The notes beneath the pieces were generated by a model, which worked only from the letters and a program-made list of their open reading frames with translations, made no database searches and was not told the origin of the DNA. Shown here in pieces: positions 1 through 64,000 of a stretch of 64,000 nt of DNA (position 1 is the stretch's first letter; each line of letters opens with the position of its first letter). A program made the position numbers and the translations under genes. Source of the DNA: Chitinophagales bacterium (GTDB lineage: Bacteria > Bacteroidota > Bacteroidia > Chitinophagales > JADJOU01); the NCBI GenBank assembly GCA_030832185.1, contig JAURJQ010000010.1, positions 74,896 to 138,895 of the forward strand, in the 5' to 3' direction.

Positions 1-593
1 TTGCGCATTTGAGAAAGCGGTAGGTCTTCGAATGACTCTTGTCCTATTGGTAGATTCTGCAGTACATTCGCTGAATGAGCAGCTCCAGTGTGTCCTTGGT
101 AGGATTCTACATCTTTTTTCACTATTCTACCATCTTCGCCACTACCTACTAGGTTGGTTAGGCTAATTCCTTTTTCCTTGGCTATATTTTTTGCTAATGG
201 GCTTGCTTTTACTCTCTGATCAGATACAACTTGACTTGCTATAGGAGCTCCTATAATAGGGGCGCTATCTTCTTGTTTTACTTCTAAATTGGCGTCTTCT
301 TTCTCTCGGCTGATCGCTGGAGGTGTATCGCTAAGGAGACTCTGAAAATCTTCCCCTTTCTTACCTAATATAGCTAACAATCCATTGACAGGAACAGAAT
401 CTCCTGACTTAGCCGCTACATAGAGCACCTCACCAGATTGAAAACTTTCAAAATCCATCGTAGCTTTATCTGTCTCCACCTCAGCTACAACTGTGCCTGG
501 TTTGATAATATCGCCCACTTTGATAAGTAAATTCGCTATGACACCCTCTTCCATGGTGTCGCTCATTCTTGGTAAATTTAATCGTTCAGCCAT
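1..593 (-). CDS. pdhC: Pyruvate dehydrogenase E2 (dihydrolipoamide acetyltransferase), N-terminal part, cut by window edge
   Basis: Not in the ORF track because it runs off the left edge. Translating the minus strand from the ATG at 593 gives an open frame of 197 codons. It starts MAERLNLPRMSDTMEEG and holds a lipoyl domain with the lipoyl-lysine motif ETDKATMDFES near residue 45. An acidic linker follows, then a peripheral subunit-binding domain (VKASPLAKNIAKEKGI, GEDGRIVKKDVE, about residues 120-155), and then the opening of the acyltransferase core (EDLPLSQMRK). This is the E2 layout: it moves the acetyl group from E1 to CoA on a swinging lipoyl arm in the cytosolic complex. It lies 189 bp downstream of ffh on the same strand. 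The catalytic domain is outside the window. A 2-oxo-acid E2 is certain; pyruvate as the substrate is inferred from the motif flavour. Confidence 0.93.
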   Translation of the reverse strand, partial: MAERLNLPRMSDTMEEGVIANLLIKVGDIIKPGTVVAEVETDKATMDFESFQSGEVLYVAAKSGDSVPVNGLLAILGKKGEDFQSLLSDTPPAISREKEDANLEVKQEDSAPIIGAPIASQVVSDQRVKASPLAKNIAKEKGISLTNLVGSGEDGRIVKKDVESYQGHTGAAHSANVLQNLPIGQESFEDLPLSQMR

Positions 594-782
594 ATATTTC
601 GTTTATTTAAGATATAAGTTTGTTTAGTGTTTAGTTTGTTCAGTAGTTAATTTATTCAGTTAGTTCAGTAATTCTATTTTGTTCAGTGTTTAAATTATTC
701 AGCATTTCACATTCCTGATTTTCAAATTCACTTATCATCAAATCGTCTCATCAGAATATCATCATATCAACCCATCATCAAA
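594..782. repeat. Low-complexity intergenic stretch with five TTCAG(T) units and ATCA-rich tail
   Basis: The gap between ffh and pdhC has no credible ORF. From 639 to 702 the pentamer TTCAG appears five times at irregular spacing (639, 655, 664, 682, 698), mostly as (A/G)TTCAGT. From about 735 to 785 the sequence becomes ATCA/CATCA-rich. The spacing is too irregular for CRISPR. It may be degenerate slipped-strand repeat DNA. I see no clear terminator hairpin. Confidence 0.5.
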
Positions 783-2087
783 TTATCTTTTTCCAGGAGT
801 GAAATTCTGCATCTGCTTCATCATCTTTCTCATTTGATCGAATTGTTTAATGAATGCATTCACTTTTTCTATTGTATTTCCACTTCCTTTGGCTATTCGC
901 ATTTTCCGCTTCATATCTAGTATATCAGGGTTGCCACGTTCTTTTGGTGTCATAGATTGTATGATAGCCTCTATTTTCACGAATTGTTTTTCATCTATAT
1001 CGATATCCTTCATGGTATTGCCTATACCAGGTATCATTTTCATGAGATCTTTCATATTGCCCATTTTTCTAATCTGGTGCAGCTGATCTAGAAAATCATT
1101 AAAGTCAAATTGACTCTTAGCTATTTTTTTGGATAATTCTCTCGCTTTTTTCTCGTCGTAAACCTCCTGAGCCTTCTCGACGAGCGATACGATATCACCC
1201 ATTCCCAGAATTCTATTGGCCATTCTATCCGGATAGAATATATCGAGAGAATCTTCTTTTTCGCCTTGTGAAATGAATTTGATAGGCTTATCTACCACAT
1301 AGCGAATGGAAAGTGCAGCTCCACCGCGGGTATCGCCATCCATCTTTGTCAGGACGACTCCGTCGAAATTAATTGTATCATTAAATGCTTTAGCGGTATT
1401 GACCGCATCTTGACCTGTCATAGAATCCACTACAAAGAGGGTTTCAGATGGATTGAGTTCTCCTTTAAGCTGGGCTATCTCTTTCATCATGACCTCATCT
1501 ATGGCCAATCGGCCCGCAGTATCCACAATAACGATATTACAATTATTTGTTTTAGCGTATTGAATAGCTTTCTGTGCTATATCCAATGGGTTTTTGTTCT
1601 CTATTTCTACAAAGACCGGTACGTTGATTTTCTCACCCAATGCTTTCAATTGCTCCATAGCTGCAGGTCTATAAACGTCTGCGGCTACCATAAGAGGTCT
1701 CATTTTTTTCTTATTCTTGAGATGGTAAGCGAGTTTATGGGTAAATGTCGTCTTACCCGATCCCTGCAAACCAGCTACTAAAATGATAGGTAACGTTCCA
1801 GAAGTATTGATTTCTTGCTGACTACCTCCCATTAACTCGGTCAGGGAGTCATTCATGATTTTGACAAACATCTGACTAGGCGATACCGCCGTTAGGATTC
1901 CTTTTCCGATAGCATCATCCTTGACTTTGTCGGTAAATTCTTTGGCTACTTTATAGCTAACGTCAGCATCTACTAGGGCACGTCTTACCTCTTTGGCTGT
2001 GGCTGCCACATTTATATCGGTGATTTTCCCTTGACCTTTGAGGGTTTTGAGGGAAGCTTCTATACTTTCTTGTAACTTCTCAAACAT
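783..2087 (-). CDS. ffh: Signal recognition particle GTPase Ffh
   Basis: A 434-residue protein with the whole SRP54 layout. An N-terminal helical bundle is followed by the G domain, with P-loop GLQGSGKT (106-113), DVYRPAA (137-143), DTAGR (189-193) and TKMDGDTRGGAALS (from 247). The methionine-rich M domain (about 300-430) carries GNMKDLMKMIPG, the SMTPKERGNPDI segment and RKMRIAKGSGN, which binds SRP RNA and signal peptides. Ffh binds 4.5S RNA and brings ribosomes making membrane proteins to FtsY at the inner membrane. Length and motif order are normal. A minus-strand promoter (TTTG, 16 bp, TATATTTG at 2120-2113) lies 26 bp before the ATG, so it is probably transcribed on its own. No SRP RNA or ftsY is seen nearby. 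Confidence 0.98.
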   Translation of the reverse strand: MFEKLQESIEASLKTLKGQGKITDINVAATAKEVRRALVDADVSYKVAKEFTDKVKDDAIGKGILTAVSPSQMFVKIMNDSLTELMGGSQQEINTSGTLPIILVAGLQGSGKTTFTHKLAYHLKNKKKMRPLMVAADVYRPAAMEQLKALGEKINVPVFVEIENKNPLDIAQKAIQYAKTNNCNIVIVDTAGRLAIDEVMMKEIAQLKGELNPSETLFVVDSMTGQDAVNTAKAFNDTINFDGVVLTKMDGDTRGGAALSIRYVVDKPIKFISQGEKEDSLDIFYPDRMANRILGMGDIVSLVEKAQEVYDEKKARELSKKIAKSQFDFNDFLDQLHQIRKMGNMKDLMKMIPGIGNTMKDIDIDEKQFVKIEAIIQSMTPKERGNPDILDMKRKMRIAKGSGNTIEKVNAFIKQFDQMRKMMKQMQNFTPGKR

Positions 2088-2112
2088 GCTTTATATCTAG
2101 CGCTATAAGCTA

Positions 2113-2139
2113 CAAATATACTAAAAAAAAATTATTCAA
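2113..2139 (-). promoter_or_regulatory. Predicted promoter of ffh
   Basis: Reading the minus strand: TTTG at 2140-2137, a 16-bp spacer, then TATATTTG at 2120-2113. This fits the Bacteroidota pattern TTG-N(16-21)-TAnnTTTG and gives a leader of about 20 nt before the ffh ATG. Confidence 0.5.
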
Positions 2140-2173
2140 ATAGGATTTCCTAGCACAAAAATACATACTAGGA

Positions 2174-2302
2174 TTAAAAAAACGACCCTAATGCAATATT
2201 GGTTTTAGGTAAAATGACAAATGTGTAGAATGTAAGGCCCAGTGAGAGAATACAGAATAGAATAATCAGAAGAAAGAAAAGTTTCTCTTTGGTGGTGGTC
2301 AT
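2174..2302 (-). CDS. Small single-pass membrane protein (42 aa), translationally coupled
   Basis: Too short for the ORF track. The frame starts at ATG 2302-2300 and ends at TAA 2176-2174, giving 42 residues: MTTTKEKL, then one hydrophobic helix (about residues 9-31), a short polar tail and SFF. Its ATG overlaps the TGA of the upstream membrane-protein gene as ATGA, the classic arrangement for translational coupling, which supports it being real. The ffh promoter lies beyond its stop, so it is the last gene of the pair. I recognise no family. It may be a small partner of the upstream DUF6044-like protein, but that is inference from the overlap alone. Confidence 0.6.
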   Translation of the reverse strand: MTTTKEKLFFLLIILFCILSLGLTFYTFVILPKTNIALGSFF

Positions 2303-4014
2303 AATTTGTATAGGTATATTTTCCAAAAATCCTTTTCGGTGCCCACCGTTTTTAATAGGCTTAATCCTATGGCAGACTCATTTTTAATTTCACACGCGGA
2401 AAAAAGGTATTGGCCGCCTAGTTTTTTAAGCTGAGCCGTGTTGATCTCCAAGTTGTAAATTTTCTTTCTGTCATGTGCACTTTGACAATTTTGAACGTTT
2501 TCTACACCTAGTTCATCCGAGTAGAGGTAGCACCTATTTCCCCATGTATCAAACTTCTCACGAATGAGCGGATTTTTCTCCAGTTCTTTCTCCATTGTTT
2601 TTCTAAAGGCAATTTTATAGTTCAAATTATAGACTGAAAATAGACCATCGAGGGTTGCATAGTCATGGTATTGTGCTATAGTAGGGCTTAGCCCTAGAGA
2701 TACGACTTTATTTTGAGAGTGATTGGGGATAAGTTTTTTTATCTCTTGAAACTGTTCTATGGCTAGGTATTCTCTATAACTTGGAAATGTATCTTCAAAG
2801 CCCCAGAGCTTTTTATAGTTATGTTGCGTTTCATCATTCGCTAGAAAGAGGATAAGAAATTGCGTACCTAAGATGAGTGGAATGGTTTTTCGTAGCAATC
2901 TGAATCTAGCTATGGTATCTAGCGATATCAATAGAATCAGGAACCAAAGAAATGGCAATAAAAAACCAAATCGATTGAAACGGAAAGATTTTATAAAAAC
3001 GATACTTTGGCTAAAGTATTCAATATAATTATAGAAGGCCTGCCAAAGGACGATAAAAATTATGGCTATGAAAAGACGCTTGGACCATGGATTCTTTTTG
3101 ATGCCATAATAGCTCAAAATAAAAACTCCAAAGATAAGCGTCGAAACGAATATGGAAACATGATAATGTGTGCTAAAGAAGAAGGAGAAAAATTCTGTGA
3201 GACTAGCTTTAATATTAGGGACATCCTGAAATTGATAATAGTCAACTCGATGGGATCGAAATCCATTCCTTAGAAACAGCATCCCATAGATAAATTGCAA
3301 ATTAGCAAGGATGGTTCCAAGAATAAACGAAAGCCATGCCGCTATCCACTTTTTGATATGATCATGTTTTACTATAAATAGATAACCAAGATAGATGTTA
3401 AAAAGAACTATGATCTCTATGCCTGACCAAACAAAGGAGGAGCAGAATGGAAATATAAAGAAAATCAGTGCGGTGATGCCAAAATCTTGCTGATAATAGA
3501 GCCTTGCGAAACCATAAGCTAGCAGAGGCATACCCATGATAGAAATGCCAAAAGGGGTGAAGAACTGAATGGATGTCAATAAAAGACAAACAAAAACGAT
3601 ACCAGATTCATAGATATAATTAAGCGTCATGTAACGCTTGATAAATAAATAGAAGGAAATGAACCCTATCGTCTTAAAAATATAATGACCTATTATATAC
3701 CCATAAAAAATGTCAAAGAAATGGCAGAGGTTCGCAATAAGTGAGAACCCAGAAGGAAGCACATTTCGCGGCAATCCATCCATGATGGTATTTAATCTCA
3801 CCTCATTGGATAGGCTGTGCATATAACCAGAATTTTTCAATATATGTAGCCAGACGAGCTCACCTTCTAAGGTATCGTGAATACGAATATAGGAGTCATA
3901 GCCAAGAATGATGTAAGGCATAAAAAAACTAAAAGTCCAAATCCCAAAGCCAATATAAAATTCTTTAGAGAATCGTCTGTTTAGTTTTTGTAGGAGTGTG
4001 CTCAGTCTGTTCAA
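2299..4014 (-). CDS. Polytopic membrane protein, DUF6044-like
   Basis: A 571-residue protein with about 10-12 hydrophobic segments over residues 20-430 and a soluble C-terminal domain of about 140 residues. The segment after the first helix, GYDSYIRIHDTLEGE, resembles the conserved loop of DUF6044 proteins (YkoS-like). The large multi-pass fold with an acidic first loop and a C-terminal soluble part also recalls GT-C glycosyltransferases. No catalytic motif can be assigned with certainty and the substrate is unknown. It is followed by a 42-aa membrane peptide in ATGA overlap. A TAnnTTTG match (TAAATTTG) lies about 18 bp before the start. The DUF6044 assignment is from memory of the family; enzymatic function is inference. 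Confidence 0.7.
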   Translation of the reverse strand: MNRLSTLLQKLNRRFSKEFYIGFGIWTFSFFMPYIILGYDSYIRIHDTLEGELVWLHILKNSGYMHSLSNEVRLNTIMDGLPRNVLPSGFSLIANLCHFFDIFYGYIIGHYIFKTIGFISFYLFIKRYMTLNYIYESGIVFVCLLLTSIQFFTPFGISIMGMPLLAYGFARLYYQQDFGITALIFFIFPFCSSFVWSGIEIIVLFNIYLGYLFIVKHDHIKKWIAAWLSFILGTILANLQFIYGMLFLRNGFRSHRVDYYQFQDVPNIKASLTEFFSFFFSTHYHVSIFVSTLIFGVFILSYYGIKKNPWSKRLFIAIIFIVLWQAFYNYIEYFSQSIVFIKSFRFNRFGFLLPFLWFLILLISLDTIARFRLLRKTIPLILGTQFLILFLANDETQHNYKKLWGFEDTFPSYREYLAIEQFQEIKKLIPNHSQNKVVSLGLSPTIAQYHDYATLDGLFSVYNLNYKIAFRKTMEKELEKNPLIREKFDTWGNRCYLYSDELGVENVQNCQSAHDRKKIYNLEINTAQLKKLGGQYLFSACEIKNESAIGLSLLKTVGTEKDFWKIYLYKL

Positions 4015-4031
4015 TTTTAAAATCTACTAAG

Positions 4032-4039
4032 CAAATTTA
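4032..4039 (-). promoter_or_regulatory. -7 box TAAATTTG before the DUF6044-like gene
   Basis: The minus strand reads TAAATTTG from 4039 to 4032, a full match to TAnnTTTG, 17 bp before the start codon at 4014. No properly spaced TTG is seen upstream. Confidence 0.35.
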
Positions 4040-4122
4040 CAATAGAATCAAAAATTAATGCGAATTATAAAAAATTAGGCATTTATTCCTATCTTGCAGG
4101 GCATTAGAATGTAGGTGGTAGT

Positions 4123-5355
4123 TTGAAAAAAAGAGTAGTTATAATAGGTGGTGGTGCAGCAGGTGTTTTTAGTGCCATTCAGCTCAGAGAGCGCTTAGAC
4201 TGTGATGTTACTATTTATGAAAGAACATCCGAATTGCTGAAAAAGGTCAAGATTAGTGGCGGTGGTAGATGCAATGTGACACACCATTATTTATCGCAAG
4301 CCCAATTTTCCAAAAATTATCCGCGAGGACAGAAAATTCTAAAGCAAAATTTTAATAAATTTTCGGCTGCGGACATGTGGTTATGGCTGGAGACGAGAGG
4401 TGTCAAACTGAAGACAGAGGCTGATGGTAGGGTTTTTCCTTTATCGAATGATTCTCAAACTATCATTGATTGCTTCCTCAGGGAATTGGATCGATTTAAT
4501 ATAAAGGTAGTCTTCGGTTCAGAATTGCAAAAAATAGCCAAAAGAGATCAGGAATTTATACTCACAATAAATCAAAAAGAGTGCATCGCGGACTATGCAA
4601 TCATAGCTACTGGTGGCGCTCAAAAAGAAAGAGAACTAAGTATGTTTACTAGTATTGGTATTCAAACCATATCACCGGTTCCCTCCTTGTTTACATTTAA
4701 AATCAAAGAGCCTTCATTGACCGAACTCATGGGTCTGAGTCTTAAAAATGTAATGATAAAGATAATAGGTAAGGATTATAAGGAAATAGGAGACGTTCTT
4801 ATAACACACTGGGGATTGAGTGGTCCGGCTATTTTAAAACTCTCTGCCTGGGCGGCCTTTGAGTTACACAAAGCGGCCTATAATTTTCAAATAGCGGTAC
4901 AATGGATGGGCGAAATGACAGAGGAGCAAATTAGGCAAGAATTAGATATGATTATTAAGAACAATGGTCTGGCTAAGGTAGTCAACCGTAAAATAGAGAA
5001 ATTTCCAAAGCGATTCTGGGACTATGTGCTTTATAAGGCGGAGATAGAATTAGAGAAAAAATGGATAGATTTATCTAAAAAGAATGTGAATAAATTAGTT
5101 CAAGTTTTATTTCATAGTGTATATGATATCCAGGGTAAGACTACGTTTAAAGAAGAATTCGTCACAGCAGGAGGCATAAATACGCAGGATATCGATAGCA
5201 ATACAATGATGTCAAAGAAATTGTCTAATCTCTACTTCATAGGAGAAGTGACGAATATAGATGGAATCACGGGGGGCTTCAACTTTCAAAATACATGGAC
5301 CAGCGCCACAGTCTGCGCGATGGATATAGCTGAGAAGGCTAAGAAATGCTTTTAG
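4123..5355 (+). CDS. HI0933/BaiN-type NAD(P)/FAD-dependent oxidoreductase
   Basis: A 410-residue flavoprotein. An N-terminal Rossmann motif (VVIIGGGAAGVFSA) binds FAD. It is followed by KKVKISGGGRCNVTH, the signature of the HI0933/YhiN/BaiN family, and a second dinucleotide segment, YAIIATGGAQ. The C-terminus has the family's GGINTQDID and TGGFNFQNTWTSA segments, which close over the flavin. The start is TTG at 4123: the frame has a stop at 4105-4107 and no ATG or GTG between. The physiological substrate of the family is largely unknown; BaiN acts on bile-acid intermediates in gut clostridia, which should not be assumed here. It is a lone gene between oppositely oriented neighbours. Confidence 0.92.
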   Translation: MKKRVVIIGGGAAGVFSAIQLRERLDCDVTIYERTSELLKKVKISGGGRCNVTHHYLSQAQFSKNYPRGQKILKQNFNKFSAADMWLWLETRGVKLKTEADGRVFPLSNDSQTIIDCFLRELDRFNIKVVFGSELQKIAKRDQEFILTINQKECIADYAIIATGGAQKERELSMFTSIGIQTISPVPSLFTFKIKEPSLTELMGLSLKNVMIKIIGKDYKEIGDVLITHWGLSGPAILKLSAWAAFELHKAAYNFQIAVQWMGEMTEEQIRQELDMIIKNNGLAKVVNRKIEKFPKRFWDYVLYKAEIELEKKWIDLSKKNVNKLVQVLFHSVYDIQGKTTFKEEFVTAGGINTQDIDSNTMMSKKLSNLYFIGEVTNIDGITGGFNFQNTWTSATVCAMDIAEKAKKCF

Positions 5356-5398
5356 AATATTAAAAATGCACTAATCAATATTGGGTGCAAAAAAACAA

Positions 5399-5425
5399 AA
5401 GGCTGCCCCTATATCAGACAACCTC
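5399..5425 (-). terminator. Terminator between flavoprotein and DUF2795 gene
   Basis: On the minus strand AGGTTGTC (5424-5417) pairs with GGCAGCCT (5407-5400), including two G-U pairs, and is followed by TTTTGTTTTTTT. It ends the DUF2795 gene 20 bp after its stop. On the plus strand the tail is CTTCTTTT, so it may also serve the convergent flavoprotein gene. Confidence 0.6.
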
Positions 5426-5443
5426 TTCTTTTATTAATTAGGA

Positions 5444-5668
5444 CTAGTACTCATCTTCATTGAAGTAAAAGTCGTCCTGTGTAGGATAGTCTGGCCAGAT
5501 ATCCTCTACGCCTTCATATTGTTCGTCTCCAGCATCCTCTAGTTGCTGTAGATTCTCAGTAACGGCTACAGGTGCTCCGGAACGAATAGCATAATCTATG
5601 AGTTCGTCTCTAGTAGCGGGCCATGGGGCATCTTCCAAATAAGAAGCTAATTCAAGTGTCCAATACAT
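5444..5668 (-). CDS. DUF2795 domain protein
   Basis: A 74-residue acidic protein: MYWTLELASYLEDAPWPATR, then DELIDYAIRSGAPVAV, then an acidic tail ending with IWPDYPTQDDFYFNEDEY. This very conserved small protein occurs across Bacteroidota and matches DUF2795 closely in length and motif. Its function is not known; the fold is predicted as a small helical domain. No signal peptide or membrane segment is seen. A terminator follows at 5399-5425. It lies between an FAD enzyme (convergent) and the cobalamin adenosyltransferase (same strand, 44 bp upstream), so it could be in that operon, but no functional link is evident. Confidence 0.85.
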   Translation of the reverse strand: MYWTLELASYLEDAPWPATRDELIDYAIRSGAPVAVTENLQQLEDAGDEQYEGVEDIWPDYPTQDDFYFNEDEY

Positions 5669-5712
5669 AGTTTTTCCTTTTTTTGAGTTTGATAATTATT
5701 TTGATAAATAGT

Positions 5713-6276
5713 TTAAAGTGTTATATCCTTTTTCCATATAACTTCGTTTGCGTTATTTAATTGTGCCAGTTTTCTTGATAAAACGAAAAAATAATCGCTA
5801 AGTCTATTAAGAAATTGTAAAGCCACATTTACACTATCATGACACGGTTCTGTATCCATGAGAGCTACTAGACTTCTTTCGGCTCTGCGGCAGACAGTCC
5901 GGCAGACATGGGCTCTGGCAATAGTCTCACCGCCACTAGGCAGAATAAAATTTGTCATAGGCGACAATGTTTCGTCCATTTTGTCAATTTGTGCCTCTAG
6001 ACTTTCTATATCAGATACTAATAGATTAGGAAGTTTTGCAACATATTTCTCATTTAATGTCGCTATAACTGATCCTATATTGAAAAGAATATGCTGTATT
6101 TTGGAGAGATATTCTTTTAGTTCACCATTTTCGAGCGCTTCTATTAGCATTCCTAAGAAGGCATTGAGCTCATCTATATTCCCATAGGTGTCCACTCTAA
6201 CATAACTCTTCTTGACTCTATTCCCGCCGAATAGAGCAGTGCTGCCATCGTCACCTGTTTTGGTATATATCTTCAT
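5713..6276 (-). CDS. pduO: PduO-type cob(I)alamin adenosyltransferase
   Basis: A 187-residue protein with the PduO ATP:cob(I)alamin adenosyltransferase signature. The N-terminus KIYTKTGDDGSTALFGG (ATP binding) is followed by RVDTYGNIDELNAFLGML, then the helical-bundle motif FILPSGGETIARAHVCR with RRAERSLVAL, and the C-terminal LNRLSDYFFVLSRK. It transfers 5'-deoxyadenosyl from ATP to reduced cobalamin to form coenzyme B12 in the cytosol, as a trimer. No other B12 gene is in the window, which fits a salvage role. It follows a 49-aa membrane peptide by 13 bp, and both seem to use the promoter at 6480-6511. The symbol names the enzyme type; no propanediol-use cluster is present. Confidence 0.95.
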   Translation of the reverse strand: MKIYTKTGDDGSTALFGGNRVKKSYVRVDTYGNIDELNAFLGMLIEALENGELKEYLSKIQHILFNIGSVIATLNEKYVAKLPNLLVSDIESLEAQIDKMDETLSPMTNFILPSGGETIARAHVCRTVCRRAERSLVALMDTEPCHDSVNVALQFLNRLSDYFFVLSRKLAQLNNANEVIWKKDITL

Positions 6277-6289
6277 TTAATAAATCTGC

Positions 6290-6439
6290 CTATATAGCTT
6301 CAAAAGCCTGCGCTAGTCCAGTAAGAGCAAATGGTAACGGAATCCATACCCATTGTGGGAACATTACCAAGGAAGTTAAACAACCGATAACTCCAAGACC
6401 ACACATAATCCATGCTTTATTTCTATTATTATTACTCAT
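6290..6439 (-). CDS. Small membrane peptide (49 aa) at the head of the adenosyltransferase operon
   Basis: Missed by the track because of length. ATG at 6439-6437 to TAG at 6292-6290 encodes 49 residues: MSNNNRNKAW, then a strongly hydrophobic run broken by PQWVWIPLP, probably two short membrane helices, ending LAQAFEAI. It begins about 40 bp after a good promoter (TTG-N21-TACATTTG) and ends 13 bp before the cobalamin adenosyltransferase start, so it looks like the first gene of a two-gene operon. I recognise no family. It could be a small inner-membrane protein unrelated to B12. Confidence 0.65.
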   Translation of the reverse strand: MSNNNRNKAWIMCGLGVIGCLTSLVMFPQWVWIPLPFALTGLAQAFEAI

Positions 6440-6479
6440 AATCGCTTATTTATTAGGTGAACTAATTTTGAATTTTCGG

Positions 6480-6511
6480 CAAATGTAATTTTTTTTTCAA
6501 AAAAAAAGCAA
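6480..6511 (-). promoter_or_regulatory. Predicted promoter of the 49-aa peptide / adenosyltransferase operon
   Basis: Minus strand: TTG at 6511-6509, a 21-bp spacer, TACATTTG at 6487-6480. The -33 TTG lies inside the stem of the rpsT terminator, so the terminator and next promoter overlap. Leader about 35 nt. Confidence 0.5.
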
Positions 6512-6528
6512 GTTCATTTAGAACTTGC
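6499..6528 (-). terminator. Rho-independent terminator of rpsT
   Basis: Perfect 8-bp stem on the minus strand, GCAAGTTC (6528-6521) and GAACTTGC (6515-6508) with a TAAAT loop, followed by a run of nine T. It lies 35 bp after the rpsT stop. Confidence 0.9.
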
Positions 6529-6562
6529 TCAATATGTTTAATATAAGTTAATAATTTTAGTT

Positions 6563-6817
6563 TTAGGCAGCTTTCAGTATTTTTTTCATCAACTTAGACT
6601 TGATGTTAGCAGCCTTATTCTTATGAATAATATTTCGCTTTGCTAATTTATCAATTAAAGAAATTACATTGGCTAGCTTTTCTTTCTGCTCACCATTGTC
6701 TTCTAAATTTAGTATAGTCTTAATAGCATTACGCGTAGTTTTCGCATGATATCTATTGTATAATCTTCTCTTCACAGCTTTTCTAGCTGCTTTCTTTGCA
6801 TTTTTTGTGTTTGCCAT
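6563..6817 (-). CDS. rpsT: 30S ribosomal protein S20
   Basis: An 84-residue, lysine- and arginine-rich protein starting MANTKNAKKAARKAVKRR and continuing YNRYHAKTTRNAIK, then a helical C-terminus with LAKRNIIHKNKAANIKSKL. This is the usual S20 pattern and length. S20 binds 16S rRNA helices early in assembly of the small subunit. It has its own -7 box (TATATTTGCAC at 6853-6843 on the minus strand), identical to that of the tRNA-Asp gene at the end of the window, and a strong terminator, so it is transcribed singly. Confidence 0.97.
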   Translation of the reverse strand: MANTKNAKKAARKAVKRRLYNRYHAKTTRNAIKTILNLEDNGEQKEKLANVISLIDKLAKRNIIHKNKAANIKSKLMKKILKAA

Positions 6818-6829
6818 ATCTCTGAATCT

Positions 6830-7072
6830 TCAAATTTTGGAAGTGCAAATATATAAATTTATTTTTAAAATAATATTTTTTCTTTCTATCAGAAAAATAA
6901 TTAATAGAAACACTGCCAGAGTTAGTTCTATCATGAATTTGCTTAAAATGTTGAAAACTAATTTCTTAGATATATAAATACGGACTTTGTACTGGTCGCT
7001 AAAACCGAAAAAATAAACGATAGTAGAGCAAAAAATTATCATACATAACAGAAGAATGTCGTCTTTTCTCAC
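6830..7072 (-). CDS. Doubtful small membrane ORF (80 aa)
   Basis: A GTG-started frame encoding two hydrophobic helices (about residues 7-23 and 46-63) with lysine-rich flanks, ending 12 bp before rpsT. Its 3' end runs across the rpsT -7 box, the DNA is very AT-rich (which makes hydrophobic ORFs by chance), and no family is recognised. It is the only candidate gene in the 408-bp stretch 6818-7225, which otherwise holds only the rpsT promoter. Confidence 0.25.
   Translation of the reverse strand: MRKDDILLLCMIIFCSTIVYFFGFSDQYKVRIYISKKLVFNILSKFMIELTLAVFLLIIFLIERKNIILKINLYICTSKI
6846..6853 (-). promoter_or_regulatory. -7 box of rpsT (TATATTTG)
   Basis: Minus strand TATATTTG followed by CAC, 28 bp before the rpsT ATG. 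The same 11 bases TATATTTGCAC occur before tRNA-Asp. No clear -33 TTG at the proper distance. Confidence 0.45.
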
Positions 7073-7225
7073 GTCAAAACTTAAATTAAAGCAGAGCTTC
7101 TCGCCATTTTCTTTTCTAACAGGAGTAAAAACGTCTTAATACAAAAAACTGCTAGTATCGCACTTATTGGGATTAAATACTAAGGGTGTTTGCAAATGAC
7201 TCACTTCTTATTTTTCAGTTTCTAC

Positions 7226-7465
7226 TTAACCTTCAAAGAATCTAAATTTAGCATCTTTACCTAGAGCGGCCATACTAGTTTCAATTTCATTCGTTACCTC
7301 CTCGGCAATATCATCTATGATTTTATTAACTGTGTCATTTTCAGTCATTATACTGATCTGAAATGACTTTTTACCATTGGTGGTAGCTGTATCTAAGGTA
7401 ATGGCCGCTTTATTTCCTATTTGTATTTTAGCTGTTGGTACTGATAGAATTAGATTATTTTTCAT
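7226..7465 (-). CDS. Small protein of unknown function
   Basis: An unrecognised protein of 79 residues from the internal ATG (MKNNLILSVPTAKIQIG), or 93 from the track start at 7507. The shorter form is preferred because the extra 14 residues (MFLILYSNDLKKNH) look like untranslated AT-rich leader. It contains beta-prone segments (AKIQIGNKAAITLDTA, KKSFQISIMTEND) and a helical acidic part (KIIDDIAEEVTNEIETSMAAL). No signal peptide or membrane segment is seen. It is transcribed away from the T9SS protein at 7611. It could be a small cytosolic adaptor; nothing firmer can be said. Confidence 0.5.
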   Translation of the reverse strand: MKNNLILSVPTAKIQIGNKAAITLDTATTNGKKSFQISIMTENDTVNKIIDDIAEEVTNEIETSMAALGKDAKFRFFEG

Positions 7466-7572
7466 GTGGTTTTTTTTCAAATCATTTGAATATAGGATAA
7501 GAAACATTCTAATCGGTTACAGAAAAAATCTATTATTAGAATAATTTTATATCCTTCATTTGCATTTTTTTA

Positions 7573-7580
7573 TATCTTTG
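7573..7580 (+). promoter_or_regulatory. -7 box TATCTTTG before the Ig-repeat T9SS gene
   Basis: TATCTTTG matches TAnnTTTG 30 bp before the ATG at 7611. It falls inside the longer frame listed in the ORF track (TTG start 7560), which argues that translation begins at 7611 and not 7560. Confidence 0.5.
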
Positions 7581-7610
7581 CGAATACAATTATATAAATT
7601 CTATCCCAAG

Positions 7611-9896
7611 ATGATTAAAACTATACTTGATGGTAATTTGTTCAGGAAGTCGATTTCTAGTCTGATTTTATGTCTTATTATTTCTAGTGCTGAGTCAGCC
7701 ATAAACGTTATCACGCCACTTCCCGTCAATGTGACAAAATGCGAGGGAGATTCCCTCCTATTAAATATTTCTTTGACTAGTGATAATATAGTAGATTTTG
7801 TATGGAAGCGAAATGGAAGCGTCGTAGGTATGAACAGTTCTAGCTTTGTATTGCCAATAGCTAGCATAGCTGATACTGGAACCTATACATGCGAAATAAA
7901 AGAGCAAGTAACTGGAGCTACCAACATTCAGTCATGCCATGTGACGATAAATTTAAAGCCCAACATTATAACACATCCTTCAGGAAGTTTATCTCCCTTA
8001 TGTGAAGGACGTAACCTAAACTTGAGTGCAAATGTTCAGAATGCTACTATGGTATGGAGAAGAAATAATATAGTGCTATCAACCGGGTCTATGACATACA
8101 ATAAACTCGGAGTAACAATCGCAGATACGGGAGCCTATACTGTTCTAGCAAAGGCCCTTGTAGGTTGTAAAGATACGATTACTAATGCGTTTAATTTTGA
8201 TGTAAAAAGAAGAGCTTTTATCATAGATACTCCGAAAGGAGCAAAATTGAGAGATGCGTCTCTTATGTCACATGTGATGCGCATTAAAGTAGGGGGAGAT
8301 GGACCATTTGCCTATCAGTGGTATAAAGATGGTATACCAATTTCAGGTGCAAACACTGATAGTTTTAAGATTTATTCGTTTACTTCTGCATTGGATTCAG
8401 GTGCATACAGAGTCATAGTCAATACTACTCTTCCGTGTCTTGATACACTGAGAAGTAGACTGTTATTAGTTGAGCCTACGTTGTGCCCTATCCTACTAAA
8501 GCAAACGGATACTTTGCTAAATGCCTGTATGGGCGGACCTGCATTGATGGAGGTAAGTGCATTAGGTGTTTATAAATATCAGTGGTACAAAGTGAGTAAT
8601 ACTGGAATTCAAGATTCACTTGAAGGCGCTATATATAATAGGTTTATCATAGCTAATGCAGATTCAACGACAGCAGGATTCTATAATTTAATAATCACCA
8701 AGGATCCAAGTGTCCAAGGCGATTGTCAAGAAAAAGATCTATTTAAAAGAATCAAGGTGGTTTTAAATCCTCGTCAGGAGGTTACCATGCAGCCATTACC
8801 TAATGAAAATTGTAGTGCTCCATCGCATACTATGATGGTACGCGGTAAACATGCTACAGGTTATCAGTGGTACAAGAATGGAGTCATAATACCAGGAGCT
8901 ACTGATAGCAACTATACAATTAGCCCTCTAACTAATTCTCCAGACGAATATAGAGCTCATGTACGAAATATTTATTGTACCGATGAGCCTTCTAAAACTG
9001 TATTGGTGAGACAGATTAACCCTTCTAACGCAGTAAGATTGGCCATTAGTGATAAACTAGGGCTCATGCAACAGTGCACGGACAATTTGGGTTGGACATA
9101 TTATGCACACGAAGGTAATAAACAAGAACTTTTATTTGCTATAAAAAAGAATGGAAATAACATAGTATTCTCTCCAGATATCAGATTTACAAATGGATTT
9201 ATAAAAGAGTTGGAGCCTGTAGCACCAGAAAAAAAGGTTGTCCTCATGGGATTGAGAATGTTTACCATTAATACACTGGATACAGTAAAAATGCCTTATT
9301 CGGTTAGATTTTTCTACAATGAGGGTCCTTCTGAAAAAGGCTTATTCCTTAGTACTATTCAATCACGTAAAAATGTTTTAGAACGTACCAATGAGTTCTC
9401 TACTGATTTACCTCTTGATCAGTTGTCTTTTGTCGTCTCTACACAAGAATCAATGACGAGCCCTTTAATTCTTTCCCAAACTAAAGCACCTATTAGCTTT
9501 CCTTATCAGGTAGTTAATGACAAGGAAATGGGTACACTTAACAGCGTAGCTTATGTTCAAATAAATAATTTGGTATCTTCCAAAGGTGGAGGTACATTCT
9601 ACTTCCATTACAATCGCAAGGCTGGTAGCGGCATATCAGATGTAAAAAATGCTAATTTTGAGCTATTTCCTGTGCCTTCTGATGGTCGAATGACCTTAAA
9701 AATAAAGGAGGCTAGTAAGTCAGATATTCAAATTAAGGTTATTGATTTGCTAGGAAAAGAAGTAAAACAAATTACAATCAATAAATTTGAAACTACGAAA
9801 GATATTGACTGTTCTGAGTTGCCAATCGGAAATTATATACTCCATTTGGATAATGGATCAGAGCAAGTCAACAAGAAAATGACTATTGCAAGATAG
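7611..9896 (+). CDS. Secreted Ig-like repeat protein with type A T9SS sorting domain
   Basis: A 761-residue protein from the ATG at 7611; the track's TTG at 7560 lies upstream of the promoter box. A signal peptide (FRKSISSLILCLIISSAESA) is followed by at least four Ig-like units. Each carries a YQWYKDG-type or VWKRNG-type core and a DTGTYTCEI / DSGAYRVIV type strand with paired cysteines, up to about residue 480. A less typical region follows. The last ~75 residues are a type A T9SS sorting domain: LFPVPSDGRMTLKIKEA, then VIDLLGKEVKQI, ending LPIGNYILHLDNG and KKMTIAR. The protein should cross the outer membrane through T9SS and be anchored or released with loss of the domain. Function is unknown; adhesion is a guess. 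A terminator follows at 9927. Confidence 0.9.
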   Translation: MIKTILDGNLFRKSISSLILCLIISSAESAINVITPLPVNVTKCEGDSLLLNISLTSDNIVDFVWKRNGSVVGMNSSSFVLPIASIADTGTYTCEIKEQVTGATNIQSCHVTINLKPNIITHPSGSLSPLCEGRNLNLSANVQNATMVWRRNNIVLSTGSMTYNKLGVTIADTGAYTVLAKALVGCKDTITNAFNFDVKRRAFIIDTPKGAKLRDASLMSHVMRIKVGGDGPFAYQWYKDGIPISGANTDSFKIYSFTSALDSGAYRVIVNTTLPCLDTLRSRLLLVEPTLCPILLKQTDTLLNACMGGPALMEVSALGVYKYQWYKVSNTGIQDSLEGAIYNRFIIANADSTTAGFYNLIITKDPSVQGDCQEKDLFKRIKVVLNPRQEVTMQPLPNENCSAPSHTMMVRGKHATGYQWYKNGVIIPGATDSNYTISPLTNSPDEYRAHVRNIYCTDEPSKTVLVRQINPSNAVRLAISDKLGLMQQCTDNLGWTYYAHEGNKQELLFAIKKNGNNIVFSPDIRFTNGFIKELEPVAPEKKVVLMGLRMFTINTLDTVKMPYSVRFFYNEGPSEKGLFLSTIQSRKNVLERTNEFSTDLPLDQLSFVVSTQESMTSPLILSQTKAPISFPYQVVNDKEMGTLNSVAYVQINNLVSSKGGGTFYFHYNRKAGSGISDVKNANFELFPVPSDGRMTLKIKEASKSDIQIKVIDLLGKEVKQITINKFETTKDIDCSELPIGNYILHLDNGSEQVNKKMTIAR

Positions 9897-9926
9897 TTGT
9901 TTTAATACTAATTTATGTTTAAGTGG

Positions 9927-9956
9927 AGGGATAGGTTCAAGTCTATCCCTTTCTTT
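9927..9956 (+). terminator. Terminator of the Ig-repeat T9SS gene
   Basis: AGGGATAG (9927-9934) pairs with CTATCCCT (9943-9950), 8-nt loop, followed by TTCTTT. It sits 30 bp after the stop codon, in the gap between convergent genes. Confidence 0.75.
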
Positions 9957-11049
9957 ATATTATATCCGCTATTTTTTCTGCTGCTATCGGGCTAAGGGAG
10001 ATTCCCATTCCATTGCAAATCATTGCATAATATACATTTTTACTTATTTGAGTTGTGACGGGTAGCTTAGTTTCTGAGAATGACATTATACCGGACCACC
10101 TCATTTCTATTTTGGGACTATATCCTGGGCTAATGATTTGATGTAATTTAGAATTTAAATCCAACTGAATTTTTTCATTTAAATCTGGTGAAATTGTTGT
10201 TTCACCTGCTATGTCTAACTGTCTACCACCTCCTAATAAAATTCTATTTCCAACATTTCTGAAATAATAAAAGCCTTCATCAAAATGAAAGCAGCCTTTA
10301 AATTTTAAGTGTTCCAATGGCTCTGTTATTAGTACTTGACCTCTAGCTGGCACTACTTTGTTCATTTGACTTGGAGCTAAAGCATTGGTGCAAAATATTA
10401 GTTTAGTTGTCGATAATTCTCGCTGATGATTAATGGAAAAGTTTACTTTTTCGCCAGATTGATAGTTAGTTATTTCTGAGTTTGAGAAAAAACTAACCCC
10501 TTTGTTTTGGAGTAGTTTATGAAGAGCTAATACTAACTTTCCACTATGTAATTGCCCTTCTATAGGGTTAAATATCAATTGCTTTACTTCATCGCTAAAT
10601 CCAAATCTTCTTAGATTATCCACTGCAATAGAAAAAACATTCTTCTGAAAAATAGGAAAAAGGAAGCGATTGGTTTCATTTAGTTGCGAGTCTATGTCTT
10701 TCGTTTCAAATATCAATTCATAGCCTCCATAGGTCTCGTAGTCTATCTTTGACCCAAGTTTATTTTTAATTTTCTGAATACCACGCCAGCGTTTTTCTAT
10801 AATTTCAAGCGTTTTTTCATCTCCCCATTTTCTGCGATCACTCGCTATCTCTGTCATACTGCCAAAGCACGCAAACCCCGCATTTCTCGTGGTGGCGCCT
10901 TGTCCATACATAGACTTTTCAAAAATAGCTATTCTGGCTTTGGGATATTTAATGGAAAGTTCAAAAGCAGTAAATAGTCCAAGAATACCGCCTCCTACTA
11001 CAGCAAAATCAAAATCAATTAATTGATCTTTTTCCCAAAAACTAAGCAT
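9955..11049 (-). CDS. FAD-dependent oxidoreductase (DAO / glycine oxidase-like)
   Basis: A 364-residue protein with N-terminal FAD motif FAVVGGGILGLFTAFEL and GQGATTRNAGFACFG, the DAO-superfamily loop contacting the flavin. A mid segment, VVPARGQVLITEPL, and a C-terminal MICNGMGISLSPIAA complete the FAD site. The family oxidises amines or D-amino acids to imines with oxygen or another acceptor; the substrate cannot be read from the sequence. It lies 5 bp downstream of a GT2 glycosyltransferase on the same strand, so the two are probably co-transcribed. No signal peptide, so cytosolic. Confidence 0.9.
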   Translation of the reverse strand: MLSFWEKDQLIDFDFAVVGGGILGLFTAFELSIKYPKARIAIFEKSMYGQGATTRNAGFACFGSMTEIASDRRKWGDEKTLEIIEKRWRGIQKIKNKLGSKIDYETYGGYELIFETKDIDSQLNETNRFLFPIFQKNVFSIAVDNLRRFGFSDEVKQLIFNPIEGQLHSGKLVLALHKLLQNKGVSFFSNSEITNYQSGEKVNFSINHQRELSTTKLIFCTNALAPSQMNKVVPARGQVLITEPLEHLKFKGCFHFDEGFYYFRNVGNRILLGGGRQLDIAGETTISPDLNEKIQLDLNSKLHQIISPGYSPKIEMRWSGIMSFSETKLPVTTQISKNVYYAMICNGMGISLSPIAAEKIADII

Positions 11050-11054
11050 CGAAA

Positions 11055-11783
11055 TTACTTTTTATAGCTTTCAAAGAAAGCATTCCATCGCAGCTTTAGT
11101 ACCCCAAGAATAGCTTCTTGAATGATATTAGAAGACATTTTAGATACACCTTCTTCTCTATCCTTGAACCAAATTGGTATTTCAACAATCTTAAATCCCA
11201 TTAAATAAGCAGCAAATTTCATCTGAATCTGAAATGCATAGCCTTTGAAGACAATTTTATCCATATTGAGATTTTCTAGAAATTCCTTTTTGTAGCATAC
11301 AAAACCTGCAGTGGTATCCTGAACTGGTATACCTGTAATCAGTCTGGCATATATCGACGCTCCTCTGGATAACAATATTCTACGCTTAGGCCAGTTATGC
11401 ACTCCTCCACCAGCTATATATCTAGATCCTACAGCCACGTCGGCGCCGTCTATCAATGCCTTTCGTAGCCTTGGTAAGTCCTCTGGGTTATGTGAAAAAT
11501 CACAATCCAACTCGCAGATGTACTGATAGGAGTGATTCAATGCCCATTTAAAGCCTTTGATATAGGCAGTCCCTAAGCCTAATTTACCTTCTCTTTGTAT
11601 TAAATGTAAATTTTCTGTATACTTTTTTTGAAGATTCTTTACTAAATCGGCAGTGCCATCTGGCGAATTATCATCGATAATTAATAGGTCAAAACCCTGC
11701 TCTAGTGAAAAAACTTTTTCAATCATAGAGACTATATTATCCTGCTCATTGTATGTAGGAATTATGACCAGAGTATCATTCAT
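11055..11783 (-). CDS. Polyprenol monophosphomannose synthase-like GT2 glycosyltransferase
   Basis: A 242-residue GT-A fold enzyme: LVIIPTYNEQDNI at the N-terminus, LLIIDDNSPDGTADLV, LGLGTAYIKGFKWAL, and the metal-binding DXD as ELDCDFSHNPEDLP. VQDTTAGFVCYKKEFL and the C-terminal IPIWFKDREEGVSKMS are typical of dolichol/polyprenol-phosphate mannosyltransferases. These transfer mannose (or another hexose) from GDP-sugar to polyprenyl phosphate at the inner-membrane face. No C-terminal membrane helices are present, which is the short bacterial form. A TACATTTG box lies only 4 bp before the ATG, so the mRNA may be leaderless. It heads a pair with the FAD oxidoreductase. Confidence 0.93.
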   Translation of the reverse strand: MNDTLVIIPTYNEQDNIVSMIEKVFSLEQGFDLLIIDDNSPDGTADLVKNLQKKYTENLHLIQREGKLGLGTAYIKGFKWALNHSYQYICELDCDFSHNPEDLPRLRKALIDGADVAVGSRYIAGGGVHNWPKRRILLSRGASIYARLITGIPVQDTTAGFVCYKKEFLENLNMDKIVFKGYAFQIQMKFAAYLMGFKIVEIPIWFKDREEGVSKMSSNIIQEAILGVLKLRWNAFFESYKK

Positions 11784-11787
11784 AGTA

Positions 11788-11795
11788 CAAATGTA
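11788..11795 (-). promoter_or_regulatory. -7 box TACATTTG almost touching the GT2 start codon
   Basis: Minus strand TACATTTG (11795-11788) leaves 4 bases to the ATG at 11783. A start site 4-7 bases after the box would give a leaderless or near-leaderless mRNA. Confidence 0.45.
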
Positions 11796-11823
11796 AATGA
11801 AAATTGCAATCTAGGTCCTGAAA

Positions 11824-12597
11824 TTAACTTAAGGAAATTCCTAACTCATTGCATACTTGTTTTAGCTTAGCCTTTGTATGCAATCCAAAATCAGCATTGT
11901 ACATCCATTTGAAATAACCTTTATCCTTTTCGAAAATATCTTGAAATCGCATATCTTTATATTTGCCGAAGCACAAGTAATATTGATTATCTTTTTTCAA
12001 TATTCGCTTAGCATTATCCAGGTGACCTGAAGAATTCATAGAGTAGGTCTTAGAAATATAAGCAACATCATTTATGATATCAGGATACCGAAGCAACTGA
12101 GCTTTGAATATCTCGTATGTAGCCTCTGTATCAGCTTCTGCTGTATGGGCATTGTTTAATTCTTTCTCACAGTAAAACTGATAAGCAGCAGATAAGTCTC
12201 TCTTCTCCTTCGTATGAAAGATTGTTTGAATGTCGATGTTATTTTTGTTCTCTATATTCAGGTCTATTCCGCATCTTAGCATCTCTTCTGTGAGCATAGG
12301 GATATCGAATCTATTCGAATTATAGCCTGCTAGGTCCGCTTCTCTGATAAATTCAGCAATTTCTTCAGCTATTTGAGAAAATTTGGGGGCATCTTTGACA
12401 CGATCATCTGTAATACCATGGATAGCAGATACCTCTTTAGGGATAGGTATTGTAGGGTTTACTAGATAATAAAGTGTTTTCCTGCTTTGATCTGGGAATA
12501 TTTTTAAAATAGAAATTTCTACTATTCTCTCTTTTGTGATATCGAGGCCTGTGGTCTCTAAATCAAAGAAAGCGAGAGGACGCGTTAGATTTATCAT
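11824..12597 (-). CDS. DEDDh 3'-5' exonuclease (DnaQ-like) with DUF3820-type tail
   Basis: A 257-residue protein. Exo I motif DLETTGLD (from residue 12) gives the two acidic metal ligands; Exo II lies in GYNSNRFDIPML; Exo III is HTAEADTEAT with the H-x4-D pattern, so a DEDDh exonuclease of the PolIII-epsilon family. The C-terminal part (YLCFGKYKDMRFQDIFEKD, KGYFKWMYNADF) resembles the DUF3820 domain often attached to such exonucleases. It degrades single-stranded 3' ends in the cytosol and probably works in repair or RNA turnover; it lacks a polymerase domain. It follows dinB by 20 bp, likely in the engB-pyrE-purM operon. Confidence 0.92.
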   Translation of the reverse strand: MINLTRPLAFFDLETTGLDITKERIVEISILKIFPDQSRKTLYYLVNPTIPIPKEVSAIHGITDDRVKDAPKFSQIAEEIAEFIREADLAGYNSNRFDIPMLTEEMLRCGIDLNIENKNNIDIQTIFHTKEKRDLSAAYQFYCEKELNNAHTAEADTEATYEIFKAQLLRYPDIINDVAYISKTYSMNSSGHLDNAKRILKKDNQYYLCFGKYKDMRFQDIFEKDKGYFKWMYNADFGLHTKAKLKQVCNELGISLS

Positions 12598-12617
12598 ACT
12601 TGTATTAGGTTTGGAAA

Positions 12618-13133
12618 TTAATTAGATAAGTATTTATCAGAGATGACAGCTCTGTGGTGCATTTCATGAGCAATGATAGAAAAGCCCATGGCAGCAACTT
12701 CTGTATCGAACCCATTAGCATTGGCTATTTTTTTTAAGTCTTCATCAGAAAAAGAAGTAAATAAATCTAGTGTCATCTTCATCTGTAATTCAAGTGATTT
12801 GATAAGTCTGTCTTTTAAAAGCCTAGATTCATCTATAGTTTCTGCATAGGCATCTGGATCCCAACCCATAAGGGGTTTTTGTTCTCCTCGCACAGCAGAT
12901 AAGGCTCTATAGCAGAAAATAAGTTCAGCATCTAGAATATGCCTCACCAATTTTTTAATACTCCATTTGCCTTCAGCATAGCTGTATGTCCATTGAGAGT
13001 CTGGAATTTCTCGATAAAATTCAATAAACTTGATTCTATCACTTAGAAGCTGTAAAAGTGGAAAATTAGATGGAAGTTTTTTGTAAGCTTCCTCATAATA
13101 TGGGGGATAAAATTCTAATTCAGAAACAAGCAT
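12618..13133 (-). CDS. DinB-family metal-binding protein
   Basis: A 171-residue four-helix-bundle protein of the DinB/YfiT superfamily. The metal ligands are visible as VRHILDAE in the second helix and HEMHHRAVI in the fourth. SYAEGKWSIKKLVRHILD is the usual DinB_2 motif. Members include thiol-transferases and damage-induced proteins, but the function of this clade is not established. Its ATG overlaps the purM stop by one base (TAATG), so it is translationally coupled. No signal peptide. The metal is probably nickel or zinc, by family. Confidence 0.9.
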   Translation of the reverse strand: MLVSELEFYPPYYEEAYKKLPSNFPLLQLLSDRIKFIEFYREIPDSQWTYSYAEGKWSIKKLVRHILDAELIFCYRALSAVRGEQKPLMGWDPDAYAETIDESRLLKDRLIKSLELQMKMTLDLFTSFSDEDLKKIANANGFDTEVAAMGFSIIAHEMHHRAVISDKYLSN

Positions 13134-14302
13134 TATTTTCTATAAGTATATTCTGCATTATTATGGTGAACTAACACTTCTGTTATATTGGATTCCTCCA
13201 CTCTGCCCATTATTTGAGCATCTATACCAAATGATTTTGATATAGCTATGATTTCGTTTGCTATCAATTCATTTTCTATATAGATTTCTAATCGAGTGCC
13301 CATATTGAATACTTGAAACATCTCCTTCCAATCGGTTTGACTTTCCTTCTGAATAAAATCAAATAAAAACGGAATCGGTAGATAATGATCCTTGACGATT
13401 TTCACTTTATCTACAAAGTGTAAAACCTTAGAGGCTCCTCCACCTGTGCAGTGCACTATCGAATCTAGTTTTTCTCTTCCAATTTCATTAAAAATTCTCT
13501 TTAAAATGGGTGTGTAACTCATCGTTGGAGATAAAATTAATTTTCCCAAAGTTATATCTTGATATACTTTGTCTGTCAACTTATGATTGCCTGTATATTG
13601 GACAGAAGTATCAACCAATGATTCTATCGACTCAGGATATGATATATAGTGGGAAGACAATAAATCATGTCGAGCGGATGTCAATCCATTACTTCCCATG
13701 CCGCTATTGTATCCGTTTTCGTAGACGCAATTTCCATAACTAGCTAATCCTACTATGATTTGCCCAGCTTTAATATTACCAGTCTGAATAATGTCCGATT
13801 TCTTCATACGAGCTACCATACTGGCATCTACTGATATTGTTCTTACCACGTCTCCTACATCGGCAGTTTCTCCTCCTGTATAGATGATTTCAAGTCCATA
13901 GGAATTTAGTTTTTCTATATACTCCTGAGTTCCATCTATTATTTCTTTTATGATTTCTCCTGGAATTCGGTGCTTATTTCGATTGATAATAGAGGTGAAT
14001 AGAAATTTATCAATAGCACCTACGCAAGCCATGTCATCAAGATTCATGACCAAGGCATCTTGGCCTATTCCCCTGAATACAGATGAATCGCCTGTTTCTT
14101 TCCAGTAAAGGTAGGCTATGATCGATTTGGTACCACTGCCATCGCTGCTCATTAGGTTAACCCAGTCAGCATCGCCGCCGAGGGCATCAGGAAAAACTTT
14201 GCAAAATATGTTAGTATAGAGTCCTTGGCTTATATTGGATATTGCCTTGTGGACATCTTCTTTTTTGGCTGAAACGCCACGCTTCAGGTATTTATCGCTC
14301 AT
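13133..14302 (-). CDS. purM: Phosphoribosylformylglycinamidine cyclo-ligase (AIR synthase)
   Basis: A 389-residue enzyme closing the imidazole ring in purine synthesis (FGAM + ATP to AIR). Typical pieces are LKRGVSAKKEDVHKAISNI at the N-terminus, LMSSDGSGTKSIIAYLYW, MNLDDMACVGA (nucleotide and magnesium site) and IIYTGGETADVGDVVRTISVD. The C-terminal domain includes VHCTGGGASKVLHF and QVFNMGTRLEIY. It is the longer Bacteroidota form. It lies 6 bp after pyrE, and its stop overlaps the dinB start, so pyrimidine salvage/synthesis and purine genes share a transcript here. Cytosolic homodimer by family. Confidence 0.97.
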   Translation of the reverse strand: MSDKYLKRGVSAKKEDVHKAISNISQGLYTNIFCKVFPDALGGDADWVNLMSSDGSGTKSIIAYLYWKETGDSSVFRGIGQDALVMNLDDMACVGAIDKFLFTSIINRNKHRIPGEIIKEIIDGTQEYIEKLNSYGLEIIYTGGETADVGDVVRTISVDASMVARMKKSDIIQTGNIKAGQIIVGLASYGNCVYENGYNSGMGSNGLTSARHDLLSSHYISYPESIESLVDTSVQYTGNHKLTDKVYQDITLGKLILSPTMSYTPILKRIFNEIGREKLDSIVHCTGGGASKVLHFVDKVKIVKDHYLPIPFLFDFIQKESQTDWKEMFQVFNMGTRLEIYIENELIANEIIAISKSFGIDAQIMGRVEESNITEVLVHHNNAEYTYRK

Positions 14303-14308
14303 ATTGTA

Positions 14309-14914
14309 TTATATTCCTTTTTGATACCAGTTTTTCATAAATTCAATCTCATCTTTTGAATAACTTTTATTCGATTCAATCAGAGTGATTAATTCTTTGA
14401 ATCCAGTTAGCGTATGATAAGCACATGCAGCAGTATCAAATGCATCTGCAGCTTTTTGAAAATCGTAAGTGAATATAGCTAAGAGACCTAATACATTCAC
14501 ACCATACTCTCGCAAAGATTCTACTGCTTTGAGACTACTGCCTCCTGTAGAAATGAGGTCTTCTATCACTACTACATTGCTATTTTTATCTAGATGCCCC
14601 TCTACTGTATTTTCTCTGCCATGCCCTTTGGGCTTATCACGCACATACACGAATGGCAACTCCAATCTATCTGCCACTAGCATACCATGCGCTATTCCCC
14701 CTGTTGCTACGCCAGCTATGGCTTCTGCCTGCGGATAGTTCTCCTTGATCTGAGCTACAAATCCTTCACAGATAGCATTGCGCACGGCAGGATACGAAAG
14801 CGTCATTCGGTTGTCACAGTAGATAGGCGATTCGGCTCCACTAGCCCAAATAAATGGCTTGGATGGAGAAAGTTTGATGGCTTTTATATCTAGAAGTTTT
14901 TGAGCGATGGACAT
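14309..14914 (-). CDS. pyrE: Orotate phosphoribosyltransferase
   Basis: A 201-residue type I phosphoribosyltransferase. The PRPP loop is VVVIEDLISTGGSSLKAVESL; the flexible catalytic loop holds YVRDKPKGHGREN; ASGAESPIYCDNRMTL at the N-terminus binds orotate. It makes OMP from orotate and PRPP in pyrimidine synthesis. Length is normal. It follows engB by 59 bp on the same strand and precedes purM by 6 bp, so it is probably part of an engB-pyrE-purM-dinB-exonuclease unit. I see no strong promoter in the engB-pyrE gap. Confidence 0.97.
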   Translation of the reverse strand: MSIAQKLLDIKAIKLSPSKPFIWASGAESPIYCDNRMTLSYPAVRNAICEGFVAQIKENYPQAEAIAGVATGGIAHGMLVADRLELPFVYVRDKPKGHGRENTVEGHLDKNSNVVVIEDLISTGGSSLKAVESLREYGVNVLGLLAIFTYDFQKAADAFDTAACAYHTLTGFKELITLIESNKSYSKDEIEFMKNWYQKGI

Positions 14915-14973
14915 GGAAGGTGAGAGGTTAAAAGTTTTTATTGTTAGTGATTATGTTCTTGAATTTTCATTAA

Positions 14974-15570
14974 TTAATAAGAAATTATTATTTCATTTAT
15001 ATACTCTAAAATCTCTTCCTTGCCTTTTCTCTCCTCGCTAGAGGTGAGAAATCGTTTAGGCAATTCTTCCCAATTTTCTGAAAGCGTTTTTTCAAACAAT
15101 TCAATATTGATTCTGCATAGCTTGAGCTCACGGGTATCAGCTTTGGTATATACTATTGCAAAGGGTATTCCTCGTTCACCTAACCAATCAATCATTTCTA
15201 AATCGCTTTTCATAGGTTTAATACGGCTATCTATAAGTAAAAATATATTCACTAAAGTCTCTCTCGATTCAAAATATTGATACATCGTTTTCTCCCAACT
15301 GGTTCTTAGTGACTTGCTCCGCTTGGCATAGCCATATCCAGGTAAATCTACCAGATGCCATAGTTTATTGAGAAGAAAATAGTTGAGCGATTGCGTTTTT
15401 CCAGGAGTGGAGGAGACCTTAGCTAAATCTTTTTTCCCTGTGATATAGTTTATTAAAGAGGATTTTCCCACATTGGACCTTCCAATAAAGCAAAACTCAG
15501 GAATATCCGTCATTGGAAGCTCCCCCAAGGTGTTAAAAGAGCCAATAAACTGCCTAGATGTGATATTCAT
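14974..15570 (-). CDS. engB: Ribosome biogenesis GTPase EngB (YihA/YsxC)
   Basis: A 198-residue small GTPase: P-loop GRSNVGKSSLINYI (G1), TPGKTQSLNYF (G2), DLPGYGYAK (G3), YTKAD (G4) and LTSSEERKGKEEIL (G5). It binds late 50S assembly intermediates. It is transcribed away from menG. A TAATTTTG box sits only 4 bp before the ATG (minus strand 15582-15575), so the mRNA may have no leader. It likely heads the operon with pyrE and purM. Confidence 0.97.
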   Translation of the reverse strand: MNITSRQFIGSFNTLGELPMTDIPEFCFIGRSNVGKSSLINYITGKKDLAKVSSTPGKTQSLNYFLLNKLWHLVDLPGYGYAKRSKSLRTSWEKTMYQYFESRETLVNIFLLIDSRIKPMKSDLEMIDWLGERGIPFAIVYTKADTRELKLCRINIELFEKTLSENWEELPKRFLTSSEERKGKEEILEYINEIIISY

Positions 15571-15574
15571 GCCT

Positions 15575-15582
15575 CAAAATTA
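15575..15582 (-). promoter_or_regulatory. -7 box TAATTTTG next to the engB start codon
   Basis: Minus strand TAATTTTG matches TAnnTTTG and leaves 4 bases before the ATG at 15570. Confidence 0.4.
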
Positions 15583-15622
15583 ATCATTTCTATTTAATGA
15601 TTATGAATGAGTAATTAACAAT

Positions 15623-15630
15623 TACTTTTG
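15623..15630 (+). promoter_or_regulatory. -7 box TACTTTTG next to the menG start codon
   Basis: TACTTTTG matches TAnnTTTG and leaves 6 bases before the ATG at 15637. The TTG the track used as a start (15628) is the last three bases of this box, so it is a promoter element and not a start codon. Confidence 0.45.
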
Positions 15631-15636
15631 CAGATT

Positions 15637-16371
15637 ATGAACTTAAAGGTTGAAAAGGTATTGCCTTATAATCAGAATGAGCAAAAAAGCGAACAAATAG
15701 AGACTATGTTTGATAATATAGCTCATCGATATGATTTCTTGAATCACCTATTGAGTGCAGGGATAGACATTACATGGCGAAAGCGTGCTATTAGAGAGCT
15801 AGCCATGATTGGTCCAAAAAGCATATTGGATATGGCATCTGGCACAGGAGACTTCGCTTTTGAGGCATTGGCTTTAAATCCTACCAAGATTATTGCGGTG
15901 GATTTATCGCAAAATATGCTTAATGTAGGTATAGTGAAATCAAAGACAAAAGATAAAGAAAGTGTCATAAATTGGGTTAAGGGGGATAGTGAAAATTTAG
16001 CTTACATGGAAAATCATTTCGATGCTATCACTGTTGGGTTCGGAGTGCGAAATTTTCAAAATTTGGATAAGGGTCTGAGTGAATTAGTGAGAGTGCTGAA
16101 ACCAGGAGGGATGATTGCTATTTTGGAGCCTTCATTTCCAACTAATCCTATCTTTAAGCTATTGTTTTCTATTCATTTTCAGTACATTACTCCGCTAGTA
16201 GGTAAATTGTTTTCAAAAGACGCCTCGGCATATAGCTACCTACCGGATTCTGTTTCAGCCTTTCCTGAGGGTGCAAATTTTTGTAAATTGCTAGAAAAAG
16301 CAGGCTTTACAGATACTAAACACCTTCCACTCACGTTTGGTATGTGTGCGCTATACATCGCAAGAAAATAA
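15637..16371 (+). CDS. menG: Demethylmenaquinone methyltransferase (UbiE/MenG)
   Basis: A 244-residue SAM-dependent methyltransferase from the ATG at 15637. The family's N-terminal FDNIAHRYDFLNHLLSAGID is followed by the SAM motif ILDMASGTGDFAFEAL, VDLSQNMLNVG, DAITVGFGVRNFQNLDKGL (a UbiE hallmark) and VLKPGGMIAILEPS. It makes the last methylation of menaquinone; Bacteroidota use menaquinone, so MenG is the likely role. The stop overlaps the porT start as TAATG. The menG-porT neighbourhood is shared by many Bacteroidota. The transcript may be leaderless. Confidence 0.96.
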   Translation: MNLKVEKVLPYNQNEQKSEQIETMFDNIAHRYDFLNHLLSAGIDITWRKRAIRELAMIGPKSILDMASGTGDFAFEALALNPTKIIAVDLSQNMLNVGIVKSKTKDKESVINWVKGDSENLAYMENHFDAITVGFGVRNFQNLDKGLSELVRVLKPGGMIAILEPSFPTNPIFKLLFSIHFQYITPLVGKLFSKDASAYSYLPDSVSAFPEGANFCKLLEKAGFTDTKHLPLTFGMCALYIARK

Positions 16372-17048
16372 TGAAATGGTTTTTTTGTTTTTCACTTTTC
16401 ACTTTTCATTTTTCACTTTTAAGTGGGCAGTTGAATTTTTATGAAAAAGGTAATAAGGCGCTATACTGGGGTATTTCTTTAGGTTTTAATAGTTCTAACT
16501 TCAGTATTGATAGACAATCTCATTCTGCATTAAATGATAGTATCTTGAGTGTCGAAGATAAATCCTCGCCAGGCTTTAATCTTGGGCTTATTGGGAATTG
16601 GCAGTTTAATCGATATTTCGATCTTCGATTCATTCCGAATATGACCTTTGCTGAAAAAAATATACAGTATAATACGAGAGACGGTATTGTAGATAATCGG
16701 ATCAAAACGACGTATATCACTCTTCCAGTTTGCGTGCGTTTTAAGTCTGAGCCTGTTAATGACTTGCGCGTGTTTGTCATAGCTGGTCTTAAATATGACT
16801 ACAATATAGACCCTCAAAATAGAACGGTTAATGAGCCAAATAGAATTAGCCTTAAAAAAAATGGTCTATCGGCGGAGTATGGTATAGGTATTCAGTATTT
16901 CTTTCCTTATTTTATTTTCTCTCCAGAATTGAAATATTCGCATAGCCTTATCAATATGCTCGACGGCAATCAAAGTGATTTAAATAACTCTGCCATTCGC
17001 GGTTTATATCCTCGCACCTTGGTCTTTACTTTAAATTTTGAAGGATAG
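16371..17048 (+). CDS. porT: PorT-family outer-membrane protein (T9SS)
   Basis: A 225-residue protein starting at the ATG that overlaps the menG stop. The signal peptide (FFCFSLFTFHFSLLSGQ) leads into beta-strand-rich sequence: LYWGISLGFNSSNFSI, WQFNRYFDLRFIPNMTFAEK, TYITLPVCVRFKSE, VFVIAGLKYDYNID, LSAEYGIGIQYFFPYFIFSPELKYSHSL and a final LYPRTLVFTLNFEG. This is an eight-strand barrel of the PorT family. PorT/SprT is needed for T9SS in Porphyromonas and Flavobacterium. Position after menG and final aromatic strand support it. Tandem TTTTCAC heptamers encode part of the signal peptide. Confidence 0.9.
   Translation: MKWFFCFSLFTFHFSLLSGQLNFYEKGNKALYWGISLGFNSSNFSIDRQSHSALNDSILSVEDKSSPGFNLGLIGNWQFNRYFDLRFIPNMTFAEKNIQYNTRDGIVDNRIKTTYITLPVCVRFKSEPVNDLRVFVIAGLKYDYNIDPQNRTVNEPNRISLKKNGLSAEYGIGIQYFFPYFIFSPELKYSHSLINMLDGNQSDLNNSAIRGLYPRTLVFTLNFEG
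16389..16416 (+). repeat. Tandem 7-bp repeat (TTTTCAC x4) in the porT signal-peptide codons
   Basis: Three exact TTTTCAC units and one TTTTCAT lie head to tail at 16389-16416. Because 7 is not a multiple of 3, gain or loss of one unit would shift the porT frame. Confidence 0.8.
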
Positions 17049-17051
17049 GTT

Positions 17052-17675
17052 ATGCCTCTAGTTTTAGAGTTTTGTGATGCAGATGTTTCGCTTATTGTCT
17101 ATCAAATGAAAGAGGAAGATAGCTTCTATTTAAATGGAATAGATTTTACTTCATTTGATCATAAGGAATATAACAATATAGTTAACCCTCAGAAAAGAAG
17201 ACAGTGGCTAGCTTCTCGATATTGGGTTAAAAAGTTGTCCAAGCAACACAATCAATTGTATCTAGAAAAGTCAGATTTAGGAAAGCCTTATTTTACAAAT
17301 TCACATTTGAAATTTTCCATATCCCACTCCAAGGATTATGTAGCTGTGATCTGTTCTGAAACCAAGGAGGTAGCTATTGATATAGAGGTCATTCAAGCTA
17401 AAATCCTAAAATTAAAAACTAAATTTCTTCATCCATTCGACTATGAGCAGGGATCAGATCTAGAGGAAATTACAAAAATATGGAGTGCAAAAGAAACTAT
17501 CTATAAGTATTATCACAGTAAGGCTCTATATTCTTTTAAAGAGCAAATAGGTATTTTGAGTTCGACTGCAATTTCTTTACCATATTCGATCTCCAATTTT
17601 CCTAATCAAAACAACCATGAGGTTTTCTATAAGAAAATAGAAGATTTGATTTTAACCTGGATTGTCGAAAACTAA
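17052..17675 (+). CDS. 4'-phosphopantetheinyl transferase superfamily protein
   Basis: A 207-residue protein with the Sfp/AcpT signature: LGKPYF, then LKFSISHSKDYVAVI, then VAIDIEVIQAK (the metal-binding D-x-E), and KIWSAKETIYKYY, whose W-S-x-K-E supplies the last ligands. It transfers phosphopantetheine from CoA to a carrier-protein serine. Without a polyketide or peptide synthetase nearby, acyl-carrier protein is the likely target. It follows porT by 3 bp and so ends the menG-porT operon. Confidence 0.92.
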   Translation: MPLVLEFCDADVSLIVYQMKEEDSFYLNGIDFTSFDHKEYNNIVNPQKRRQWLASRYWVKKLSKQHNQLYLEKSDLGKPYFTNSHLKFSISHSKDYVAVICSETKEVAIDIEVIQAKILKLKTKFLHPFDYEQGSDLEEITKIWSAKETIYKYYHSKALYSFKEQIGILSSTAISLPYSISNFPNQNNHEVFYKKIEDLILTWIVEN

Positions 17676-17719
17676 TTTCATAAGATTTAATATAATCCTA
17701 TACGACATTCATTTATTCG

Positions 17720-18940
17720 TCATTCTTTTAGCTCCCCTTCGCTTTTAGCTATAACACAGGTAGCCAAGCTATTTCCTATCACATTGGTAGAAGTGCGTGC
17801 CATATCCATGAGTTCATCCACCCCGAATATCAGATAAATAGGGGCGATGGGTAGATTGAGGTCAGAGGCAGTCGCTATTAAGATAACAAGGGAAGCTCTA
17901 GGCACCGCTGCTACACCTTTGCTGGTGAGCATGAGGATAAATAGCATGGAGAGTTGTTGTCCAAGCGTCAGTTCTATTCCCGATGCTTGCGCTACAAATA
18001 CAGTGGCAAGAGAGAGATAAAGTGTTGTACCATCTAGGTTGAAACTATAACCCATCGGTAAGACGAAGGAAACAATTTTTCTACTGCAGCCGAAATCTTC
18101 CAATGCTTTGAAAAGTTTAGGCAGAGCCGCATCTGAACTCGTCGTAGCAAAAGCTATCGATACAGGTTCTTTGATATGATGCCATAGTTTTTTCAAGTTA
18201 ATTTTGAAATAAAGTCCGATAGGCACTAAGGCAAAAAGAATCAAAGCTGCCAAGGCCCCATAAAGTGTTCCCACGAGTTTGAGTAGCGGCAGCAAAACGG
18301 ATACGCCCATGTGACCCACGGCATAGGCCATAGCAGCTCCGACCGCTAATGGTGCGAAATACATAATAATATTGGTTACTTTAAACATAGTTTCAGCCAG
18401 CCCATCGGCGAAGGTTATCATAGTATTTTTTGCTCCAGTAGGTGCTAGAGAAACTCCTAGCCCAAATAATATACTAAAAATGACTATTTGAAGAACCTTA
18501 CCTTCGGTTATCGCTTTTGTAATATTTTCAGGAAATACATCCAAAATATATTCTTCGAATGATTTTGGTTTTATCTGTTTGGTTTCTTCTACTTTTTCTA
18601 TTGCCTTTGCTTCGGCTTGCATATGTATTCCTTTTCCTGCTTGGGTTAGGTTGATGGCTCCGAGTCCGATAAACAAAGCCAAAGTCGTCACGACTTCAAA
18701 ATAAATAATAGATTTTAAGCCTAATTTTCCAATGTCTTTTAATTTGGAATGATGCGCTATACCTAAAACAATAGTTGCAAATATTAAAGGAGCTACGATC
18801 GTTTTAATTAGTCGAAGAAATATTTTAGAAATGAGTTGGAGTTTCTGCGAAAACTCAGGAAAAGCTATTCCTATTATGATTCCTAAGACCATAGAAATAA
18901 ATATCCAATGGGTTAGGCTTATTTTTTTGAGAAAATTCAT
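17720..18940 (-). CDS. Dicarboxylate/amino acid:cation symporter (DAACS, GltP/DctA family)
   Basis: A 406-residue transporter with about eight membrane helices and two re-entrant hairpins. The HP1 motif is FATTSSDAALPK (TSS core), helix 7 holds VLPMGYSFNLDGTTLYLSLATVFVAQ, HP2 is TSKGVAAVPRASLVILIAT and helix 8 is DELMDMARTSTNVIGNSLAT. The D of DMARTSTNV binds the amino-acid nitrogen in glutamate/aspartate carriers. Uptake is driven by Na+ or H+ at the inner membrane. An inserted charged loop (KAIEKVEETKQIKPKSFEEY) follows helix 3. Exact substrate is not certain. It is preceded by the terminator of the upstream lipoprotein gene, so it has its own promoter. Confidence 0.93.
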   Translation of the reverse strand: MNFLKKISLTHWIFISMVLGIIIGIAFPEFSQKLQLISKIFLRLIKTIVAPLIFATIVLGIAHHSKLKDIGKLGLKSIIYFEVVTTLALFIGLGAINLTQAGKGIHMQAEAKAIEKVEETKQIKPKSFEEYILDVFPENITKAITEGKVLQIVIFSILFGLGVSLAPTGAKNTMITFADGLAETMFKVTNIIMYFAPLAVGAAMAYAVGHMGVSVLLPLLKLVGTLYGALAALILFALVPIGLYFKINLKKLWHHIKEPVSIAFATTSSDAALPKLFKALEDFGCSRKIVSFVLPMGYSFNLDGTTLYLSLATVFVAQASGIELTLGQQLSMLFILMLTSKGVAAVPRASLVILIATASDLNLPIAPIYLIFGVDELMDMARTSTNVIGNSLATCVIAKSEGELKE

Positions 18941-18961
18941 TTTTCTAATTTTTGTAAATAT

Positions 18962-18987
18962 AAAAAAAGGAAGTCACTTGGACTTCC
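18962..18987 (-). terminator. Terminator of the lipoprotein gene at 19018
   Basis: Minus strand GGAAGTC (18987-18981), 5-nt loop, GACTTCC (18975-18969), then seven T. It lies 30 bp after the stop and just before the symporter start. Confidence 0.85.
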
Positions 18988-19017
18988 CTTTTTAGAAAAA
19001 AACATGTGTTTGAAAAT

Positions 19018-19977
19018 TCAAAGTGCTTTAATGGCTGCTTTGATGGCTGCTTCTGTTGATTCTGCGGGATTAGCAGAAGTTGTATAGTCTGCTGTTAAAG
19101 TAATATTAGGTTTGACTTCTAGATAGTGTTTGTTGTCTTTTTTGGAAACTATAACTATTGTGACGTTTAATCCTATTGGCGCAGTTGCATGATTGATGAA
19201 AAATGTTTGATTAGTCTTGTCAAATCCTTCCAATTTGATTACCGAATTAATTGATTTGAAATAGACATATATCTGTGTATTGATATGGTCAAATCCTTGA
19301 GGTGTTTTTACTTTGATTTCAGTTCTTGGTGAAGTTGAGTCATAATATCTATCACAGTTGAAGTATCCGAATGATTCAAATCCAAAGCTATAATTATAAT
19401 CTAGGTAAATTGTATCTAAGTCCTGTCTTACTGTATCCTTGACAATTTCCCAGTTGATTATGGTATCTCCTTGAATAGTATCACTGGCCTTTATATTTCC
19501 TCTAAAGAGATTCATTTCCGTTGAGTTCTGAGAAGTAGGAATCTTTGCCAATGGTTTTGCATCTTGATTAATAAGTAGCTGAGCATTATTAAAAGTTGCA
19601 TTAATAAAGAATTGGCCTCCAGAGATTAGAATTTTGCCATTTGATGTCGTTGTCTTGCCTGCTAATAGCATTTCTGGTCCAGTGAGCATTTCTTGAAGAA
19701 CTACCGTTACAGATCCCGAAGTTAAAATGGTCCCATCTTTCTTTTTGAAAGAATTAGGGTAGAAAGTTATATTCGTTCCTTTTTCTCCCACAATTGTTTT
19801 CAATTGACCCGCAGGAATAGAAAAACTTTGCATAGGTGGGCCTATGTTTTTAAATAAATCAGTCAAGGTGGATTGTTTCTTTGAAGAGCTGATTGCTTGC
19901 ACATCTTCCTTATAGCAACCTAAAATAGCGAAAAGTGATAAAATGATGACGACGTTTAATTTGATTTGCTTTTTCAT
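19018..19977 (-). CDS. Lipoprotein of unknown function
   Basis: A 319-residue protein with a lipobox signal peptide (IILSLFAILGC, cysteine about residue 21). The mature part begins with a low-complexity stretch and then FSIPAGQLKTIVGEKGTNITFYPNSF, with GSVTVVLQEMLTGPEMLLAGKTT and ILISGGQFFINATFN. This rhythm (glycine-bounded strands ending in a 'sGGqffi.A' turn) recalls the ZU5-like beta-sandwich repeats of many Bacteroidota surface lipoproteins, but that is a loose likeness. The mid part, LDYNYSFGFESFGYFNCDRYY, is reminiscent of the same group. No catalytic motif. Single gene with its own terminator. Confidence 0.75.
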   Translation of the reverse strand: MKKQIKLNVVIILSLFAILGCYKEDVQAISSSKKQSTLTDLFKNIGPPMQSFSIPAGQLKTIVGEKGTNITFYPNSFKKKDGTILTSGSVTVVLQEMLTGPEMLLAGKTTTSNGKILISGGQFFINATFNNAQLLINQDAKPLAKIPTSQNSTEMNLFRGNIKASDTIQGDTIINWEIVKDTVRQDLDTIYLDYNYSFGFESFGYFNCDRYYDSTSPRTEIKVKTPQGFDHINTQIYVYFKSINSVIKLEGFDKTNQTFFINHATAPIGLNVTIVIVSKKDNKHYLEVKPNITLTADYTTSANPAESTEAAIKAAIKAL

Positions 19978-20149
19978 ACTTTGGAGTTTTAAGTGTTCGA
20001 AAATTTAACGCAAAGATGCGGCCGAATAGTATTTGTTTTTTGTAAGAAAAAAAGAACTTTGTTAGATTAATAGAGATTTATCTTTAATTTCATTAACTTA
20101 AATAGGACTATGAAGTCATTTTTATGGATATTAGCATAAAATTCATTCA

Positions 20150-23100
20150 ATGAAATTAACTATTTCTCTCCTTCTTCTATGCAGTGGCTTGGTATCTCAA
20201 ACCTTCCAATCTCCCACCAACCCCTATTTCTGGAAAAATAAACTAGGCTCTAAGAGTGAATATTGGCAGCAGGATGTGGATTATACAATCAATGCTAAAT
20301 TAGACGAGAAAGAAGAGATTATCTCTGGAAAAGTAGAAATAATTTATACGAATAATTCGCCGCATGCGCTCAATGAATTATTTTTCAATCTATATCAAAA
20401 TGCATTTATAAAAGAATCCTATCTCTCTGATCTGCAAGAAGCGAATGGCAATAAAGTACGATTTGGCAAATGGGAAGAGGCTGGAAAAGGAAATGAGATA
20501 CTTTCATTAAAAGTAGATGGAGAAATCGTCAAGACAGAAATCGATGGTTCCATTATGAAAGCTTGGCTCAAAAAACCAATGCAACCCAATACAAATATAA
20601 AGATTGAAATCGGTTTTAAAACCTACTACAGTAAAGGAGGTGATACACGACGTAGGATGAAGTCCTATATCTACCAAGGATTAAAGCATTTCAATGGAGC
20701 TCATTGGTATCCGCGCTTAGCAGTTTATGATAGAAAATTTGGATGGTGTACCGATCAGCATTTAAATAGAGAATTTTATGGAGATTTCGGGAATTATAGA
20801 GTACATCTTGATTTTCCAGCGAACTACGTGGTAGAAGCTACTGGACTTCTACAAAATAGATCAGAGGTGCTCCCAGATACGTTAAGAAAGAAGCTAGATA
20901 TCTCCAATTATTGGAATCATCCTTGGGATACCATAGTTACCTATAATATTCCTATGAAAAAGGGAGAGCGAAAGGTTTGGAAATATTTTGCCGAGAATGT
21001 GCATGATTTTGCTTGGGTGGCAGGCCCACATTATCGTTTAGATGAAAAAAATTACAAAGGATTTAGCACTGTTGCCCTTGTTTTAGAACCTCACTGTAGT
21101 GGATGGAAAAATGCCTGCGATTTTTCAGCTAAAGTTATCAATGTGTATAGCAAAGATTTCGGTCAATTCGCTTATCCTAAAATGGTGGTAGCAGATTGTC
21201 AGGATGGAATGGAATATCCTATGCTCACTATGGACGGTGGTTCAGATCCTGGATATCGAGGATTATTGGCTCATGAAATAGGGCATAATTGGTTCTATGG
21301 GATGGTGAATAATAATGAAACCTATAGAGCATTATTGGATGAGGGATTTACGCAGTTTTTGACTGTATGGGCATTAGAAGCAATTGATGGAAAAAATATG
21401 TTCACTTCTGGAAAGCAGCCTAAGTATTTCATGCCAGCCGCTACCCGCAATGCCCGCTGCTATGACAGCTATATGCTCGATGCGATGAACCGTGATAAAA
21501 CTGAAATCAATGTGCATAGTGATGGCTTCAACGGCGCATTGGGACAAGGCGGCGGTTATCGAAGTGTATATAATAAAACGGCAACTATGCTTTACAATTT
21601 GCAGTATGTTTTAGGGGATAGTCTCTTTCAGCGAGCTATGAAGCATTATTTCAACCAATGGTCATTCAGACATCCATATGTAGAAGATTTTAGAAATTCA
21701 ATCATAGAATACACTAAGGTAGATTTGAATTGGTTTTTTGACCAATGGATAGAAACTTCTAAGGTGATAGATTATAAGATTTTCCCTTTAAAAAAAGCTG
21801 ATAGTGGACAATATCTGCTAAAGCTAAAGCGAAAAGCGGAAATGCAGTCACCATTAGACATTACTGTAGTAGGCGAGAGTGGTAAGCGGTATAATTTTTA
21901 TGTGCCCAATACATGGTTTGAAAAAGAGACAGAAGCCACCAAACTGCCGCGCTGGATAGGCTGGGACAATAAATTGAAGACGATATATACCACAAAAATT
22001 AATCTACCAGAGCCGCCTAAGTATGCGAGAATAGACACGAGTGGGAGATTAGCGGATATCAATGAATTGAACAATACAACTGCGTGTGCATGGAATTTAT
22101 TTTTTGATAGAAAAAATTCTCCACCTCGCGATAGACAGAATTATACAGTGTTATGGCGACCTGATTTTTGGTATAATAATTTTGATGGAATAAAAGCAGG
22201 AGCTCATTTTGAAGGCAGTTTGAATCGGAACTTTCATAATACAGAGCTCGATGTATGGATCAACACAAGGATAGGAAAGTGGAGTGTCCGCGATGCGGTT
22301 AATATCAATAGTCGTAATGCAGTGAATGATTTAGTATCTTTTCGATTTAGCTATCAATCTCCTACCCATAAGTTTATCAAAAACAGTGATGTGCGCTTGG
22401 AGGCAAGGCATATCGATGGGATTGCTTTAACTTCTCTTCGATGGAGAAAATCGTTTGAAAATTCTAATTATCTAACAATAGGAGGTAAGTCTATGCTGCG
22501 ATATAGAGGAGATCAAGACTATTATAATTACATGACTTCCATTCAGTGGAATCAGGCTTTGATGGCTAATACAAGTCTATGGCTAGAGTGGTTAAATAAC
22601 AAAAGTTTAGATCAAAATGTGGAACAAACCACAAGAGTTAAACTTCGTTCTTCTATCTTGTCCGTTGCGAATTATAGTTATCTCGAAGCTGAGCATAAGG
22701 AAACTATTAAACTGGATAAATTACTTTTTAAATGGAGATTTTTTGGAAGACTAGGAGCACACCAGACTACATTTATTCCTACGGAGGTACTCTTAAATGC
22801 TGGAGGTGCTAGCGGTGAAGAAATGCTTGAGAATAAGTTTATGCGGAGTGTTTCACCATTCCCAGATGTATTTACTAAAGGCAGTTTGTCGTCTTTATCG
22901 CAGGAGTTCTCTCATTTGCATTATGGCGGAGGTATTAATTTAAGAGGCTATTCATTTCGAAATATATTAGGAACAGGCTTAAATCAATATCAAATCTTTA
23001 ATCAAAATTCTGGCTTTTCATTGAATACTCAATTGAACTTTGAAAATATTTCTCCTATTAAGTTCCGCCAATTAGCTCGTACAATCGGGATAAATTTTTA

Positions 23101-23344
23101 TGTATTCGGCGATGTTGGCAGTCTCTCTAATTTTGATATGCCTAGTTTTTCCATAAATAAAGCACCAATATTAGCTGATGCAGGTTTCGGAACGGCATTA
23201 ACATGGAAAAAAGGAATCAAGTATCTAGGATTAGGGCCAATGACTTTCCGATTCGATATGCCATTCTATCTTTCACATCCTGCATTTGGTGAGCTGGAAC
23301 AATTTCAGTTTAGATGGCTAGTGGGAGTGGAACAGGCGTTTTAA
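20150..23344 (+). CDS. M1-family metallopeptidase fused to a predicted outer-membrane barrel
   Basis: A 1064-residue protein. After a signal peptide (about residues 1-17) comes the aminopeptidase N-like beta domain, then the catalytic domain with DGMEYPMLTMDGG near 353 (the exopeptidase loop) and the zinc site HEIGH (375-379), whose third ligand E398 lies 18 residues on in LLDEGF. VYNKTATMLYNL is also typical. After residue ~640 the M1 part ends. The last ~400 residues are alternating, aromatic-bounded beta strands, with GGGINLRGYSFRN (as in Omp85-type barrels) and an aromatic C-terminus (GVEQAF). This suggests a peptidase tethered to its own barrel. The zinc peptidase call is firm; the barrel is inference from pattern. 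Confidence 0.9.
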   Translation: MKLTISLLLLCSGLVSQTFQSPTNPYFWKNKLGSKSEYWQQDVDYTINAKLDEKEEIISGKVEIIYTNNSPHALNELFFNLYQNAFIKESYLSDLQEANGNKVRFGKWEEAGKGNEILSLKVDGEIVKTEIDGSIMKAWLKKPMQPNTNIKIEIGFKTYYSKGGDTRRRMKSYIYQGLKHFNGAHWYPRLAVYDRKFGWCTDQHLNREFYGDFGNYRVHLDFPANYVVEATGLLQNRSEVLPDTLRKKLDISNYWNHPWDTIVTYNIPMKKGERKVWKYFAENVHDFAWVAGPHYRLDEKNYKGFSTVALVLEPHCSGWKNACDFSAKVINVYSKDFGQFAYPKMVVADCQDGMEYPMLTMDGGSDPGYRGLLAHEIGHNWFYGMVNNNETYRALLDEGFTQFLTVWALEAIDGKNMFTSGKQPKYFMPAATRNARCYDSYMLDAMNRDKTEINVHSDGFNGALGQGGGYRSVYNKTATMLYNLQYVLGDSLFQRAMKHYFNQWSFRHPYVEDFRNSIIEYTKVDLNWFFDQWIETSKVIDYKIFPLKKADSGQYLLKLKRKAEMQSPLDITVVGESGKRYNFYVPNTWFEKETEATKLPRWIGWDNKLKTIYTTKINLPEPPKYARIDTSGRLADINELNNTTACAWNLFFDRKNSPPRDRQNYTVLWRPDFWYNNFDGIKAGAHFEGSLNRNFHNTELDVWINTRIGKWSVRDAVNINSRNAVNDLVSFRFSYQSPTHKFIKNSDVRLEARHIDGIALTSLRWRKSFENSNYLTIGGKSMLRYRGDQDYYNYMTSIQWNQALMANTSLWLEWLNNKSLDQNVEQTTRVKLRSSILSVANYSYLEAEHKETIKLDKLLFKWRFFGRLGAHQTTFIPTEVLLNAGGASGEEMLENKFMRSVSPFPDVFTKGSLSSLSQEFSHLHYGGGINLRGYSFRNILGTGLNQYQIFNQNSGFSLNTQLNFENISPIKFRQLARTIGINFYVFGDVGSLSNFDMPSFSINKAPILADAGFGTALTWKKGIKYLGLGPMTFRFDMPFYLSHPAFGELEQFQFRWLVGVEQAF

Positions 23345-23345
23345 T

Positions 23346-24545
23346 CTAGTTTTTGTCTCTTGTTTTCAATAAACTATCTGCTAAATAGGCATATTGTTCT
23401 ATAGAATTATAAAGCTGTGCTGAAATTCTAAAATACTGCTTTGGTGCTTGTGGAAAAAAGAAACAAGGCACTTCTATCTTATACTGATCATAGAGAATAT
23501 TCTTCACTTCTGTATAGTAATTAAAATTAGTCGATGGGATTTTATCATCCCAGAGGGGTATAGTGACTATATTTCCTAGCATAGATTTTGGTACGGGCAA
23601 ATCTACTTCTAGTTTTTCAGCTAATAAAGTAGCACCTTCCAATGCGAGTGATTTGTTTCGTTTTTTTATTTCGTCCCAACCGCCGCTTACCAATGATGGT
23701 AGATATTCTAGAGCATCCTTTATACATAAATATGCACTATAATCTTTGGTACCTTCCCAGATAAATTGATTGGACCAATGTGCTTCATGATCTGTATCCC
23801 AGTCGTTGTAAAAACTATAAAAGACAGGCTTGAATTCTTTCTGGTTTTTTGGATGCACATATACAAATGCAGACCCTTTGGGCGAGCATATCCATTTATG
23901 GCAATTGGCGACAAAATAATCTGCACCCAATTCATCTAAAACAAAATCGACCATGCCTGGAGCATGAGCGGCGTCTACTATCACTCGTATACCTTTGCTT
24001 TGCAATAATTCTATGATTTTTTTGATAGGGAATATAATGCCTGTAGCCGAAGAAATATAATCTATCATCGCTATGGATGTGCGAGGACCAATGCCATCCT
24101 GTATCACTTCTAATATTTGACTTTCATCATGAAGTGGAAAGGGGATATTTACTTTGATGATTTCATTTCCTTTGCGCTCCCCAATCTTATGAAATGCATG
24201 CAGACAGGCTCCATACCCATGATTAGTAGTGAGCCATTGCTTTTTAGTTTCATTTATATTATGCAAAATATGATTTATGCCGATGGTGGTGTTTGGCACC
24301 ATATAGATATTGTGTTCACTCGTTCCTATGAATTCAGCCAGAGCTTTTTTATTGGCATAATACAATGGATACCATTGGCGAACAGAGAAATCTACAGGCT
24401 CACTTTCCAGTAAATCTATATACTCTTTTTGTTTTTCGGTTATAAATTTAGGATTGGCGCCAAATGAACCATGGTTGAGAAATACGATATCTTTTCGTAA
24501 ATTCCAATACTGAGAAAAAGAAGAAGGCTTAGGGAGAGATGACAT
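23346..24545 (-). CDS. Aminotransferase class V-fold PLP enzyme (isopenicillin N epimerase-like)
   Basis: A 399-residue protein with the class V fold. FLNHGSFGANP lies near the N-terminus, IVDAAHAPGMVDF carries the aspartate that binds the pyridine nitrogen and VANCHKWICSPKGSAF has the PLP-binding lysine. FFFPQAPKQYFRISAQLYN closes the small domain. This sub-group is usually named isopenicillin N epimerase-like or cysteine desulfurase-like; actual reactions vary, and no antibiotic role should be inferred. It lies 14 bp after the glycosyltransferase gene on the same strand and meets the M1 peptidase gene tail to tail with one base between stops. Confidence 0.9.
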   Translation of the reverse strand: MSSLPKPSSFSQYWNLRKDIVFLNHGSFGANPKFITEKQKEYIDLLESEPVDFSVRQWYPLYYANKKALAEFIGTSEHNIYMVPNTTIGINHILHNINETKKQWLTTNHGYGACLHAFHKIGERKGNEIIKVNIPFPLHDESQILEVIQDGIGPRTSIAMIDYISSATGIIFPIKKIIELLQSKGIRVIVDAAHAPGMVDFVLDELGADYFVANCHKWICSPKGSAFVYVHPKNQKEFKPVFYSFYNDWDTDHEAHWSNQFIWEGTKDYSAYLCIKDALEYLPSLVSGGWDEIKKRNKSLALEGATLLAEKLEVDLPVPKSMLGNIVTIPLWDDKIPSTNFNYYTEVKNILYDQYKIEVPCFFFPQAPKQYFRISAQLYNSIEQYAYLADSLLKTRDKN

Positions 24546-24559
24546 GGAGAAATGGTGTT

Positions 24560-25729
24560 TTATTTTTTTGCAATGTCTATAATAGCCATGGTCATTATAT
24601 CCCAGCTATATTTTAGTTTCTCCCTCTTGAGATTTTTTTTGAAGGATTCTTCTAGCTTTCTGTCAAAATACTCATTTATTTTATTGGCAATAGAGAATTC
24701 ATTAGGCTCTGCTATCAGACCTACTTCACCATCCGGCACCATAGCAGTGAGTCCTCCTACATTAGTCACCACCATAGGTATCTCAAAATGATATGCCAGT
24801 GGAGTCACTCCACTCTGTGTTGCTGATTTATAGGGTTGAACTACAAGATCACTCGCACAGAAATAATATTTCACTTCACTATCTGTTATAAAATTCGTTT
24901 TGAGTATGACTCGATCCGTAAGCTTTAGCTCATCTATTAGCTTTAGATATGGTTGAGCATCTTCATAAAACTCACCTGCTACAATTATTTTCAAACTTGG
25001 GTTTTGAATCATTTTCATGCCATGAAGAAGAAGATCTAGGCCTTTATATTTTCTAATAAATCCGAAGAACAAAAGGTAGGAATCATCTTTATTTAAATTC
25101 AAATGTTCTTTCGCTTCATTCTTACTCATGGTGTCTCCAAAATTATCATAGAGAGGATGGGGAATAGATTTTTTCTTTTTATTTTTCGTTGAAAATAAAT
25201 CTAAATCCGCCAATACCTTTTCACTCATGGTGATGAAACCATCTATTGGTTGGATAAAATAGCTTGTAAACAAACTATCTCCAATTCTTTTTTCATGAGG
25301 TATTATGTTGTCAGCTATACATACAATTTTCGTATGCTTGTTTAATTTTACTAATCTCAAAATAGTGCCGAGGCAAGGCCCCATAAACGGCAGCCAATAT
25401 CGAACTATTATAATATCGGGTTTTAAATTTTTAAGGTCCCAGCCTATTTTGAGCCAATTTAATGGGTTGATAGAATTTATGGCTACTTTAATGTCGAGAT
25501 TGCTTGGTGCGGGTTCATCTGAGAATTGTGACTTTCCAGGAAATAGAAAGCTAGGATACTGCAAACTAAAAGTATAAATAGAGGCTTGATGTCCTTTTGA
25601 TAGAAAGGCATTACAGAGCCTTTCGTTATATGTAGCCAATCCACCTCTCAATGGATGCGCTGGGCCTAAAATAACTATTTTACTCAACCTTGTATTGTGA
25701 TGCTTTAATTCAAGGTCCAAAGTATTCAA
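24560..25729 (-). CDS. Glycosyltransferase family 4-type (GT-B)
   Basis: A 389-residue GT-B enzyme. KIVILGPAHPLRGGLATYNERL is the acceptor-side N-terminal loop. The C-terminal nucleotide-sugar domain has LLFFGFIRKYKGLDLLLHGM, LKIIVAGEF, FCASDLVVQPYKSATQSGVTPLAYHFEIPMV and GLIAEPNEFSIA. The E-x7-E pattern of the GT4 family is only partly kept. It is a retaining glycosyltransferase of unknown sugar and acceptor, perhaps surface polysaccharide. It heads a pair with the class V aminotransferase and is divergent from the DUF3078 gene, with only 34 bp between starts. Confidence 0.88.
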   Translation of the reverse strand: MNTLDLELKHHNTRLSKIVILGPAHPLRGGLATYNERLCNAFLSKGHQASIYTFSLQYPSFLFPGKSQFSDEPAPSNLDIKVAINSINPLNWLKIGWDLKNLKPDIIIVRYWLPFMGPCLGTILRLVKLNKHTKIVCIADNIIPHEKRIGDSLFTSYFIQPIDGFITMSEKVLADLDLFSTKNKKKKSIPHPLYDNFGDTMSKNEAKEHLNLNKDDSYLLFFGFIRKYKGLDLLLHGMKMIQNPSLKIIVAGEFYEDAQPYLKLIDELKLTDRVILKTNFITDSEVKYYFCASDLVVQPYKSATQSGVTPLAYHFEIPMVVTNVGGLTAMVPDGEVGLIAEPNEFSIANKINEYFDRKLEESFKKNLKREKLKYSWDIMTMAIIDIAKK

Positions 25730-25736
25730 AAAAAAT

Positions 25737-25744
25737 TATCTTTG
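25737..25744 (+). promoter_or_regulatory. -7 box TATCTTTG before the DUF3078 gene
   Basis: TATCTTTG lies 19 bp before the ATG at 25764, in the short divergent gap. No spaced TTG. Confidence 0.45.
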
Positions 25745-25763
25745 ACTGCTAAAAATTATCTTA

Positions 25764-26798
25764 ATGAAAAAAATAGTAATATTTTGGGGAGTAGTCTTAT
25801 CTACTTATATGTCTGCACAGATTAGTCCTGAGGTGATTAAAACCAAAATCGATGAATTGAATAAACAAAAATCAGCTATCGAATCCCAAATAGCAGATTT
25901 AAATAAACAACTTCCAGCTCCAATAGTTAAGCATTGGACATATAAGGGAAATGCTACGGTCAATATTGGCCAAAACCTACTAGGGTCTAACTGGACGGCA
26001 TCTTATGGCGGAAATAGCACCTTAAATATAGGTGGACAGTCTCATTTGGAGGCTAATTATCAAAACAAGAGACATTCATGGTCTAATAGCTTTGACGGAA
26101 CCTTAGGTTTCTTTAAAAATATCAATGTGGATAGCGGTGTTAACGATAATATTAATAAAAATGCTGATATTTTACAGTTGTCATCTAAATACTTGTATGA
26201 TCTTCAAAAAGCGAATCTTAAAGTAGGTGTTGGAGCTAATTTTCTATCTCAATTTATCAAAACCTATGACCTAGCTAAATCAGATAAATTGTTGTCTGAC
26301 TTTCTAGCTCCTGGTATATTAGATGTATCGCCAGGTATTGAGTGGACCCCACAACCATATTTAAAAGTATTTCTTTCACCAGCTTCGGGTAGGTTTACAT
26401 TTGTGAGCAACGATTCTATTATTACTAAAGCAGAAGCCAATCGGTTTGGAAATGATGTAGATCAAAGAATTCGTTCTGAATTAGGTGCTCGATTGGATAT
26501 CGTATTTGAAAAAGAATTGATCAAAAATTTAAATATCAGAAGTAGAGCCCAGTTATTTAACAACTATACCAGGCCTCAGCTTCAGCTAGATGCTATCAAT
26601 AGTAGTCGTGGTAATATCGATATCAATTGGCAGACAGATTTATTCTACAAACTGACCAAAAATATTGCACTTAATTTCGGTTTTCAAGTACTTAAAGATG
26701 ATGATGTGCGCGTAGTGAATAATAAAACTACTGGCGAGAAAACATCTCCATGGAATTGGCGCAATACCATCGGAATTAGTTTTATAACAGGTTTTTAG
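25764..26798 (+). CDS. DUF3078 family protein
   Basis: A 344-residue exported protein. Signal peptide VIFWGVVLSTYMSAQ, a short coiled coil (KTKIDELNKQKSAIESQIADLNKQ), then WTYKGNATVNIGQNLLGSNWTASYGGNSTLNIGG, which is the DUF3078 opening. The rest is beta-rich with regular aromatic strand ends (HSWSNSFDGTLGF, SPGIEWTPQPYLKVFLSPASGRFTFV, KNIALNFGFQVLKDDDVRV) and a final phenylalanine, consistent with an outer-membrane barrel. Function of the family is unknown. It ends at a terminator that touches the next start codon. Confidence 0.88.
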   Translation: MKKIVIFWGVVLSTYMSAQISPEVIKTKIDELNKQKSAIESQIADLNKQLPAPIVKHWTYKGNATVNIGQNLLGSNWTASYGGNSTLNIGGQSHLEANYQNKRHSWSNSFDGTLGFFKNINVDSGVNDNINKNADILQLSSKYLYDLQKANLKVGVGANFLSQFIKTYDLAKSDKLLSDFLAPGILDVSPGIEWTPQPYLKVFLSPASGRFTFVSNDSIITKAEANRFGNDVDQRIRSELGARLDIVFEKELIKNLNIRSRAQLFNNYTRPQLQLDAINSSRGNIDINWQTDLFYKLTKNIALNFGFQVLKDDDVRVVNNKTTGEKTSPWNWRNTIGISFITGF

Positions 26799-26838
26799 TT
26801 TTTACAAGATTTTTTTTGTGTCATATCTACTATTTTAG

Positions 26839-26868
26839 TGCTCGAGTTTTATGCTCGGGCATTTTTTT
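26839..26868 (+). terminator. Terminator/attenuator abutting the start of the next gene
   Basis: TGCTCGAG (26839-26846) pairs with CTCGGGCA (26854-26861) with one G-U pair, then seven T (26862-26868). The next ATG begins at 26869, so any transcript through the hairpin carries the gene with its ribosome-entry site in or against the stem. Confidence 0.7.
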
Positions 26869-27645
26869 ATGAATTATTTCAAGTGTTTTCTTTTGTTTGT
26901 CTTTTCTATAAACTTTGCGTACGGTCAGTCATGGAGTATAAAAGGTCAGGTAGTTAATACTCAAACATCCAATTACCTAATAGGATGCTCAGTCTATAAT
27001 GTGACCAAACAGATGGGCACGGTCACGAATGAAGAAGGACGATTTAAAATCACAGTAGAAAGAGGAGACCTCATTCAATTTACATATCTAGGCATGGGAG
27101 TACAGCAACAATATATCCTAGATGACAAAGAACTTTTGATAGAAATGAGTTACCAAGCTAGAAGGATGAAGCCTGTGACGATAAAAGCGGAAGTGGCAGC
27201 TAAGAAATCTGTACTCTATAATCCAAAGTATGACAGCAGGGCGGCTGTATTTCTAGAGCCAGTTCGCCGAAGTGCGAAAGATTATAAAAAAATGTCAGGA
27301 ATAGGCACTAGTAGTGATCCAAACAACCCAGGAGTAGTAATGTCCCCCATATCTTTTTTCTATTACTCCAATAAAAAAGTACAGAGAAGGCTCAACGCCT
27401 TGGTAGATATCAATAAGCTGGATGCCAGTAATCAAAAATATACCTTAGATTTTATATCATTAGTTACTAAGGTTGAAGATATCGATGAACTTAAAGATAT
27501 TAAGGCCCATTGCTATTTCCCGCATGACGAGGTTTTAAACTCTACCTTCTACGAATTAGGTCTTAAATTAAAAGATTGCTATATTGATTATTTAGAAGTA
27601 AAAAAGTCTATACCTGCTGTAGATTCTATACCAAAAGCTGAATAG
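26869..27645 (+). CDS. Carboxypeptidase-regulatory-like domain protein, exported
   Basis: A 258-residue protein with the ATG at 26869; the track start (26851) lies inside the hairpin loop and is rejected. Signal peptide FLLFVFSINFAYGQ. Then WSIKGQVVNTQTSNYLIGCSVYN, KQMGTVTNEEGRFKITVERGDLIQFTYLG: the seven-stranded CarboxypepD_reg-like domain, usually found at the plug end of TonB receptors. The C-terminal 150 residues are basic and not assignable to a family. A surface or periplasmic lone version of the domain. It is convergent with parE. Confidence 0.82.
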   Translation: MNYFKCFLLFVFSINFAYGQSWSIKGQVVNTQTSNYLIGCSVYNVTKQMGTVTNEEGRFKITVERGDLIQFTYLGMGVQQQYILDDKELLIEMSYQARRMKPVTIKAEVAAKKSVLYNPKYDSRAAVFLEPVRRSAKDYKKMSGIGTSSDPNNPGVVMSPISFFYYSNKKVQRRLNALVDINKLDASNQKYTLDFISLVTKVEDIDELKDIKAHCYFPHDEVLNSTFYELGLKLKDCYIDYLEVKKSIPAVDSIPKAE

Positions 27646-27671
27646 TTAGATATTTTACTAGGTACCAATCA

Positions 27672-29537
27672 TCATAAAACCTCTTCCTCCACCTCATCTA
27701 TTTCGTAGATCAGATTGTCTAAAATAAAGCGTTGTCTTTCTTTATCATTTCCACCCATATAGTATTTGAGCAATTCTTGTATTTTGATTTTATCATCTAG
27801 TATGATAGGAAGTAGGCGCATGTCTTTTCCTATGAATAAGGCGAACTCATCAGGCGATATTTCGCCTAATCCTTTAAATCGAGTGATTTCAGGCTTAGCT
27901 CCGAGTTTTTTCATTGCATCTTTTTTCTCCTGCTGTGAATAGCAATAAATAGTTTCCTTTTTATTACGCACTCTAAAAATAGGTGTTTCCAATACCTTCA
28001 CATGCCCGTTGATGACAAGTTCTGGAAAGAATTGTAAAAAGAATGTGAGAAGTAATAAACGAATATGCATACCATCATGGTCTGCATCGGTAGCTATAAT
28101 TACATTATTGTAGCGCAGATTTTCTATTCCTTCTTCTATATCCAGTGCATGCTGCAGTAGATTGAGTTCCTCGTTTTCATAGACAATTTTTTTCTTCATA
28201 CCAAAGCAGTTCTGGGGCTTTCCTTTGAGTGAAAAGACCGCCTGTGTTTCGGCATTTCTAGATTTGGTCATGGAGCCCGATGCGGAATCCCCTTCTGTAA
28301 TGAAAATTGTTGTCTCTTTATTTTGAGCATATTTTTCATCCGTATAATGGTAGCGGCTATCTCGAAGCTTTTTGTTATGGATATTGGCTTTTTTAGCGCG
28401 CTCTTTGGCTATTTTTCGTACCCCTTCCATGTCTTTTCGTTCGCGCTCGCTATTTTGTATTTTCTTTAGCAGTGCCTCTGCTACCAGCGGATTTTTATGA
28501 AGATAATTGTCTAAATTTTGCTTCATAAAGTCAGCTACAAATGCCTTCATAGAGCGTCCATCTCCTTCTAGAGACACCGTTCCTAATTTGGTTTTAGTCT
28601 GTGACTCAAACATTGGCTCTTGAATACGAACGCAGATCGCCCCTACAATGGACATCCTTATATCTGATGCGTCAAAGTCTTTTTTATAAAAATCGCGAAT
28701 CGTTTTGACGATAGCCTCCTTAAATGCACCTAGGTGCGTGCCGCCTTGGGTGGTAAACTGTCCGTTGACAAAGGTATAATACTCTTCACCGTATTTAGAC
28801 GAATGGGTAAAGGCCATTTCTATTTCATCGTTTTTCAGATGGATAATAGGATACTGCTGTGACTCTATGTCTATTTTTTTATTGATTAAATCCTTCAACC
28901 CTTCTTTGGAGCTATACTCTTGTCCATTAAGAATAATTTTTAGACCTGAATTGAGGTAGGCATAGTTCCACAGTTGCTCCTGCACATAATCAGGGATAAA
29001 TCTATAATTGTGAAAAATGGCGTTATCTGGTCTAAACCATATTGTAGTGCCATTGCCATCTTTAGAGGATTGAATTTTAGTCTCGTGTTTAATTTTCCCA
29101 CATGCAAATTCAGCTATTTTTTCCTTGCCTTCTCGCACAGATTTTACTTTGAAATAGGAAGAAAGGGCATTGACTGCCTTCGATCCTACACCATTCATCC
29201 CTACTGATTTTTTGAAGGCTTTGGAATCAAATTTACCGGAGGTATTCATTTTTGAAATGGAGTCTACAACCTTTTCGAGGGGTATGCCTCGTCCAAAGTC
29301 TTGTATCATCACTTCGGCACTGTCGAGTTCTATCACAACTTTCTTGCCATGTCCCATGATGTATTCGTCTACAGCATTGTCCATGATCTCTTTGAGAAGA
29401 ATATAGATGCCATCATCTTGTGAAGTGCCATCGCCTGTTTTACCTATATACATGCCGGGTCTCAGCCGCATATGCTCTAGCCAGTCGAGAGTCTTTATGT
29501 CGTCTTTTGAATATTCTAATTCTAAATCGCTGCTCAT
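27672..29537 (-). CDS. parE: DNA topoisomerase IV subunit B (ParE-type)
   Basis: A 621-residue GyrB/ParE subunit. The GHKL ATPase motifs are present: [49 protein letters not shown]. Next is the transducer domain, then TOPRIM with [30 protein letters not shown] and the C-terminal [13 protein letters not shown]. It lacks the ~170-residue insert of proteobacterial GyrB and its opening ([17 protein letters not shown]) is the Bacteroidota topoisomerase IV type. It decatenates chromosomes with ParC, which is not adjacent here. ParE versus a second GyrB is the only doubt. Confidence 0.94.
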
Positions 29538-29654
29538 TTTTATTTCTAAATTACTTCAAGCAAATTTGAAGGAAAAAAAATGAATAGTCCTTCCCAAGTA
29601 TTAACATACTATTTTATACAATAAGGTGAAATAAGGCATATTGGACAAAATGAG

Positions 29655-29686
29655 TTGCTAAATTGCTGATTTATCTTGTATTTTTG
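29655..29686 (+). promoter_or_regulatory. Promoter of the nine-repeat T9SS gene
   Basis: TTG (29655-29657), 21-bp spacer, TATTTTTG (29679-29686); the ATG follows after 8 bases, so a very short or absent leader. Confidence 0.55.
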
Positions 29687-29694
29687 TTCAGATT

Positions 29695-32460
29695 ATGATA
29701 ATTCGTTTCGTACTAATTACCTTTTTAGTTTGGAAAATTGGAGAAATTCAATCCCAGAATAACTGCGAAAATCACATACAGGTGTGTGGGAATCAATCTA
29801 TTAGCTTAAACGTGTCAGGAGGGGGTAGTCAAGAAATTAGCAATAGTAGTTGGTGTTTTTTTCAAGAGAATAATTCCTTATGGCTCAGATTTACCATACT
29901 TACAGGGGGTACATTAGGTTTTAATTTAATTCCATCTAGTACGAGTATTGTAGAAGATTATGATTTCATGGTCTTTGGTCCAAATGTGACCTGCACTGCT
30001 AAAGGGTCACCTATACGTTGCAGTTCCACCAATCCCCAAGCATCTGGGTCTGCAAATAATCACACAGGAATGAGAGCTTCTAGTACAGATGTATCAGAGG
30101 GACCGGGAAATTTAGGAGATAATTGGGTGAATTGGTTAAACGTTTCAGCTGGAGAAAGCTATTTTTTACTAATAGATAGACCCTTGGGCAATTCGGCCTT
30201 TACTCTAAACTGGACAGGATCAGCAGTTTTGAAAAAAACAAATGCTGGTCCAGATATAAGTCTATGCATAGGAAAAACAGCGACTATGGCTGCCACAGAG
30301 ACAGGTAACTGGGTGCAGCATTCAACCAATCCGGCTTCGGCCACATTTTCATCCCTAACCAACCCTAATGCGACTGTTTCGGGATTGAACACAGTAGGTA
30401 TTTATCGATTTACTTGGAGTTCGCTGGGTTGTGCGGATACTATGCAGATTATGGTGAATAATACATCTAATTCCAGTGAGAATAAATCTATCTGTCAGGG
30501 ACAGAGTTATCGGGGACATTCTTCAACGGGTGTTTATTCGGATACTTTGAAAAATAAGGCAGGTTGCGATAGTATCATTACCTTGACTTTGACTGTGAAA
30601 AATCATCGCTCGTCTACTATAAATAAATCAATCTGTCAAGGAGAAAACTTTTTAGGATATACTACCAGCGGTACTTATGTCGATAAATTAGTAAGTGCGA
30701 ATGGATGCGATAGTTTGAGAACTTTAAACTTATTAGTGAATCCTGCACATGCTCCTACAATAAATAAGAGTATTTGTGATGGCGAGAGTTTTATGGGAAA
30801 ATCTTCAACAGGTACCTACACTTTTAATTATAAGAATAGCTATGGCTGTGATAGTATCATTACATTAAATCTTAAAGTAAATAATTATTCCAATGTCATC
30901 ATCAATACGGCTATTTGTCAAGGGCAATCGTATAACGGTAAGACTGCAGCTGGAACTTATAAGGATAGCTTCAAGAGTATAGAGGGTTGTGATAGTATTC
31001 GTACTTTAAATTTAACCGTAAATCAGCATAGTCTAAGTACTATTTATGATACTATATGTCAAGGTCAAACTTCAGGTGGACATAGCACGACAGGCACTTT
31101 CTTAGATATACTAAGGAATTCAAAAAACTGCGATAGCACTCGTACCCTGCATCTCGTGGTGAAGCCTAATTCATTTTTTACGGTTAATAAAAAAATCTGT
31201 GAGGGGCAATCATTTCTCGGCAGATCGGTTTCGGGAAGTTATTCTGATAAATTTCTAAGTGCCAATGGTTGTGATAGCGCACGAACGCTTCTTCTATGGG
31301 TTTCAAAAAAGCAAACCATCTCTATATCTAAGAAAATCTGTGAGGGGGAAAGCTTTATGGGCAGAAATCAGACGGGTTTTTACATTGATACCCTCAGAAA
31401 TGATATTGGTTGCGATAGCATCATTACCCTTTTGAATCTTAATGTGATATCTAAAGATTCTTTCCTCCAGAAAACAATCTGTGAAGGGGAGAACTTTCTA
31501 GGCTATGATTCTACAGGAATTTATTTCGATAATATTGTAGACGAAAATGGTTGTCCTCGATTGAGAAGACTCGACTTAACAGAAAATCCTATTACCTTTG
31601 GTAGTGAGATTAAAATTATCTGCTTCGGGGATTCTTATAAAGGAAAAGCTAGGACGGGGAAATACTCGATAAAGTACAAGAATGTCAAAGGTTGTGATAG
31701 CTTCTTTAGTTTGGATTTGACGGTAAAGCCAGATTTTTTAGCTAAAACACTTCGCGATACAAATACCTGCACTGGAAATCCGATAGTCCTCAATGTCAAG
31801 GGCGGTTATAAGGCTTATGCATGGAGTGATGGAGTGATGGATTCTATTCGCAGTGTTTTGAACTCTGGAAAATACACAGTTACAGTCACTAACATTGATG
31901 ATTGCTTATCAACCGATGATGCCAAAGTGTTTTTTTATCCTGTCCCTGAAGTTGAGATAGGTGAAGACACTATTATTTACGATGGAGAAGTGCTGAGATT
32001 TGAACCTAAAATTTCAGGAAGAATTAATTATAATGGACTTCGCTGGACTCCAAATGATTTGTTTAAATGCGACTCCTGTCTTAAGCAATGGTTAGAAACT
32101 TCAGTGAATACCTTTGTCAAACTTGCATATAGGGATGAATATACTTGCTATAATCAAGATTCCATCAATATAAAAGTATTGCCTGTGCAGAATGTAGGTT
32201 TTCCTACAGCATTTTCGCCCAATGGCGATGGGCTAAATGATTATTTCGAATTGAATGGAGGCCCAGTTCGCACTCTGAATTTATCTATCTATAATCGATG
32301 GGGAGAAAAAGTTTATGATTATGCAGGTAAGACACCAATGTGGGATGGAAAATTTAAGGGAGAACAAGCTCCCACAGGAGTTTACACCTACTTCGTCCGC
32401 TTTAATTTATACAAAGGCGGCATTCAAGAAAAAATGGGAACCCTTACTATTATCCGTTAG
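29695..32460 (+). CDS. T9SS type B (gliding motility-associated C-terminal) repeat protein
   Basis: A 921-residue secreted protein. A signal peptide (about 1-20) and a jelly-roll-like N-terminal domain with GDNWVNWLNVSAGESYFLLIDR come first. An Ig-like piece (GPDISLCIGKTATMAATETGNW) follows, then nine 47-residue repeats from about residue 263, each with ICxGxSFxG, a central GxY and GCDSIxTLxLxV. After two further beta domains the C-terminus is the CHU_C/type B sorting domain: FPTAFSPNGDGLNDYFELNG, SIYNRWGEKVYDY, WDGKFKG and PTGVYTYFVRF. Two cysteines in each repeat probably form disulfides outside the cell. This is a surface or filament protein of unknown binding partner. Promoter is next to the ATG. 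Confidence 0.93.
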   Translation: MIIRFVLITFLVWKIGEIQSQNNCENHIQVCGNQSISLNVSGGGSQEISNSSWCFFQENNSLWLRFTILTGGTLGFNLIPSSTSIVEDYDFMVFGPNVTCTAKGSPIRCSSTNPQASGSANNHTGMRASSTDVSEGPGNLGDNWVNWLNVSAGESYFLLIDRPLGNSAFTLNWTGSAVLKKTNAGPDISLCIGKTATMAATETGNWVQHSTNPASATFSSLTNPNATVSGLNTVGIYRFTWSSLGCADTMQIMVNNTSNSSENKSICQGQSYRGHSSTGVYSDTLKNKAGCDSIITLTLTVKNHRSSTINKSICQGENFLGYTTSGTYVDKLVSANGCDSLRTLNLLVNPAHAPTINKSICDGESFMGKSSTGTYTFNYKNSYGCDSIITLNLKVNNYSNVIINTAICQGQSYNGKTAAGTYKDSFKSIEGCDSIRTLNLTVNQHSLSTIYDTICQGQTSGGHSTTGTFLDILRNSKNCDSTRTLHLVVKPNSFFTVNKKICEGQSFLGRSVSGSYSDKFLSANGCDSARTLLLWVSKKQTISISKKICEGESFMGRNQTGFYIDTLRNDIGCDSIITLLNLNVISKDSFLQKTICEGENFLGYDSTGIYFDNIVDENGCPRLRRLDLTENPITFGSEIKIICFGDSYKGKARTGKYSIKYKNVKGCDSFFSLDLTVKPDFLAKTLRDTNTCTGNPIVLNVKGGYKAYAWSDGVMDSIRSVLNSGKYTVTVTNIDDCLSTDDAKVFFYPVPEVEIGEDTIIYDGEVLRFEPKISGRINYNGLRWTPNDLFKCDSCLKQWLETSVNTFVKLAYRDEYTCYNQDSINIKVLPVQNVGFPTAFSPNGDGLNDYFELNGGPVRTLNLSIYNRWGEKVYDYAGKTPMWDGKFKGEQAPTGVYTYFVRFNLYKGGIQEKMGTLTIIR
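30481..31750 (+). repeat. Nine tandem 141-bp repeats encoding 47-residue Cys-rich units
   Basis: Units begin at (N/S/Y/Q)KxICxG and repeat every 47 residues. The second cysteine sits in GCDS; unit 5 has NCDS, unit 8 has GCPR, and unit 7 carries one extra residue. Unit boundaries at the end are approximate. DNA identity between units is modest, so these are old repeats. Confidence 0.85.
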
Positions 32461-32694
32461 ATTTCTAATGTCATTTTGACTTTATTTAATCTTTCACAAC
32501 TAGCCATTTCGTCTTCTAATTGTCTTAAAGTCATAGATTTATTTTCACTTTGTTAAAACTAATGACAGCTTGTCTATTCTTTTGTTAAAGTATTAGATTT
32601 GAATATTTAATATTAAAAGAGTTGAGTTCTAACTATATGATGCTGTATATTAACATTTGTCATTATTTAAAATTCAAAATTTAAAATTAATAAA
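32461..32694 (+). promoter_or_regulatory. clpB upstream region with a 16-bp direct repeat and a promoter
   Basis: No gene. TTAAAGTCATAGATTT (32525-32540) and TTAAAGTATTAGATTT (32585-32600) match at 14 of 16 bases, exactly 60 bp apart. The second ends in a -7 box TAGATTTG (32594-32601) with a TTG 21 bp upstream (32570-32572). The stretch just before the ATG (AAAATTCAAAATTTAAAATT) is low-complexity. Leader about 90 nt. Confidence 0.5.
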
Positions 32695-35292
32695 ATGGAC
32701 ATAAAGAAATTAACTATCAAATCTCAAGAGCTCGTTCAAAAAGCACAGAACAAAGCTATAGAACACTCACACCAGGCCATAGAAACTCAGCATATCGCTG
32801 CTGCTATTATAGAAGATGAGGAGAATCTAGTGCCGCAAATCATAAAGAAGTTAGGAATTCAGACGAGTCCTATTTTGAATAAACTAGAAGAATCATTTTC
32901 TAAAATACCTAAAGTTTCTGGCACAGAGACAGGACAATATCTCAGTCGCACAGCGCAGACCGCTATGGTTAAAGCAGAATCATTAATAAAGGAATTCGGC
33001 GATAGCTATGTGAGTCCAGAATTAATTTTTCTATCCCTGTTAATGCAGAATGATGATACGGCAAAGCTGTTAAAAGAATATGGGCTCAAGGAGTCTGAGG
33101 TGCGCAAAGCGATGAAAGAACTTCGCGGTAGTCAGAAAGTAGACTCAAATACGACGGAAATGACTTATGATGCCTTAGGGAAGTATGCTATCAATCTAAA
33201 CGAACAAGCGGAGAAGGGCAAATTAGATCCCGTGATTGGTCGCGATGAAGAAATAAGAAGAGTACTGCACATTTTATCTCGCAAGACAAAAAATAATCCT
33301 ATGCTGATAGGAGAACCAGGTGTTGGTAAGACGGCCATAGCTGAAGGTATAGCTAAACGAATCGTTAATGGCGATGTGCCTGAAAATTTACTAGATTTAA
33401 AAGTATTCGCATTGGATATGGGATTACTAATAGCTGGGGCTAAATACAAAGGTGAGTTTGAAGAGCGTCTGAAAGCCGTCATCAAAGAAGTGGTTGATAG
33501 CGAAGGCAAAATTGTATTATTTATTGATGAAATACATACGCTCATAGGTGCTGGAAAATCTGATGGTGCTATGGATGCTGCAAATATTCTAAAACCATCG
33601 CTAGCTCGAGGAGAGTTGCGAGCGATCGGGGCGACTACTCTTGACGAGTATCAAAAATATTTTGAAAAAGATAAGGCGATGGAAAGAAGATTTCAGAAAG
33701 TTTTGATCGATGAGCCCGATGAAGAAGCTGCCATTTCTATTCTTAGAGGTCTAAAAGAGCGCTATGAAAGATATCACAATGTAGAAATAAAAGATGAGGC
33801 CATCATTTCTGCTGTCACTCTTTCCCAGAGATATATAACGGATAGATTTCTTCCAGATAAAGCTATTGACCTGATAGATGAAGCTGCGGCTAAAATGCGG
33901 CTAGAAATAAATTCTGTTCCAGAAGCTCTGGATGAATTGAATAGAAAAATAATGCAACTAGAAATAGAGCGTGAGGCTATTCGAAGAGAGAAAGATGAAG
34001 TGAAACTAAAAAATATTGAAGAGCAATTGTCGAAGTGGAGCATCGAGCGCAATGAGTTCAAAGCAAAATGGGACAAGGAGAAATCAATAGTAGATAAAGT
34101 ACAAGATGCGAGATCGAATTTAGAATCCTTAAAACTGGAGGCAGAACAGGCGGAGAGAGCTGGAAACTATGCACGAGTAGCAGAGATTCGCTATGGGATG
34201 ATGGCTTCGACACAGGCAGAAATTGAGGCTTGTGAAAAAGAGCTTAAATCCATTGAAGGAGGAGAAAAATTGATGAAAGAATTTGTGACTTCAGAAGATA
34301 TCGCCGAGATAGTGAGCAAATGGACGGGTGTACCAGTGCAGTCTATGTTACAATCGGAGAAAACGAAACTACTTCACCTCGATGCAGAGTTGAGAAAACG
34401 AGTGGTAGGTCAGGAAGAGGCCATAGAAGCTGTCTCCAATGCTATATTGCGGAGTCGTGCAGGTCTTCAGAATCCAAATAGACCCATCGGTTCATTTCTA
34501 TTTTTAGGTAGCACTGGAGTAGGTAAGACGGAGTTGGCGAAGGCATTAGCAGAATATCTTTTCAATGATGAAAATGCATATATCCGTATCGATATGAGTG
34601 AATATTCAGAGAAGCATAGCGTGAGTCGATTGGTGGGAGCCCCTCCGGGCTATGTTGGCTATGAAGAAAGTGGACAGCTAACCGAGGCGGTTAGACGCAG
34701 ACCCTATTCTGTAGTTCTTTTAGATGAGATCGAAAAGGCGCATCCTGATACCTTCAATATCTTGCTTCAAATGCTAGATGACGGTAGATTGACGGATAAT
34801 AAAGGTAGATTAATCAATTTCAAGAACACGATCATTATCATGACATCCAATATGGGTTCGGATATAATTCTCAATGGATTTGACGATGTAGAAGATGAAA
34901 ATGTAGCGAATGTAGCTCCTGTAGTCAAGCAAAAACTCGTGGCACACCTCAAGACTATAATAAAACCAGAGTTTATCAACCGTATAGATGATATCGTCCT
35001 CTTCCTTCCATTGAGAAAATCGGTGATCAAAGCAATTGTATCTATTCAGCTAAAGCAAATAGAAGAGCTTCTAGTACATCAAGACTTGAAATTGGAAATA
35101 TTGCCTGACGCTATCGAATACTTAACCGAGCATGGCTATGACCCAGAACTGGGAGCGAGACCGCTAAAAAGACTTATTCAGCGAGATATAGTCAATCTAA
35201 TCTCCAAGAAAATAATAGCAGGTGAGTTTACGAAAGGCATGACTATTTATATCGATGCGGTCGATGATATTTTAGTTGCCTACACCAAATAG
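32695..35292 (+). CDS. clpB: ATP-dependent disaggregase ClpB
   Basis: An 865-residue Hsp100 chaperone. Clp_N repeat domain (1-145), NBD1 with Walker A GEPGVGKT (206-213) and Walker B in VLFIDEIHTLIGAG, and the long coiled-coil middle domain (about 410-525) that marks ClpB rather than ClpA/C. NBD2 has GSTGVGKTELAKALAE and VVLLDEIEKAHPD, and the C-terminal domain ends in GARPLKRLIQRDIV. No IGF/ClpP loop is seen. It extracts proteins from aggregates with DnaK. The upstream region carries a paired 16-bp element and a promoter; a strong terminator follows. Confidence 0.97.
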   Translation: MDIKKLTIKSQELVQKAQNKAIEHSHQAIETQHIAAAIIEDEENLVPQIIKKLGIQTSPILNKLEESFSKIPKVSGTETGQYLSRTAQTAMVKAESLIKEFGDSYVSPELIFLSLLMQNDDTAKLLKEYGLKESEVRKAMKELRGSQKVDSNTTEMTYDALGKYAINLNEQAEKGKLDPVIGRDEEIRRVLHILSRKTKNNPMLIGEPGVGKTAIAEGIAKRIVNGDVPENLLDLKVFALDMGLLIAGAKYKGEFEERLKAVIKEVVDSEGKIVLFIDEIHTLIGAGKSDGAMDAANILKPSLARGELRAIGATTLDEYQKYFEKDKAMERRFQKVLIDEPDEEAAISILRGLKERYERYHNVEIKDEAIISAVTLSQRYITDRFLPDKAIDLIDEAAAKMRLEINSVPEALDELNRKIMQLEIEREAIRREKDEVKLKNIEEQLSKWSIERNEFKAKWDKEKSIVDKVQDARSNLESLKLEAEQAERAGNYARVAEIRYGMMASTQAEIEACEKELKSIEGGEKLMKEFVTSEDIAEIVSKWTGVPVQSMLQSEKTKLLHLDAELRKRVVGQEEAIEAVSNAILRSRAGLQNPNRPIGSFLFLGSTGVGKTELAKALAEYLFNDENAYIRIDMSEYSEKHSVSRLVGAPPGYVGYEESGQLTEAVRRRPYSVVLLDEIEKAHPDTFNILLQMLDDGRLTDNKGRLINFKNTIIIMTSNMGSDIILNGFDDVEDENVANVAPVVKQKLVAHLKTIIKPEFINRIDDIVLFLPLRKSVIKAIVSIQLKQIEELLVHQDLKLEILPDAIEYLTEHGYDPELGARPLKRLIQRDIVNLISKKIIAGEFTKGMTIYIDAVDDILVAYTK

Positions 35293-35315
35293 GAACATTT
35301 GGACGTATAGATATC

Positions 35316-35359
35316 TAAAAAAAAATAGCCTGTGGTTTTAAATCACAGGCTATTTTTTT
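35316..35359. terminator. Bidirectional terminator between clpB and tonB
   Basis: AAAAATAGCCTGTG pairs with CACAGGCTATTTTT (core 35326-35334 with 35344-35352, 9-nt loop), with A and T runs on both sides. It serves clpB (+) and the exbB-tonB operon (-). Confidence 0.93.
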
Positions 35360-35376
35360 ATCTACTTAAATTATTA

Positions 35377-36186
35377 TTACTCTATTTTGAAGTTCACTGG
35401 AACGTCAAAATAAACTGGCACTGGTTGCCCACCTTGTTTACCTGGTTTCCATTTCGGCATATTTCGAACGACTCTTGAAGCTTCTTCATCGCATCCGCCT
35501 TTGATTCCTTTCGTTACATTCACTTTGCTAATGCTACCATCTGAGTTAACTACAAAGTTAACCATAACTACACCTTCTATTTCATTTTCCAGTGCAAATG
35601 CAGGGTATTTTATATTTCGCTGAAGATAAGCCATAAGAGCATCATCTCCACCAGGAAATTCCGGCATTTGCTCAGCAAAAACTAACGGTTCATCTGATCT
35701 CGGTGCTTCTACTCCAACTCCAGCATCTGTACCAGCATCTAAATCATCTAAATCTTGACCTACTACCGTAGTTGTAGATATTTCGGCTTTAGATTCTTTA
35801 ATTTCATCTACTGTTTTTATTTCCTCATCGGGTGGAGCTACTTCTACGATTTTTGGTGGTACAAACTGTATGGTCGCTTTCACTGGCGGTGGTGGCGGTG
35901 GTGGTGGTGGTGGTGGTGCTGTTTCATCCAATGGGGGAGGAGCTTTTAGTTCCGTCACTTTGCGTATCGGCGTTTCTGAATTGAAAATTACCTTATCCTT
36001 AAGCTTATCATAAACTACATATGCTGCTACAATGCCAAGTACAAGGAATAGAAATATAACCAAAGACTTTTTAAGGTGCTGTGGGTAGCTTTTTCTTAGG
36101 TCATAGGCACCATAGGATTTATTTTTTCCTCTGAAGAGAAGGTCATCCAATGAACCTTTCATGGCGATTACTTGATCTAAATTCAT
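35377..36186 (-). CDS. tonB: TonB-family energy transducer
   Basis: A 269-residue protein. Cytosolic N-terminus MNLDQVIAMKGSLDDLLFRG (Bacteroidota type, with GKNKSYGAYDLRKSYP), one membrane helix (about 41-60), a proline-rich periplasmic arm with a run of about 11 prolines followed by acidic/proline sequence, and the TonB C-terminal domain: EFPGGDDALMAYLQRNIKYPAFALE, GVVMVNFVVNSDGSI and WKPGKQGGQPVPVYFDVPVNF. It passes the proton-motive force to outer-membrane receptors. Last gene of the exbB-exbD-exbD-tonB operon, 14 bp after the second exbD. The proline run is coded by a CCA/CCG microsatellite. Confidence 0.95.
   Translation of the reverse strand: MNLDQVIAMKGSLDDLLFRGKNKSYGAYDLRKSYPQHLKKSLVIFLFLVLGIVAAYVVYDKLKDKVIFNSETPIRKVTELKAPPPLDETAPPPPPPPPPPPVKATIQFVPPKIVEVAPPDEEIKTVDEIKESKAEISTTTVVGQDLDDLDAGTDAGVGVEAPRSDEPLVFAEQMPEFPGGDDALMAYLQRNIKYPAFALENEIEGVVMVNFVVNSDGSISKVNVTKGIKGGCDEEASRVVRNMPKWKPGKQGGQPVPVYFDVPVNFKIE
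35885..35917 (-). repeat. Trinucleotide (GGT/GGC)11 microsatellite coding the TonB proline run
   Basis: Eleven GGT or GGC triplets on the plus strand, read on the minus strand as proline codons. Length change would alter the TonB arm without a frameshift. Confidence 0.85.
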
Positions 36187-36200
36187 GTCTAATTTCTTAA

Positions 36201-36788
36201 TTATTTTTGAACCACTTTTTTCATTGAATTATCTACTAAGGTCTTCTCTGGTTCCGAAATAGGAAGGATAGCATAAAACTTAATATCAGCTATGTGCATT
36301 TCATCCAGCACGTCAACCATATTCCCATAAACAGAAGAATCTACCGCTTTGATAAGAACCATTGTTTTGTTATTCTTCTTAGAATCAATTCCAAGTCCAT
36401 TTGGCAAAGCAGCTACCGCTTTCTTCTTATCTAAAATGACTTTTCGTATTCCACTTTCTTTATCAAATGTAGTTGATTTAATTCCATTAGGGTCAGCCGC
36501 AGCTTTCTCTGGAGATCCGAAGTAGTATAATACCACATTTTTCGGCGCAAGTAAAACTGTCATAACTACATCATCATCTACTGGTGGTGGATCTACTGGA
36601 ATATTTTCCGTATCAGGCAGTGCTATTTCCATAGCTTTTGGTTTGGATAGGGAAGTAGTAAGCATGAAGAAAGTAATGAGTAGAAATGCTAAGTCTACCA
36701 TGGGTGTTAAGTCTACACGGGGCGAGGGTTTTTTACTTCTTCCTTTTTTGCCTCCCCCGCCCTGGGGATTTTCTGCTATTTCAGCCAT
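36201..36788 (-). CDS. exbD: ExbD/TolR-type biopolymer transport protein (second copy)
   Basis: A 195-residue protein. A basic N-terminal tail with GGGGKKGRSKKPSPR, then VDLTPMVDLAFLLITFFMLTT: one membrane helix with the aspartate that carries protons through ExbB-ExbD. The periplasmic domain (about 50-195) holds KAMEIALPDTE, RKVILDKKKAVAAL, TMVLIKAVDSSVYGNMVDVLDEM. It lies 48 bp after the first exbD and 14 bp before tonB. Two non-identical ExbD proteins are common in Bacteroidota Ton operons. Confidence 0.93.
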   Translation of the reverse strand: MAEIAENPQGGGGKKGRSKKPSPRVDLTPMVDLAFLLITFFMLTTSLSKPKAMEIALPDTENIPVDPPPVDDDVVMTVLLAPKNVVLYYFGSPEKAAADPNGIKSTTFDKESGIRKVILDKKKAVAALPNGLGIDSKKNNKTMVLIKAVDSSVYGNMVDVLDEMHIADIKFYAILPISEPEKTLVDNSMKKVVQK

Positions 36789-36836
36789 ATCTTATCTCTT
36801 TTGTTTCAGTTATTACCTACTTAAATATTATAATTT

Positions 36837-37454
36837 TTAATCTCTAGAACCTTGTGATGTCAACAGGCTAAATCGGCTGACACCTTGCTTTTCTAAAGTC
36901 TTCATTACCTGTTTGATAATAGCATAAGGCGCTTTTTTATCACCTTTGACTACCACTACCGCTTTTTGATTGGCCGCTCTCGCATTATATATCCACCACC
37001 TCAGTTCGTTGGCATCGGAATTTTCTACATCCGCAGGTATACCTTTGGTAGTTTCTATCATTTTCTTTTTAGCTTCAGCCTCTGCGGCTAGAAAAGTTGG
37101 AAGTTCCTTGGCGGATACAGGTATGACACCTCCATTGATAAAGTTATTTACCTGATTAGGAGCAGTGATATTCATCTTGAATTGTGTATTAAGATTGTCT
37201 AGCCATCGCTGACGTGCACCATCTACATTATCCATACCCATAAAAATACGTCCAGCTTTATCTACCATTATTGTTATGACATTAACATCTGGCACAGGTA
37301 TTTCTACAATAGAAGATGGCGTCATGACTTCTACAGGCTCCATAGGTTTAGCTTTGGCCGTGAGGATAAAGAAGGTCAGCAGTAGAAAGGACACGTCGCA
37401 CATGGCGGTCATATCTACAAATACTGAGCCTTTTTTTACTTGGATTTTTGGCAT
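36837..37454 (-). CDS. exbD: ExbD/TolR-type biopolymer transport protein (first copy)
   Basis: A 205-residue protein. MPKIQVKKGSVFVDMTAMCDVSFLLLTFFILTA gives the single membrane helix, with the aspartate that carries protons here in MCDVSF. The periplasmic region is longer than usual, with an insert (INGGVIPVSAKELPTFLAAE and a lysine/glutamate helix) before the conserved RAANQKAVVVVKGDKKAPYAIIKQVM. It lies 39 bp after exbB. It differs strongly from the second copy, so they probably have separate roles in one complex. Confidence 0.92.
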   Translation of the reverse strand: MPKIQVKKGSVFVDMTAMCDVSFLLLTFFILTAKAKPMEPVEVMTPSSIVEIPVPDVNVITIMVDKAGRIFMGMDNVDGARQRWLDNLNTQFKMNITAPNQVNNFINGGVIPVSAKELPTFLAAEAEAKKKMIETTKGIPADVENSDANELRWWIYNARAANQKAVVVVKGDKKAPYAIIKQVMKTLEKQGVSRFSLLTSQGSRD

Positions 37455-37493
37455 CTTGATTTATTTTCTTATTGAAAAATCTAATTTTTGCTT

Positions 37494-38288
37494 TTAGTTT
37501 CTAGAAGCAAAGGTCTGAGAAATTAAGAACTGAGCCTCATCCATTTTATAAGTCATACCATCTATGTTCGAGTTGAAATAGTTGTAAAACAAGATGGCAA
37601 AGAACGAAGTACCGATACCTAATGCGGTATTGATAAGGGCTTCTGAGATACCTACCGCTAACTGAGTCTGGTCAGGAGCTCCAGCAGCACCTAGAGCCGC
37701 GAAGGACTTTATCATACCGATTACCGTTCCAATAAGAGCCGCTAGAGTAGCTATGGTAGCTATGGTAGACAGTATAGACATATTTTTACTCAACATTGGA
37801 ACCTCTAGAGCAGTAGTTTCTTCCATTGATTTTTGAATAGAGAGAACTTTATGCTCTGCATCCAAGTGCGAATTTTTTGACATTTCATCATAAGCATCTA
37901 CTCCAGAAAGTGTTACATTGGCTATAGTTCCTTTTTGAACATCACAAAGTCTTCTGGCTTCCTCTATATCATTACTCTCCAGAGACTGAACGATTTTCTT
38001 TAAGAAGCCGTCTACATCTTTTCCGCCAGCAGCTTTAGCCAGAGATAGCGCTCTTTCTATAGTGAATACGAAAGTAGAAATTAATAGAGTAAAAAGCACT
38101 GGTACCACAAATCCTCCCATGTAAATCATTCCCATATAATTGCCCGGCTTAGCATGTCCATGCTCATCTAGATTACTAGAAGAACCAAAGACGAAGAAGA
38201 ATAGCAATAGGGCTACAGCGAAAATTAGTACGAATACAATAGCATTAGATATTGGTAATACGCTTCCTTGATTTTTTTGTGTACTCAT
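37494..38288 (-). CDS. exbB: ExbB/TolQ/MotA-type proton channel subunit
   Basis: A 264-residue protein. An extra N-terminal helix (ISNAIVFVLIFAVALLLFFFVFG) precedes the usual three: GGFVVPVLFTLLISTFVFTIERAL, MSILSTIATIATLAALIGTVIGMIKSF and ISEALINTALGIGTSFFAILFYNYF. These carry the MotA/TolQ/ExbB domain, with the family's glycine-rich TVIGMI. It forms the pentameric channel that drives TonB. The operon has its own promoter (TATCTTTG on the minus strand at 38350-38343) with a leader of about 50 nt. Confidence 0.95.
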   Translation of the reverse strand: MSTQKNQGSVLPISNAIVFVLIFAVALLLFFFVFGSSSNLDEHGHAKPGNYMGMIYMGGFVVPVLFTLLISTFVFTIERALSLAKAAGGKDVDGFLKKIVQSLESNDIEEARRLCDVQKGTIANVTLSGVDAYDEMSKNSHLDAEHKVLSIQKSMEETTALEVPMLSKNMSILSTIATIATLAALIGTVIGMIKSFAALGAAGAPDQTQLAVGISEALINTALGIGTSFFAILFYNYFNSNIDGMTYKMDEAQFLISQTFASRN

Positions 38289-38342
38289 TGTTTTATTAAT
38301 TTAAAAATTTTAATTTGATTTATATTGATAATTTATCTAACA

Positions 38343-38350
38343 CAAAGATA
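38343..38350 (-). promoter_or_regulatory. -7 box TATCTTTG of the exbB-tonB operon
   Basis: Minus strand TATCTTTG at 38350-38343, 54 bp before the exbB ATG. No clear TTG at -33. Confidence 0.45.
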
Positions 38351-38415
38351 TATTTTTTATTTTATCCTCTATAAAAATCTTACTTCTTAACTTAAGGGTA
38401 ATATTTGGCTATTAT

Positions 38416-39801
38416 TTAGGCGACAAAAAAGCTATGAATGAGCTGTAAAATAAGCTCTGGGAAGATGCCAAGAGTAATGGTACCCAAGGCTAAAATAGAT
38501 ACAATCCCTACAAATAAATTGTTGTTAATTGCAACATTTTCTTGACTATTTTCATGAAAAAATATACGATTCAATATTTTTAAATAATAACCTATTGCTA
38601 TAGCACTTGAAAGTAGTCCGATAGCAAATATCCAAACATTGAGCTGATAGATTCCCATTAATACTCGATATTTAGCTATGAACCCTCCAGTAAAAGGAAT
38701 GCCTGCCATTGATAAAATACCAATAGCTAGCGCCAAAGCTAATATAGGTTGATGTTTACTCAATCCATTAAGTTGGTCGAGGAAGATAGAATTGCCTTGC
38801 TCTAAATAATCTAGAATAAGAAATACTAGAAGACTAGCTATAGAATAGGTCATTAGATAAAACATAAAAATACCTTGATCATTCATAGCTACGCTTAGTA
38901 TAATAGCCACTAATACAAAAGCAATATGTGAAATGCTAGAATAAGCTAACATACGCTTTAGATTATTCTGAACCAAGCCCAATATAGCGCCTAGCAGAAA
39001 GGAAAAGGCTATGATCGGTAGAAGAAATTTGGAGTAGTTTTCGAATTGTGATTTAAAAAAACCGGCGAGTAAAAAATACATAGCAATAGATGACCCTAAT
39101 TTGACTACGGTAGTCATAAAGCTAGTAACTACTGTAGGTGATCCATCATATACATCGGGAGACCAAAAATGAAACGGGGCTACTGCCATTTTAAATAAAA
39201 TAGAAACAATAATAAAAATATATCCAACATGGAAATAGGCAGGTAATTGACCTGCATGATTTTCTTGTATGGACATAATTTCATCTAGAACGAAACTGCT
39301 GGTGCTGCCATATACCAGAGCTATGCCGAAAAGTAAAAAAGCACTAGCGAAAGATCCCAAAATAAAGTATTTCAAACCAGCCTCAAGAGATATAGCTTGA
39401 TTTCGTTTACTAGCAGCTAATACATAGAGTGGGATGGACATAATTTCAATTCCTAGAAATAAAGTCAAAAGATTTCGCTGGCCAAAAAGTAAAATAACAC
39501 CGCAAGTACTAAATAGCATTAAAGAATATACAGCAGACCAATCATAGTCTTCTTCATACTTTCTATGCGCTAGAAAGATAACTAGCAAAAGAAATAAAGC
39601 AACTACACTGACGATTCTAGTTAGCGGAAACATAGTAAAAAAAGTTGGAAAATCCAAGCCTAACCCCAGGCGAAGATGTAAAGTGACTAAGGCAAGTATA
39701 ATACCTGATACGCCGAGATACTTCGGCAGCTGCTTATTAGGCATAAAACTGGCAAACATAGTGCAAAGCCCAGTGAGAAATAGAATAAGGATAGTTAGCA
39801 T
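38416..39801 (-). CDS. nuoN: NADH-quinone oxidoreductase subunit N
   Basis: A 461-residue antiporter-like membrane subunit with about 14 helices. Key segments are LFLGIEIMSIPLYVLAA (the glutamate of TM5), GLKYFILGSFASAFLLFG, FKMAVAPFHFWSPDVYDGSPTVVTSFMTTVVKLG (TM7-8 lysine region) and LKRMLAYSSISHIAFV. Together with NuoM and NuoL it pumps protons in complex I at the inner membrane. Last gene of the nuoI-N run, 9 bp after nuoM. It is somewhat short but within the Bacteroidota range. Confidence 0.96.
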   Translation of the reverse strand: MLTILILFLTGLCTMFASFMPNKQLPKYLGVSGIILALVTLHLRLGLGLDFPTFFTMFPLTRIVSVVALFLLLVIFLAHRKYEEDYDWSAVYSLMLFSTCGVILLFGQRNLLTLFLGIEIMSIPLYVLAASKRNQAISLEAGLKYFILGSFASAFLLFGIALVYGSTSSFVLDEIMSIQENHAGQLPAYFHVGYIFIIVSILFKMAVAPFHFWSPDVYDGSPTVVTSFMTTVVKLGSSIAMYFLLAGFFKSQFENYSKFLLPIIAFSFLLGAILGLVQNNLKRMLAYSSISHIAFVLVAIILSVAMNDQGIFMFYLMTYSIASLLVFLILDYLEQGNSIFLDQLNGLSKHQPILALALAIGILSMAGIPFTGGFIAKYRVLMGIYQLNVWIFAIGLLSSAIAIGYYLKILNRIFFHENSQENVAINNNLFVGIVSILALGTITLGIFPELILQLIHSFFVA

Positions 39802-39810
39802 ACGTCTTTC

Positions 39811-41259
39811 TTAATTATTTTTTAACTCTAACAAGTTGGTTAAATACTGAGAGCCATTGGCTGTGAGGTCTAGCACATACTGGGGATATATACCGAGAAG
39901 AAATACTAGAACGACTATAAGCCCTAAAGCATAAAGATCAGCATTAGACACGGGTTTAAACTCAGATACATGATCAGATACTTCACCCATAAATGCTCTT
40001 TGGAATACGCGTAGCATATAAGCCGCTCCGAGTATAATAGTTATACCTGCGATAGCCCCTAGGATAGGCTGATAAATAAATACAGACATGAGAAGCAAGA
40101 ACTCCCCAGGAAATCCATTAGTGAGTGGCACAGCAATACTGCCTAATATGATGATAAAAGCAAGCGTGGAGAAGACGGGAGCCTTAGAGGCGATACCTCC
40201 TAATTCTGATAGATAACGAGTGCCAGAACTTCGTTCTATGATATCAATAATATAAAATATCCCTACAATATTGATACCATGCACGAGCATTTGAAATACA
40301 GCTCCTTGAAAGCCAATATATTTATAAGAAAAAATACCGGCAGCTATGAGTCCTACATGCGACAAAGAGGAGAAGGCAGCTATGAGTTTCAAATCATTTC
40401 TTCGCAAGGCTATCGCTGCGCCGTAGATAGTTCCAAAAATGGCTAGGGCCAAAATAATTTTTTGAATAATAGGTAAAGACTCTTCCTGAAAAGGAACTAA
40501 CCAGCGAATTAGACCGAATAGACCCATTTTTAGCATAATGCCAGATAGGAGAATTGTACCTTCCGCGGGAGCCTTTCTGTAGGTGTTAGCTTGCCATGAA
40601 TGCAAAGGAAAAATTGGAATTTTTACACCAAAACCTATAATAAGGAAAAGAGTATATAGTATTTGAGTAGGCCCAGTGAGTGAGTTTTTAGCCATTTCAG
40701 TGATTTCGAAACTAGTCGTCTTAGTCTCAATAGCAAATAATATGAATGAGGTAAGAATAAATAAACTGCCTACGAAAGTATAAACAAAAAATCGCACAAA
40801 TGCTTTGTTAAGTTCTTTTCCACTGCCCCATTGATAGACTATGTAGTAGATTGGAAGAAGTGCTAACTCCCAAAAGAAATAAAAGAGAATAGCATTAAGA
40901 CTAGAGAATACGCCTATCAAGGCAAACTGCATAAGAAATATACAACCGTAAAAATCACTTGTATATGATTTATTTCTAGCTAGAATATTGACATAGAATA
41001 CGACAAAATTGGTCAAGACGAACATAAGTACACCTATACTATCTAATCCTAGGTGTAAACTGCCTCCAGTTCCTGCTAGGAAGCTCTCATTATAGTAGGT
41101 GAAATTATAATAGTTTAAAGGATTGTATTGAAACAATACATAAAGTGATAGCAGAAAGAACGCGCCAGAAAAGGCCAGACTAAACTCTTTAACCAGCTTA
41201 TGAGACATGAAGAAGGCTATTATAGCCACGACAAGAGGTAATATTAATATCAGATGCAC
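39811..41259 (-). CDS. nuoM: NADH-quinone oxidoreductase subunit M
   Basis: A 482-residue antiporter-like subunit with about 14 helices. FFFWELALLPIYYIVYQWG carries the essential TM5 glutamate. FGVKIPIFPLHSWQANTYRKAPAEGTILLSGIMLKMGLFGLIRW has the TM7-8 lysine and histidine, and AALRRNDLKLIAAFSSLSHVGLI is the family signature. It is a proton-pumping arm subunit of complex I. It lies 18 bp after nuoL and 9 bp before nuoN. Confidence 0.97.
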   Translation of the reverse strand: MHLILILPLVVAIIAFFMSHKLVKEFSLAFSGAFFLLSLYVLFQYNPLNYYNFTYYNESFLAGTGGSLHLGLDSIGVLMFVLTNFVVFYVNILARNKSYTSDFYGCIFLMQFALIGVFSSLNAILFYFFWELALLPIYYIVYQWGSGKELNKAFVRFFVYTFVGSLFILTSFILFAIETKTTSFEITEMAKNSLTGPTQILYTLFLIIGFGVKIPIFPLHSWQANTYRKAPAEGTILLSGIMLKMGLFGLIRWLVPFQEESLPIIQKIILALAIFGTIYGAAIALRRNDLKLIAAFSSLSHVGLIAAGIFSYKYIGFQGAVFQMLVHGINIVGIFYIIDIIERSSGTRYLSELGGIASKAPVFSTLAFIIILGSIAVPLTNGFPGEFLLLMSVFIYQPILGAIAGITIILGAAYMLRVFQRAFMGEVSDHVSEFKPVSNADLYALGLIVVLVFLLGIYPQYVLDLTANGSQYLTNLLELKNN

Positions 41260-41277
41260 AATGCTATAATTTAATAT

Positions 41278-43203
41278 TTAAAAAACAAACATACTTAAAG
41301 ATAAGACGAGAACCGCACCTATGGATAAATATACTAGGTAATACTCTATATTTCCATTCTGTATTATACGAAGCAGCTGTCCTACGCTATATGCTATTCG
41401 AGAGCTACCAAAGGTGATAGGCTGTATGAAACAATGCTCTATATAGTAGAAGAAAAAATCAGCTAATGCTTCTAGTGGTTTGACAAAAAGGTTGTGATAC
41501 AATTCATCTACATAAAACTTATGCTCACCCCATAGAGAAAAGCCCAGACGAGGCTGATTCAGTTCCGCATCGGTCTGCTTATTGTACTTGAAATAAGAAA
41601 GACTACCTAATATAACAACTAGCACTGTGGCTATGAGCATGAGCATGATTTCCATACTATGCGACAAATGACTCACATGAGCAGGAATCGCTTTTAAAGA
41701 ATTTATTTTAGATAGCCAAAGACCCATTTTCTGACTAGAACCACCTCCTATGAGGTGAGGCAAATTTAAAACTCCTCCGAAAATAGAAAGTATAGCTAGT
41801 ATAATCAAAGGAAGGGTCATACTACTAGGACTTTCATGCAGATGGTCTTCCTGCTCCTTAGTTCCTCTAAATTTTCCACTAAAGGTCAAGGTATAGACAC
41901 GTACCATATATATGATAGTAATTGCCGCACTCGCTAAGGCAAATCCCCAAATGATGAGAGAATGGTTATATAATTTCTCTAATATCTCATCTTTGGAGAA
42001 AAACCCAGACATGAGGGGCGCCCCAATAATGGCTAACGTGCCGATAGCAAATGTTAAATGAGTTAATTTAATTTTGTTTTTCAAACCTCCCATGCTGAGT
42101 ATATTCTGCTCGCCACTCATAGCGTGTATCACCGAGCCAGCTCCTAAGAAGAGTAGCGCTTTGAAGAAGGCATGCGTGGTCAAGTGAAACATAGCCGAAG
42201 TGTAAGCTCCTACACCGAGTGCTACGAACATAAGACCTAATTGAGAAACTGTGGAGTAGGCTAGAACTTTTTTAATGTCATTCTGGAATAGCCCAATGAG
42301 CGCCCCGAGAATAGAAGTCGCCATACCAATGACCAAGATGAAATCTAAAGTAAACGGAGCCAATTCAAACAAAGCAGCATTGCGAACTACTAAATAAATA
42401 CCAGCTGTAACCATAGTGGCAGCGTGTATTAGTGCTGAAACCGGAGTAGGTCCGGCCATAGCATCAGGTAGCCAAGTATAGAGAGGTAATTGAGCACTCT
42501 TACCCATGGCACCTATAAATAGACAAAGTGTAATAGCGGTGTAAATATATGGCTGAAACAAGCCTAGTTGGCCACTTGCTTTAAGTGCCAAATCTTCGGC
42601 AGCTATAGAATTGATTTCATTGAAATTGATGGTGCCAAAGGTCTGTATACATAAGAATATACCCAAAAGAAGACCTAAGTCGCCAATTCTATTCATGATA
42701 AACGCTTTGCGCGCGGCATGTCCATAATCCACATTCTTAAACCAAAAACCAATCAATAAGTAAGAACAAAGTCCTACACCTTCCCACCCGATGAATAGCA
42801 TAATAAAATTGCCGCCAAGGACGAGCATAAGCATAGAAAATATAAAAAGATTGAGATAGGCAAAAAATCGACCTATGCCTTTATCGTGAGACATATAACC
42901 GATGGAGTATATGTGTATCAATGTACCTATACCAGTAATGATAAGCATCATCCATGTACTTAACTCGTCTACCCATAGATTGAAGCCTATATGAATGGTA
43001 GAAATATGCATCCATGTAAATAAAGGAACATCATATGCACCTGTACTCACTACTTTTCTATACATAAGTAGTGCACAGATAAATGAAATGAAGACAGCCG
43101 CTGTGCCTATGATACCAGAAACTTTGCCTAGCTTTTTCCCTCCAATCAGATTGATGAGAAAGCCTATAATAGGAGATAAGATTAATATTTTAGCTAAAAT
43201 CAC
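41278..43203 (-). CDS. nuoL: NADH-quinone oxidoreductase subunit L
   Basis: A 641-residue subunit. FIGWEGVGLCSYLLIGFWF (TM5), GAMGKSAQLPLYTWLPDAMAGPTPVSALIHAATMVTAGIYLV (the TM7-8 signature with lysine and histidine) and DIKKVLAYSTVSQLGLMFVALG are all present. A long C-terminal part includes the amphipathic lateral helix and a last membrane anchor (YLVYLSIGAVLVLSLSMFVF). Proton-pumping, distal end of complex I. It lies 16 bp after nuoK. Confidence 0.97.
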   Translation of the reverse strand: MILAKILILSPIIGFLINLIGGKKLGKVSGIIGTAAVFISFICALLMYRKVVSTGAYDVPLFTWMHISTIHIGFNLWVDELSTWMMLIITGIGTLIHIYSIGYMSHDKGIGRFFAYLNLFIFSMLMLVLGGNFIMLFIGWEGVGLCSYLLIGFWFKNVDYGHAARKAFIMNRIGDLGLLLGIFLCIQTFGTINFNEINSIAAEDLALKASGQLGLFQPYIYTAITLCLFIGAMGKSAQLPLYTWLPDAMAGPTPVSALIHAATMVTAGIYLVVRNAALFELAPFTLDFILVIGMATSILGALIGLFQNDIKKVLAYSTVSQLGLMFVALGVGAYTSAMFHLTTHAFFKALLFLGAGSVIHAMSGEQNILSMGGLKNKIKLTHLTFAIGTLAIIGAPLMSGFFSKDEILEKLYNHSLIIWGFALASAAITIIYMVRVYTLTFSGKFRGTKEQEDHLHESPSSMTLPLIILAILSIFGGVLNLPHLIGGGSSQKMGLWLSKINSLKAIPAHVSHLSHSMEIMLMLIATVLVVILGSLSYFKYNKQTDAELNQPRLGFSLWGEHKFYVDELYHNLFVKPLEALADFFFYYIEHCFIQPITFGSSRIAYSVGQLLRIIQNGNIEYYLVYLSIGAVLVLSLSMFVF

Positions 43204-43219
43204 TTGACTACGTTTAAGT

Positions 43220-43528
43220 TTAACCTTTTAATTTGTCCAAAAAACTACTATCTATAGTTCTGAATTTTCTATAAATCAATACGATAAGAGCTAGTCCTAC
43301 TGATACTTCAGCTGCTGCCACTAGCATAGAAAAAAATACAAAGATATGTCCGTTCATATTGCCAAACATTTTAGCAAACACAACAAGTAAAAGATTGGAG
43401 GCATTGAGCATGAGCTCTATACACATAAGGAGTATTATCACATTTCTGCGCACGAGTACACCCAGCAGTCCGATGCAGAAAAGCGCCGAGCCGAGCCATA
43501 AATAATTTTCAAATCCAATCAAGTTCAT
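43220..43528 (-). CDS. nuoK: NADH-quinone oxidoreductase subunit K
   Basis: A 102-residue protein with three membrane helices. VIILLMCIELMLNASNLLLV has the conserved glutamate of TM2 and VAAAEVSVGLALIVLIYRK that of TM3, both on the proton path of complex I. Size and layout are normal. It follows nuoJ by 54 bp of low-complexity TTATT-rich DNA (43529-43582). Confidence 0.97.
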   Translation of the reverse strand: MNLIGFENYLWLGSALFCIGLLGVLVRRNVIILLMCIELMLNASNLLLVVFAKMFGNMNGHIFVFFSMLVAAAEVSVGLALIVLIYRKFRTIDSSFLDKLKG

Positions 43529-43582
43529 TTTATCTCGCTTATTTTAATTATCAGCTATTAGTTCTTACTTATTCGTTATTCC

Positions 43583-44125
43583 CTATTGGTTATTAGTTGA
43601 TTTTTCACGACTACCTAAAAAGACTGCACCTACCATGGCCGCAATAAAGAGAATAGACGCTATTTCAAATGGAAAAACATATTCTGTAAATAACAAATTG
43701 CCAAGAGGTTTTATATATCCAAAATCTGCCGGAAGAGCTTGTCCTACAGCACTATTCGTAGTAGGCACAATCGGCATATCGCCCATATTTTTAATATAAA
43801 CCAAGAGAATACTCATCAGCATGCCACTAGTAACTAGGCCAGCTAGGACTTTCCATAGAAAAGACTTATTGGGTTCATTGTTGGCATTCATATTCATTAG
43901 CATTAATACGAAGAGGAATAGCACCATGATAGCGCCAGCATACACTATAATATTAATAATGGCTATAAACTGTGCATGCAATAAAACATAATGCCCTGTG
44001 AGGCTAAACATTGTCAGAATTAGAAAAATGACACTATAAATTGGGTTTCTAGCAAGAACAACCATGAGCGCACAAATAAGGGTTATGGCAGAAAAAGCTA
44101 TAAATGCAATATTGGTTAAGTCCAT
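43583..44125 (-). CDS. nuoJ: NADH-quinone oxidoreductase subunit J
   Basis: A 180-residue protein with five helices: LTNIAFIAFSAITLICALMVVLARNPIYSVIFLILTMFSLTGHYVLLHAQFIAIINIIVYAGAIMVLFLFVLMLMNM is the conserved N-terminal half with the pi-bulge glycine region in TM3 (IVYAGAIMVLFLF). It takes part in coupling quinone reduction to pumping. Three bases separate it from nuoI, so the two are co-translated. Confidence 0.96.
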   Translation of the reverse strand: MDLTNIAFIAFSAITLICALMVVLARNPIYSVIFLILTMFSLTGHYVLLHAQFIAIINIIVYAGAIMVLFLFVLMLMNMNANNEPNKSFLWKVLAGLVTSGMLMSILLVYIKNMGDMPIVPTTNSAVGQALPADFGYIKPLGNLLFTEYVFPFEIASILFIAAMVGAVFLGSREKSTNNQ

Positions 44126-44128
44126 AGG

Positions 44129-44731
44129 TTAAGATTGTATTCCTTCGAAAACTTGATTATGCTTGTGTTTGGGATCTTTTTTAAATTCTAAGACTTCTGG
44201 GGTTTGTCTCTTACTCACATCTATAGGATTATTTATGGACTCTACCAGAATATCTTTTCCGTAGATGAAGTCTTTACGCATGAACTCAGCATCTACTATT
44301 TTATCAGTCAAGAAAATAGCTTCTTTAGGGCAAGCATCTTCGCAGAGGCCGCAATAAATACAACGCAACATGTTGATTTCATAGGTTTCAGCATACTTCT
44401 CTTCACGGTATAGATGTTTTTCATTGGATTTTCTTTCAGCAGCCACCATAGTGATAGCTTCGGCTGGACAAGCTAGAGCGCAAAGACCGCATGCCGTGCA
44501 TCGCTCAGCTCCTTTGTCATCGCGCTTCAATACATGCTGACCTCTATAGATTGTTGAAAATTCCTTGATCTCTTCTGGATAGCGCACAGTCGCTGGCCTT
44601 CTGAAAAGGTGACTAATTGTAGTCGCCATTCCTTTGAATATAGCAGGAAGATATAGACTCTCCATGAAACTCATTTTGGTCTCAGTGACTACTTTCTTCC
44701 TTTTAGATAGGTTAAATAACTGCTCGTCCAT
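44129..44731 (-). CDS. nuoI: NADH-quinone oxidoreductase subunit I (2x[4Fe-4S])
   Basis: A 200-residue ferredoxin-like subunit with two 4Fe-4S motifs, CTACGLCALACPAEAI and CIYCGLCEDACPKEAI, giving clusters N6a and N6b that pass electrons to the quinone site. An N-terminal amphipathic part (LYLPAIFKGMATTISHLFRR) rests on the membrane. A C-terminal extension (DPKHKHNQVFEGIQS) is lineage-specific. It is the first gene of this nuoI-J-K-L-M-N run; nuoA-H are not upstream. A dyad AAACTTG-N6-CAAGTTT (44737-44756) lies 5 bp before the start and overlaps a near -7 box. Confidence 0.96.
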   Translation of the reverse strand: MDEQLFNLSKRKKVVTETKMSFMESLYLPAIFKGMATTISHLFRRPATVRYPEEIKEFSTIYRGQHVLKRDDKGAERCTACGLCALACPAEAITMVAAERKSNEKHLYREEKYAETYEINMLRCIYCGLCEDACPKEAIFLTDKIVDAEFMRKDFIYGKDILVESINNPIDVSKRQTPEVLEFKKDPKHKHNQVFEGIQS

Positions 44732-44736
44732 GTATC

Positions 44737-44756
44737 AAACTTGAAAGTGCAAGTTT
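44737..44756 (-). promoter_or_regulatory. Dyad-symmetric site before nuoI
   Basis: AAACTTG (44737-44743), 6-nt spacer, CAAGTTT (44750-44756): a perfect 7-bp inverted repeat. On the minus strand it contains TAAACTTG, one mismatch from TAnnTTTG. It may be an operator over the promoter. Confidence 0.35.
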
Positions 44757-44861
44757 AGCGAATTATTGATAATTAAGAATGAATAATTTTAAGAGAAAAA
44801 TTGACGAAAAATTAAAGAATTGTGACATGAGAAAAAGATTGATTTTAGAAAAAAGATATTT

Positions 44862-46115
44862 ATGGCTAGATTTGCGTTAAAGTTTATCTTATTGAAAATT
44901 AGACTACTATTGTTTTTTATTTTTACTTTTTGCACATTCGCTCAGAGTCAGAAACCATTTTCTTCCAGAGCCTTGGACTATTTTTGGTTATATAAGAGTT
45001 TTGTTTGGGCGCAAGTATCTAATCGTTATTCTTCCAAGCTAGACACCCCTATAGCCAATTTTAATGGAAAGGACTACTATAGTTTTGAAAATTTCAAAAT
45101 AGCGGACTCTGGCACTAAGGTTTTCGCACTTACAGGAGCAAAAGAATATCTTCTTATGGATTATTCTCTAAATTTAGGAGATACGCTAGTCTCTAATTAT
45201 ACCAGTAGTCCATATAAGCTGCGGGTTATTGCAAAATCGAAGGTAAAAATAGAAAATGATAGTTTATGGCGAATGGAGCTAAAGTCTGTGGCTTATCCTA
45301 CGAATGTTCCTGGATTAATATGGATTGAAAGCCTCGGGTGTTTGAATGCTTTCCACCCCATAAACTGGCCTAGTAAGTTCAATTTTTCAGATCTAGGGTT
45401 CAATTTAGATTGTGTGATTCATACGGATACTAGCATTTTGAGAATATTTGGTAAGAATTGTGCCATAGATAATTCATTAACTAATTCAAACAAAATATGG
45501 CACACCTGGGCATATAACCATAGCGGTGATTTGAAGTTTTCAGTTCCTTACTATTTCACAAATCACGATACTACTTTATTTGGAAAAAAGTACGGAACTA
45601 TGAATCAAATAAATCGATTTGTGCGCTATGATTATTCATCGGGCAAATATTTCATTCTTTCAAATTATAACAATGGTCAAGAATTATTGGTATATTCTGA
45701 TAAAGTAAAAATCGGTGATACAATGGCTATTTATGGAACAATTTCTGATACCGTTACTAAGATAGAATATAAATGGATAGAAGATGATTATCGAAAAGTG
45801 ATAACTACAGTATATGATGTTTATATTTCAGGCATAGGCTCTGTGAAAAGAATTATGTGGAATAATCATCTGACGACCTTTCCAGAGTTTACTTCTGGAA
45901 ATATTTGTTTTGAAGAGAATAGCACTATTCGTTACCATTATCCATTTTTTTATCAGAATAGGGAACAGTGTGAAATCACCTCCAGTATTCAAAACGCCTC
46001 TATTAGATCTATTTCCTTTTTTCCTAATCCAGTTCAAACTAATTTCAATTTCAATACTTCAGATAAAAAAGAATTTAAAATTAGAAATAGTCTAGGGGTA
46101 TTGGTTTTAGAATGA
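44862..46115 (+). CDS. T9SS type A cargo truncated by an in-frame TGA
   Basis: A 417-residue exported protein of unknown function. The first in-frame ATG is at 44862; a TTG at 44892 would give a tighter signal peptide (KIRLLLFFIFTFCTFAQS). The mature body is beta-rich with repeating KYFILSNYNNGQELL, GDTMAIYGTISDTV and GSVKRIMWNN-type strands. At the end it opens a type A sorting domain (RSISFFPNPVQTNFNF, FKIRNSLGVLVLE), but TGA at 46113-46115 stops it. The next 34 codons in the same frame complete the domain. As read, the protein lacks the last strands of its sorting signal and would not be handled by T9SS. Confidence 0.8.
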   Translation: MARFALKFILLKIRLLLFFIFTFCTFAQSQKPFSSRALDYFWLYKSFVWAQVSNRYSSKLDTPIANFNGKDYYSFENFKIADSGTKVFALTGAKEYLLMDYSLNLGDTLVSNYTSSPYKLRVIAKSKVKIENDSLWRMELKSVAYPTNVPGLIWIESLGCLNAFHPINWPSKFNFSDLGFNLDCVIHTDTSILRIFGKNCAIDNSLTNSNKIWHTWAYNHSGDLKFSVPYYFTNHDTTLFGKKYGTMNQINRFVRYDYSSGKYFILSNYNNGQELLVYSDKVKIGDTMAIYGTISDTVTKIEYKWIEDDYRKVITTVYDVYISGIGSVKRIMWNNHLTTFPEFTSGNICFEENSTIRYHYPFFYQNREQCEITSSIQNASIRSISFFPNPVQTNFNFNTSDKKEFKIRNSLGVLVLE

Positions 46116-46220
46116 GAATGCGAAGAGAAAATTGATTTGGTAATACTTCCGAAGGGGATATATTTTATAGAGCTGCAATCTATGAATCTGACTAGTCAGT
46201 TTAAGTTTTTGAAAGAATAA
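46116..46220 (+). pseudogene. In-frame remainder of the T9SS sorting domain after the stop
   Basis: Reading on from the TGA in the same frame gives ECEEKIDLVILPKGIYFIEL, then QSMNLTSQFKFLKE and TAA at 46218-46220. LPKGIYFIELQS and a closing KFLKE are the last two strands of a type A sorting domain, so a full-length ancestor ended here. One base change or a sequencing error would explain it. Confidence 0.85.
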
Positions 46221-46379
46221 TTAATACCATTTATATTTATATATGTTGTTTATATAAAAGGTGCTTTAGTGGGCGAAGCCCTCTCCCCGTGGTCTCGGCA
46301 GAAAAATTTAGAATAGGTAAAAAAACATGACTTATTCTGACTTCCCTGAGGAGTTGAAAGCGTTATGCAATCAGATTTT
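46221..46379. other. Intergenic stretch with a GC-rich islet
   Basis: AT-rich DNA with a sharp GC-rich piece at 46270-46301 (TGGGCGAAGCCCTCTCCCCG and on), including a perfect GGGC-GAA-GCCC hairpin at 46271-46281. A tiny frame (46327-46383, 18 codons) follows. No family or mobile-element end is recognised. Confidence 0.4.
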
Positions 46380-47840
46380 TTAGAATTTATGATCCATAAA
46401 CATCGGTATCAAAAACCAACAAAAAATGGAAATCAAAATGATCGAAACGATATTCATGATGAAGCCGGAATAAGCCATTTGTTTGAGTTTGATATGACCG
46501 CTAGAGAATACAATTGCATTGGGCGGAGTTCCCATAGGCAGCATACTCGCGCAGCTTGCAGCCATCGTCATAGGTATGCCGAGCATCAATGGATTCATTC
46601 CGAGAGCTATAGCCAAACTCGACACTACAGGTGCGAAAATAATGACTTGAGCCACATTACTGGTCAGTTCACTGATAAATATGGAAAGGGTGGTAACAAT
46701 AACTACGAGCAGAAATCCATTTACTTGATAACTCGCTAACCAATGTCCTAGCATTTGAACTAATTTAGCTTCTTCCAAGCCTCTTCCCAATGCAATACCT
46801 CCACCAAAAAGCAATAAAATACCCCAAGCCATTTTTTTAGAATCTTCCCACTCAAGTAGATTTTCAGATTTTGAATTCTCTTCAGTTGATTTTAAGCCTG
46901 ATGGAATAGCAAACAAAAGTATCGTCGACATCAAAGCAATCATCGTGTCATCGAGTTGAAAATTTGGATGGATTTTGTTTATCAAATCTTTTGTTATCCA
47001 TAGCAAAGACGTGGATATGAAAATAATAAAGACTCTTTTTTCAGCCGTTGAGAATCTGCCTAATTCTTTGTATTGATTATGAATTAAATCTTTGGTGTCC
47101 TTGTTTGCTTTGATATGATTTGGATAGAGCCATTTCACTAAAATAAAATACATGGATATCATCAACGCAATAGACAAGGGTGTACAAACCATCATCCATT
47201 CTAAAAATCCGATTTGGTGAAGGAATTTATTTTGAATATGACTCACATAAGCAATATTGGGTGGTGTACCTATGACAGTACCCACACTCATATTGGATGC
47301 CATTGCGATGACGAGTAATAAGACCAGTGAGAAATTAGCCAAATTACCTTCTCCTATGTGATTCTCTTTCATTAAGTGAATAATGGATAACGCGATGGGA
47401 AGCATCATGATTGTAGTAGCTGTATTGCTCAGCCACATACTAAGTATTCCGGTAGCGATAATAAATCCTATTATAATCTGGTCACCACTCGTTCCTGTTA
47501 TCTTCACTATACTTAGCGCTATCCTGCGATGTAGATTCCACTTCTCTATCGCCAAACCCAGCATAAATCCTCCGAGAAATAAAAAAATAATGGGATTGGC
47601 ATAGGCCTCATACACTTTTTCTATTTTTAAAATTTTCAATAATGGAAATAAAATCAATGGTACAATGCCCACGACAGGCATAGGTAGCGCCTCTGTAATC
47701 CACCATGATATCATTAATATGGCCACAAATAAAGTACGATTGGCAAGCTCAGAAATGGCTAAGGGATTCGTCCAATAGAATAATGTAGCTAGTATTATTC
47801 CTATGATGATTTTGGCGGGCTTGGAGTAGAAATGTGTCAT
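46380..47840 (-). CDS. SLC13/DASS family anion:sodium symporter
   Basis: A 486-residue transporter with about 11-12 helices. The two family hairpins are visible: MWLSNTATTIMMLPIALS (SNT motif) and TSNVAQVIIFAPVVSSLA, and MGTPPNAIVFSSGHIK carries the last conserved loop. ISWWITEALPMPVVGIVPLILFPL opens the domain. Members carry dicarboxylates, citrate or sulfate with sodium; the substrate is not certain. It lies 8 bp after proS on the same strand and so may be read from the proS promoter. Confidence 0.92.
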   Translation of the reverse strand: MTHFYSKPAKIIIGIILATLFYWTNPLAISELANRTLFVAILMISWWITEALPMPVVGIVPLILFPLLKILKIEKVYEAYANPIIFLFLGGFMLGLAIEKWNLHRRIALSIVKITGTSGDQIIIGFIIATGILSMWLSNTATTIMMLPIALSIIHLMKENHIGEGNLANFSLVLLLVIAMASNMSVGTVIGTPPNIAYVSHIQNKFLHQIGFLEWMMVCTPLSIALMISMYFILVKWLYPNHIKANKDTKDLIHNQYKELGRFSTAEKRVFIIFISTSLLWITKDLINKIHPNFQLDDTMIALMSTILLFAIPSGLKSTEENSKSENLLEWEDSKKMAWGILLLFGGGIALGRGLEEAKLVQMLGHWLASYQVNGFLLVVIVTTLSIFISELTSNVAQVIIFAPVVSSLAIALGMNPLMLGIPMTMAASCASMLPMGTPPNAIVFSSGHIKLKQMAYSGFIMNIVSIILISIFCWFLIPMFMDHKF

Positions 47841-47848
47841 TTCATAAA

Positions 47849-49330
47849 TTAATGCGCCCTTGCAAACAATACCCGATGTTTTGTTTCTTTACCAGAATAG
47901 ATACATTTTCCGGCGGTCTGCTCGTAGTCATAAGGAATACAACGGATAGTAGCTTTTGTTTCTTCCTTGATTTTTTCTTCGGTCTCTGCAGTTCCATCCC
48001 AGTGCGTGATCACAAATCCTCCTTCGGCTATTTTGGATTTGAAATCTTCGTAGTCGGTGCATTCGCGTGTATTGGTGTTGCGATATTCTTTAGCTCTGTT
48101 GTAGATATTGGCTTGAATTTCTGTCAATAAATTCTCTACATGATTGACTAATTTATCCTGTGATATAGATTCTTTGCTTAAGTTATCTCTGCGAGCTACC
48201 TCCGCTACATTTTCTTCTAAATCACGAGGTCCGAATACGATGCGGACAGGTATACCTTTCATCTCATGCTCGGCAAATTTAAATCCAGGACGCTTCATAA
48301 GGTCGGTATCGATTTTGCAGCGGATACCTTTGGCTTTGAATTGTGTTACGAATTCATTGCATTTATCGATTAAGATTTGGTTCTGCTCTGGTTTTTTTTC
48401 ATGGAGGAATGGGACAAAAACTACCTGATGTGGCGCCACTTTTGGCGGCATCACGATTCCTTTATCATCCGAATGCGTCATCAATAAGGCTCCTATCAGT
48501 CGAGTCGAAACTCCCCATGACGTAGCCCAGACGTATTCGTCTTTTCCTTCGGTGGTTTGGTATTTCACGTCAAATGCTTTCGCGAAATTCTGCCCTAAGA
48601 AATGAGAAGTGCCACATTGTAGCGCTTTGCCATCTTGCATCAAGCCTTCTATGGTATAGGTGTCAACGGCTCCTGCGAAGCGTTCAGACTCTGATTTTAC
48701 TCCTTGATACACAGGTATAGCCAACCAGTTTTCTGCAAAATCGGCATATACGCCTAACATTTTTTTGGTTTCTTCTATAGCTTCTGCTTGCGTAGCATGT
48801 GCAGTGTGTCCTTCCTGCCAGAGAAATTCGGCTGTGCGGAGAAATAGTTTCGTCCGCATTTCCCATCGGACTACATTCGCCCATTGATTGATCAATAATG
48901 GCAAATCTCGATAGGACTGAATCCATGTCTTATAGGTATTCCAGATGACGGCTTCGGATGTAGGGCGCACCACCAGTTCTTCTTCTAGCTTGGCTTCTGG
49001 GTCCACTATGAGTTTTCCCTTATTGTCTGGGTCATTTTTTAGTCTATAATGAGTCACGACTGCGCATTCCTTAGCGAAGCCTTCTGCATTCTTTTCCTCT
49101 GCTTCAAAAAGTGATTTTGGCACGAATAGCGGGAAATAGGCATTTACATGCCCTGTATCTTTAATCATTTTGTCAAGGGCATCTCTCATATTTTCCCAAA
49201 GGGCATATCCATAAGGCTTGATAACCATGCAGCCCCGCACGGAGCTGTAGTCTGCTAGCTCTCCTTTAATGACTAGGTCATTGTACCATTGATTGATGTC
49301 TTCTGCTCGTTTGGTGATAAAATCGCTCAT
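47849..49330 (-). CDS. proS: Prolyl-tRNA synthetase (archaeal/eukaryotic-like type)
   Basis: A 493-residue class II synthetase of the shorter ProS type without the editing insert. Motif 2 and 3 regions are [52 protein letters not shown] and [19 protein letters not shown], with [22 protein letters not shown]. The anticodon-binding domain and the zinc-like C-terminal domain (ending VLFARAH) follow. It charges tRNA-Pro in the cytosol. A TACATTTG box (49358-49351, minus strand) lies 20 bp before the start. Confidence 0.97.
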
Positions 49331-49350
49331 AATCTGTTTTATAAAGTCAA

Positions 49351-49358
49351 CAAATGTA
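49351..49358 (-). promoter_or_regulatory. -7 box TACATTTG of proS
   Basis: Minus strand TACATTTG, 20 bp before the ATG at 49330. No spaced TTG. Confidence 0.4.
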
Positions 49359-49468
49359 CATCAAAATTTTTATTCAGTTATATTCCCAAGAATGAATAAA
49401 AATTTCATGGAAAATCAATTATATCAATGAAATCAATCATTAATAATGAGAATAAGATAAGAAAATGC

Positions 49469-49476
49469 TATTTTTG
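49469..49476 (+). promoter_or_regulatory. -7 box TATTTTTG of corA
   Basis: TATTTTTG lies 17 bp before the corA ATG at 49494. No -33 TTG at the usual distance. Confidence 0.4.
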
Positions 49477-49493
49477 GTATTTTAAAGTTTGAA

Positions 49494-50393
49494 ATGGCTA
49501 TATCCGAATATATACAGAGTGCTATGGGTTTTCAATGGGTAGATGTAGTCTCTCCCGATGAAGCTGAGCTTTTAGCCTTGGGTGAAAAATTTCAGATACA
49601 CCCATACTCAATCAAAGATTGTTTAGAGCCCGATCATCTGCCGAAGTACGAATCTCAAGAAGATTATCATTTTATAATCACTCGGTTAATGATAGAGCAT
49701 CCGCATAGTTCAAAAATTCATACTATACAGCAGGCTACATCTAAATTAGCTTTTTTTTATAACGAAAAATTTATCTTGACTATTCATAGATTGCCTTTAG
49801 ATTTCATAGCTACTACCAAGGCAAAATATTATGACTCAGGAAAGTGCCAAACGCCGACTGATATAGTAGTAAGACTGCTATGGAATGTGCTTAAAACCTA
49901 CGAACAACCTTCCCTAGAATTAGCTAAGGAAATAGATATCTATGAAGAGCGTATCTTTTTGAAAAATTTATCGCCACTGCTGATGCAGAATCTCTATTTT
50001 CTAAAGCGGAGAACGCATATAGCTCACAAATTACTCCAAATGACGGGTGGGATAGCGCAGAGTATTCAGTCCAAAGATAAAATAGCGCTTAATGATATGC
50101 GAGATATGCATGTTCAGCTCCTATCGGTTTATGCGCAGAATCTAGAAGATGTCAATAATTTATTACATTTCTATATGTCTATTTCTTCTCAAAAGACCAA
50201 TGAAGTGATGCGCATTCTGACTGTTTTTTCTGCATTTTTTCTGCCCTTGACGTTTCTCGCGGGAGTCTATGGAATGAATTTTAAATATATGCCAGAGCTA
50301 GATTATATTCATGGATATAAGCTGACTTGGCTCTTTATGATATTAATTACCATCTTTATTTTACAATGGTTCTGGCGAAAGAAGTGGTTATGA
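49494..50393 (+). CDS. corA: CorA-type magnesium/divalent-cation channel
   Basis: A 299-residue protein. The large cytosolic domain (about 1-230) ends in a long helix. Two membrane helices follow, with the pore signature YGMNFKYMPELDY (GMN motif) between them, and a basic C-terminus (WFWRKKWL). CorA forms a pentameric Mg2+ (and Co2+, Ni2+) channel at the inner membrane. It is followed by an Nramp-like transporter after 55 bp, so both may serve divalent-ion uptake. Its promoter lies 17 bp upstream. Confidence 0.95.
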   Translation: MAISEYIQSAMGFQWVDVVSPDEAELLALGEKFQIHPYSIKDCLEPDHLPKYESQEDYHFIITRLMIEHPHSSKIHTIQQATSKLAFFYNEKFILTIHRLPLDFIATTKAKYYDSGKCQTPTDIVVRLLWNVLKTYEQPSLELAKEIDIYEERIFLKNLSPLLMQNLYFLKRRTHIAHKLLQMTGGIAQSIQSKDKIALNDMRDMHVQLLSVYAQNLEDVNNLLHFYMSISSQKTNEVMRILTVFSAFFLPLTFLAGVYGMNFKYMPELDYIHGYKLTWLFMILITIFILQWFWRKKWL

Positions 50394-50448
50394 TTATTAA
50401 GTGATTTAGTAGACAGTTAGAAGGAATAGTCAAAATAAAATAAGTAAC

Positions 50449-51702
50449 ATGCGGTACTACAGAAAGATAAAAGGCTATTTTAAATTGATAGGACCAGGAT
50501 TGATAACAGGCGCTAGCGATGATGATCCATCAGGAATAGCCACCTATTCTCAAGCAGGAGCCATGTTTGGTTTGAGTACCTTATGGACTTCCATCCTTGC
50601 ATTCCCCTTGATGGCTGCTATTCAGCAAATGTGTGCTAGAATTGGCTTAGTAACTTCTCATGGCTTAACTCGTACACTCAAAATTCATTATCCTAAGCCT
50701 ATCTTATATTTAATGCTACTATTCAGCGCACCAGCTATCGTTTTAAATATTGGATCAGATATTGCTGGGATGGGTGCTGTTGGCAATTTATTGTTTCCCA
50801 GTATAAATTCATCCTTATTTAGTTTATTTTTTACCGTCTTATTGATAGTATTAATTATTTATCTCCCATATAAGAAAATTTCTAGCATATTAAAGTGGCT
50901 CTGCTCAGTCATGATAGTTTATTTAATGGTGCCTTTTTTCTATAAGCAAGATATATGGTATATTTTAAAATCTACCTTTGTTCCAAAGATTATTTGGGAT
51001 AAAAATTTTCTACTAGTATTAGTAGGTATTTTGGGTACGACGATTTCACCTTATTTATTTTTTTGGCAGACGTCTGCAGAGGTAGAGGAGATGCGGCAAA
51101 GTAAGACGCTTATAGTATTGAATAAAAAGCTAATAAGCGATGTCAATATGGATATAGATTTCGGAATGATATTTTCGGGTGTTATTATGTTTTTTATAAT
51201 CCTCACTACCGGTACAGTTTTGTTTGACCAAGGTATACATCAAATAGACACAGTAGAGCAAGCGGCAGTAGCCTTGAAACCTGTAGCAGGAAATCTAGCC
51301 TATTTGTTATTTTCCATTGGAGTGATTAGTACTGGTTTGATTGCTATTCCAGTTTTGAGCGGTTCACTTTCTTATATTTTTGCAGAATCATTTGGTTGGG
51401 AAGAGGGATTGGATAAGAAATTTCATGAAGCGAAGGGTTTTTATGCTATAATTATCGTTTCGCTGATTGTAGGTCTTGGTCTTAATTTTATTGGAATTTC
51501 ACCTGTCAAGGCATTGATATATACTGCAGTTTTATATGGCATATCCACGCCTGTATTGATATGTATTATTCTCCATATTGCAAATAATAAGACGATTATG
51601 GGCGAATATACAAATGGCTTCTGGGCAAACCTGCTAGGAGTATTTAGTTTACTAATAATGCTTTTAGCAGCATTCGGATTATTGTATTTTCAATTTACTT
51701 AA
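50449..51702 (+). CDS. Nramp-like divalent metal transporter with altered metal site
   Basis: A 417-residue protein with about 11 helices. The TM1 motif, DPGN in canonical Nramps, is here GASDDDPSGIATYSQAGA, so asparagine is glycine. The TM6 segment GTTISPYLFFWQTSAEVEE has serine and tyrosine where MntH has the MPH motif. The metal-binding methionine that favours Mn/Fe is thus missing. This is the widespread Nramp-related clade that includes Mg2+-transporting members (NRMT). The neighbour corA agrees with a Mg2+ role, but that is inference. The protein is otherwise complete. Confidence 0.88.
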   Translation: MRYYRKIKGYFKLIGPGLITGASDDDPSGIATYSQAGAMFGLSTLWTSILAFPLMAAIQQMCARIGLVTSHGLTRTLKIHYPKPILYLMLLFSAPAIVLNIGSDIAGMGAVGNLLFPSINSSLFSLFFTVLLIVLIIYLPYKKISSILKWLCSVMIVYLMVPFFYKQDIWYILKSTFVPKIIWDKNFLLVLVGILGTTISPYLFFWQTSAEVEEMRQSKTLIVLNKKLISDVNMDIDFGMIFSGVIMFFIILTTGTVLFDQGIHQIDTVEQAAVALKPVAGNLAYLLFSIGVISTGLIAIPVLSGSLSYIFAESFGWEEGLDKKFHEAKGFYAIIIVSLIVGLGLNFIGISPVKALIYTAVLYGISTPVLICIILHIANNKTIMGEYTNGFWANLLGVFSLLIMLLAAFGLLYFQFT

Positions 51703-51726
51703 TATATTTTTAAAGTGTATTTAACG

Positions 51727-52866
51727 ATGCAAACTTTTCACAGATTCAATATTGTAGTTTTTTGTTTTTTATTTTTTGGACAGCCAATGGCTTCCCAGCA
51801 ATTTAGCGTGCTGACCTGCAGCCGAGGAGACGAGATTTATAGTACCTTTGGTCATTCAGCTATTCGTTACCAAGATATTTCGCAAGGGATAGATTGGGTT
51901 TACAATTACGGTTTATTTGACTTTCAGGATCCCAATTTTATCCCTAAATTCTGTATGGGTAAGTTAGATTATATGGTGGGAAAGGAATCTATGAATGATT
52001 TTATGGGGCAATATGTCTATCAACAGCGGGAGGTCAAGGAACAAGTTTTGAACCTATCTTCAGCGCAAAGAGATAGTCTATTTCAGTTCCTAGAATGGAA
52101 TATTCAAGATGAAAACAAATACTATCGCTATGATTTTTTATTTAACAATTGTGCGACCAAAATAATCGATGTCATCGAGAAGAATTGTAAAGGTATACAG
52201 ATGAAATTTTATGAGGAGGAGGATAAGAAGACCTTCCGTGAGCATGTTCATAGCAATGCTGAAAATTCAGTGCCTTGGATTGACTGGGGCATGGATGTGG
52301 CTTTGGGTATGCCAGTGGATAAAAAATCAACGGCACGGGAATATTGTTTTTTGCCAGAGTTTGTAGCGAAGTCTATTGCATTAAGTCAGATTAATGGACA
52401 AGCACTTGTAGTCAAAGAATCTGTGATAATACCAGAGACCCCTAGGATAAGATCGAGCTGGGATTGGTTGTTTAATCCCAACATTTTCGGAATTTTGATT
52501 ATGTTAATTGTGGTCATGTTAAAATTTAAACCTCAATCATGGTCTAATATTTTTTTCGGTACATTCTATTTATTATTGGGCCTAGGTGGATTAGTTATAG
52601 GCTTTGAGTGGTTTTTTACCGAACATTTCGTGACAAAGAATAACTTAAATTTACTTTGGTTGAACCCGCTTTTTATTCCTTACGGATATTTCATTTTAAG
52701 AGGAAAGACTTTGCAAATATTGACATTAATTGTCAAATTTTGTTTGACTATTGCCTTGATTATTGCCATATTGGGGCTTCAAGATTTGCATAGTGCTAGC
52801 AGAAGTTTAATTCTTGCAGCTTTCATAATGAATTATTTGATTACAAATAAAGAAACAACTAATTAA
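51727..52866 (+). CDS. Lnb/DUF4105-type membrane protein (lipoprotein N-acyltransferase-like)
   Basis: A 379-residue protein from the ATG at 51727 (the track start at 51715 is GTG). The signal peptide ends near ...GQPMASQ. The periplasmic domain has [14 protein letters not shown] with a conserved histidine (43) and [13 protein letters not shown] with a conserved cysteine (142), the pattern of the DUF4105/Lnb N-terminal domain. About five membrane helices follow, to residue ~375. Lnb was recently shown to N-acylate lipoproteins in Bacteroides; equivalence here is inferred from fold and residues. It is followed 7 bp on by ppa, a likely operon. Confidence 0.85.
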
Positions 52867-52873
52867 TGTAATA

Positions 52874-53425
52874 ATGAAGATAGACAAAACAAACCCATGG
52901 CATAAAGTGAGTCGAGGAAATTCGGAGCCGAATTCAGTAAATGGAATCATTGAGATACCCAAGGGAACTCGAGCTAAATATGAAGTGGATAAGGAAAGTG
53001 GACTTCTGCGCCTAGATAGGGTTATATACTCTTCTATGTATTATCCTGCCAATTATGGTTTTATCCCGCAAACCTATTGTGGAGATAGAGATCCTCTAGA
53101 TATTCTGATCTTAACTCAGATAGAAGTGGTTCCACTTTGTATAGTCCCTGCAAAGGTAATTGGTGTCATGCGAATGGTGGACAGTGGAGATACAGATGAT
53201 AAAATAATAGCCGTATGCGCTGGAGACCCTAGTGCAAATCATATTCAAGATATTTCTGAATTGCCCGAACATTTTATACTAGAACTGAGAAATTTCTTTG
53301 AAGAGTATAAAAAATTGGAGAAAAAGCATGTGGTCGTCGCTGAATTTTTAAATCGAGATGCAGCTATGGAAATCGTGGAAGAGAGTTTTAGGATGTATGA
53401 TGCCTTATTAGAAGCAAAAAATTAA
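52874..53425 (+). CDS. ppa: Inorganic diphosphatase
   Basis: A 183-residue family I pyrophosphatase. [46 protein letters not shown] contains the pyrophosphate and metal residues (the D-x-D-P-x-D core is GDRDPLD), with [26 protein letters not shown] holding further ligands. It hydrolyses pyrophosphate to drive biosynthesis in the cytosol. The C-terminal segment [20 protein letters not shown] is normal. Confidence 0.96.
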
Positions 53426-53440
53426 ACTAATTTTAGTATG

Positions 53441-53467
53441 TTGATTCCCTAATATGCTCTATCTTAG
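53441..53467 (+). promoter_or_regulatory. Weak promoter before the LolA-like gene
   Basis: TTG (53441-53443), 16-bp spacer, TATCTTAG (53460-53467), one mismatch from TAnnTTTG; 15 bp before the ATG. Confidence 0.3.
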
Positions 53468-53482
53468 CTAAAAAATTAGAGT

Positions 53483-54184
53483 ATGAATAAATTATTGTTA
53501 CTAACGTCCATTTTGTGCATGTCTTTTGCACTTCATTCGCAATCAGTTGACGAAATCATAGCATTGAATCTCAAAGCGAGAGGTGGTGAGGACAAAATAC
53601 GTGGACTGAAAACTATGGTTATGGAATGCGTATCGAATAGACAAGGTATGGAATTTCCAGTGAAGCTTTCATTTGCCAATAAAGTAGGATTCAGATTGGA
53701 TATGCAAATCATGGGAATGGATTGTTTTATGCTCATCAATGAAAAAGCGGCTTATAATTATTTTCCAATGCGTGGTCAGGCCAAGCCAGAAGCTATGCCA
53801 GAGGAGTTGCATAAGGGAATGCTTTCTAGATTGGACATTCAAGGAGATTTTATTGATTATAAGGAAAAGGGTGTCAACTTCAAATTATTACCAGAAGAGA
53901 AATTAGATGATCAGCCATGCTATGTATTATTGTCAACCAATAAAGCGGGAAAAGAAAAGACGATTTATATCGATAAAAAGACTAATCTGGTCATAAAAGA
54001 TATTTCTAAAACAGAAGTTGAAGGCGAAGAAAGAGAAGTGGCTAGTACCTATAGTGATTTTCAAACTGTAGATGGCTACGTGCTCCCCATGACCTTATCT
54101 AGTCCAATGAATGGAGATATGAAGGTCACTAAATATAGTCTTAATACTGATTTGAAGCCAGAGATGTTTGAAGTTAAGAACTAA
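53483..54184 (+). CDS. LolA-like outer-membrane lipoprotein-sorting protein
   Basis: A 233-residue protein with signal peptide LLLLTSILCMSFALHSQ. It opens SVDEIIALNLKARGGEDKIRGLKTMVME, and then shows a row of strands, PVKLSFANKVGFRLDMQIMGMDCFMLINEKAAYNYFP, ending TVDGYVLPMTLSSPMNGDMKVTKYSLN. This is the LolA/outer-membrane lipoprotein-sorting fold common in Bacteroidota as lone proteins. It is probably periplasmic and binds lipid or lipoprotein acyl chains. Its direct partner is not known. It lies after the Lnb-like gene and ppa, which gives a weak lipoprotein theme. Confidence 0.82.
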   Translation: MNKLLLLTSILCMSFALHSQSVDEIIALNLKARGGEDKIRGLKTMVMECVSNRQGMEFPVKLSFANKVGFRLDMQIMGMDCFMLINEKAAYNYFPMRGQAKPEAMPEELHKGMLSRLDIQGDFIDYKEKGVNFKLLPEEKLDDQPCYVLLSTNKAGKEKTIYIDKKTNLVIKDISKTEVEGEEREVASTYSDFQTVDGYVLPMTLSSPMNGDMKVTKYSLNTDLKPEMFEVKN

Positions 54185-54217
54185 GGTTAAACTTCTACTC
54201 CTCCGTGCTATTGAAAC

Positions 54218-56059
54218 ATGAAGTATCTAGTTTTTTTACTAAAAATTCTTTTTGTACAGCTAGTTTTTTGCCAAGTTTTTCGCATCCTATTTCTGATATT
54301 ATCTTCAGATAAATTCGAATTTACTCTTTTTCTAGGGAGTCTGATTTCAGGCTTTCAATTTGATTTAGGCATCAGTCTTATTGTTTTAGTATTACTTAGT
54401 CTATTCCATTGGTTGATTTCGTTTGTAACCACTTTGCGATATCATAAATTGTTTTTAGGATTTTTCTTTGTACTTACAGTCTTTCAGGCTATGATTGCTG
54501 CAGGTGACATAATACTTTATAAATACTGGGACTGTATATTTAGCGTGCGAGCTTACCCTTATTTGAAGAATATTTCTGAGTTATTCAAGAATGTATCTAC
54601 GTTCAATTTTGTCTTTGTCGTCTTCTATTTCGGCTTGATTACCATTCTTTTTTTCTATGTAAGTAATAAAATGAAGTTATTTGCGGTATTTTCTATCAAA
54701 TGGTTTCAAAGGGGTCTAGTTATAATATGTTTAATTCCGCTTGCTTTTTTAGCTATCAGGGGAGGTTTTCGCGAGATTCCGCGCAATCAAAGTGATGGTT
54801 TTTTCTGTGAAAATAGGACGTATAATATTTCCTCTATTAATAGTACATGGAATTTTTTCAATGTATTAGTGGAGAATCAAAAGTTCTTAGAAAAAAATCC
54901 ATATAAAAAGCTATCTGATACTATGATGCTGATTAGGGTAAATGAGATGCAGAGACCAGGAGCAATTAGCGATGTCCAGTTATTTTCATTTTCTAGTCAA
55001 CCTAATATTGTCCTTATAACCATGGAAGGAGTAAATGCAGAAGTATTTAAAATACATAATGGCCAGACTTCACATATGCCTTTTTTAGAATCTCTTCTAG
55101 ATTCCTCTTATTATTTTATGAGAGCATTTTCTGTAGGTTCTAGAACTGAGCAAGGTCTTGCAGCTATGCTTTCAGGCTCTTTAGCTACCCCTTATAATAA
55201 TATTACAGATAATATAAGCACTCTCTCTGATATTCCAAGTATCCTCACTGCGATGAATAAGAGAAAATATCATACACAATTTGTCTTTGGAGGCAATGTA
55301 GAGTTTGCTAATATGAGGGCATATCTTAATCAAATAGGATATGATACCGTGCTTGACATTACCAGTTTTGATACGAAGCATGGTTTACAAAGTCTAGGTT
55401 TACCTGATGAATATTTGGTCGATGCACTCATAGATCAATATGAAAAATTAAAACCACCTTTTTTTCTGCATACACTCACCTTGAGTACGCATGAGCCTTT
55501 CGATATACCTGGTTTGAAAACCTACTCTTCAGAAAAGAAAATGTATTTGCAAAGTGTGACTTATTTAGACAATCAGTTGAAGAAATTATTTTCTAAACTA
55601 GCTACAAATAAGAAATTTGACAATACAGTTTTTATTATTACTTCTGATCATGGGCATAAAATGCCTCATGACTATGATATTGCTAGTAAGGAGCGCTATC
55701 ATATTCCGATGATTATATATTCAAAAAAGTTAAATTCAGTGTATAGAGGCTATCAAGATACGAGCTTATTTGCACAGCACAATTTTCCAGCCACTTTATC
55801 ATATCTTCTCGGCTGGAAAGAAAAAAACTATTTAAAATTTTCTAGGAACCATTTTACATCTATGAATAGATATACAATGAGCGCCTTTGTCAATGGTTAT
55901 CTTTTTCAGACAGATACGAGTTCTATCTCTTATGACTATGTATGGCGACCCTATGATACTGCGAATAAAGAACTCGTGAGGCAGCATAGCTATCCTCAAG
56001 CTTTACTGCAGTATTTAGCCGATCAAATACGAGGCGTGCGCCCCATTAAAGAAAAATAA
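54218..56059 (+). CDS. LTA synthase-type sulfatase/phosphotransferase
   Basis: A 613-residue protein with five N-terminal membrane helices (about 1-185) and a periplasmic alkaline-phosphatase-fold domain. LITMEGVNAEVF holds the first metal acidic residue; FSVGSRTEQGLAAMLSGSL has the threonine that serves as nucleophile in the LtaS/sulfatase family; HTLTLSTHEPFDIPG and VFIITSDHGHKMPH hold the other metal ligands. Such enzymes move phosphoglycerol or phosphoethanolamine to glycans or lipids in the periplasm. Substrate is unknown; lipoteichoic acid is not expected in this phylum. Its last 37 bases overlap the convergent glycosyltransferase gene. Confidence 0.88.
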   Translation: MKYLVFLLKILFVQLVFCQVFRILFLILSSDKFEFTLFLGSLISGFQFDLGISLIVLVLLSLFHWLISFVTTLRYHKLFLGFFFVLTVFQAMIAAGDIILYKYWDCIFSVRAYPYLKNISELFKNVSTFNFVFVVFYFGLITILFFYVSNKMKLFAVFSIKWFQRGLVIICLIPLAFLAIRGGFREIPRNQSDGFFCENRTYNISSINSTWNFFNVLVENQKFLEKNPYKKLSDTMMLIRVNEMQRPGAISDVQLFSFSSQPNIVLITMEGVNAEVFKIHNGQTSHMPFLESLLDSSYYFMRAFSVGSRTEQGLAAMLSGSLATPYNNITDNISTLSDIPSILTAMNKRKYHTQFVFGGNVEFANMRAYLNQIGYDTVLDITSFDTKHGLQSLGLPDEYLVDALIDQYEKLKPPFFLHTLTLSTHEPFDIPGLKTYSSEKKMYLQSVTYLDNQLKKLFSKLATNKKFDNTVFIITSDHGHKMPHDYDIASKERYHIPMIIYSKKLNSVYRGYQDTSLFAQHNFPATLSYLLGWKEKNYLKFSRNHFTSMNRYTMSAFVNGYLFQTDTSSISYDYVWRPYDTANKELVRQHSYPQALLQYLADQIRGVRPIKEK

Positions 56060-57096
56060 ATTTCAGCTAGTTTGTAATAACTTTTTTCTTCGGTAAATTG
56101 TTCTAATCTTAATCTTCCGTGTTCAATTAGAATTGCTTTATTTGCAGAATTTACATAGAGTAGTTTCTGGGCCAAATCCATTCCAGAATTATTCTGAAAA
56201 TAATATGCGGCGTCTCCAGCCACTTCTCTATGAATAGGCGTATCACTTAGAAGTATAGCTTTTTTCGCTAGAAAGGATTCGAGGATAGGTATGCCAAAGC
56301 CCTCTCCTTTACTAGGGTACACTGAAAACAGACAATGATGTAAATAATTAAATTTTTCATTATCACTTATGCCTGAAATAAAGTGAATGCGATGACTATG
56401 ATGACTTGCTTCGGCTAGCATCTTTACCATTTTTCTTTCAGGACCAGAACCAATATGTATCAAATCAAAGTCAACCTTATCTGCTATTTTAAGATAGGCA
56501 TCTAGTAATAATGCTTGATTTTTTCTACCGAGAAAAGAAGAGATACAGAGAATGTAATTCTTATTATGCGGTCTATTGGTTGCTGCTATAGGTGATTTAG
56601 TAGCAGCTATGGGTATGATTTTTATCTTTTGTGGAGCTATTCCGTAATGGGATATTATATCCGACTTGGTGACTTCACTTACTGCTATGATGACATTCGC
56701 TCTTTTACATGCATATCGAGCCTTAAAGTTGTAGATAAATCGGTCTATCCAAGGGTAGTCTTCTGGGAATTTTAAAAATAATAGATCATGAATCGTGACG
56801 ATTGTCTTAAGCTTATTAGGAAGAAGAAAAGGCAATTCTCCAGCCAAACCATGATAGACATCGATTGCATATTTCTTTAAATCAAAATAGATGAAAAATG
56901 AACGCCAGAGCACTCCAAAAGGATTAATAACTGTAGTTATGCTAGAATTCCAGATTTTCTTTTTAGGGGTAAAGAGGACTATATTTTCTGTAGAAATATT
57001 TTTTTCCACAGCCTCAATCACACCTCTACTATACACCCCTAGCCCAGAGTGATTATTAAATGCGCGTTTAGCGTCAAGACCTAGTTTCATAGCCAC
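56023..57096 (-). CDS. Glycosyltransferase family 4-type (GT-B)
   Basis: A 357-residue retaining GT. MKLGLDAKRAFNNHSGLGVYSRG opens the acceptor domain. TIHDLLFLKFPEDYPW and ANVIIAVSEVTKSDIISHYGI are typical of mannosyltransferases. The donor domain shows YILCISSFLGRKNQALLLDAY, LIHIGSGPERK and FSVYPSKGEGFGIPILESFLAKKAILLSDTPIHREVAGDAAYYF, with the GT4 E-x7-E region. Its 3' end overlaps the LTA-synthase-like gene by 37 bases. It lies 15 bp after a degraded GxxExxY gene. Sugar and acceptor unknown; probably surface polysaccharide. Confidence 0.9.
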   Translation of the reverse strand: MAMKLGLDAKRAFNNHSGLGVYSRGVIEAVEKNISTENIVLFTPKKKIWNSSITTVINPFGVLWRSFFIYFDLKKYAIDVYHGLAGELPFLLPNKLKTIVTIHDLLFLKFPEDYPWIDRFIYNFKARYACKRANVIIAVSEVTKSDIISHYGIAPQKIKIIPIAATKSPIAATNRPHNKNYILCISSFLGRKNQALLLDAYLKIADKVDFDLIHIGSGPERKMVKMLAEASHHSHRIHFISGISDNEKFNYLHHCLFSVYPSKGEGFGIPILESFLAKKAILLSDTPIHREVAGDAAYYFQNNSGMDLAQKLLYVNSANKAILIEHGRLRLEQFTEEKSYYKLAEIYFSLMGRTPRI

Positions 57097-57111
57097 GAAT
57101 TCACGAATTTT

Positions 57112-57387
57112 TTATAGAACTATTCTTTTATGAACAAGACTCTTTTTTCCAAAATTAACCAATAAAGCGAGTTTACATTGAGAAACTTTTAAATAAATTA
57201 GGCATTGTGCTATATCAGCATCGCAAAGATTTGAAGCGCATTTTATATCTAAAATTATTCCTTTATAGTTTACTTCAAATTTTTTCTCTTTCGTATAAGG
57301 AATGTTTCCTTTTTTGAATTCATATTCTATAGCATCTTTATAGACTATTTCTAAAAATCCATCGCCCAGATGGTTGTGCACTTCCAT
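57112..57387 (-). pseudogene. GxxExxY-family gene with internal deletion and lost start region
   Basis: A 91-residue remnant. MEVHNHLGDGFLEIVYKDAIEYEF is the GxxExxY signature (here GDGFLEIVY), and VNYKGIILDIKCASNL, CLIYLKVSQCKLALLVNFG and HKRIVL are the end of the family. The stretch that should lie between VNYKG and IILDIK (about 20 residues, with the first catalytic aspartate) is missing. In frame upstream of the ATG the usual KIIRWC residues remain but without a start codon, back to a TGA. The PD-(D/E)XK-like core is thus incomplete. Family function is unknown; the copy is likely inactive. Confidence 0.75.
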
Positions 57388-57460
57388 ACACCATCGAATT
57401 ATCTTAAAACTCTCTCTCTTCTTTAAGAAAAATCATAAAAGGAAACTCGTGAATTAGTGG

Positions 57461-58822
57461 CTACCTCCCCATTTCTTCATAAAAACAACAAAGTGTTTCA
57501 ATCCCTTTTAAATAATTCCATACATGATAATGCTCATTGGGAGAGTGAATTGCATCGGTATCTAATCCGAAACCAAGGAGAACTGTATCAATTCCCAATA
57601 CGCGTTTAAACATAGTGACGATAGGTATAGAACCTCCCGTTCTCAATGGAATGGGCGTTTTTCCATAAGTTATTTCTACTGCTTTTTCAGCCGCTTTATA
57701 GGCATTGCTTTCGGTAGGTGTTACAGCTGGTTCACCACCGTGATGAGGAGTCACTTTCACTTTTACATACTTGGGTGCTATGGACTTGAAGTGAGCTTCA
57801 AATAGTTTTGAAATTTCATTGTAATCTTGATTCGGAACTAAGCGCATAGATATTTTAGCAAATGCCTTTGAGGGTAAAACAGTCTTAGCACCCTCTCCTA
57901 TGTAGCCACCCCATATTCCATTTACATCGAGCGTTGGTCTGATACTCACTCTTTCCAATACAGAATATTCCTTCTCACCAAAGACCTCATCTATATCTAA
58001 ATGTTTTTTATATTCGGTCATATCAAATGGCGCTTTAGACATAGCGGCTCTTTCCTCTGCGCTAACTTCTAGGATTTTATCATAAAAATGTGGAATAGTA
58101 ATTGTTCCATTTTCATCTTGTAGGGAAGCTATCATCTTGCAAAGGGTATTGATAGGATTTCCTACGGCACCGCCATATACGCCCGAATGCAAATCTCTAT
58201 TGGGTCCAGTGACTTCTACTTCCATATAGGCTAGACCTCTTAAACCTGTGGTGATAGATGGGTGCTCATTGGATATCATTGATGTATCAGAAATGACGAT
58301 GCAGTCTGCTTTTAATTTGTCTTTATAGGTATTGACAAATTCTTCGAGATGCTCAGAACCTATTTCTTCCTCTCCTTCTATAATACATTTTACATTGCAG
58401 TTGAGTTTATTTTCTGAAAGTAAAATCTCCAAAGCTTTAAAATGCATATAAAATTGTCCTTTGTCATCTGCTGAGCCCCGTGCAAAGATTTTCCCATCTT
58501 TAATCACAGGTTCGAATGGTGGGGAAGTCCATAGCTCTATCGGATCTGCTGGCTGCACATCGTAATGTCCATAAGCTAGAATTGTAGGTTTACTTGGGTC
58601 AATTATTTTTTCTCCATAGACTACAGGATATCCTTTGGTAGAAATGATTTCTACTTTGTCTAATCCAAGGGCGTTCATTTTATCCGATACGAATTGGGCA
58701 CAGGACATGACGTCTACTTTATAGGCTGGGTCTGCAGATATAGATGGAAATTTTAATAAGTCGATTAACTCTTGGAGATAAGTTTCTTTATTTTTTTCAA
58801 CGATGGATTGGTAATTGCTCAT
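57461..58822 (-). CDS. M20-family dipeptidase
   Basis: A 453-residue di-zinc peptidase. AYGHYDVQP gives the first metal histidine, GSADDKGQFYMH the bridging aspartate, IEGEEEIGSEHL the catalytic glutamate and a ligand, and CIVISDTSM another. The dimerisation domain (RDLHSGVYGGAVGNP) and a C-terminal HSPNEH complete it. It is the carnosinase-like M20 group acting on dipeptides or modified peptides, and seems cytosolic since no signal peptide is seen. It is followed after 73 bp by the GxxExxY remnant. Confidence 0.94.
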   Translation of the reverse strand: MSNYQSIVEKNKETYLQELIDLLKFPSISADPAYKVDVMSCAQFVSDKMNALGLDKVEIISTKGYPVVYGEKIIDPSKPTILAYGHYDVQPADPIELWTSPPFEPVIKDGKIFARGSADDKGQFYMHFKALEILLSENKLNCNVKCIIEGEEEIGSEHLEEFVNTYKDKLKADCIVISDTSMISNEHPSITTGLRGLAYMEVEVTGPNRDLHSGVYGGAVGNPINTLCKMIASLQDENGTITIPHFYDKILEVSAEERAAMSKAPFDMTEYKKHLDIDEVFGEKEYSVLERVSIRPTLDVNGIWGGYIGEGAKTVLPSKAFAKISMRLVPNQDYNEISKLFEAHFKSIAPKYVKVKVTPHHGGEPAVTPTESNAYKAAEKAVEITYGKTPIPLRTGGSIPIVTMFKRVLGIDTVLLGFGLDTDAIHSPNEHYHVWNYLKGIETLCCFYEEMGR

Positions 58823-58897
58823 TGCTTGAATGTAGTTATTATGATATAGGCAAAGTTAGTGAAAAACAAACTATAGCCAAAGGCAAGTTTTTTAAAG

Positions 58898-60337
58898 TTA
58901 GAAACTTTCAAAAGCTCCAATATCCATACCATTGCCATTCGGTCTTGGATTGCCGAGAATATCGGTACTGAGGCTATTAGATATTCCTTTGTCTACGCAA
59001 GGCGAGGTAGCCTTTAGTTTCAAATTTTCTTTATCTATCGAGGTATTGGTAAATAGTGGATTTTGATTTAACTGACAATTGATAAAACTCGAAGAGGTTA
59101 GATTTCCTTTTGAATTGTAATTACAATTTCTAAAGCTGCAATCCGCCTCTAGATTCAGGGCTTTATCTATATCTAACAGAATACTTTCATCGGTATTGGA
59201 GTTGATTATACAATTTTCAAAAAAGCAGGTATTTTCCAGTTTATTTTTAAAGGTTTGCTTACTGCTCTCATCGTAAAATTGATTTGTTAAAATGAGGTTG
59301 CCTTTTTTGTCTTTACTTTGGATATTAAATAAGGTACAATTTCTAAACTGATATTCTCCGCCTAAAAGCAACTGTACCAGATAATCCGTCGATGTAAAAA
59401 ACTGACAATTATCGGCCAATACTTTACAATTCATGCTGCGCAGAGTCCAATAAAATGCGTTAGAAATTGTTGAGTTCTTAAGGTATATTTCTGTTCGGGT
59501 GGCATTTGTCATTTGTCCAAAGTTGGTCGTGGATTGATATCCTGCCCAAACTCCAAAAGCAGACTCGTCTAGTGTGGTATATTCTACGAGATTATTTTTA
59601 CTATTTCTTTCGAATAACAAACCCAGCCATTGTCCAGCTACTTTTAAGAATACTTTTTCTAGTCTTAATCCGCGCATTTTTATAGGCTTATCCTTGGTTC
59701 CATTGCATTTGAGACTACCTTGGACTATTATCCCAGAGCTATTGGAGAAGTGAAGCTGAGTGCCTGCTTCGATATTTAAGGTAGCTCCTGGAGCAATGAT
59801 GAGACCAGGAATTGTTCCACTATTCGTAGTTTTATCTATGATCACATGTGGCTTATCACTCAGAAAAGTGGTGTTGGATTGTATAACTTCTCCATAATGA
59901 AAATAGGCATTCTGACCTAAGGCGCGCATGATCATTACTTGTCTACTGCCATTGGTCTCTAGTATAAGTGAATCTAGAATAAGAACGGGATTGCTAGGAT
60001 TAGGATTGACCGTCACCTCTGAAAATACCCAAAGGCTATCATTAGGTAAAATCCTAATTTTTTCTGCCTGTGTGCCCGGCAAGCCATCAATATTAAATCT
60101 GAATTGCGAGTTAGTACCTCGGGAGAGAAAAGCTCTCGAAATAATCAGCGTATTCGACGATCTATTGTAAATGCGAAAAGAGCGGGTAGCTGACCCCAAG
60201 GTCTGAAAAACCGTATCAAAGGTGAGGGTATCTGTAGAAAATTTGAGAGGAAACTTTGAGGTAGTATCTAGGCTTTCTTTCTGACAGGAAGAAAAAACAA
60301 TAAAAGAAACGACTAATAAAAATGAGAATCTAATCAC
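58898..60337 (-). CDS. Lipoprotein with a right-handed beta-helix
   Basis: A 479-residue protein with lipobox VSFIVFSSC (cysteine about residue 18). An N-terminal Ig-like region (about 35-145, ATRSFRIYNRSSNTLIISRAFL) is followed by repeated short strands with N/S-rich turns: GLIIAPGATLNIEAGTQLHFSNSSGIIVQGSL, then LKNSTISNAFYWTLRSMNC, GEYQFRNCTLFN, CFFENCIINSN. The end, SPCVDKGISNSLSTDILGNPRPNGNGMDIGAFE, is the closing motif of the beta-helix family with choice-of-anchor repeats. It probably binds or trims surface polysaccharide, but no catalytic residue is assigned. Single gene. Confidence 0.83.
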   Translation of the reverse strand: MIRFSFLLVVSFIVFSSCQKESLDTTSKFPLKFSTDTLTFDTVFQTLGSATRSFRIYNRSSNTLIISRAFLSRGTNSQFRFNIDGLPGTQAEKIRILPNDSLWVFSEVTVNPNPSNPVLILDSLILETNGSRQVMIMRALGQNAYFHYGEVIQSNTTFLSDKPHVIIDKTTNSGTIPGLIIAPGATLNIEAGTQLHFSNSSGIIVQGSLKCNGTKDKPIKMRGLRLEKVFLKVAGQWLGLLFERNSKNNLVEYTTLDESAFGVWAGYQSTTNFGQMTNATRTEIYLKNSTISNAFYWTLRSMNCKVLADNCQFFTSTDYLVQLLLGGEYQFRNCTLFNIQSKDKKGNLILTNQFYDESSKQTFKNKLENTCFFENCIINSNTDESILLDIDKALNLEADCSFRNCNYNSKGNLTSSSFINCQLNQNPLFTNTSIDKENLKLKATSPCVDKGISNSLSTDILGNPRPNGNGMDIGAFESF

Positions 60338-60363
60338 GAAAGATAAACGGACGAAGGGCTAGA

Positions 60364-60927
60364 TTATTTCAATAATCCCTCTATGAACGAGATGTTTTCA
60401 GCACTATTGATATGATCTCGTGGAGATACAACTTTAACTATTTTACCTGTTTTATCCACGACAAATTTCTGAAAATTCCACTTGATGTCAGCATCTTCTA
60501 ATTTGTTATACTTTTTCTGGGTCAGAAATTGATAGAAAGGATGCATCTCTGGACCCTTGACTACTATTTTAGAAAACATATCGAAGCTCACACCATAGTT
60601 TAGCTGACAAAATTCGGCAATTTGCTTATTATCGCCAGGTTCTTGTGAAAGAAATTCATTGGCAGGAAATCCCAATATGACCACACCTTGATCTTTGTAT
60701 TTTTTATAAACATCTTCGAGTTCTTTGTATTGTGGCGTGAGTCCGCATTTACTTGCTACATTGACTATGATGATCACTTTGCCTCTATAGTCTGCTATGG
60801 CCTTATCTTTACCTTGAATCGTCTTCATAGTAAATTCGTATACAGAGCTTTCTTTCAATTCTGGAAAATTGTTTTGACCATTAAGTAGTCCAAATGAATT
60901 AAGAAGGGAGAATAGCCATTTTTTCAT
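60364..60927 (-). CDS. Glutathione peroxidase-family (thiol) peroxidase
   Basis: A 187-residue protein with thioredoxin fold. NVASKCGLTPQY has the peroxidatic cysteine (61), as cysteine and not selenocysteine. FPANEFLSQEPG supplies the conserved region with a glutamine-like position, and WNFQKFVVDKTG the tryptophan and asparagine of the active site. It reduces hydroperoxides, in bacteria usually with thioredoxin. The first ~20 residues (MKKWLFSLLNSFGLLNGQNN) look like a weak signal or membrane-near tail, so it may be exported. Confidence 0.93.
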   Translation of the reverse strand: MKKWLFSLLNSFGLLNGQNNFPELKESSVYEFTMKTIQGKDKAIADYRGKVIIIVNVASKCGLTPQYKELEDVYKKYKDQGVVILGFPANEFLSQEPGDNKQIAEFCQLNYGVSFDMFSKIVVKGPEMHPFYQFLTQKKYNKLEDADIKWNFQKFVVDKTGKIVKVVSPRDHINSAENISFIEGLLK

Positions 60928-60996
60928 GTGTATGTAGTTTAATTTTGTTAGCTCATTGGAAATTAGAAATCAAATATAGTTTGAATTTATTGGCCC

Positions 60997-62232
60997 TTAT
61001 TTAAAAAACTTTAAAATGCCTTCCGCTTTGATCAAGCACTCTTGATATTCTTTTTCTGGGTCGCTCAATAAAGTAATAGCACCGCCTACCGCCAGAGAAA
61101 TTTTCTCCGCTTTTTCATCATAATAGAGACTTCGAATCACTACATTAAAGTCAAAATTGCCATCTGGGGCGAAGTAGCCTATATTTCCAGCATAGAGGCC
61201 GCGACCAAAATTTTCTATCTTTTCTATAAATTGAATCACTTCTTTTTTAGGAGCGCCTGTCATAGAACCTGCTGGAAGCAGAGCTTTTAGCGCATTATGG
61301 CTATCGTTTATATCCTGGAGTTCTGCTGAGATAGTTGAAATCATCTGATGTACAAAGGGGAAGCTATATACTTTGCACCATTCCTCTACACGAATACTGC
61401 CAGTATGCGCATAGCGTGTCATATCATGGCGAACTAGATCTACAATCATAGTATTCTCTGCCCGTTCCTTTATGCTATGGGCTAATTCTTGTTTGATTTG
61501 TTCATCATGGGTTACATTGAATAGGTCCCGCCTCGCTGTTCCCTTCATTGGCTGACTGATGAGTTTATTATCATTGAGTTTTGCAAGTCTCTCAGGGCTG
61601 AATGAAAGCACCCACTTATCATTATATTTCACCAATGCGGACATCGGAGCAGCTGCAGCCTGGTTGATTTCTAGAAAGGTTTGAACAGGATGGATATGCA
61701 CCTTCTCTTTATAAAACTCTATACAATAGTTGAGTTCATAGAACTGTCCATTCCGAATTGCTTGTTGAATTTCTAGAATATTTTCCGAATATTGATTCTC
61801 TGATGTTCTGGCATAAAAGTCGATCTTAGGTAGCCTATTATCCACCAAAGTCTGCGCTAAAATGATATCGAGAATCTCTAAACTTTCAGGTGCATTTCTA
61901 TTGAAGTAGAGTCGTCCTTGCCGGGCATAAATAACGTATCGAGGTTCGAAAAAATGGCATTTTCTATAGTCAATGAAGGGTTCTCTGCTCTTATGCTCTG
62001 TATTGAAATGGTAGCCAAAATGTCCGAAGAGAAATTTGTCTTTTGGAAGCTCCTCAAGACTATTATAAATAGCCAGTGCATCTGCTGCCAGTATAAAATC
62101 ATATCGGCTATGTGCATCTCTGGTATCATTAGAATCAAGAAAACTAAACGTGGAGAACTTTGAAGCCCATTGTAGTAGTTGAGTTTTAAACGCTTGATTT
62201 ATCTCCAGCTGAATAGAAAAAAAATCAGACAT
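60997..62232 (-). CDS. pabB: Aminodeoxychorismate synthase component I-like (chorismate-binding)
   Basis: A 411-residue chorismate-binding enzyme. FELNYCIEF-type and SPERLAKLNDNKLISQPMKGTARR (the K-G-T motif), ERAENTMIVDLVRHDMTR, LLPAGSMTGAPKKEVIQFIE and GRGLYAGNIGYFAPDGNFDFNVVIRSL are all family signatures. LITLLSDPEKEYQECLIKA closes it. PabB rather than TrpE is chosen because the protein is short and no trpG/trpD lies near. It makes aminodeoxychorismate for folate; amidotransferase PabA is not seen. It is flanked by ald and the peroxidase on the same strand. Confidence 0.85.
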   Translation of the reverse strand: MSDFFSIQLEINQAFKTQLLQWASKFSTFSFLDSNDTRDAHSRYDFILAADALAIYNSLEELPKDKFLFGHFGYHFNTEHKSREPFIDYRKCHFFEPRYVIYARQGRLYFNRNAPESLEILDIILAQTLVDNRLPKIDFYARTSENQYSENILEIQQAIRNGQFYELNYCIEFYKEKVHIHPVQTFLEINQAAAAPMSALVKYNDKWVLSFSPERLAKLNDNKLISQPMKGTARRDLFNVTHDEQIKQELAHSIKERAENTMIVDLVRHDMTRYAHTGSIRVEEWCKVYSFPFVHQMISTISAELQDINDSHNALKALLPAGSMTGAPKKEVIQFIEKIENFGRGLYAGNIGYFAPDGNFDFNVVIRSLYYDEKAEKISLAVGGAITLLSDPEKEYQECLIKAEGILKFFK

Positions 62233-62312
62233 GTCTAGTGGTTATATTTTATACTGCGCGTATTATTTTAAAGTCTAAATCAGAATATATGGTAAAAAAT
62301 GGGCTTGAATGC

Positions 62313-63539
62313 TCAGATGTCACTTAAAAAAATTAGATCTAAATCTATATGTTTCTCGCCTAGTATCTGACTAAAATGCTGATTGCACACATTCCCTGTA
62401 AATAAATAGGCTCCATGGCGCACACCTTTGGAAAATTGAATAAGGGTTTTAATTCCTCCTGATTTCTGAAGTTGAATCATGGTATTAGCCAGTATATTAC
62501 TCAGTGCGATAGATGCCGTGCGAGATACTCTAGATGGTATATTCGGCACACAATAATGAATGACGTCATGTTTGATAAATGTAGGTTGGTCATGATTCGT
62601 CATTTCACTAGTTTCAAAGCAGCCTCCCTGGTCTATCGATACGTCTATAATGACGGAGTTTGGCTTCATATTCATGACCATGGATTCAGATATGAGTATC
62701 GGCGTGCGGCTTGTCTTTGAATGTAGAGCCCCAATGACCACATCCGCATTTTTTAGCTCCTGAGAAAGTGTAATAGACGAAAGGACAGAGGTGTATACTC
62801 TGCTTCCTAGATTATTTTGAATGCGCTTTAATTTATATAAAGAATTGTCGAAAATCTTGACGGTCGCTCCCAGACCAATCGCCGCTCTAGCTGCAGTCTC
62901 GCCTACAATTCCAGAACCTAAAATGACGACATTCGTAGGTGGTACACCTGTAATACCTCCGAGTAGGATACCCGCTCCTCCTTTGACTGTGCTGAGGTAT
63001 TCTGAAGCTATCAATACTACTGCTCCACCTGCGATCTCACTCATAGCGCGCACTATAGGATAGGCCCCCCATTCGTCTTGCAAATATTCAAAAGCAACGG
63101 CAGTGATTTTCTTTTCCATCATTTTCTCAATCACCTTTTTTTTCATACTAGGGAGGTGGAGGGGAGAGAATATAGTCTGGTGTGTTTTCATATGTTCTAC
63201 CTCATCCATAGTAGGCGGGGTGACCTTAAGAATTACGTCTGCTTCGAATATTTTATTTTGTTCGTAGATGATTTCTGCACCAGCCTCCGAATAATCCCTA
63301 TCTGTAAAATGACTGAAATTTCCAGCACCGGTCTCTATTTGAACATTAATCCCTTGATGAACAAGCATATGCACCGATTCTGGTGTTAATGCTACTCTAT
63401 GTTCTTGAAAAGTTTTTTCGCGGGGAATACCTATGCTGAAACTATCTTTTTTGCTTACTACCTTAGCAGGAATCTCCTGTGTAGAGTATTCATACTTCGT
63501 TACATTTTGTGATAAATCAGTGACTTGACTCAAGGCCAT
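62313..63539 (-). CDS. ald: Alanine dehydrogenase
   Basis: A 408-residue protein with the AlaDH/PNT layout. GIPREKTFQEHRVALTPESVHMLV (substrate arginine and lysine region) opens it after a ~35-residue N-terminal extension usual in Bacteroidota. VVILGSGIVGETAARAAIGLGATVKIFD is the NAD-binding Rossmann motif; IIDVSIDQGGCFETS and HYCVPNIPSRVSRTAS are family signatures. It interconverts alanine with pyruvate and ammonium, making NADH, in the cytosol. A full promoter (TTG-N19-TAAATTTG) lies 25 bp upstream of the ATG. Confidence 0.95.
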   Translation of the reverse strand: MALSQVTDLSQNVTKYEYSTQEIPAKVVSKKDSFSIGIPREKTFQEHRVALTPESVHMLVHQGINVQIETGAGNFSHFTDRDYSEAGAEIIYEQNKIFEADVILKVTPPTMDEVEHMKTHQTIFSPLHLPSMKKKVIEKMMEKKITAVAFEYLQDEWGAYPIVRAMSEIAGGAVVLIASEYLSTVKGGAGILLGGITGVPPTNVVILGSGIVGETAARAAIGLGATVKIFDNSLYKLKRIQNNLGSRVYTSVLSSITLSQELKNADVVIGALHSKTSRTPILISESMVMNMKPNSVIIDVSIDQGGCFETSEMTNHDQPTFIKHDVIHYCVPNIPSRVSRTASIALSNILANTMIQLQKSGGIKTLIQFSKGVRHGAYLFTGNVCNQHFSQILGEKHIDLDLIFLSDI

Positions 63540-63563
63540 ATAGGTAAAATACTTAGTGCATTA

Positions 63564-63593
63564 CAAATTTAGTTCATTTTAGATAAATGACAA
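63564..63593 (-). promoter_or_regulatory. Promoter of ald
   Basis: Minus strand TTG (63593-63591), 19-bp spacer, TAAATTTG (63571-63564), 25 bp before the ATG at 63539. One of the best matches in the window. Confidence 0.65.
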
Positions 63594-63669
63594 ACTTTGA
63601 AAATGGGGACTAAATAAGTCATTCATATTATATCCTATAAAATATGCAGACTTGAATTAATTTTTAAGC

Positions 63670-63697
63670 TTGTAATTAAATTTTATTTTTATATTTG
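63670..63697 (+). promoter_or_regulatory. Promoter of tRNA-Asp
   Basis: TTG (63670-63672), 17-bp spacer, TATATTTG (63690-63697), followed by CAC. The box is the same 11-mer TATATTTGCAC seen before rpsT. It predicts a 5' leader of about 90 nt ahead of the tRNA. Confidence 0.65.
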
Positions 63698-63794
63698 CAC
63701 TCGCTTTTGAAAGAAAGCAATCGTCATTTATATCTAATTTATTTATTATTTTAGATTGCTCTCAGAGATAATATCAATGAAGCTGTGAATAAAT

Positions 63795-63868
63795 GGTCTG
63801 GTAGTTCAGTTGGTTAGAATGCCGCCCTGTCACGGCGGAGGTCGCGAGTTCGAGTCTCGTCCAGACCG
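63795..63868 (+). tRNA. tRNA-Asp (anticodon GTC)
   Basis: Cloverleaf: acceptor GGTCTGG pairs with CCAGACC; D-arm with AGTTCAGTTGGTTAGAAT; anticodon stem CCGCC/GGCGG with loop CTGTCAC, anticodon GTC; T-arm GCGAG-TTCGAGT-CTCGT. Discriminator G at 63868. CCA is not encoded directly after it (the next bases are CACCA). Single tRNA with its own terminator. Confidence 0.97.
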
Positions 63869-63880
63869 CACCAATTATTC

Positions 63881-63914
63881 AAAAAGCCCTAATTGTATTC
63901 AATTAGGGCTTTTT
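63881..63914 (+). terminator. Terminator of tRNA-Asp
   Basis: AAAAAGCCCTAATTG (63881-63895) and CAATTAGGGCTTTTT (63900-63914) form a 15-bp perfect stem with loop TATT and a U tail, 12 bp after the tRNA. The last 86 bases of the window (63915-64000) hold no gene I can see. Confidence 0.93.
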
Positions 63915-64000
63915 AGTTTTAATTCTTGTATGTATCTAGTTTATAATTTTATACTCCAGTAACTGATGTTCATAACACAAAGGGTTTACAGCGATTATAG

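Follow-up and report, generated by a model that had tools for sequence, protein, structure and literature searches.

A conserved Bacteroidota protein that joins an M1 zinc peptidase to a predicted Omp85-type barrel

Can a single protein be both an aminopeptidase and an outer-membrane barrel, and if so, where would the enzyme sit and what would it do? A gene from a Chitinophagales bacterium raises this question. It lies in a stretch of 64,000 nucleotides (contig JAURJQ010000010.1 of assembly GCA_030832185.1, positions 74,896 to 138,895), which we call the window. An earlier note, made from the sequence alone, proposed that this gene encodes a zinc M1 peptidase and a barrel-like C-terminus in one chain.

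The gene is an uninterrupted open reading frame on the plus strand, from the ATG at 20150 to the stop at 23344, without a frameshift. The reverse strand opposite 20150–23344 has stops throughout and no comparable frame.

20150..23344, plus strand: whole gene of the M1 peptidase-Omp85 barrel fusion, 1064 amino acids (open reading frame; equal length in 45 dereplicated homologues)
20150..20197, plus strand: signal peptide with probable signal peptidase I (SPI) cleavage before Gln17, MKLTISLLLLCSGLVS followed by QTFQ (sequence; homologue pattern; Q-rule)

As the reference for conservation, we used the 45 dereplicated full-length homologues, which are 41–87% identical to the window protein. By a simple regex pattern, 40 of the 45 have glutamine after an SPI-like site, as expected from the Bacteroidetes Q-rule, under which Gln should lie behind the SPI site (PMC5837995). 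The flanking genes (19018–19977 and 23346–24545) are both on the minus strand, and the fusion gene stands alone. Comparing the surroundings of the fusion homologues, we found no conserved gene neighbourhood beyond close clades.

Two other genes in the window encode repetitive proteins. The 921-amino-acid secreted protein at 29695–32460 has about nine repeats of the form SICQGQSYxGxxxTGTYxDxLxxxxGCDSIxTLxLxV and a gliding-motility-type C-terminal domain. The 778-amino-acid protein at 7560–9896 has Ig-like repeats and a C-terminus that resembles a type IX secretion sorting domain.

The first part of the fusion protein has the features of an M1 peptidase:

20273..21103, plus strand: M1 N-terminal beta domain, residues 42–318 (AlphaFold2 strands; Foldseek to IRAP/ERAP1/F3)
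21104..21754, plus strand: M1 catalytic (thermolysin-like) domain, residues 319–535 (Pfam PF01433; helices in the AlphaFold2 model)
21206..21217, plus strand: G-M-E-Y, residues 353–356, counterpart of GxMEN (invariant in 45 homologues)
21272..21343, plus strand: HEIGH-x18-E zinc site with H375, E376, H379 and E398 (invariant in 45 homologues)
21569..21571, plus strand: Tyr474, counterpart of the catalytic Tyr381 of E. coli PepN (phmmer alignment; invariant)
21773..22033, plus strand: small beta-sandwich domain, residues 542–628, at the position of M1 domain III (AlphaFold2)
22034..22141, plus strand: linker, residues 629–664 (AlphaFold2; endpoint of M1-only relatives)

The earlier note's claim of a complete M1 site (HEIGH plus E398) holds up well. 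Residues 372–533 match Pfam's Peptidase_M1 (PF01433; E = 3e-16, 60.1 bits versus a cut-off of 27.7), as do all 45 homologues, and H375, E376, H379, E398, Y474, and E355 are invariant in all 45. In the phmmer alignment of residues 472–539 to 379–445 of the E. coli PepN structure 2dq6, Tyr474 lies opposite position 381, the catalytic tyrosine. Judged by these residues, the M1 catalytic set is intact. The exopeptidase motif GxMEN reads GMEY, with the glutamate retained and the asparagine replaced by tyrosine, so exopeptidase specificity is not assured. A Foldseek search with the full-chain model also matched M1 aminopeptidases (E = 2.5e-23). In the model, M1 domains I–III span about 42–628 and the M1 part ends near 628–635, while the first barrel strand begins at 665; the boundary of about 640 in the earlier note was about right. 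PepN, ERAP1/IRAP, LTA4H, and the cold-active enzyme 3cia share with the window protein domains I–III, HExxH-x18-E, the catalytic tyrosine, and the glutamate of the exopeptidase motif. Unlike them, the window protein has a barrel instead of domain IV, GMEY instead of GxMEN, and a signal peptide.

What is the rest of the chain? The features of the C-terminal part are:

22142..23341, plus strand: predicted 16-strand Omp85-type beta-barrel, residues 665–1064 (two AlphaFold2 runs; Foldseek; hhalign)
22763..23008, plus strand: long loop joining strands 11 and 12, residues 872–953, at the position of Omp85 L6 (AlphaFold2)
22940..22951, plus strand: LRGY, residues 931–934, counterpart of the Omp85 loop motif (V/L)RG(F/Y) (R932 invariant)
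23105..23119, plus strand: F-G-D-V-G, residues 986–990, counterpart of Omp85 FxDxG (conservation; profile alignment to TamL)
23306..23341, plus strand: last strand with terminal Phe1064, like a beta-signal (R1055 and F1064 invariant in 45)

Pfam and NCBIfam scans of residues 640–1064 gave no match, as the models recognise the M1 part only, so the claim of a barrel needed structure, which now supports it. We ran AlphaFold2 on the full chain with the 45-sequence alignment (pLDDT 83.9, pTM 0.81). For a chain of two parts, this pTM suggests that the M1 part and the barrel hold a defined mutual position. Where 12–16 strands had been expected, the model has 16: 665–676, 680–691, 695–705, 729–738, 746–755, 758–768, 773–783, 807–819, 824–835, 842–855, 858–871, 954–964, 979–993, 1008–1019, 1031–1041, and 1057–1060 (the last one is short). 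Modelling residues 655–1064 alone gave identical strands (pLDDT 81.0, pTM 0.80). The earlier note had considered a soluble beta-sandwich as the alternative; the beta-sandwich in the model is M1 domain III, at 542–628, before the barrel.

Omp85 proteins have 16 strands, with an RG-motif loop between strands 11 and 12. The GGINLRGY segment that had been pointed out in the sequence (927–934) lies in the loop of about 80 residues that joins strands 11 and 12 of the model. Because M1 matches fill the Foldseek list for the full chain, we modelled and searched the barrel by itself. Against 350,542 PDB chains, the best 50 matches were all Omp85 proteins, including TamA (8us2, E = 4.2e-10), BamA, and the yeast SAM complex (Sam50). 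The TM-scores were moderate (0.4–0.5 over the query, with rmsd of 6–16 Å), so this is a match at the level of the fold and not a close similarity. Conservation within the family points the same way: R932, F986, D988, and the terminal phenylalanine that had also been noticed, F1064, are invariant in all 45 sequences, G990 is at least 90% conserved, and the LRGY loop is largely kept. No POTRA domain was found in the Pfam scan or in the AlphaFold2 model. As modelled, the C-terminus belongs to the Omp85 superfamily as a barrel that lacks POTRA, which goes beyond merely "Omp85-like." TamL/TamA and BamA likewise have 16 strands, RGY in a long loop after strand 11, FxDxG, and a terminal phenylalanine; the window protein differs from them in having no POTRA, no lipid anchor, and an enzyme in front.

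Profile comparisons also link the barrel to Omp85. With a barrel profile built from 67 sequences, hhalign gave 89% (E = 2e-6) for TamL-type Omp85 proteins of Bacteroidota, a weak 19% for BamA (aligned over 318 columns), and 0.2% for a control of twenty TonB-receptor proteins. An earlier comparison with a narrow profile was weak (22–43% for TamL and 0.1% for BamA), and the support rose once stand-alone and distant fused barrels entered the profile. (In the automatic iterative HMM search, only the first rounds are meaningful, as it strayed into M1 domains once about three rounds had passed.) At the level of profiles, the barrel is homologous to Omp85. Single sequence searches were less telling. 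Pfam's Omp85 model (PF01103) did not match the window protein; in a search of 41 genomes, it matched two fusion homologues inside their barrels, below the curated cut-off (L024 in G019 at E = 9.9e-4, and L130 in G033 at E = 9.1e-5). The hmmsearch E-values for Omp85 were weak (0.003 and worse) and some reversed decoys reached 0.02, so the fold match weighs more for the assignment. The barrel profile had no hmmsearch match among PDB sequences, which means that sequence alone does not reach the solved Omp85 proteins. DUF5686, a barrel of Bacteroidota, was also considered as the closest relative and did not clearly come out as such (18% and 44%).

We also noticed that the genome containing the window (G000, 99% complete) has just one PF01103 match over the cut-off (C26:57726–58217, in a 794-amino-acid frame). 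Two to seven such matches are present in most of the order's other genomes. The BamA of this genome may be too diverged for the PF01103 model.

Is the fusion real, and how widespread is it? Of 61 genomes from the order, 39 encode the full-length M1-barrel chain; it also occurs at 31 loci of a GTDB-based contig collection, all from Bacteroidota where named. In principle, an assembly or annotation artefact could have merged two genes, and genes for M1 only or for the barrel only do exist elsewhere, but nothing more speaks for this. No stop or frameshift breaks the frame, and the identical chain architecture appears in dozens of independent assemblies from two collections. We consider an artefact practically out of the question; the homologues rule it out. 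The fusion is no chimera and is not confined to one genome, and the single chain proposed in the earlier note is one open reading frame whose architecture is repeated among homologues.

Many genomes of the order carry, besides or instead of the window-type fusion, another M1 clade, whose members have about 1000 amino acids and the motif GGGMEYP (family B; L112–L124 and L131). In hhalign, the C-terminal 380 residues of family B prove homologous to the barrel of the window protein (96%, E = 2e-9), and the family B barrels lack the terminal-Phe ending and a clear RGY loop. When the barrel alone was searched across the phylum, 74 of 396 genomes had a match. Among these matches were more distant M1-barrel fusions (such as L161, with 1033 amino acids) and a stand-alone barrel of about 400–470 amino acids, mainly from one family (f44) of another class.

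Stand-alone barrels at L152–L160, L164, L166, L167, and L170 (for instance, L154:3745–4983) have no Pfam match. They lie in a conserved gene run with a NUDIX hydrolase, the barrel, acetate kinase (at some of the loci), a lipoprotein, and an EamA-like protein. The lipoprotein carries SH3 and caspase-like (C14) domains, and this partnership of barrel and caspase-lipoprotein is worth a look.

M1-only relatives have 613–820 amino acids. The shorter ones (L172–L178) stop right at the linker that would lead into the barrel (...IDPSGRMADV..NN), which suggests that several lineages have lost the barrel cleanly; to go by these sequences, the M1 module can stand alone. In a tree of 54 M1 sequences, whose root depends on long-branched outgroups and in which the positions of L186 and L187 are uncertain, the M1-only forms nest in two groups with fused deeper branches. 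The simplest reading of the tree is one old fusion followed by at least two losses of the barrel. Mean identity is 29% for the barrel, 35% for the linker, and 63% for the catalytic domain. The barrel thus evolves faster than the enzyme, which fits a role as an anchor.

Fusions of enzymes to Omp85 barrels are already known, and what is new here is the enzyme. The closest analogues are PlpD from Pseudomonas and FplA from Fusobacterium. These proteins, too, are single chains in which a hydrolase precedes an Omp85 barrel of 16 strands, and their barrel is probably an anchor, as in the window fusion. However, PlpD and FplA have a patatin lipase, with POTRA between the enzyme and the barrel, while the window fusion has a zinc M1 enzyme and no POTRA there. 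The Pfam scan of the window protein found no patatin domain, and M1 instead. The scan also found no match to PF00149, a metallophosphoesterase family unrelated to M1, and this sets the window protein apart from the Omp85 "Metallo" class. That class also has a metal enzyme N-terminal to an Omp85 barrel without POTRA, and it has been termed a metalloprotease, though PF00149 is cited for it (PMC4104836). None of the ten bacterial Omp85 classes of Heinz and Lithgow (2014) has M1, and classes without POTRA are recognised (PMC4104836). The "noNterm" class is a barrel alone and resembles, by architecture, the stand-alone relatives of about 420 amino acids from f44, whereas the window barrel carries M1. 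In the open-access papers that we searched, no M1-Omp85 chain is described.

Our searches turned up other fused Omp85 barrels. L125:1748–5458 and L129:1686–5501 encode metallophosphoesterase-like proteins of about 1240–1270 amino acids with a PF01103 barrel at the end, probably of the "Metallo" class. L126, L127, and L128 (about 880–1170 amino acids) combine propeller-like repeats with an Omp85 barrel (PF01103) at the C-terminus, and the N-terminus of L126 and L127 resembles a gluzincin (MA-clan) peptidase domain that has degenerated and lacks HExxH.

Based on the sequence and the models, we think it quite likely that the window protein is a zinc aminopeptidase that is tethered to the outer membrane, with M1 in the periplasm beneath a 16-strand Omp85-type barrel, and that it trims N-termini. 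The chain would be exported by Sec, and signal peptidase I would cut the leader before Gln17. BAM would insert the C-terminal 400 residues as a 16-strand Omp85-type barrel. M1 domains I–III would fold in the periplasm immediately beneath the barrel, which would occupy the place of domain IV in soluble M1 enzymes. The enzyme would trim N-terminal residues off periplasmic or incoming peptides and unfolded proteins; given M1 chemistry, this is the plain expectation. (We infer the insertion into the outer membrane, the periplasmic orientation, the aminopeptidase activity, and the substrates.)

With an even number of strands, and with LRGY in the loop that joins strand 11 to strand 12, both ends of the barrel would be periplasmic, as in Omp85. 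Since M1 is N-terminal to a 16-strand barrel, the expected tether is at the periplasmic face. Furthermore, the patatin domain of PlpD, which has the same position before the barrel, was for a long time believed to be exported and was then shown to be exclusively periplasmic (PMC11116518). Given Omp85 topology and this precedent, our reading is that the barrel anchors the M1 enzyme at the inner side of the outer membrane, and by analogy the periplasmic side is the most likely one. Given how widely the fusion recurs, bacteria of this phylum probably have such an enzyme tethered at the inner face of their outer membrane.

We also considered that the barrel might export the M1 domain to the surface or the medium, like a type Vd autotransporter, so that external peptides could be digested for nutrition. 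Free-living Bacteroidota live on peptides, which favours this idea, as does the order of the chain, with the enzyme N-terminal and the barrel C-terminal as in autotransporters. Also, PlpD was first described as an exporter (PMC4104836). But this model for export keeps its enzyme domain in the periplasm (PMC11116518), and by fold and profile the window barrel is of the Omp85 type and not the 12-strand domain of autotransporters. A zinc enzyme of 60 kDa in its folded state would be an unlikely passenger, and the linker is so poorly conserved (35% mean identity) that no conserved release site is evident. Export therefore seems unlikely.

Alternatively, the protein could be an outer-membrane biogenesis factor whose barrel assembles or inserts outer-membrane proteins, with M1 acting in quality control or as a periplasmic platform for substrate binding in place of POTRA. 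With the exception of PlpD, the classically studied Omp85 proteins all work in assembly or translocation (PMC11116518); the LRGY loop, which is important for Omp85 activity, is largely kept; and a stand-alone version of the barrel exists. This proposal seems very unlikely to us, as there is no POTRA and we found no conserved neighbourhood with genes for outer-membrane protein assembly around the fusion homologues. Also, the barrel is the least conserved part of the chain (29% versus 63% for the catalytic domain) and was apparently lost in several M1 lineages, which argues for anchoring rather than a central catalytic role.

With the window protein, a peptidase joins the few enzymes that are known to be carried by Omp85 barrels. 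The architecture of the fusion, found across Bacteroidota, was missed by the Pfam and NCBIfam models that we used, because the M1 model ends before the barrel. The fusion also lends support to an idea that came from PlpD, namely that Omp85 barrels were reused to anchor periplasmic enzymes. An N-terminal pyroglutamate "Q-rule" covers most exported proteins of Bacteroidota, and its purpose is unexplained. We speculate, while rating the idea as quite unlikely, that M1-Omp85 is a conserved editor of N-termini at the inner face of the outer membrane, and that pyroglutamate formation in Bacteroidota counters the resulting aminopeptidase pressure. To explain why pyroglutamate formation is essential, the authors of the Q-rule invoked the cell's "own periplasmic proteases" (PMC5837995), and the M1-Omp85 chain would be a concrete candidate for one of these.
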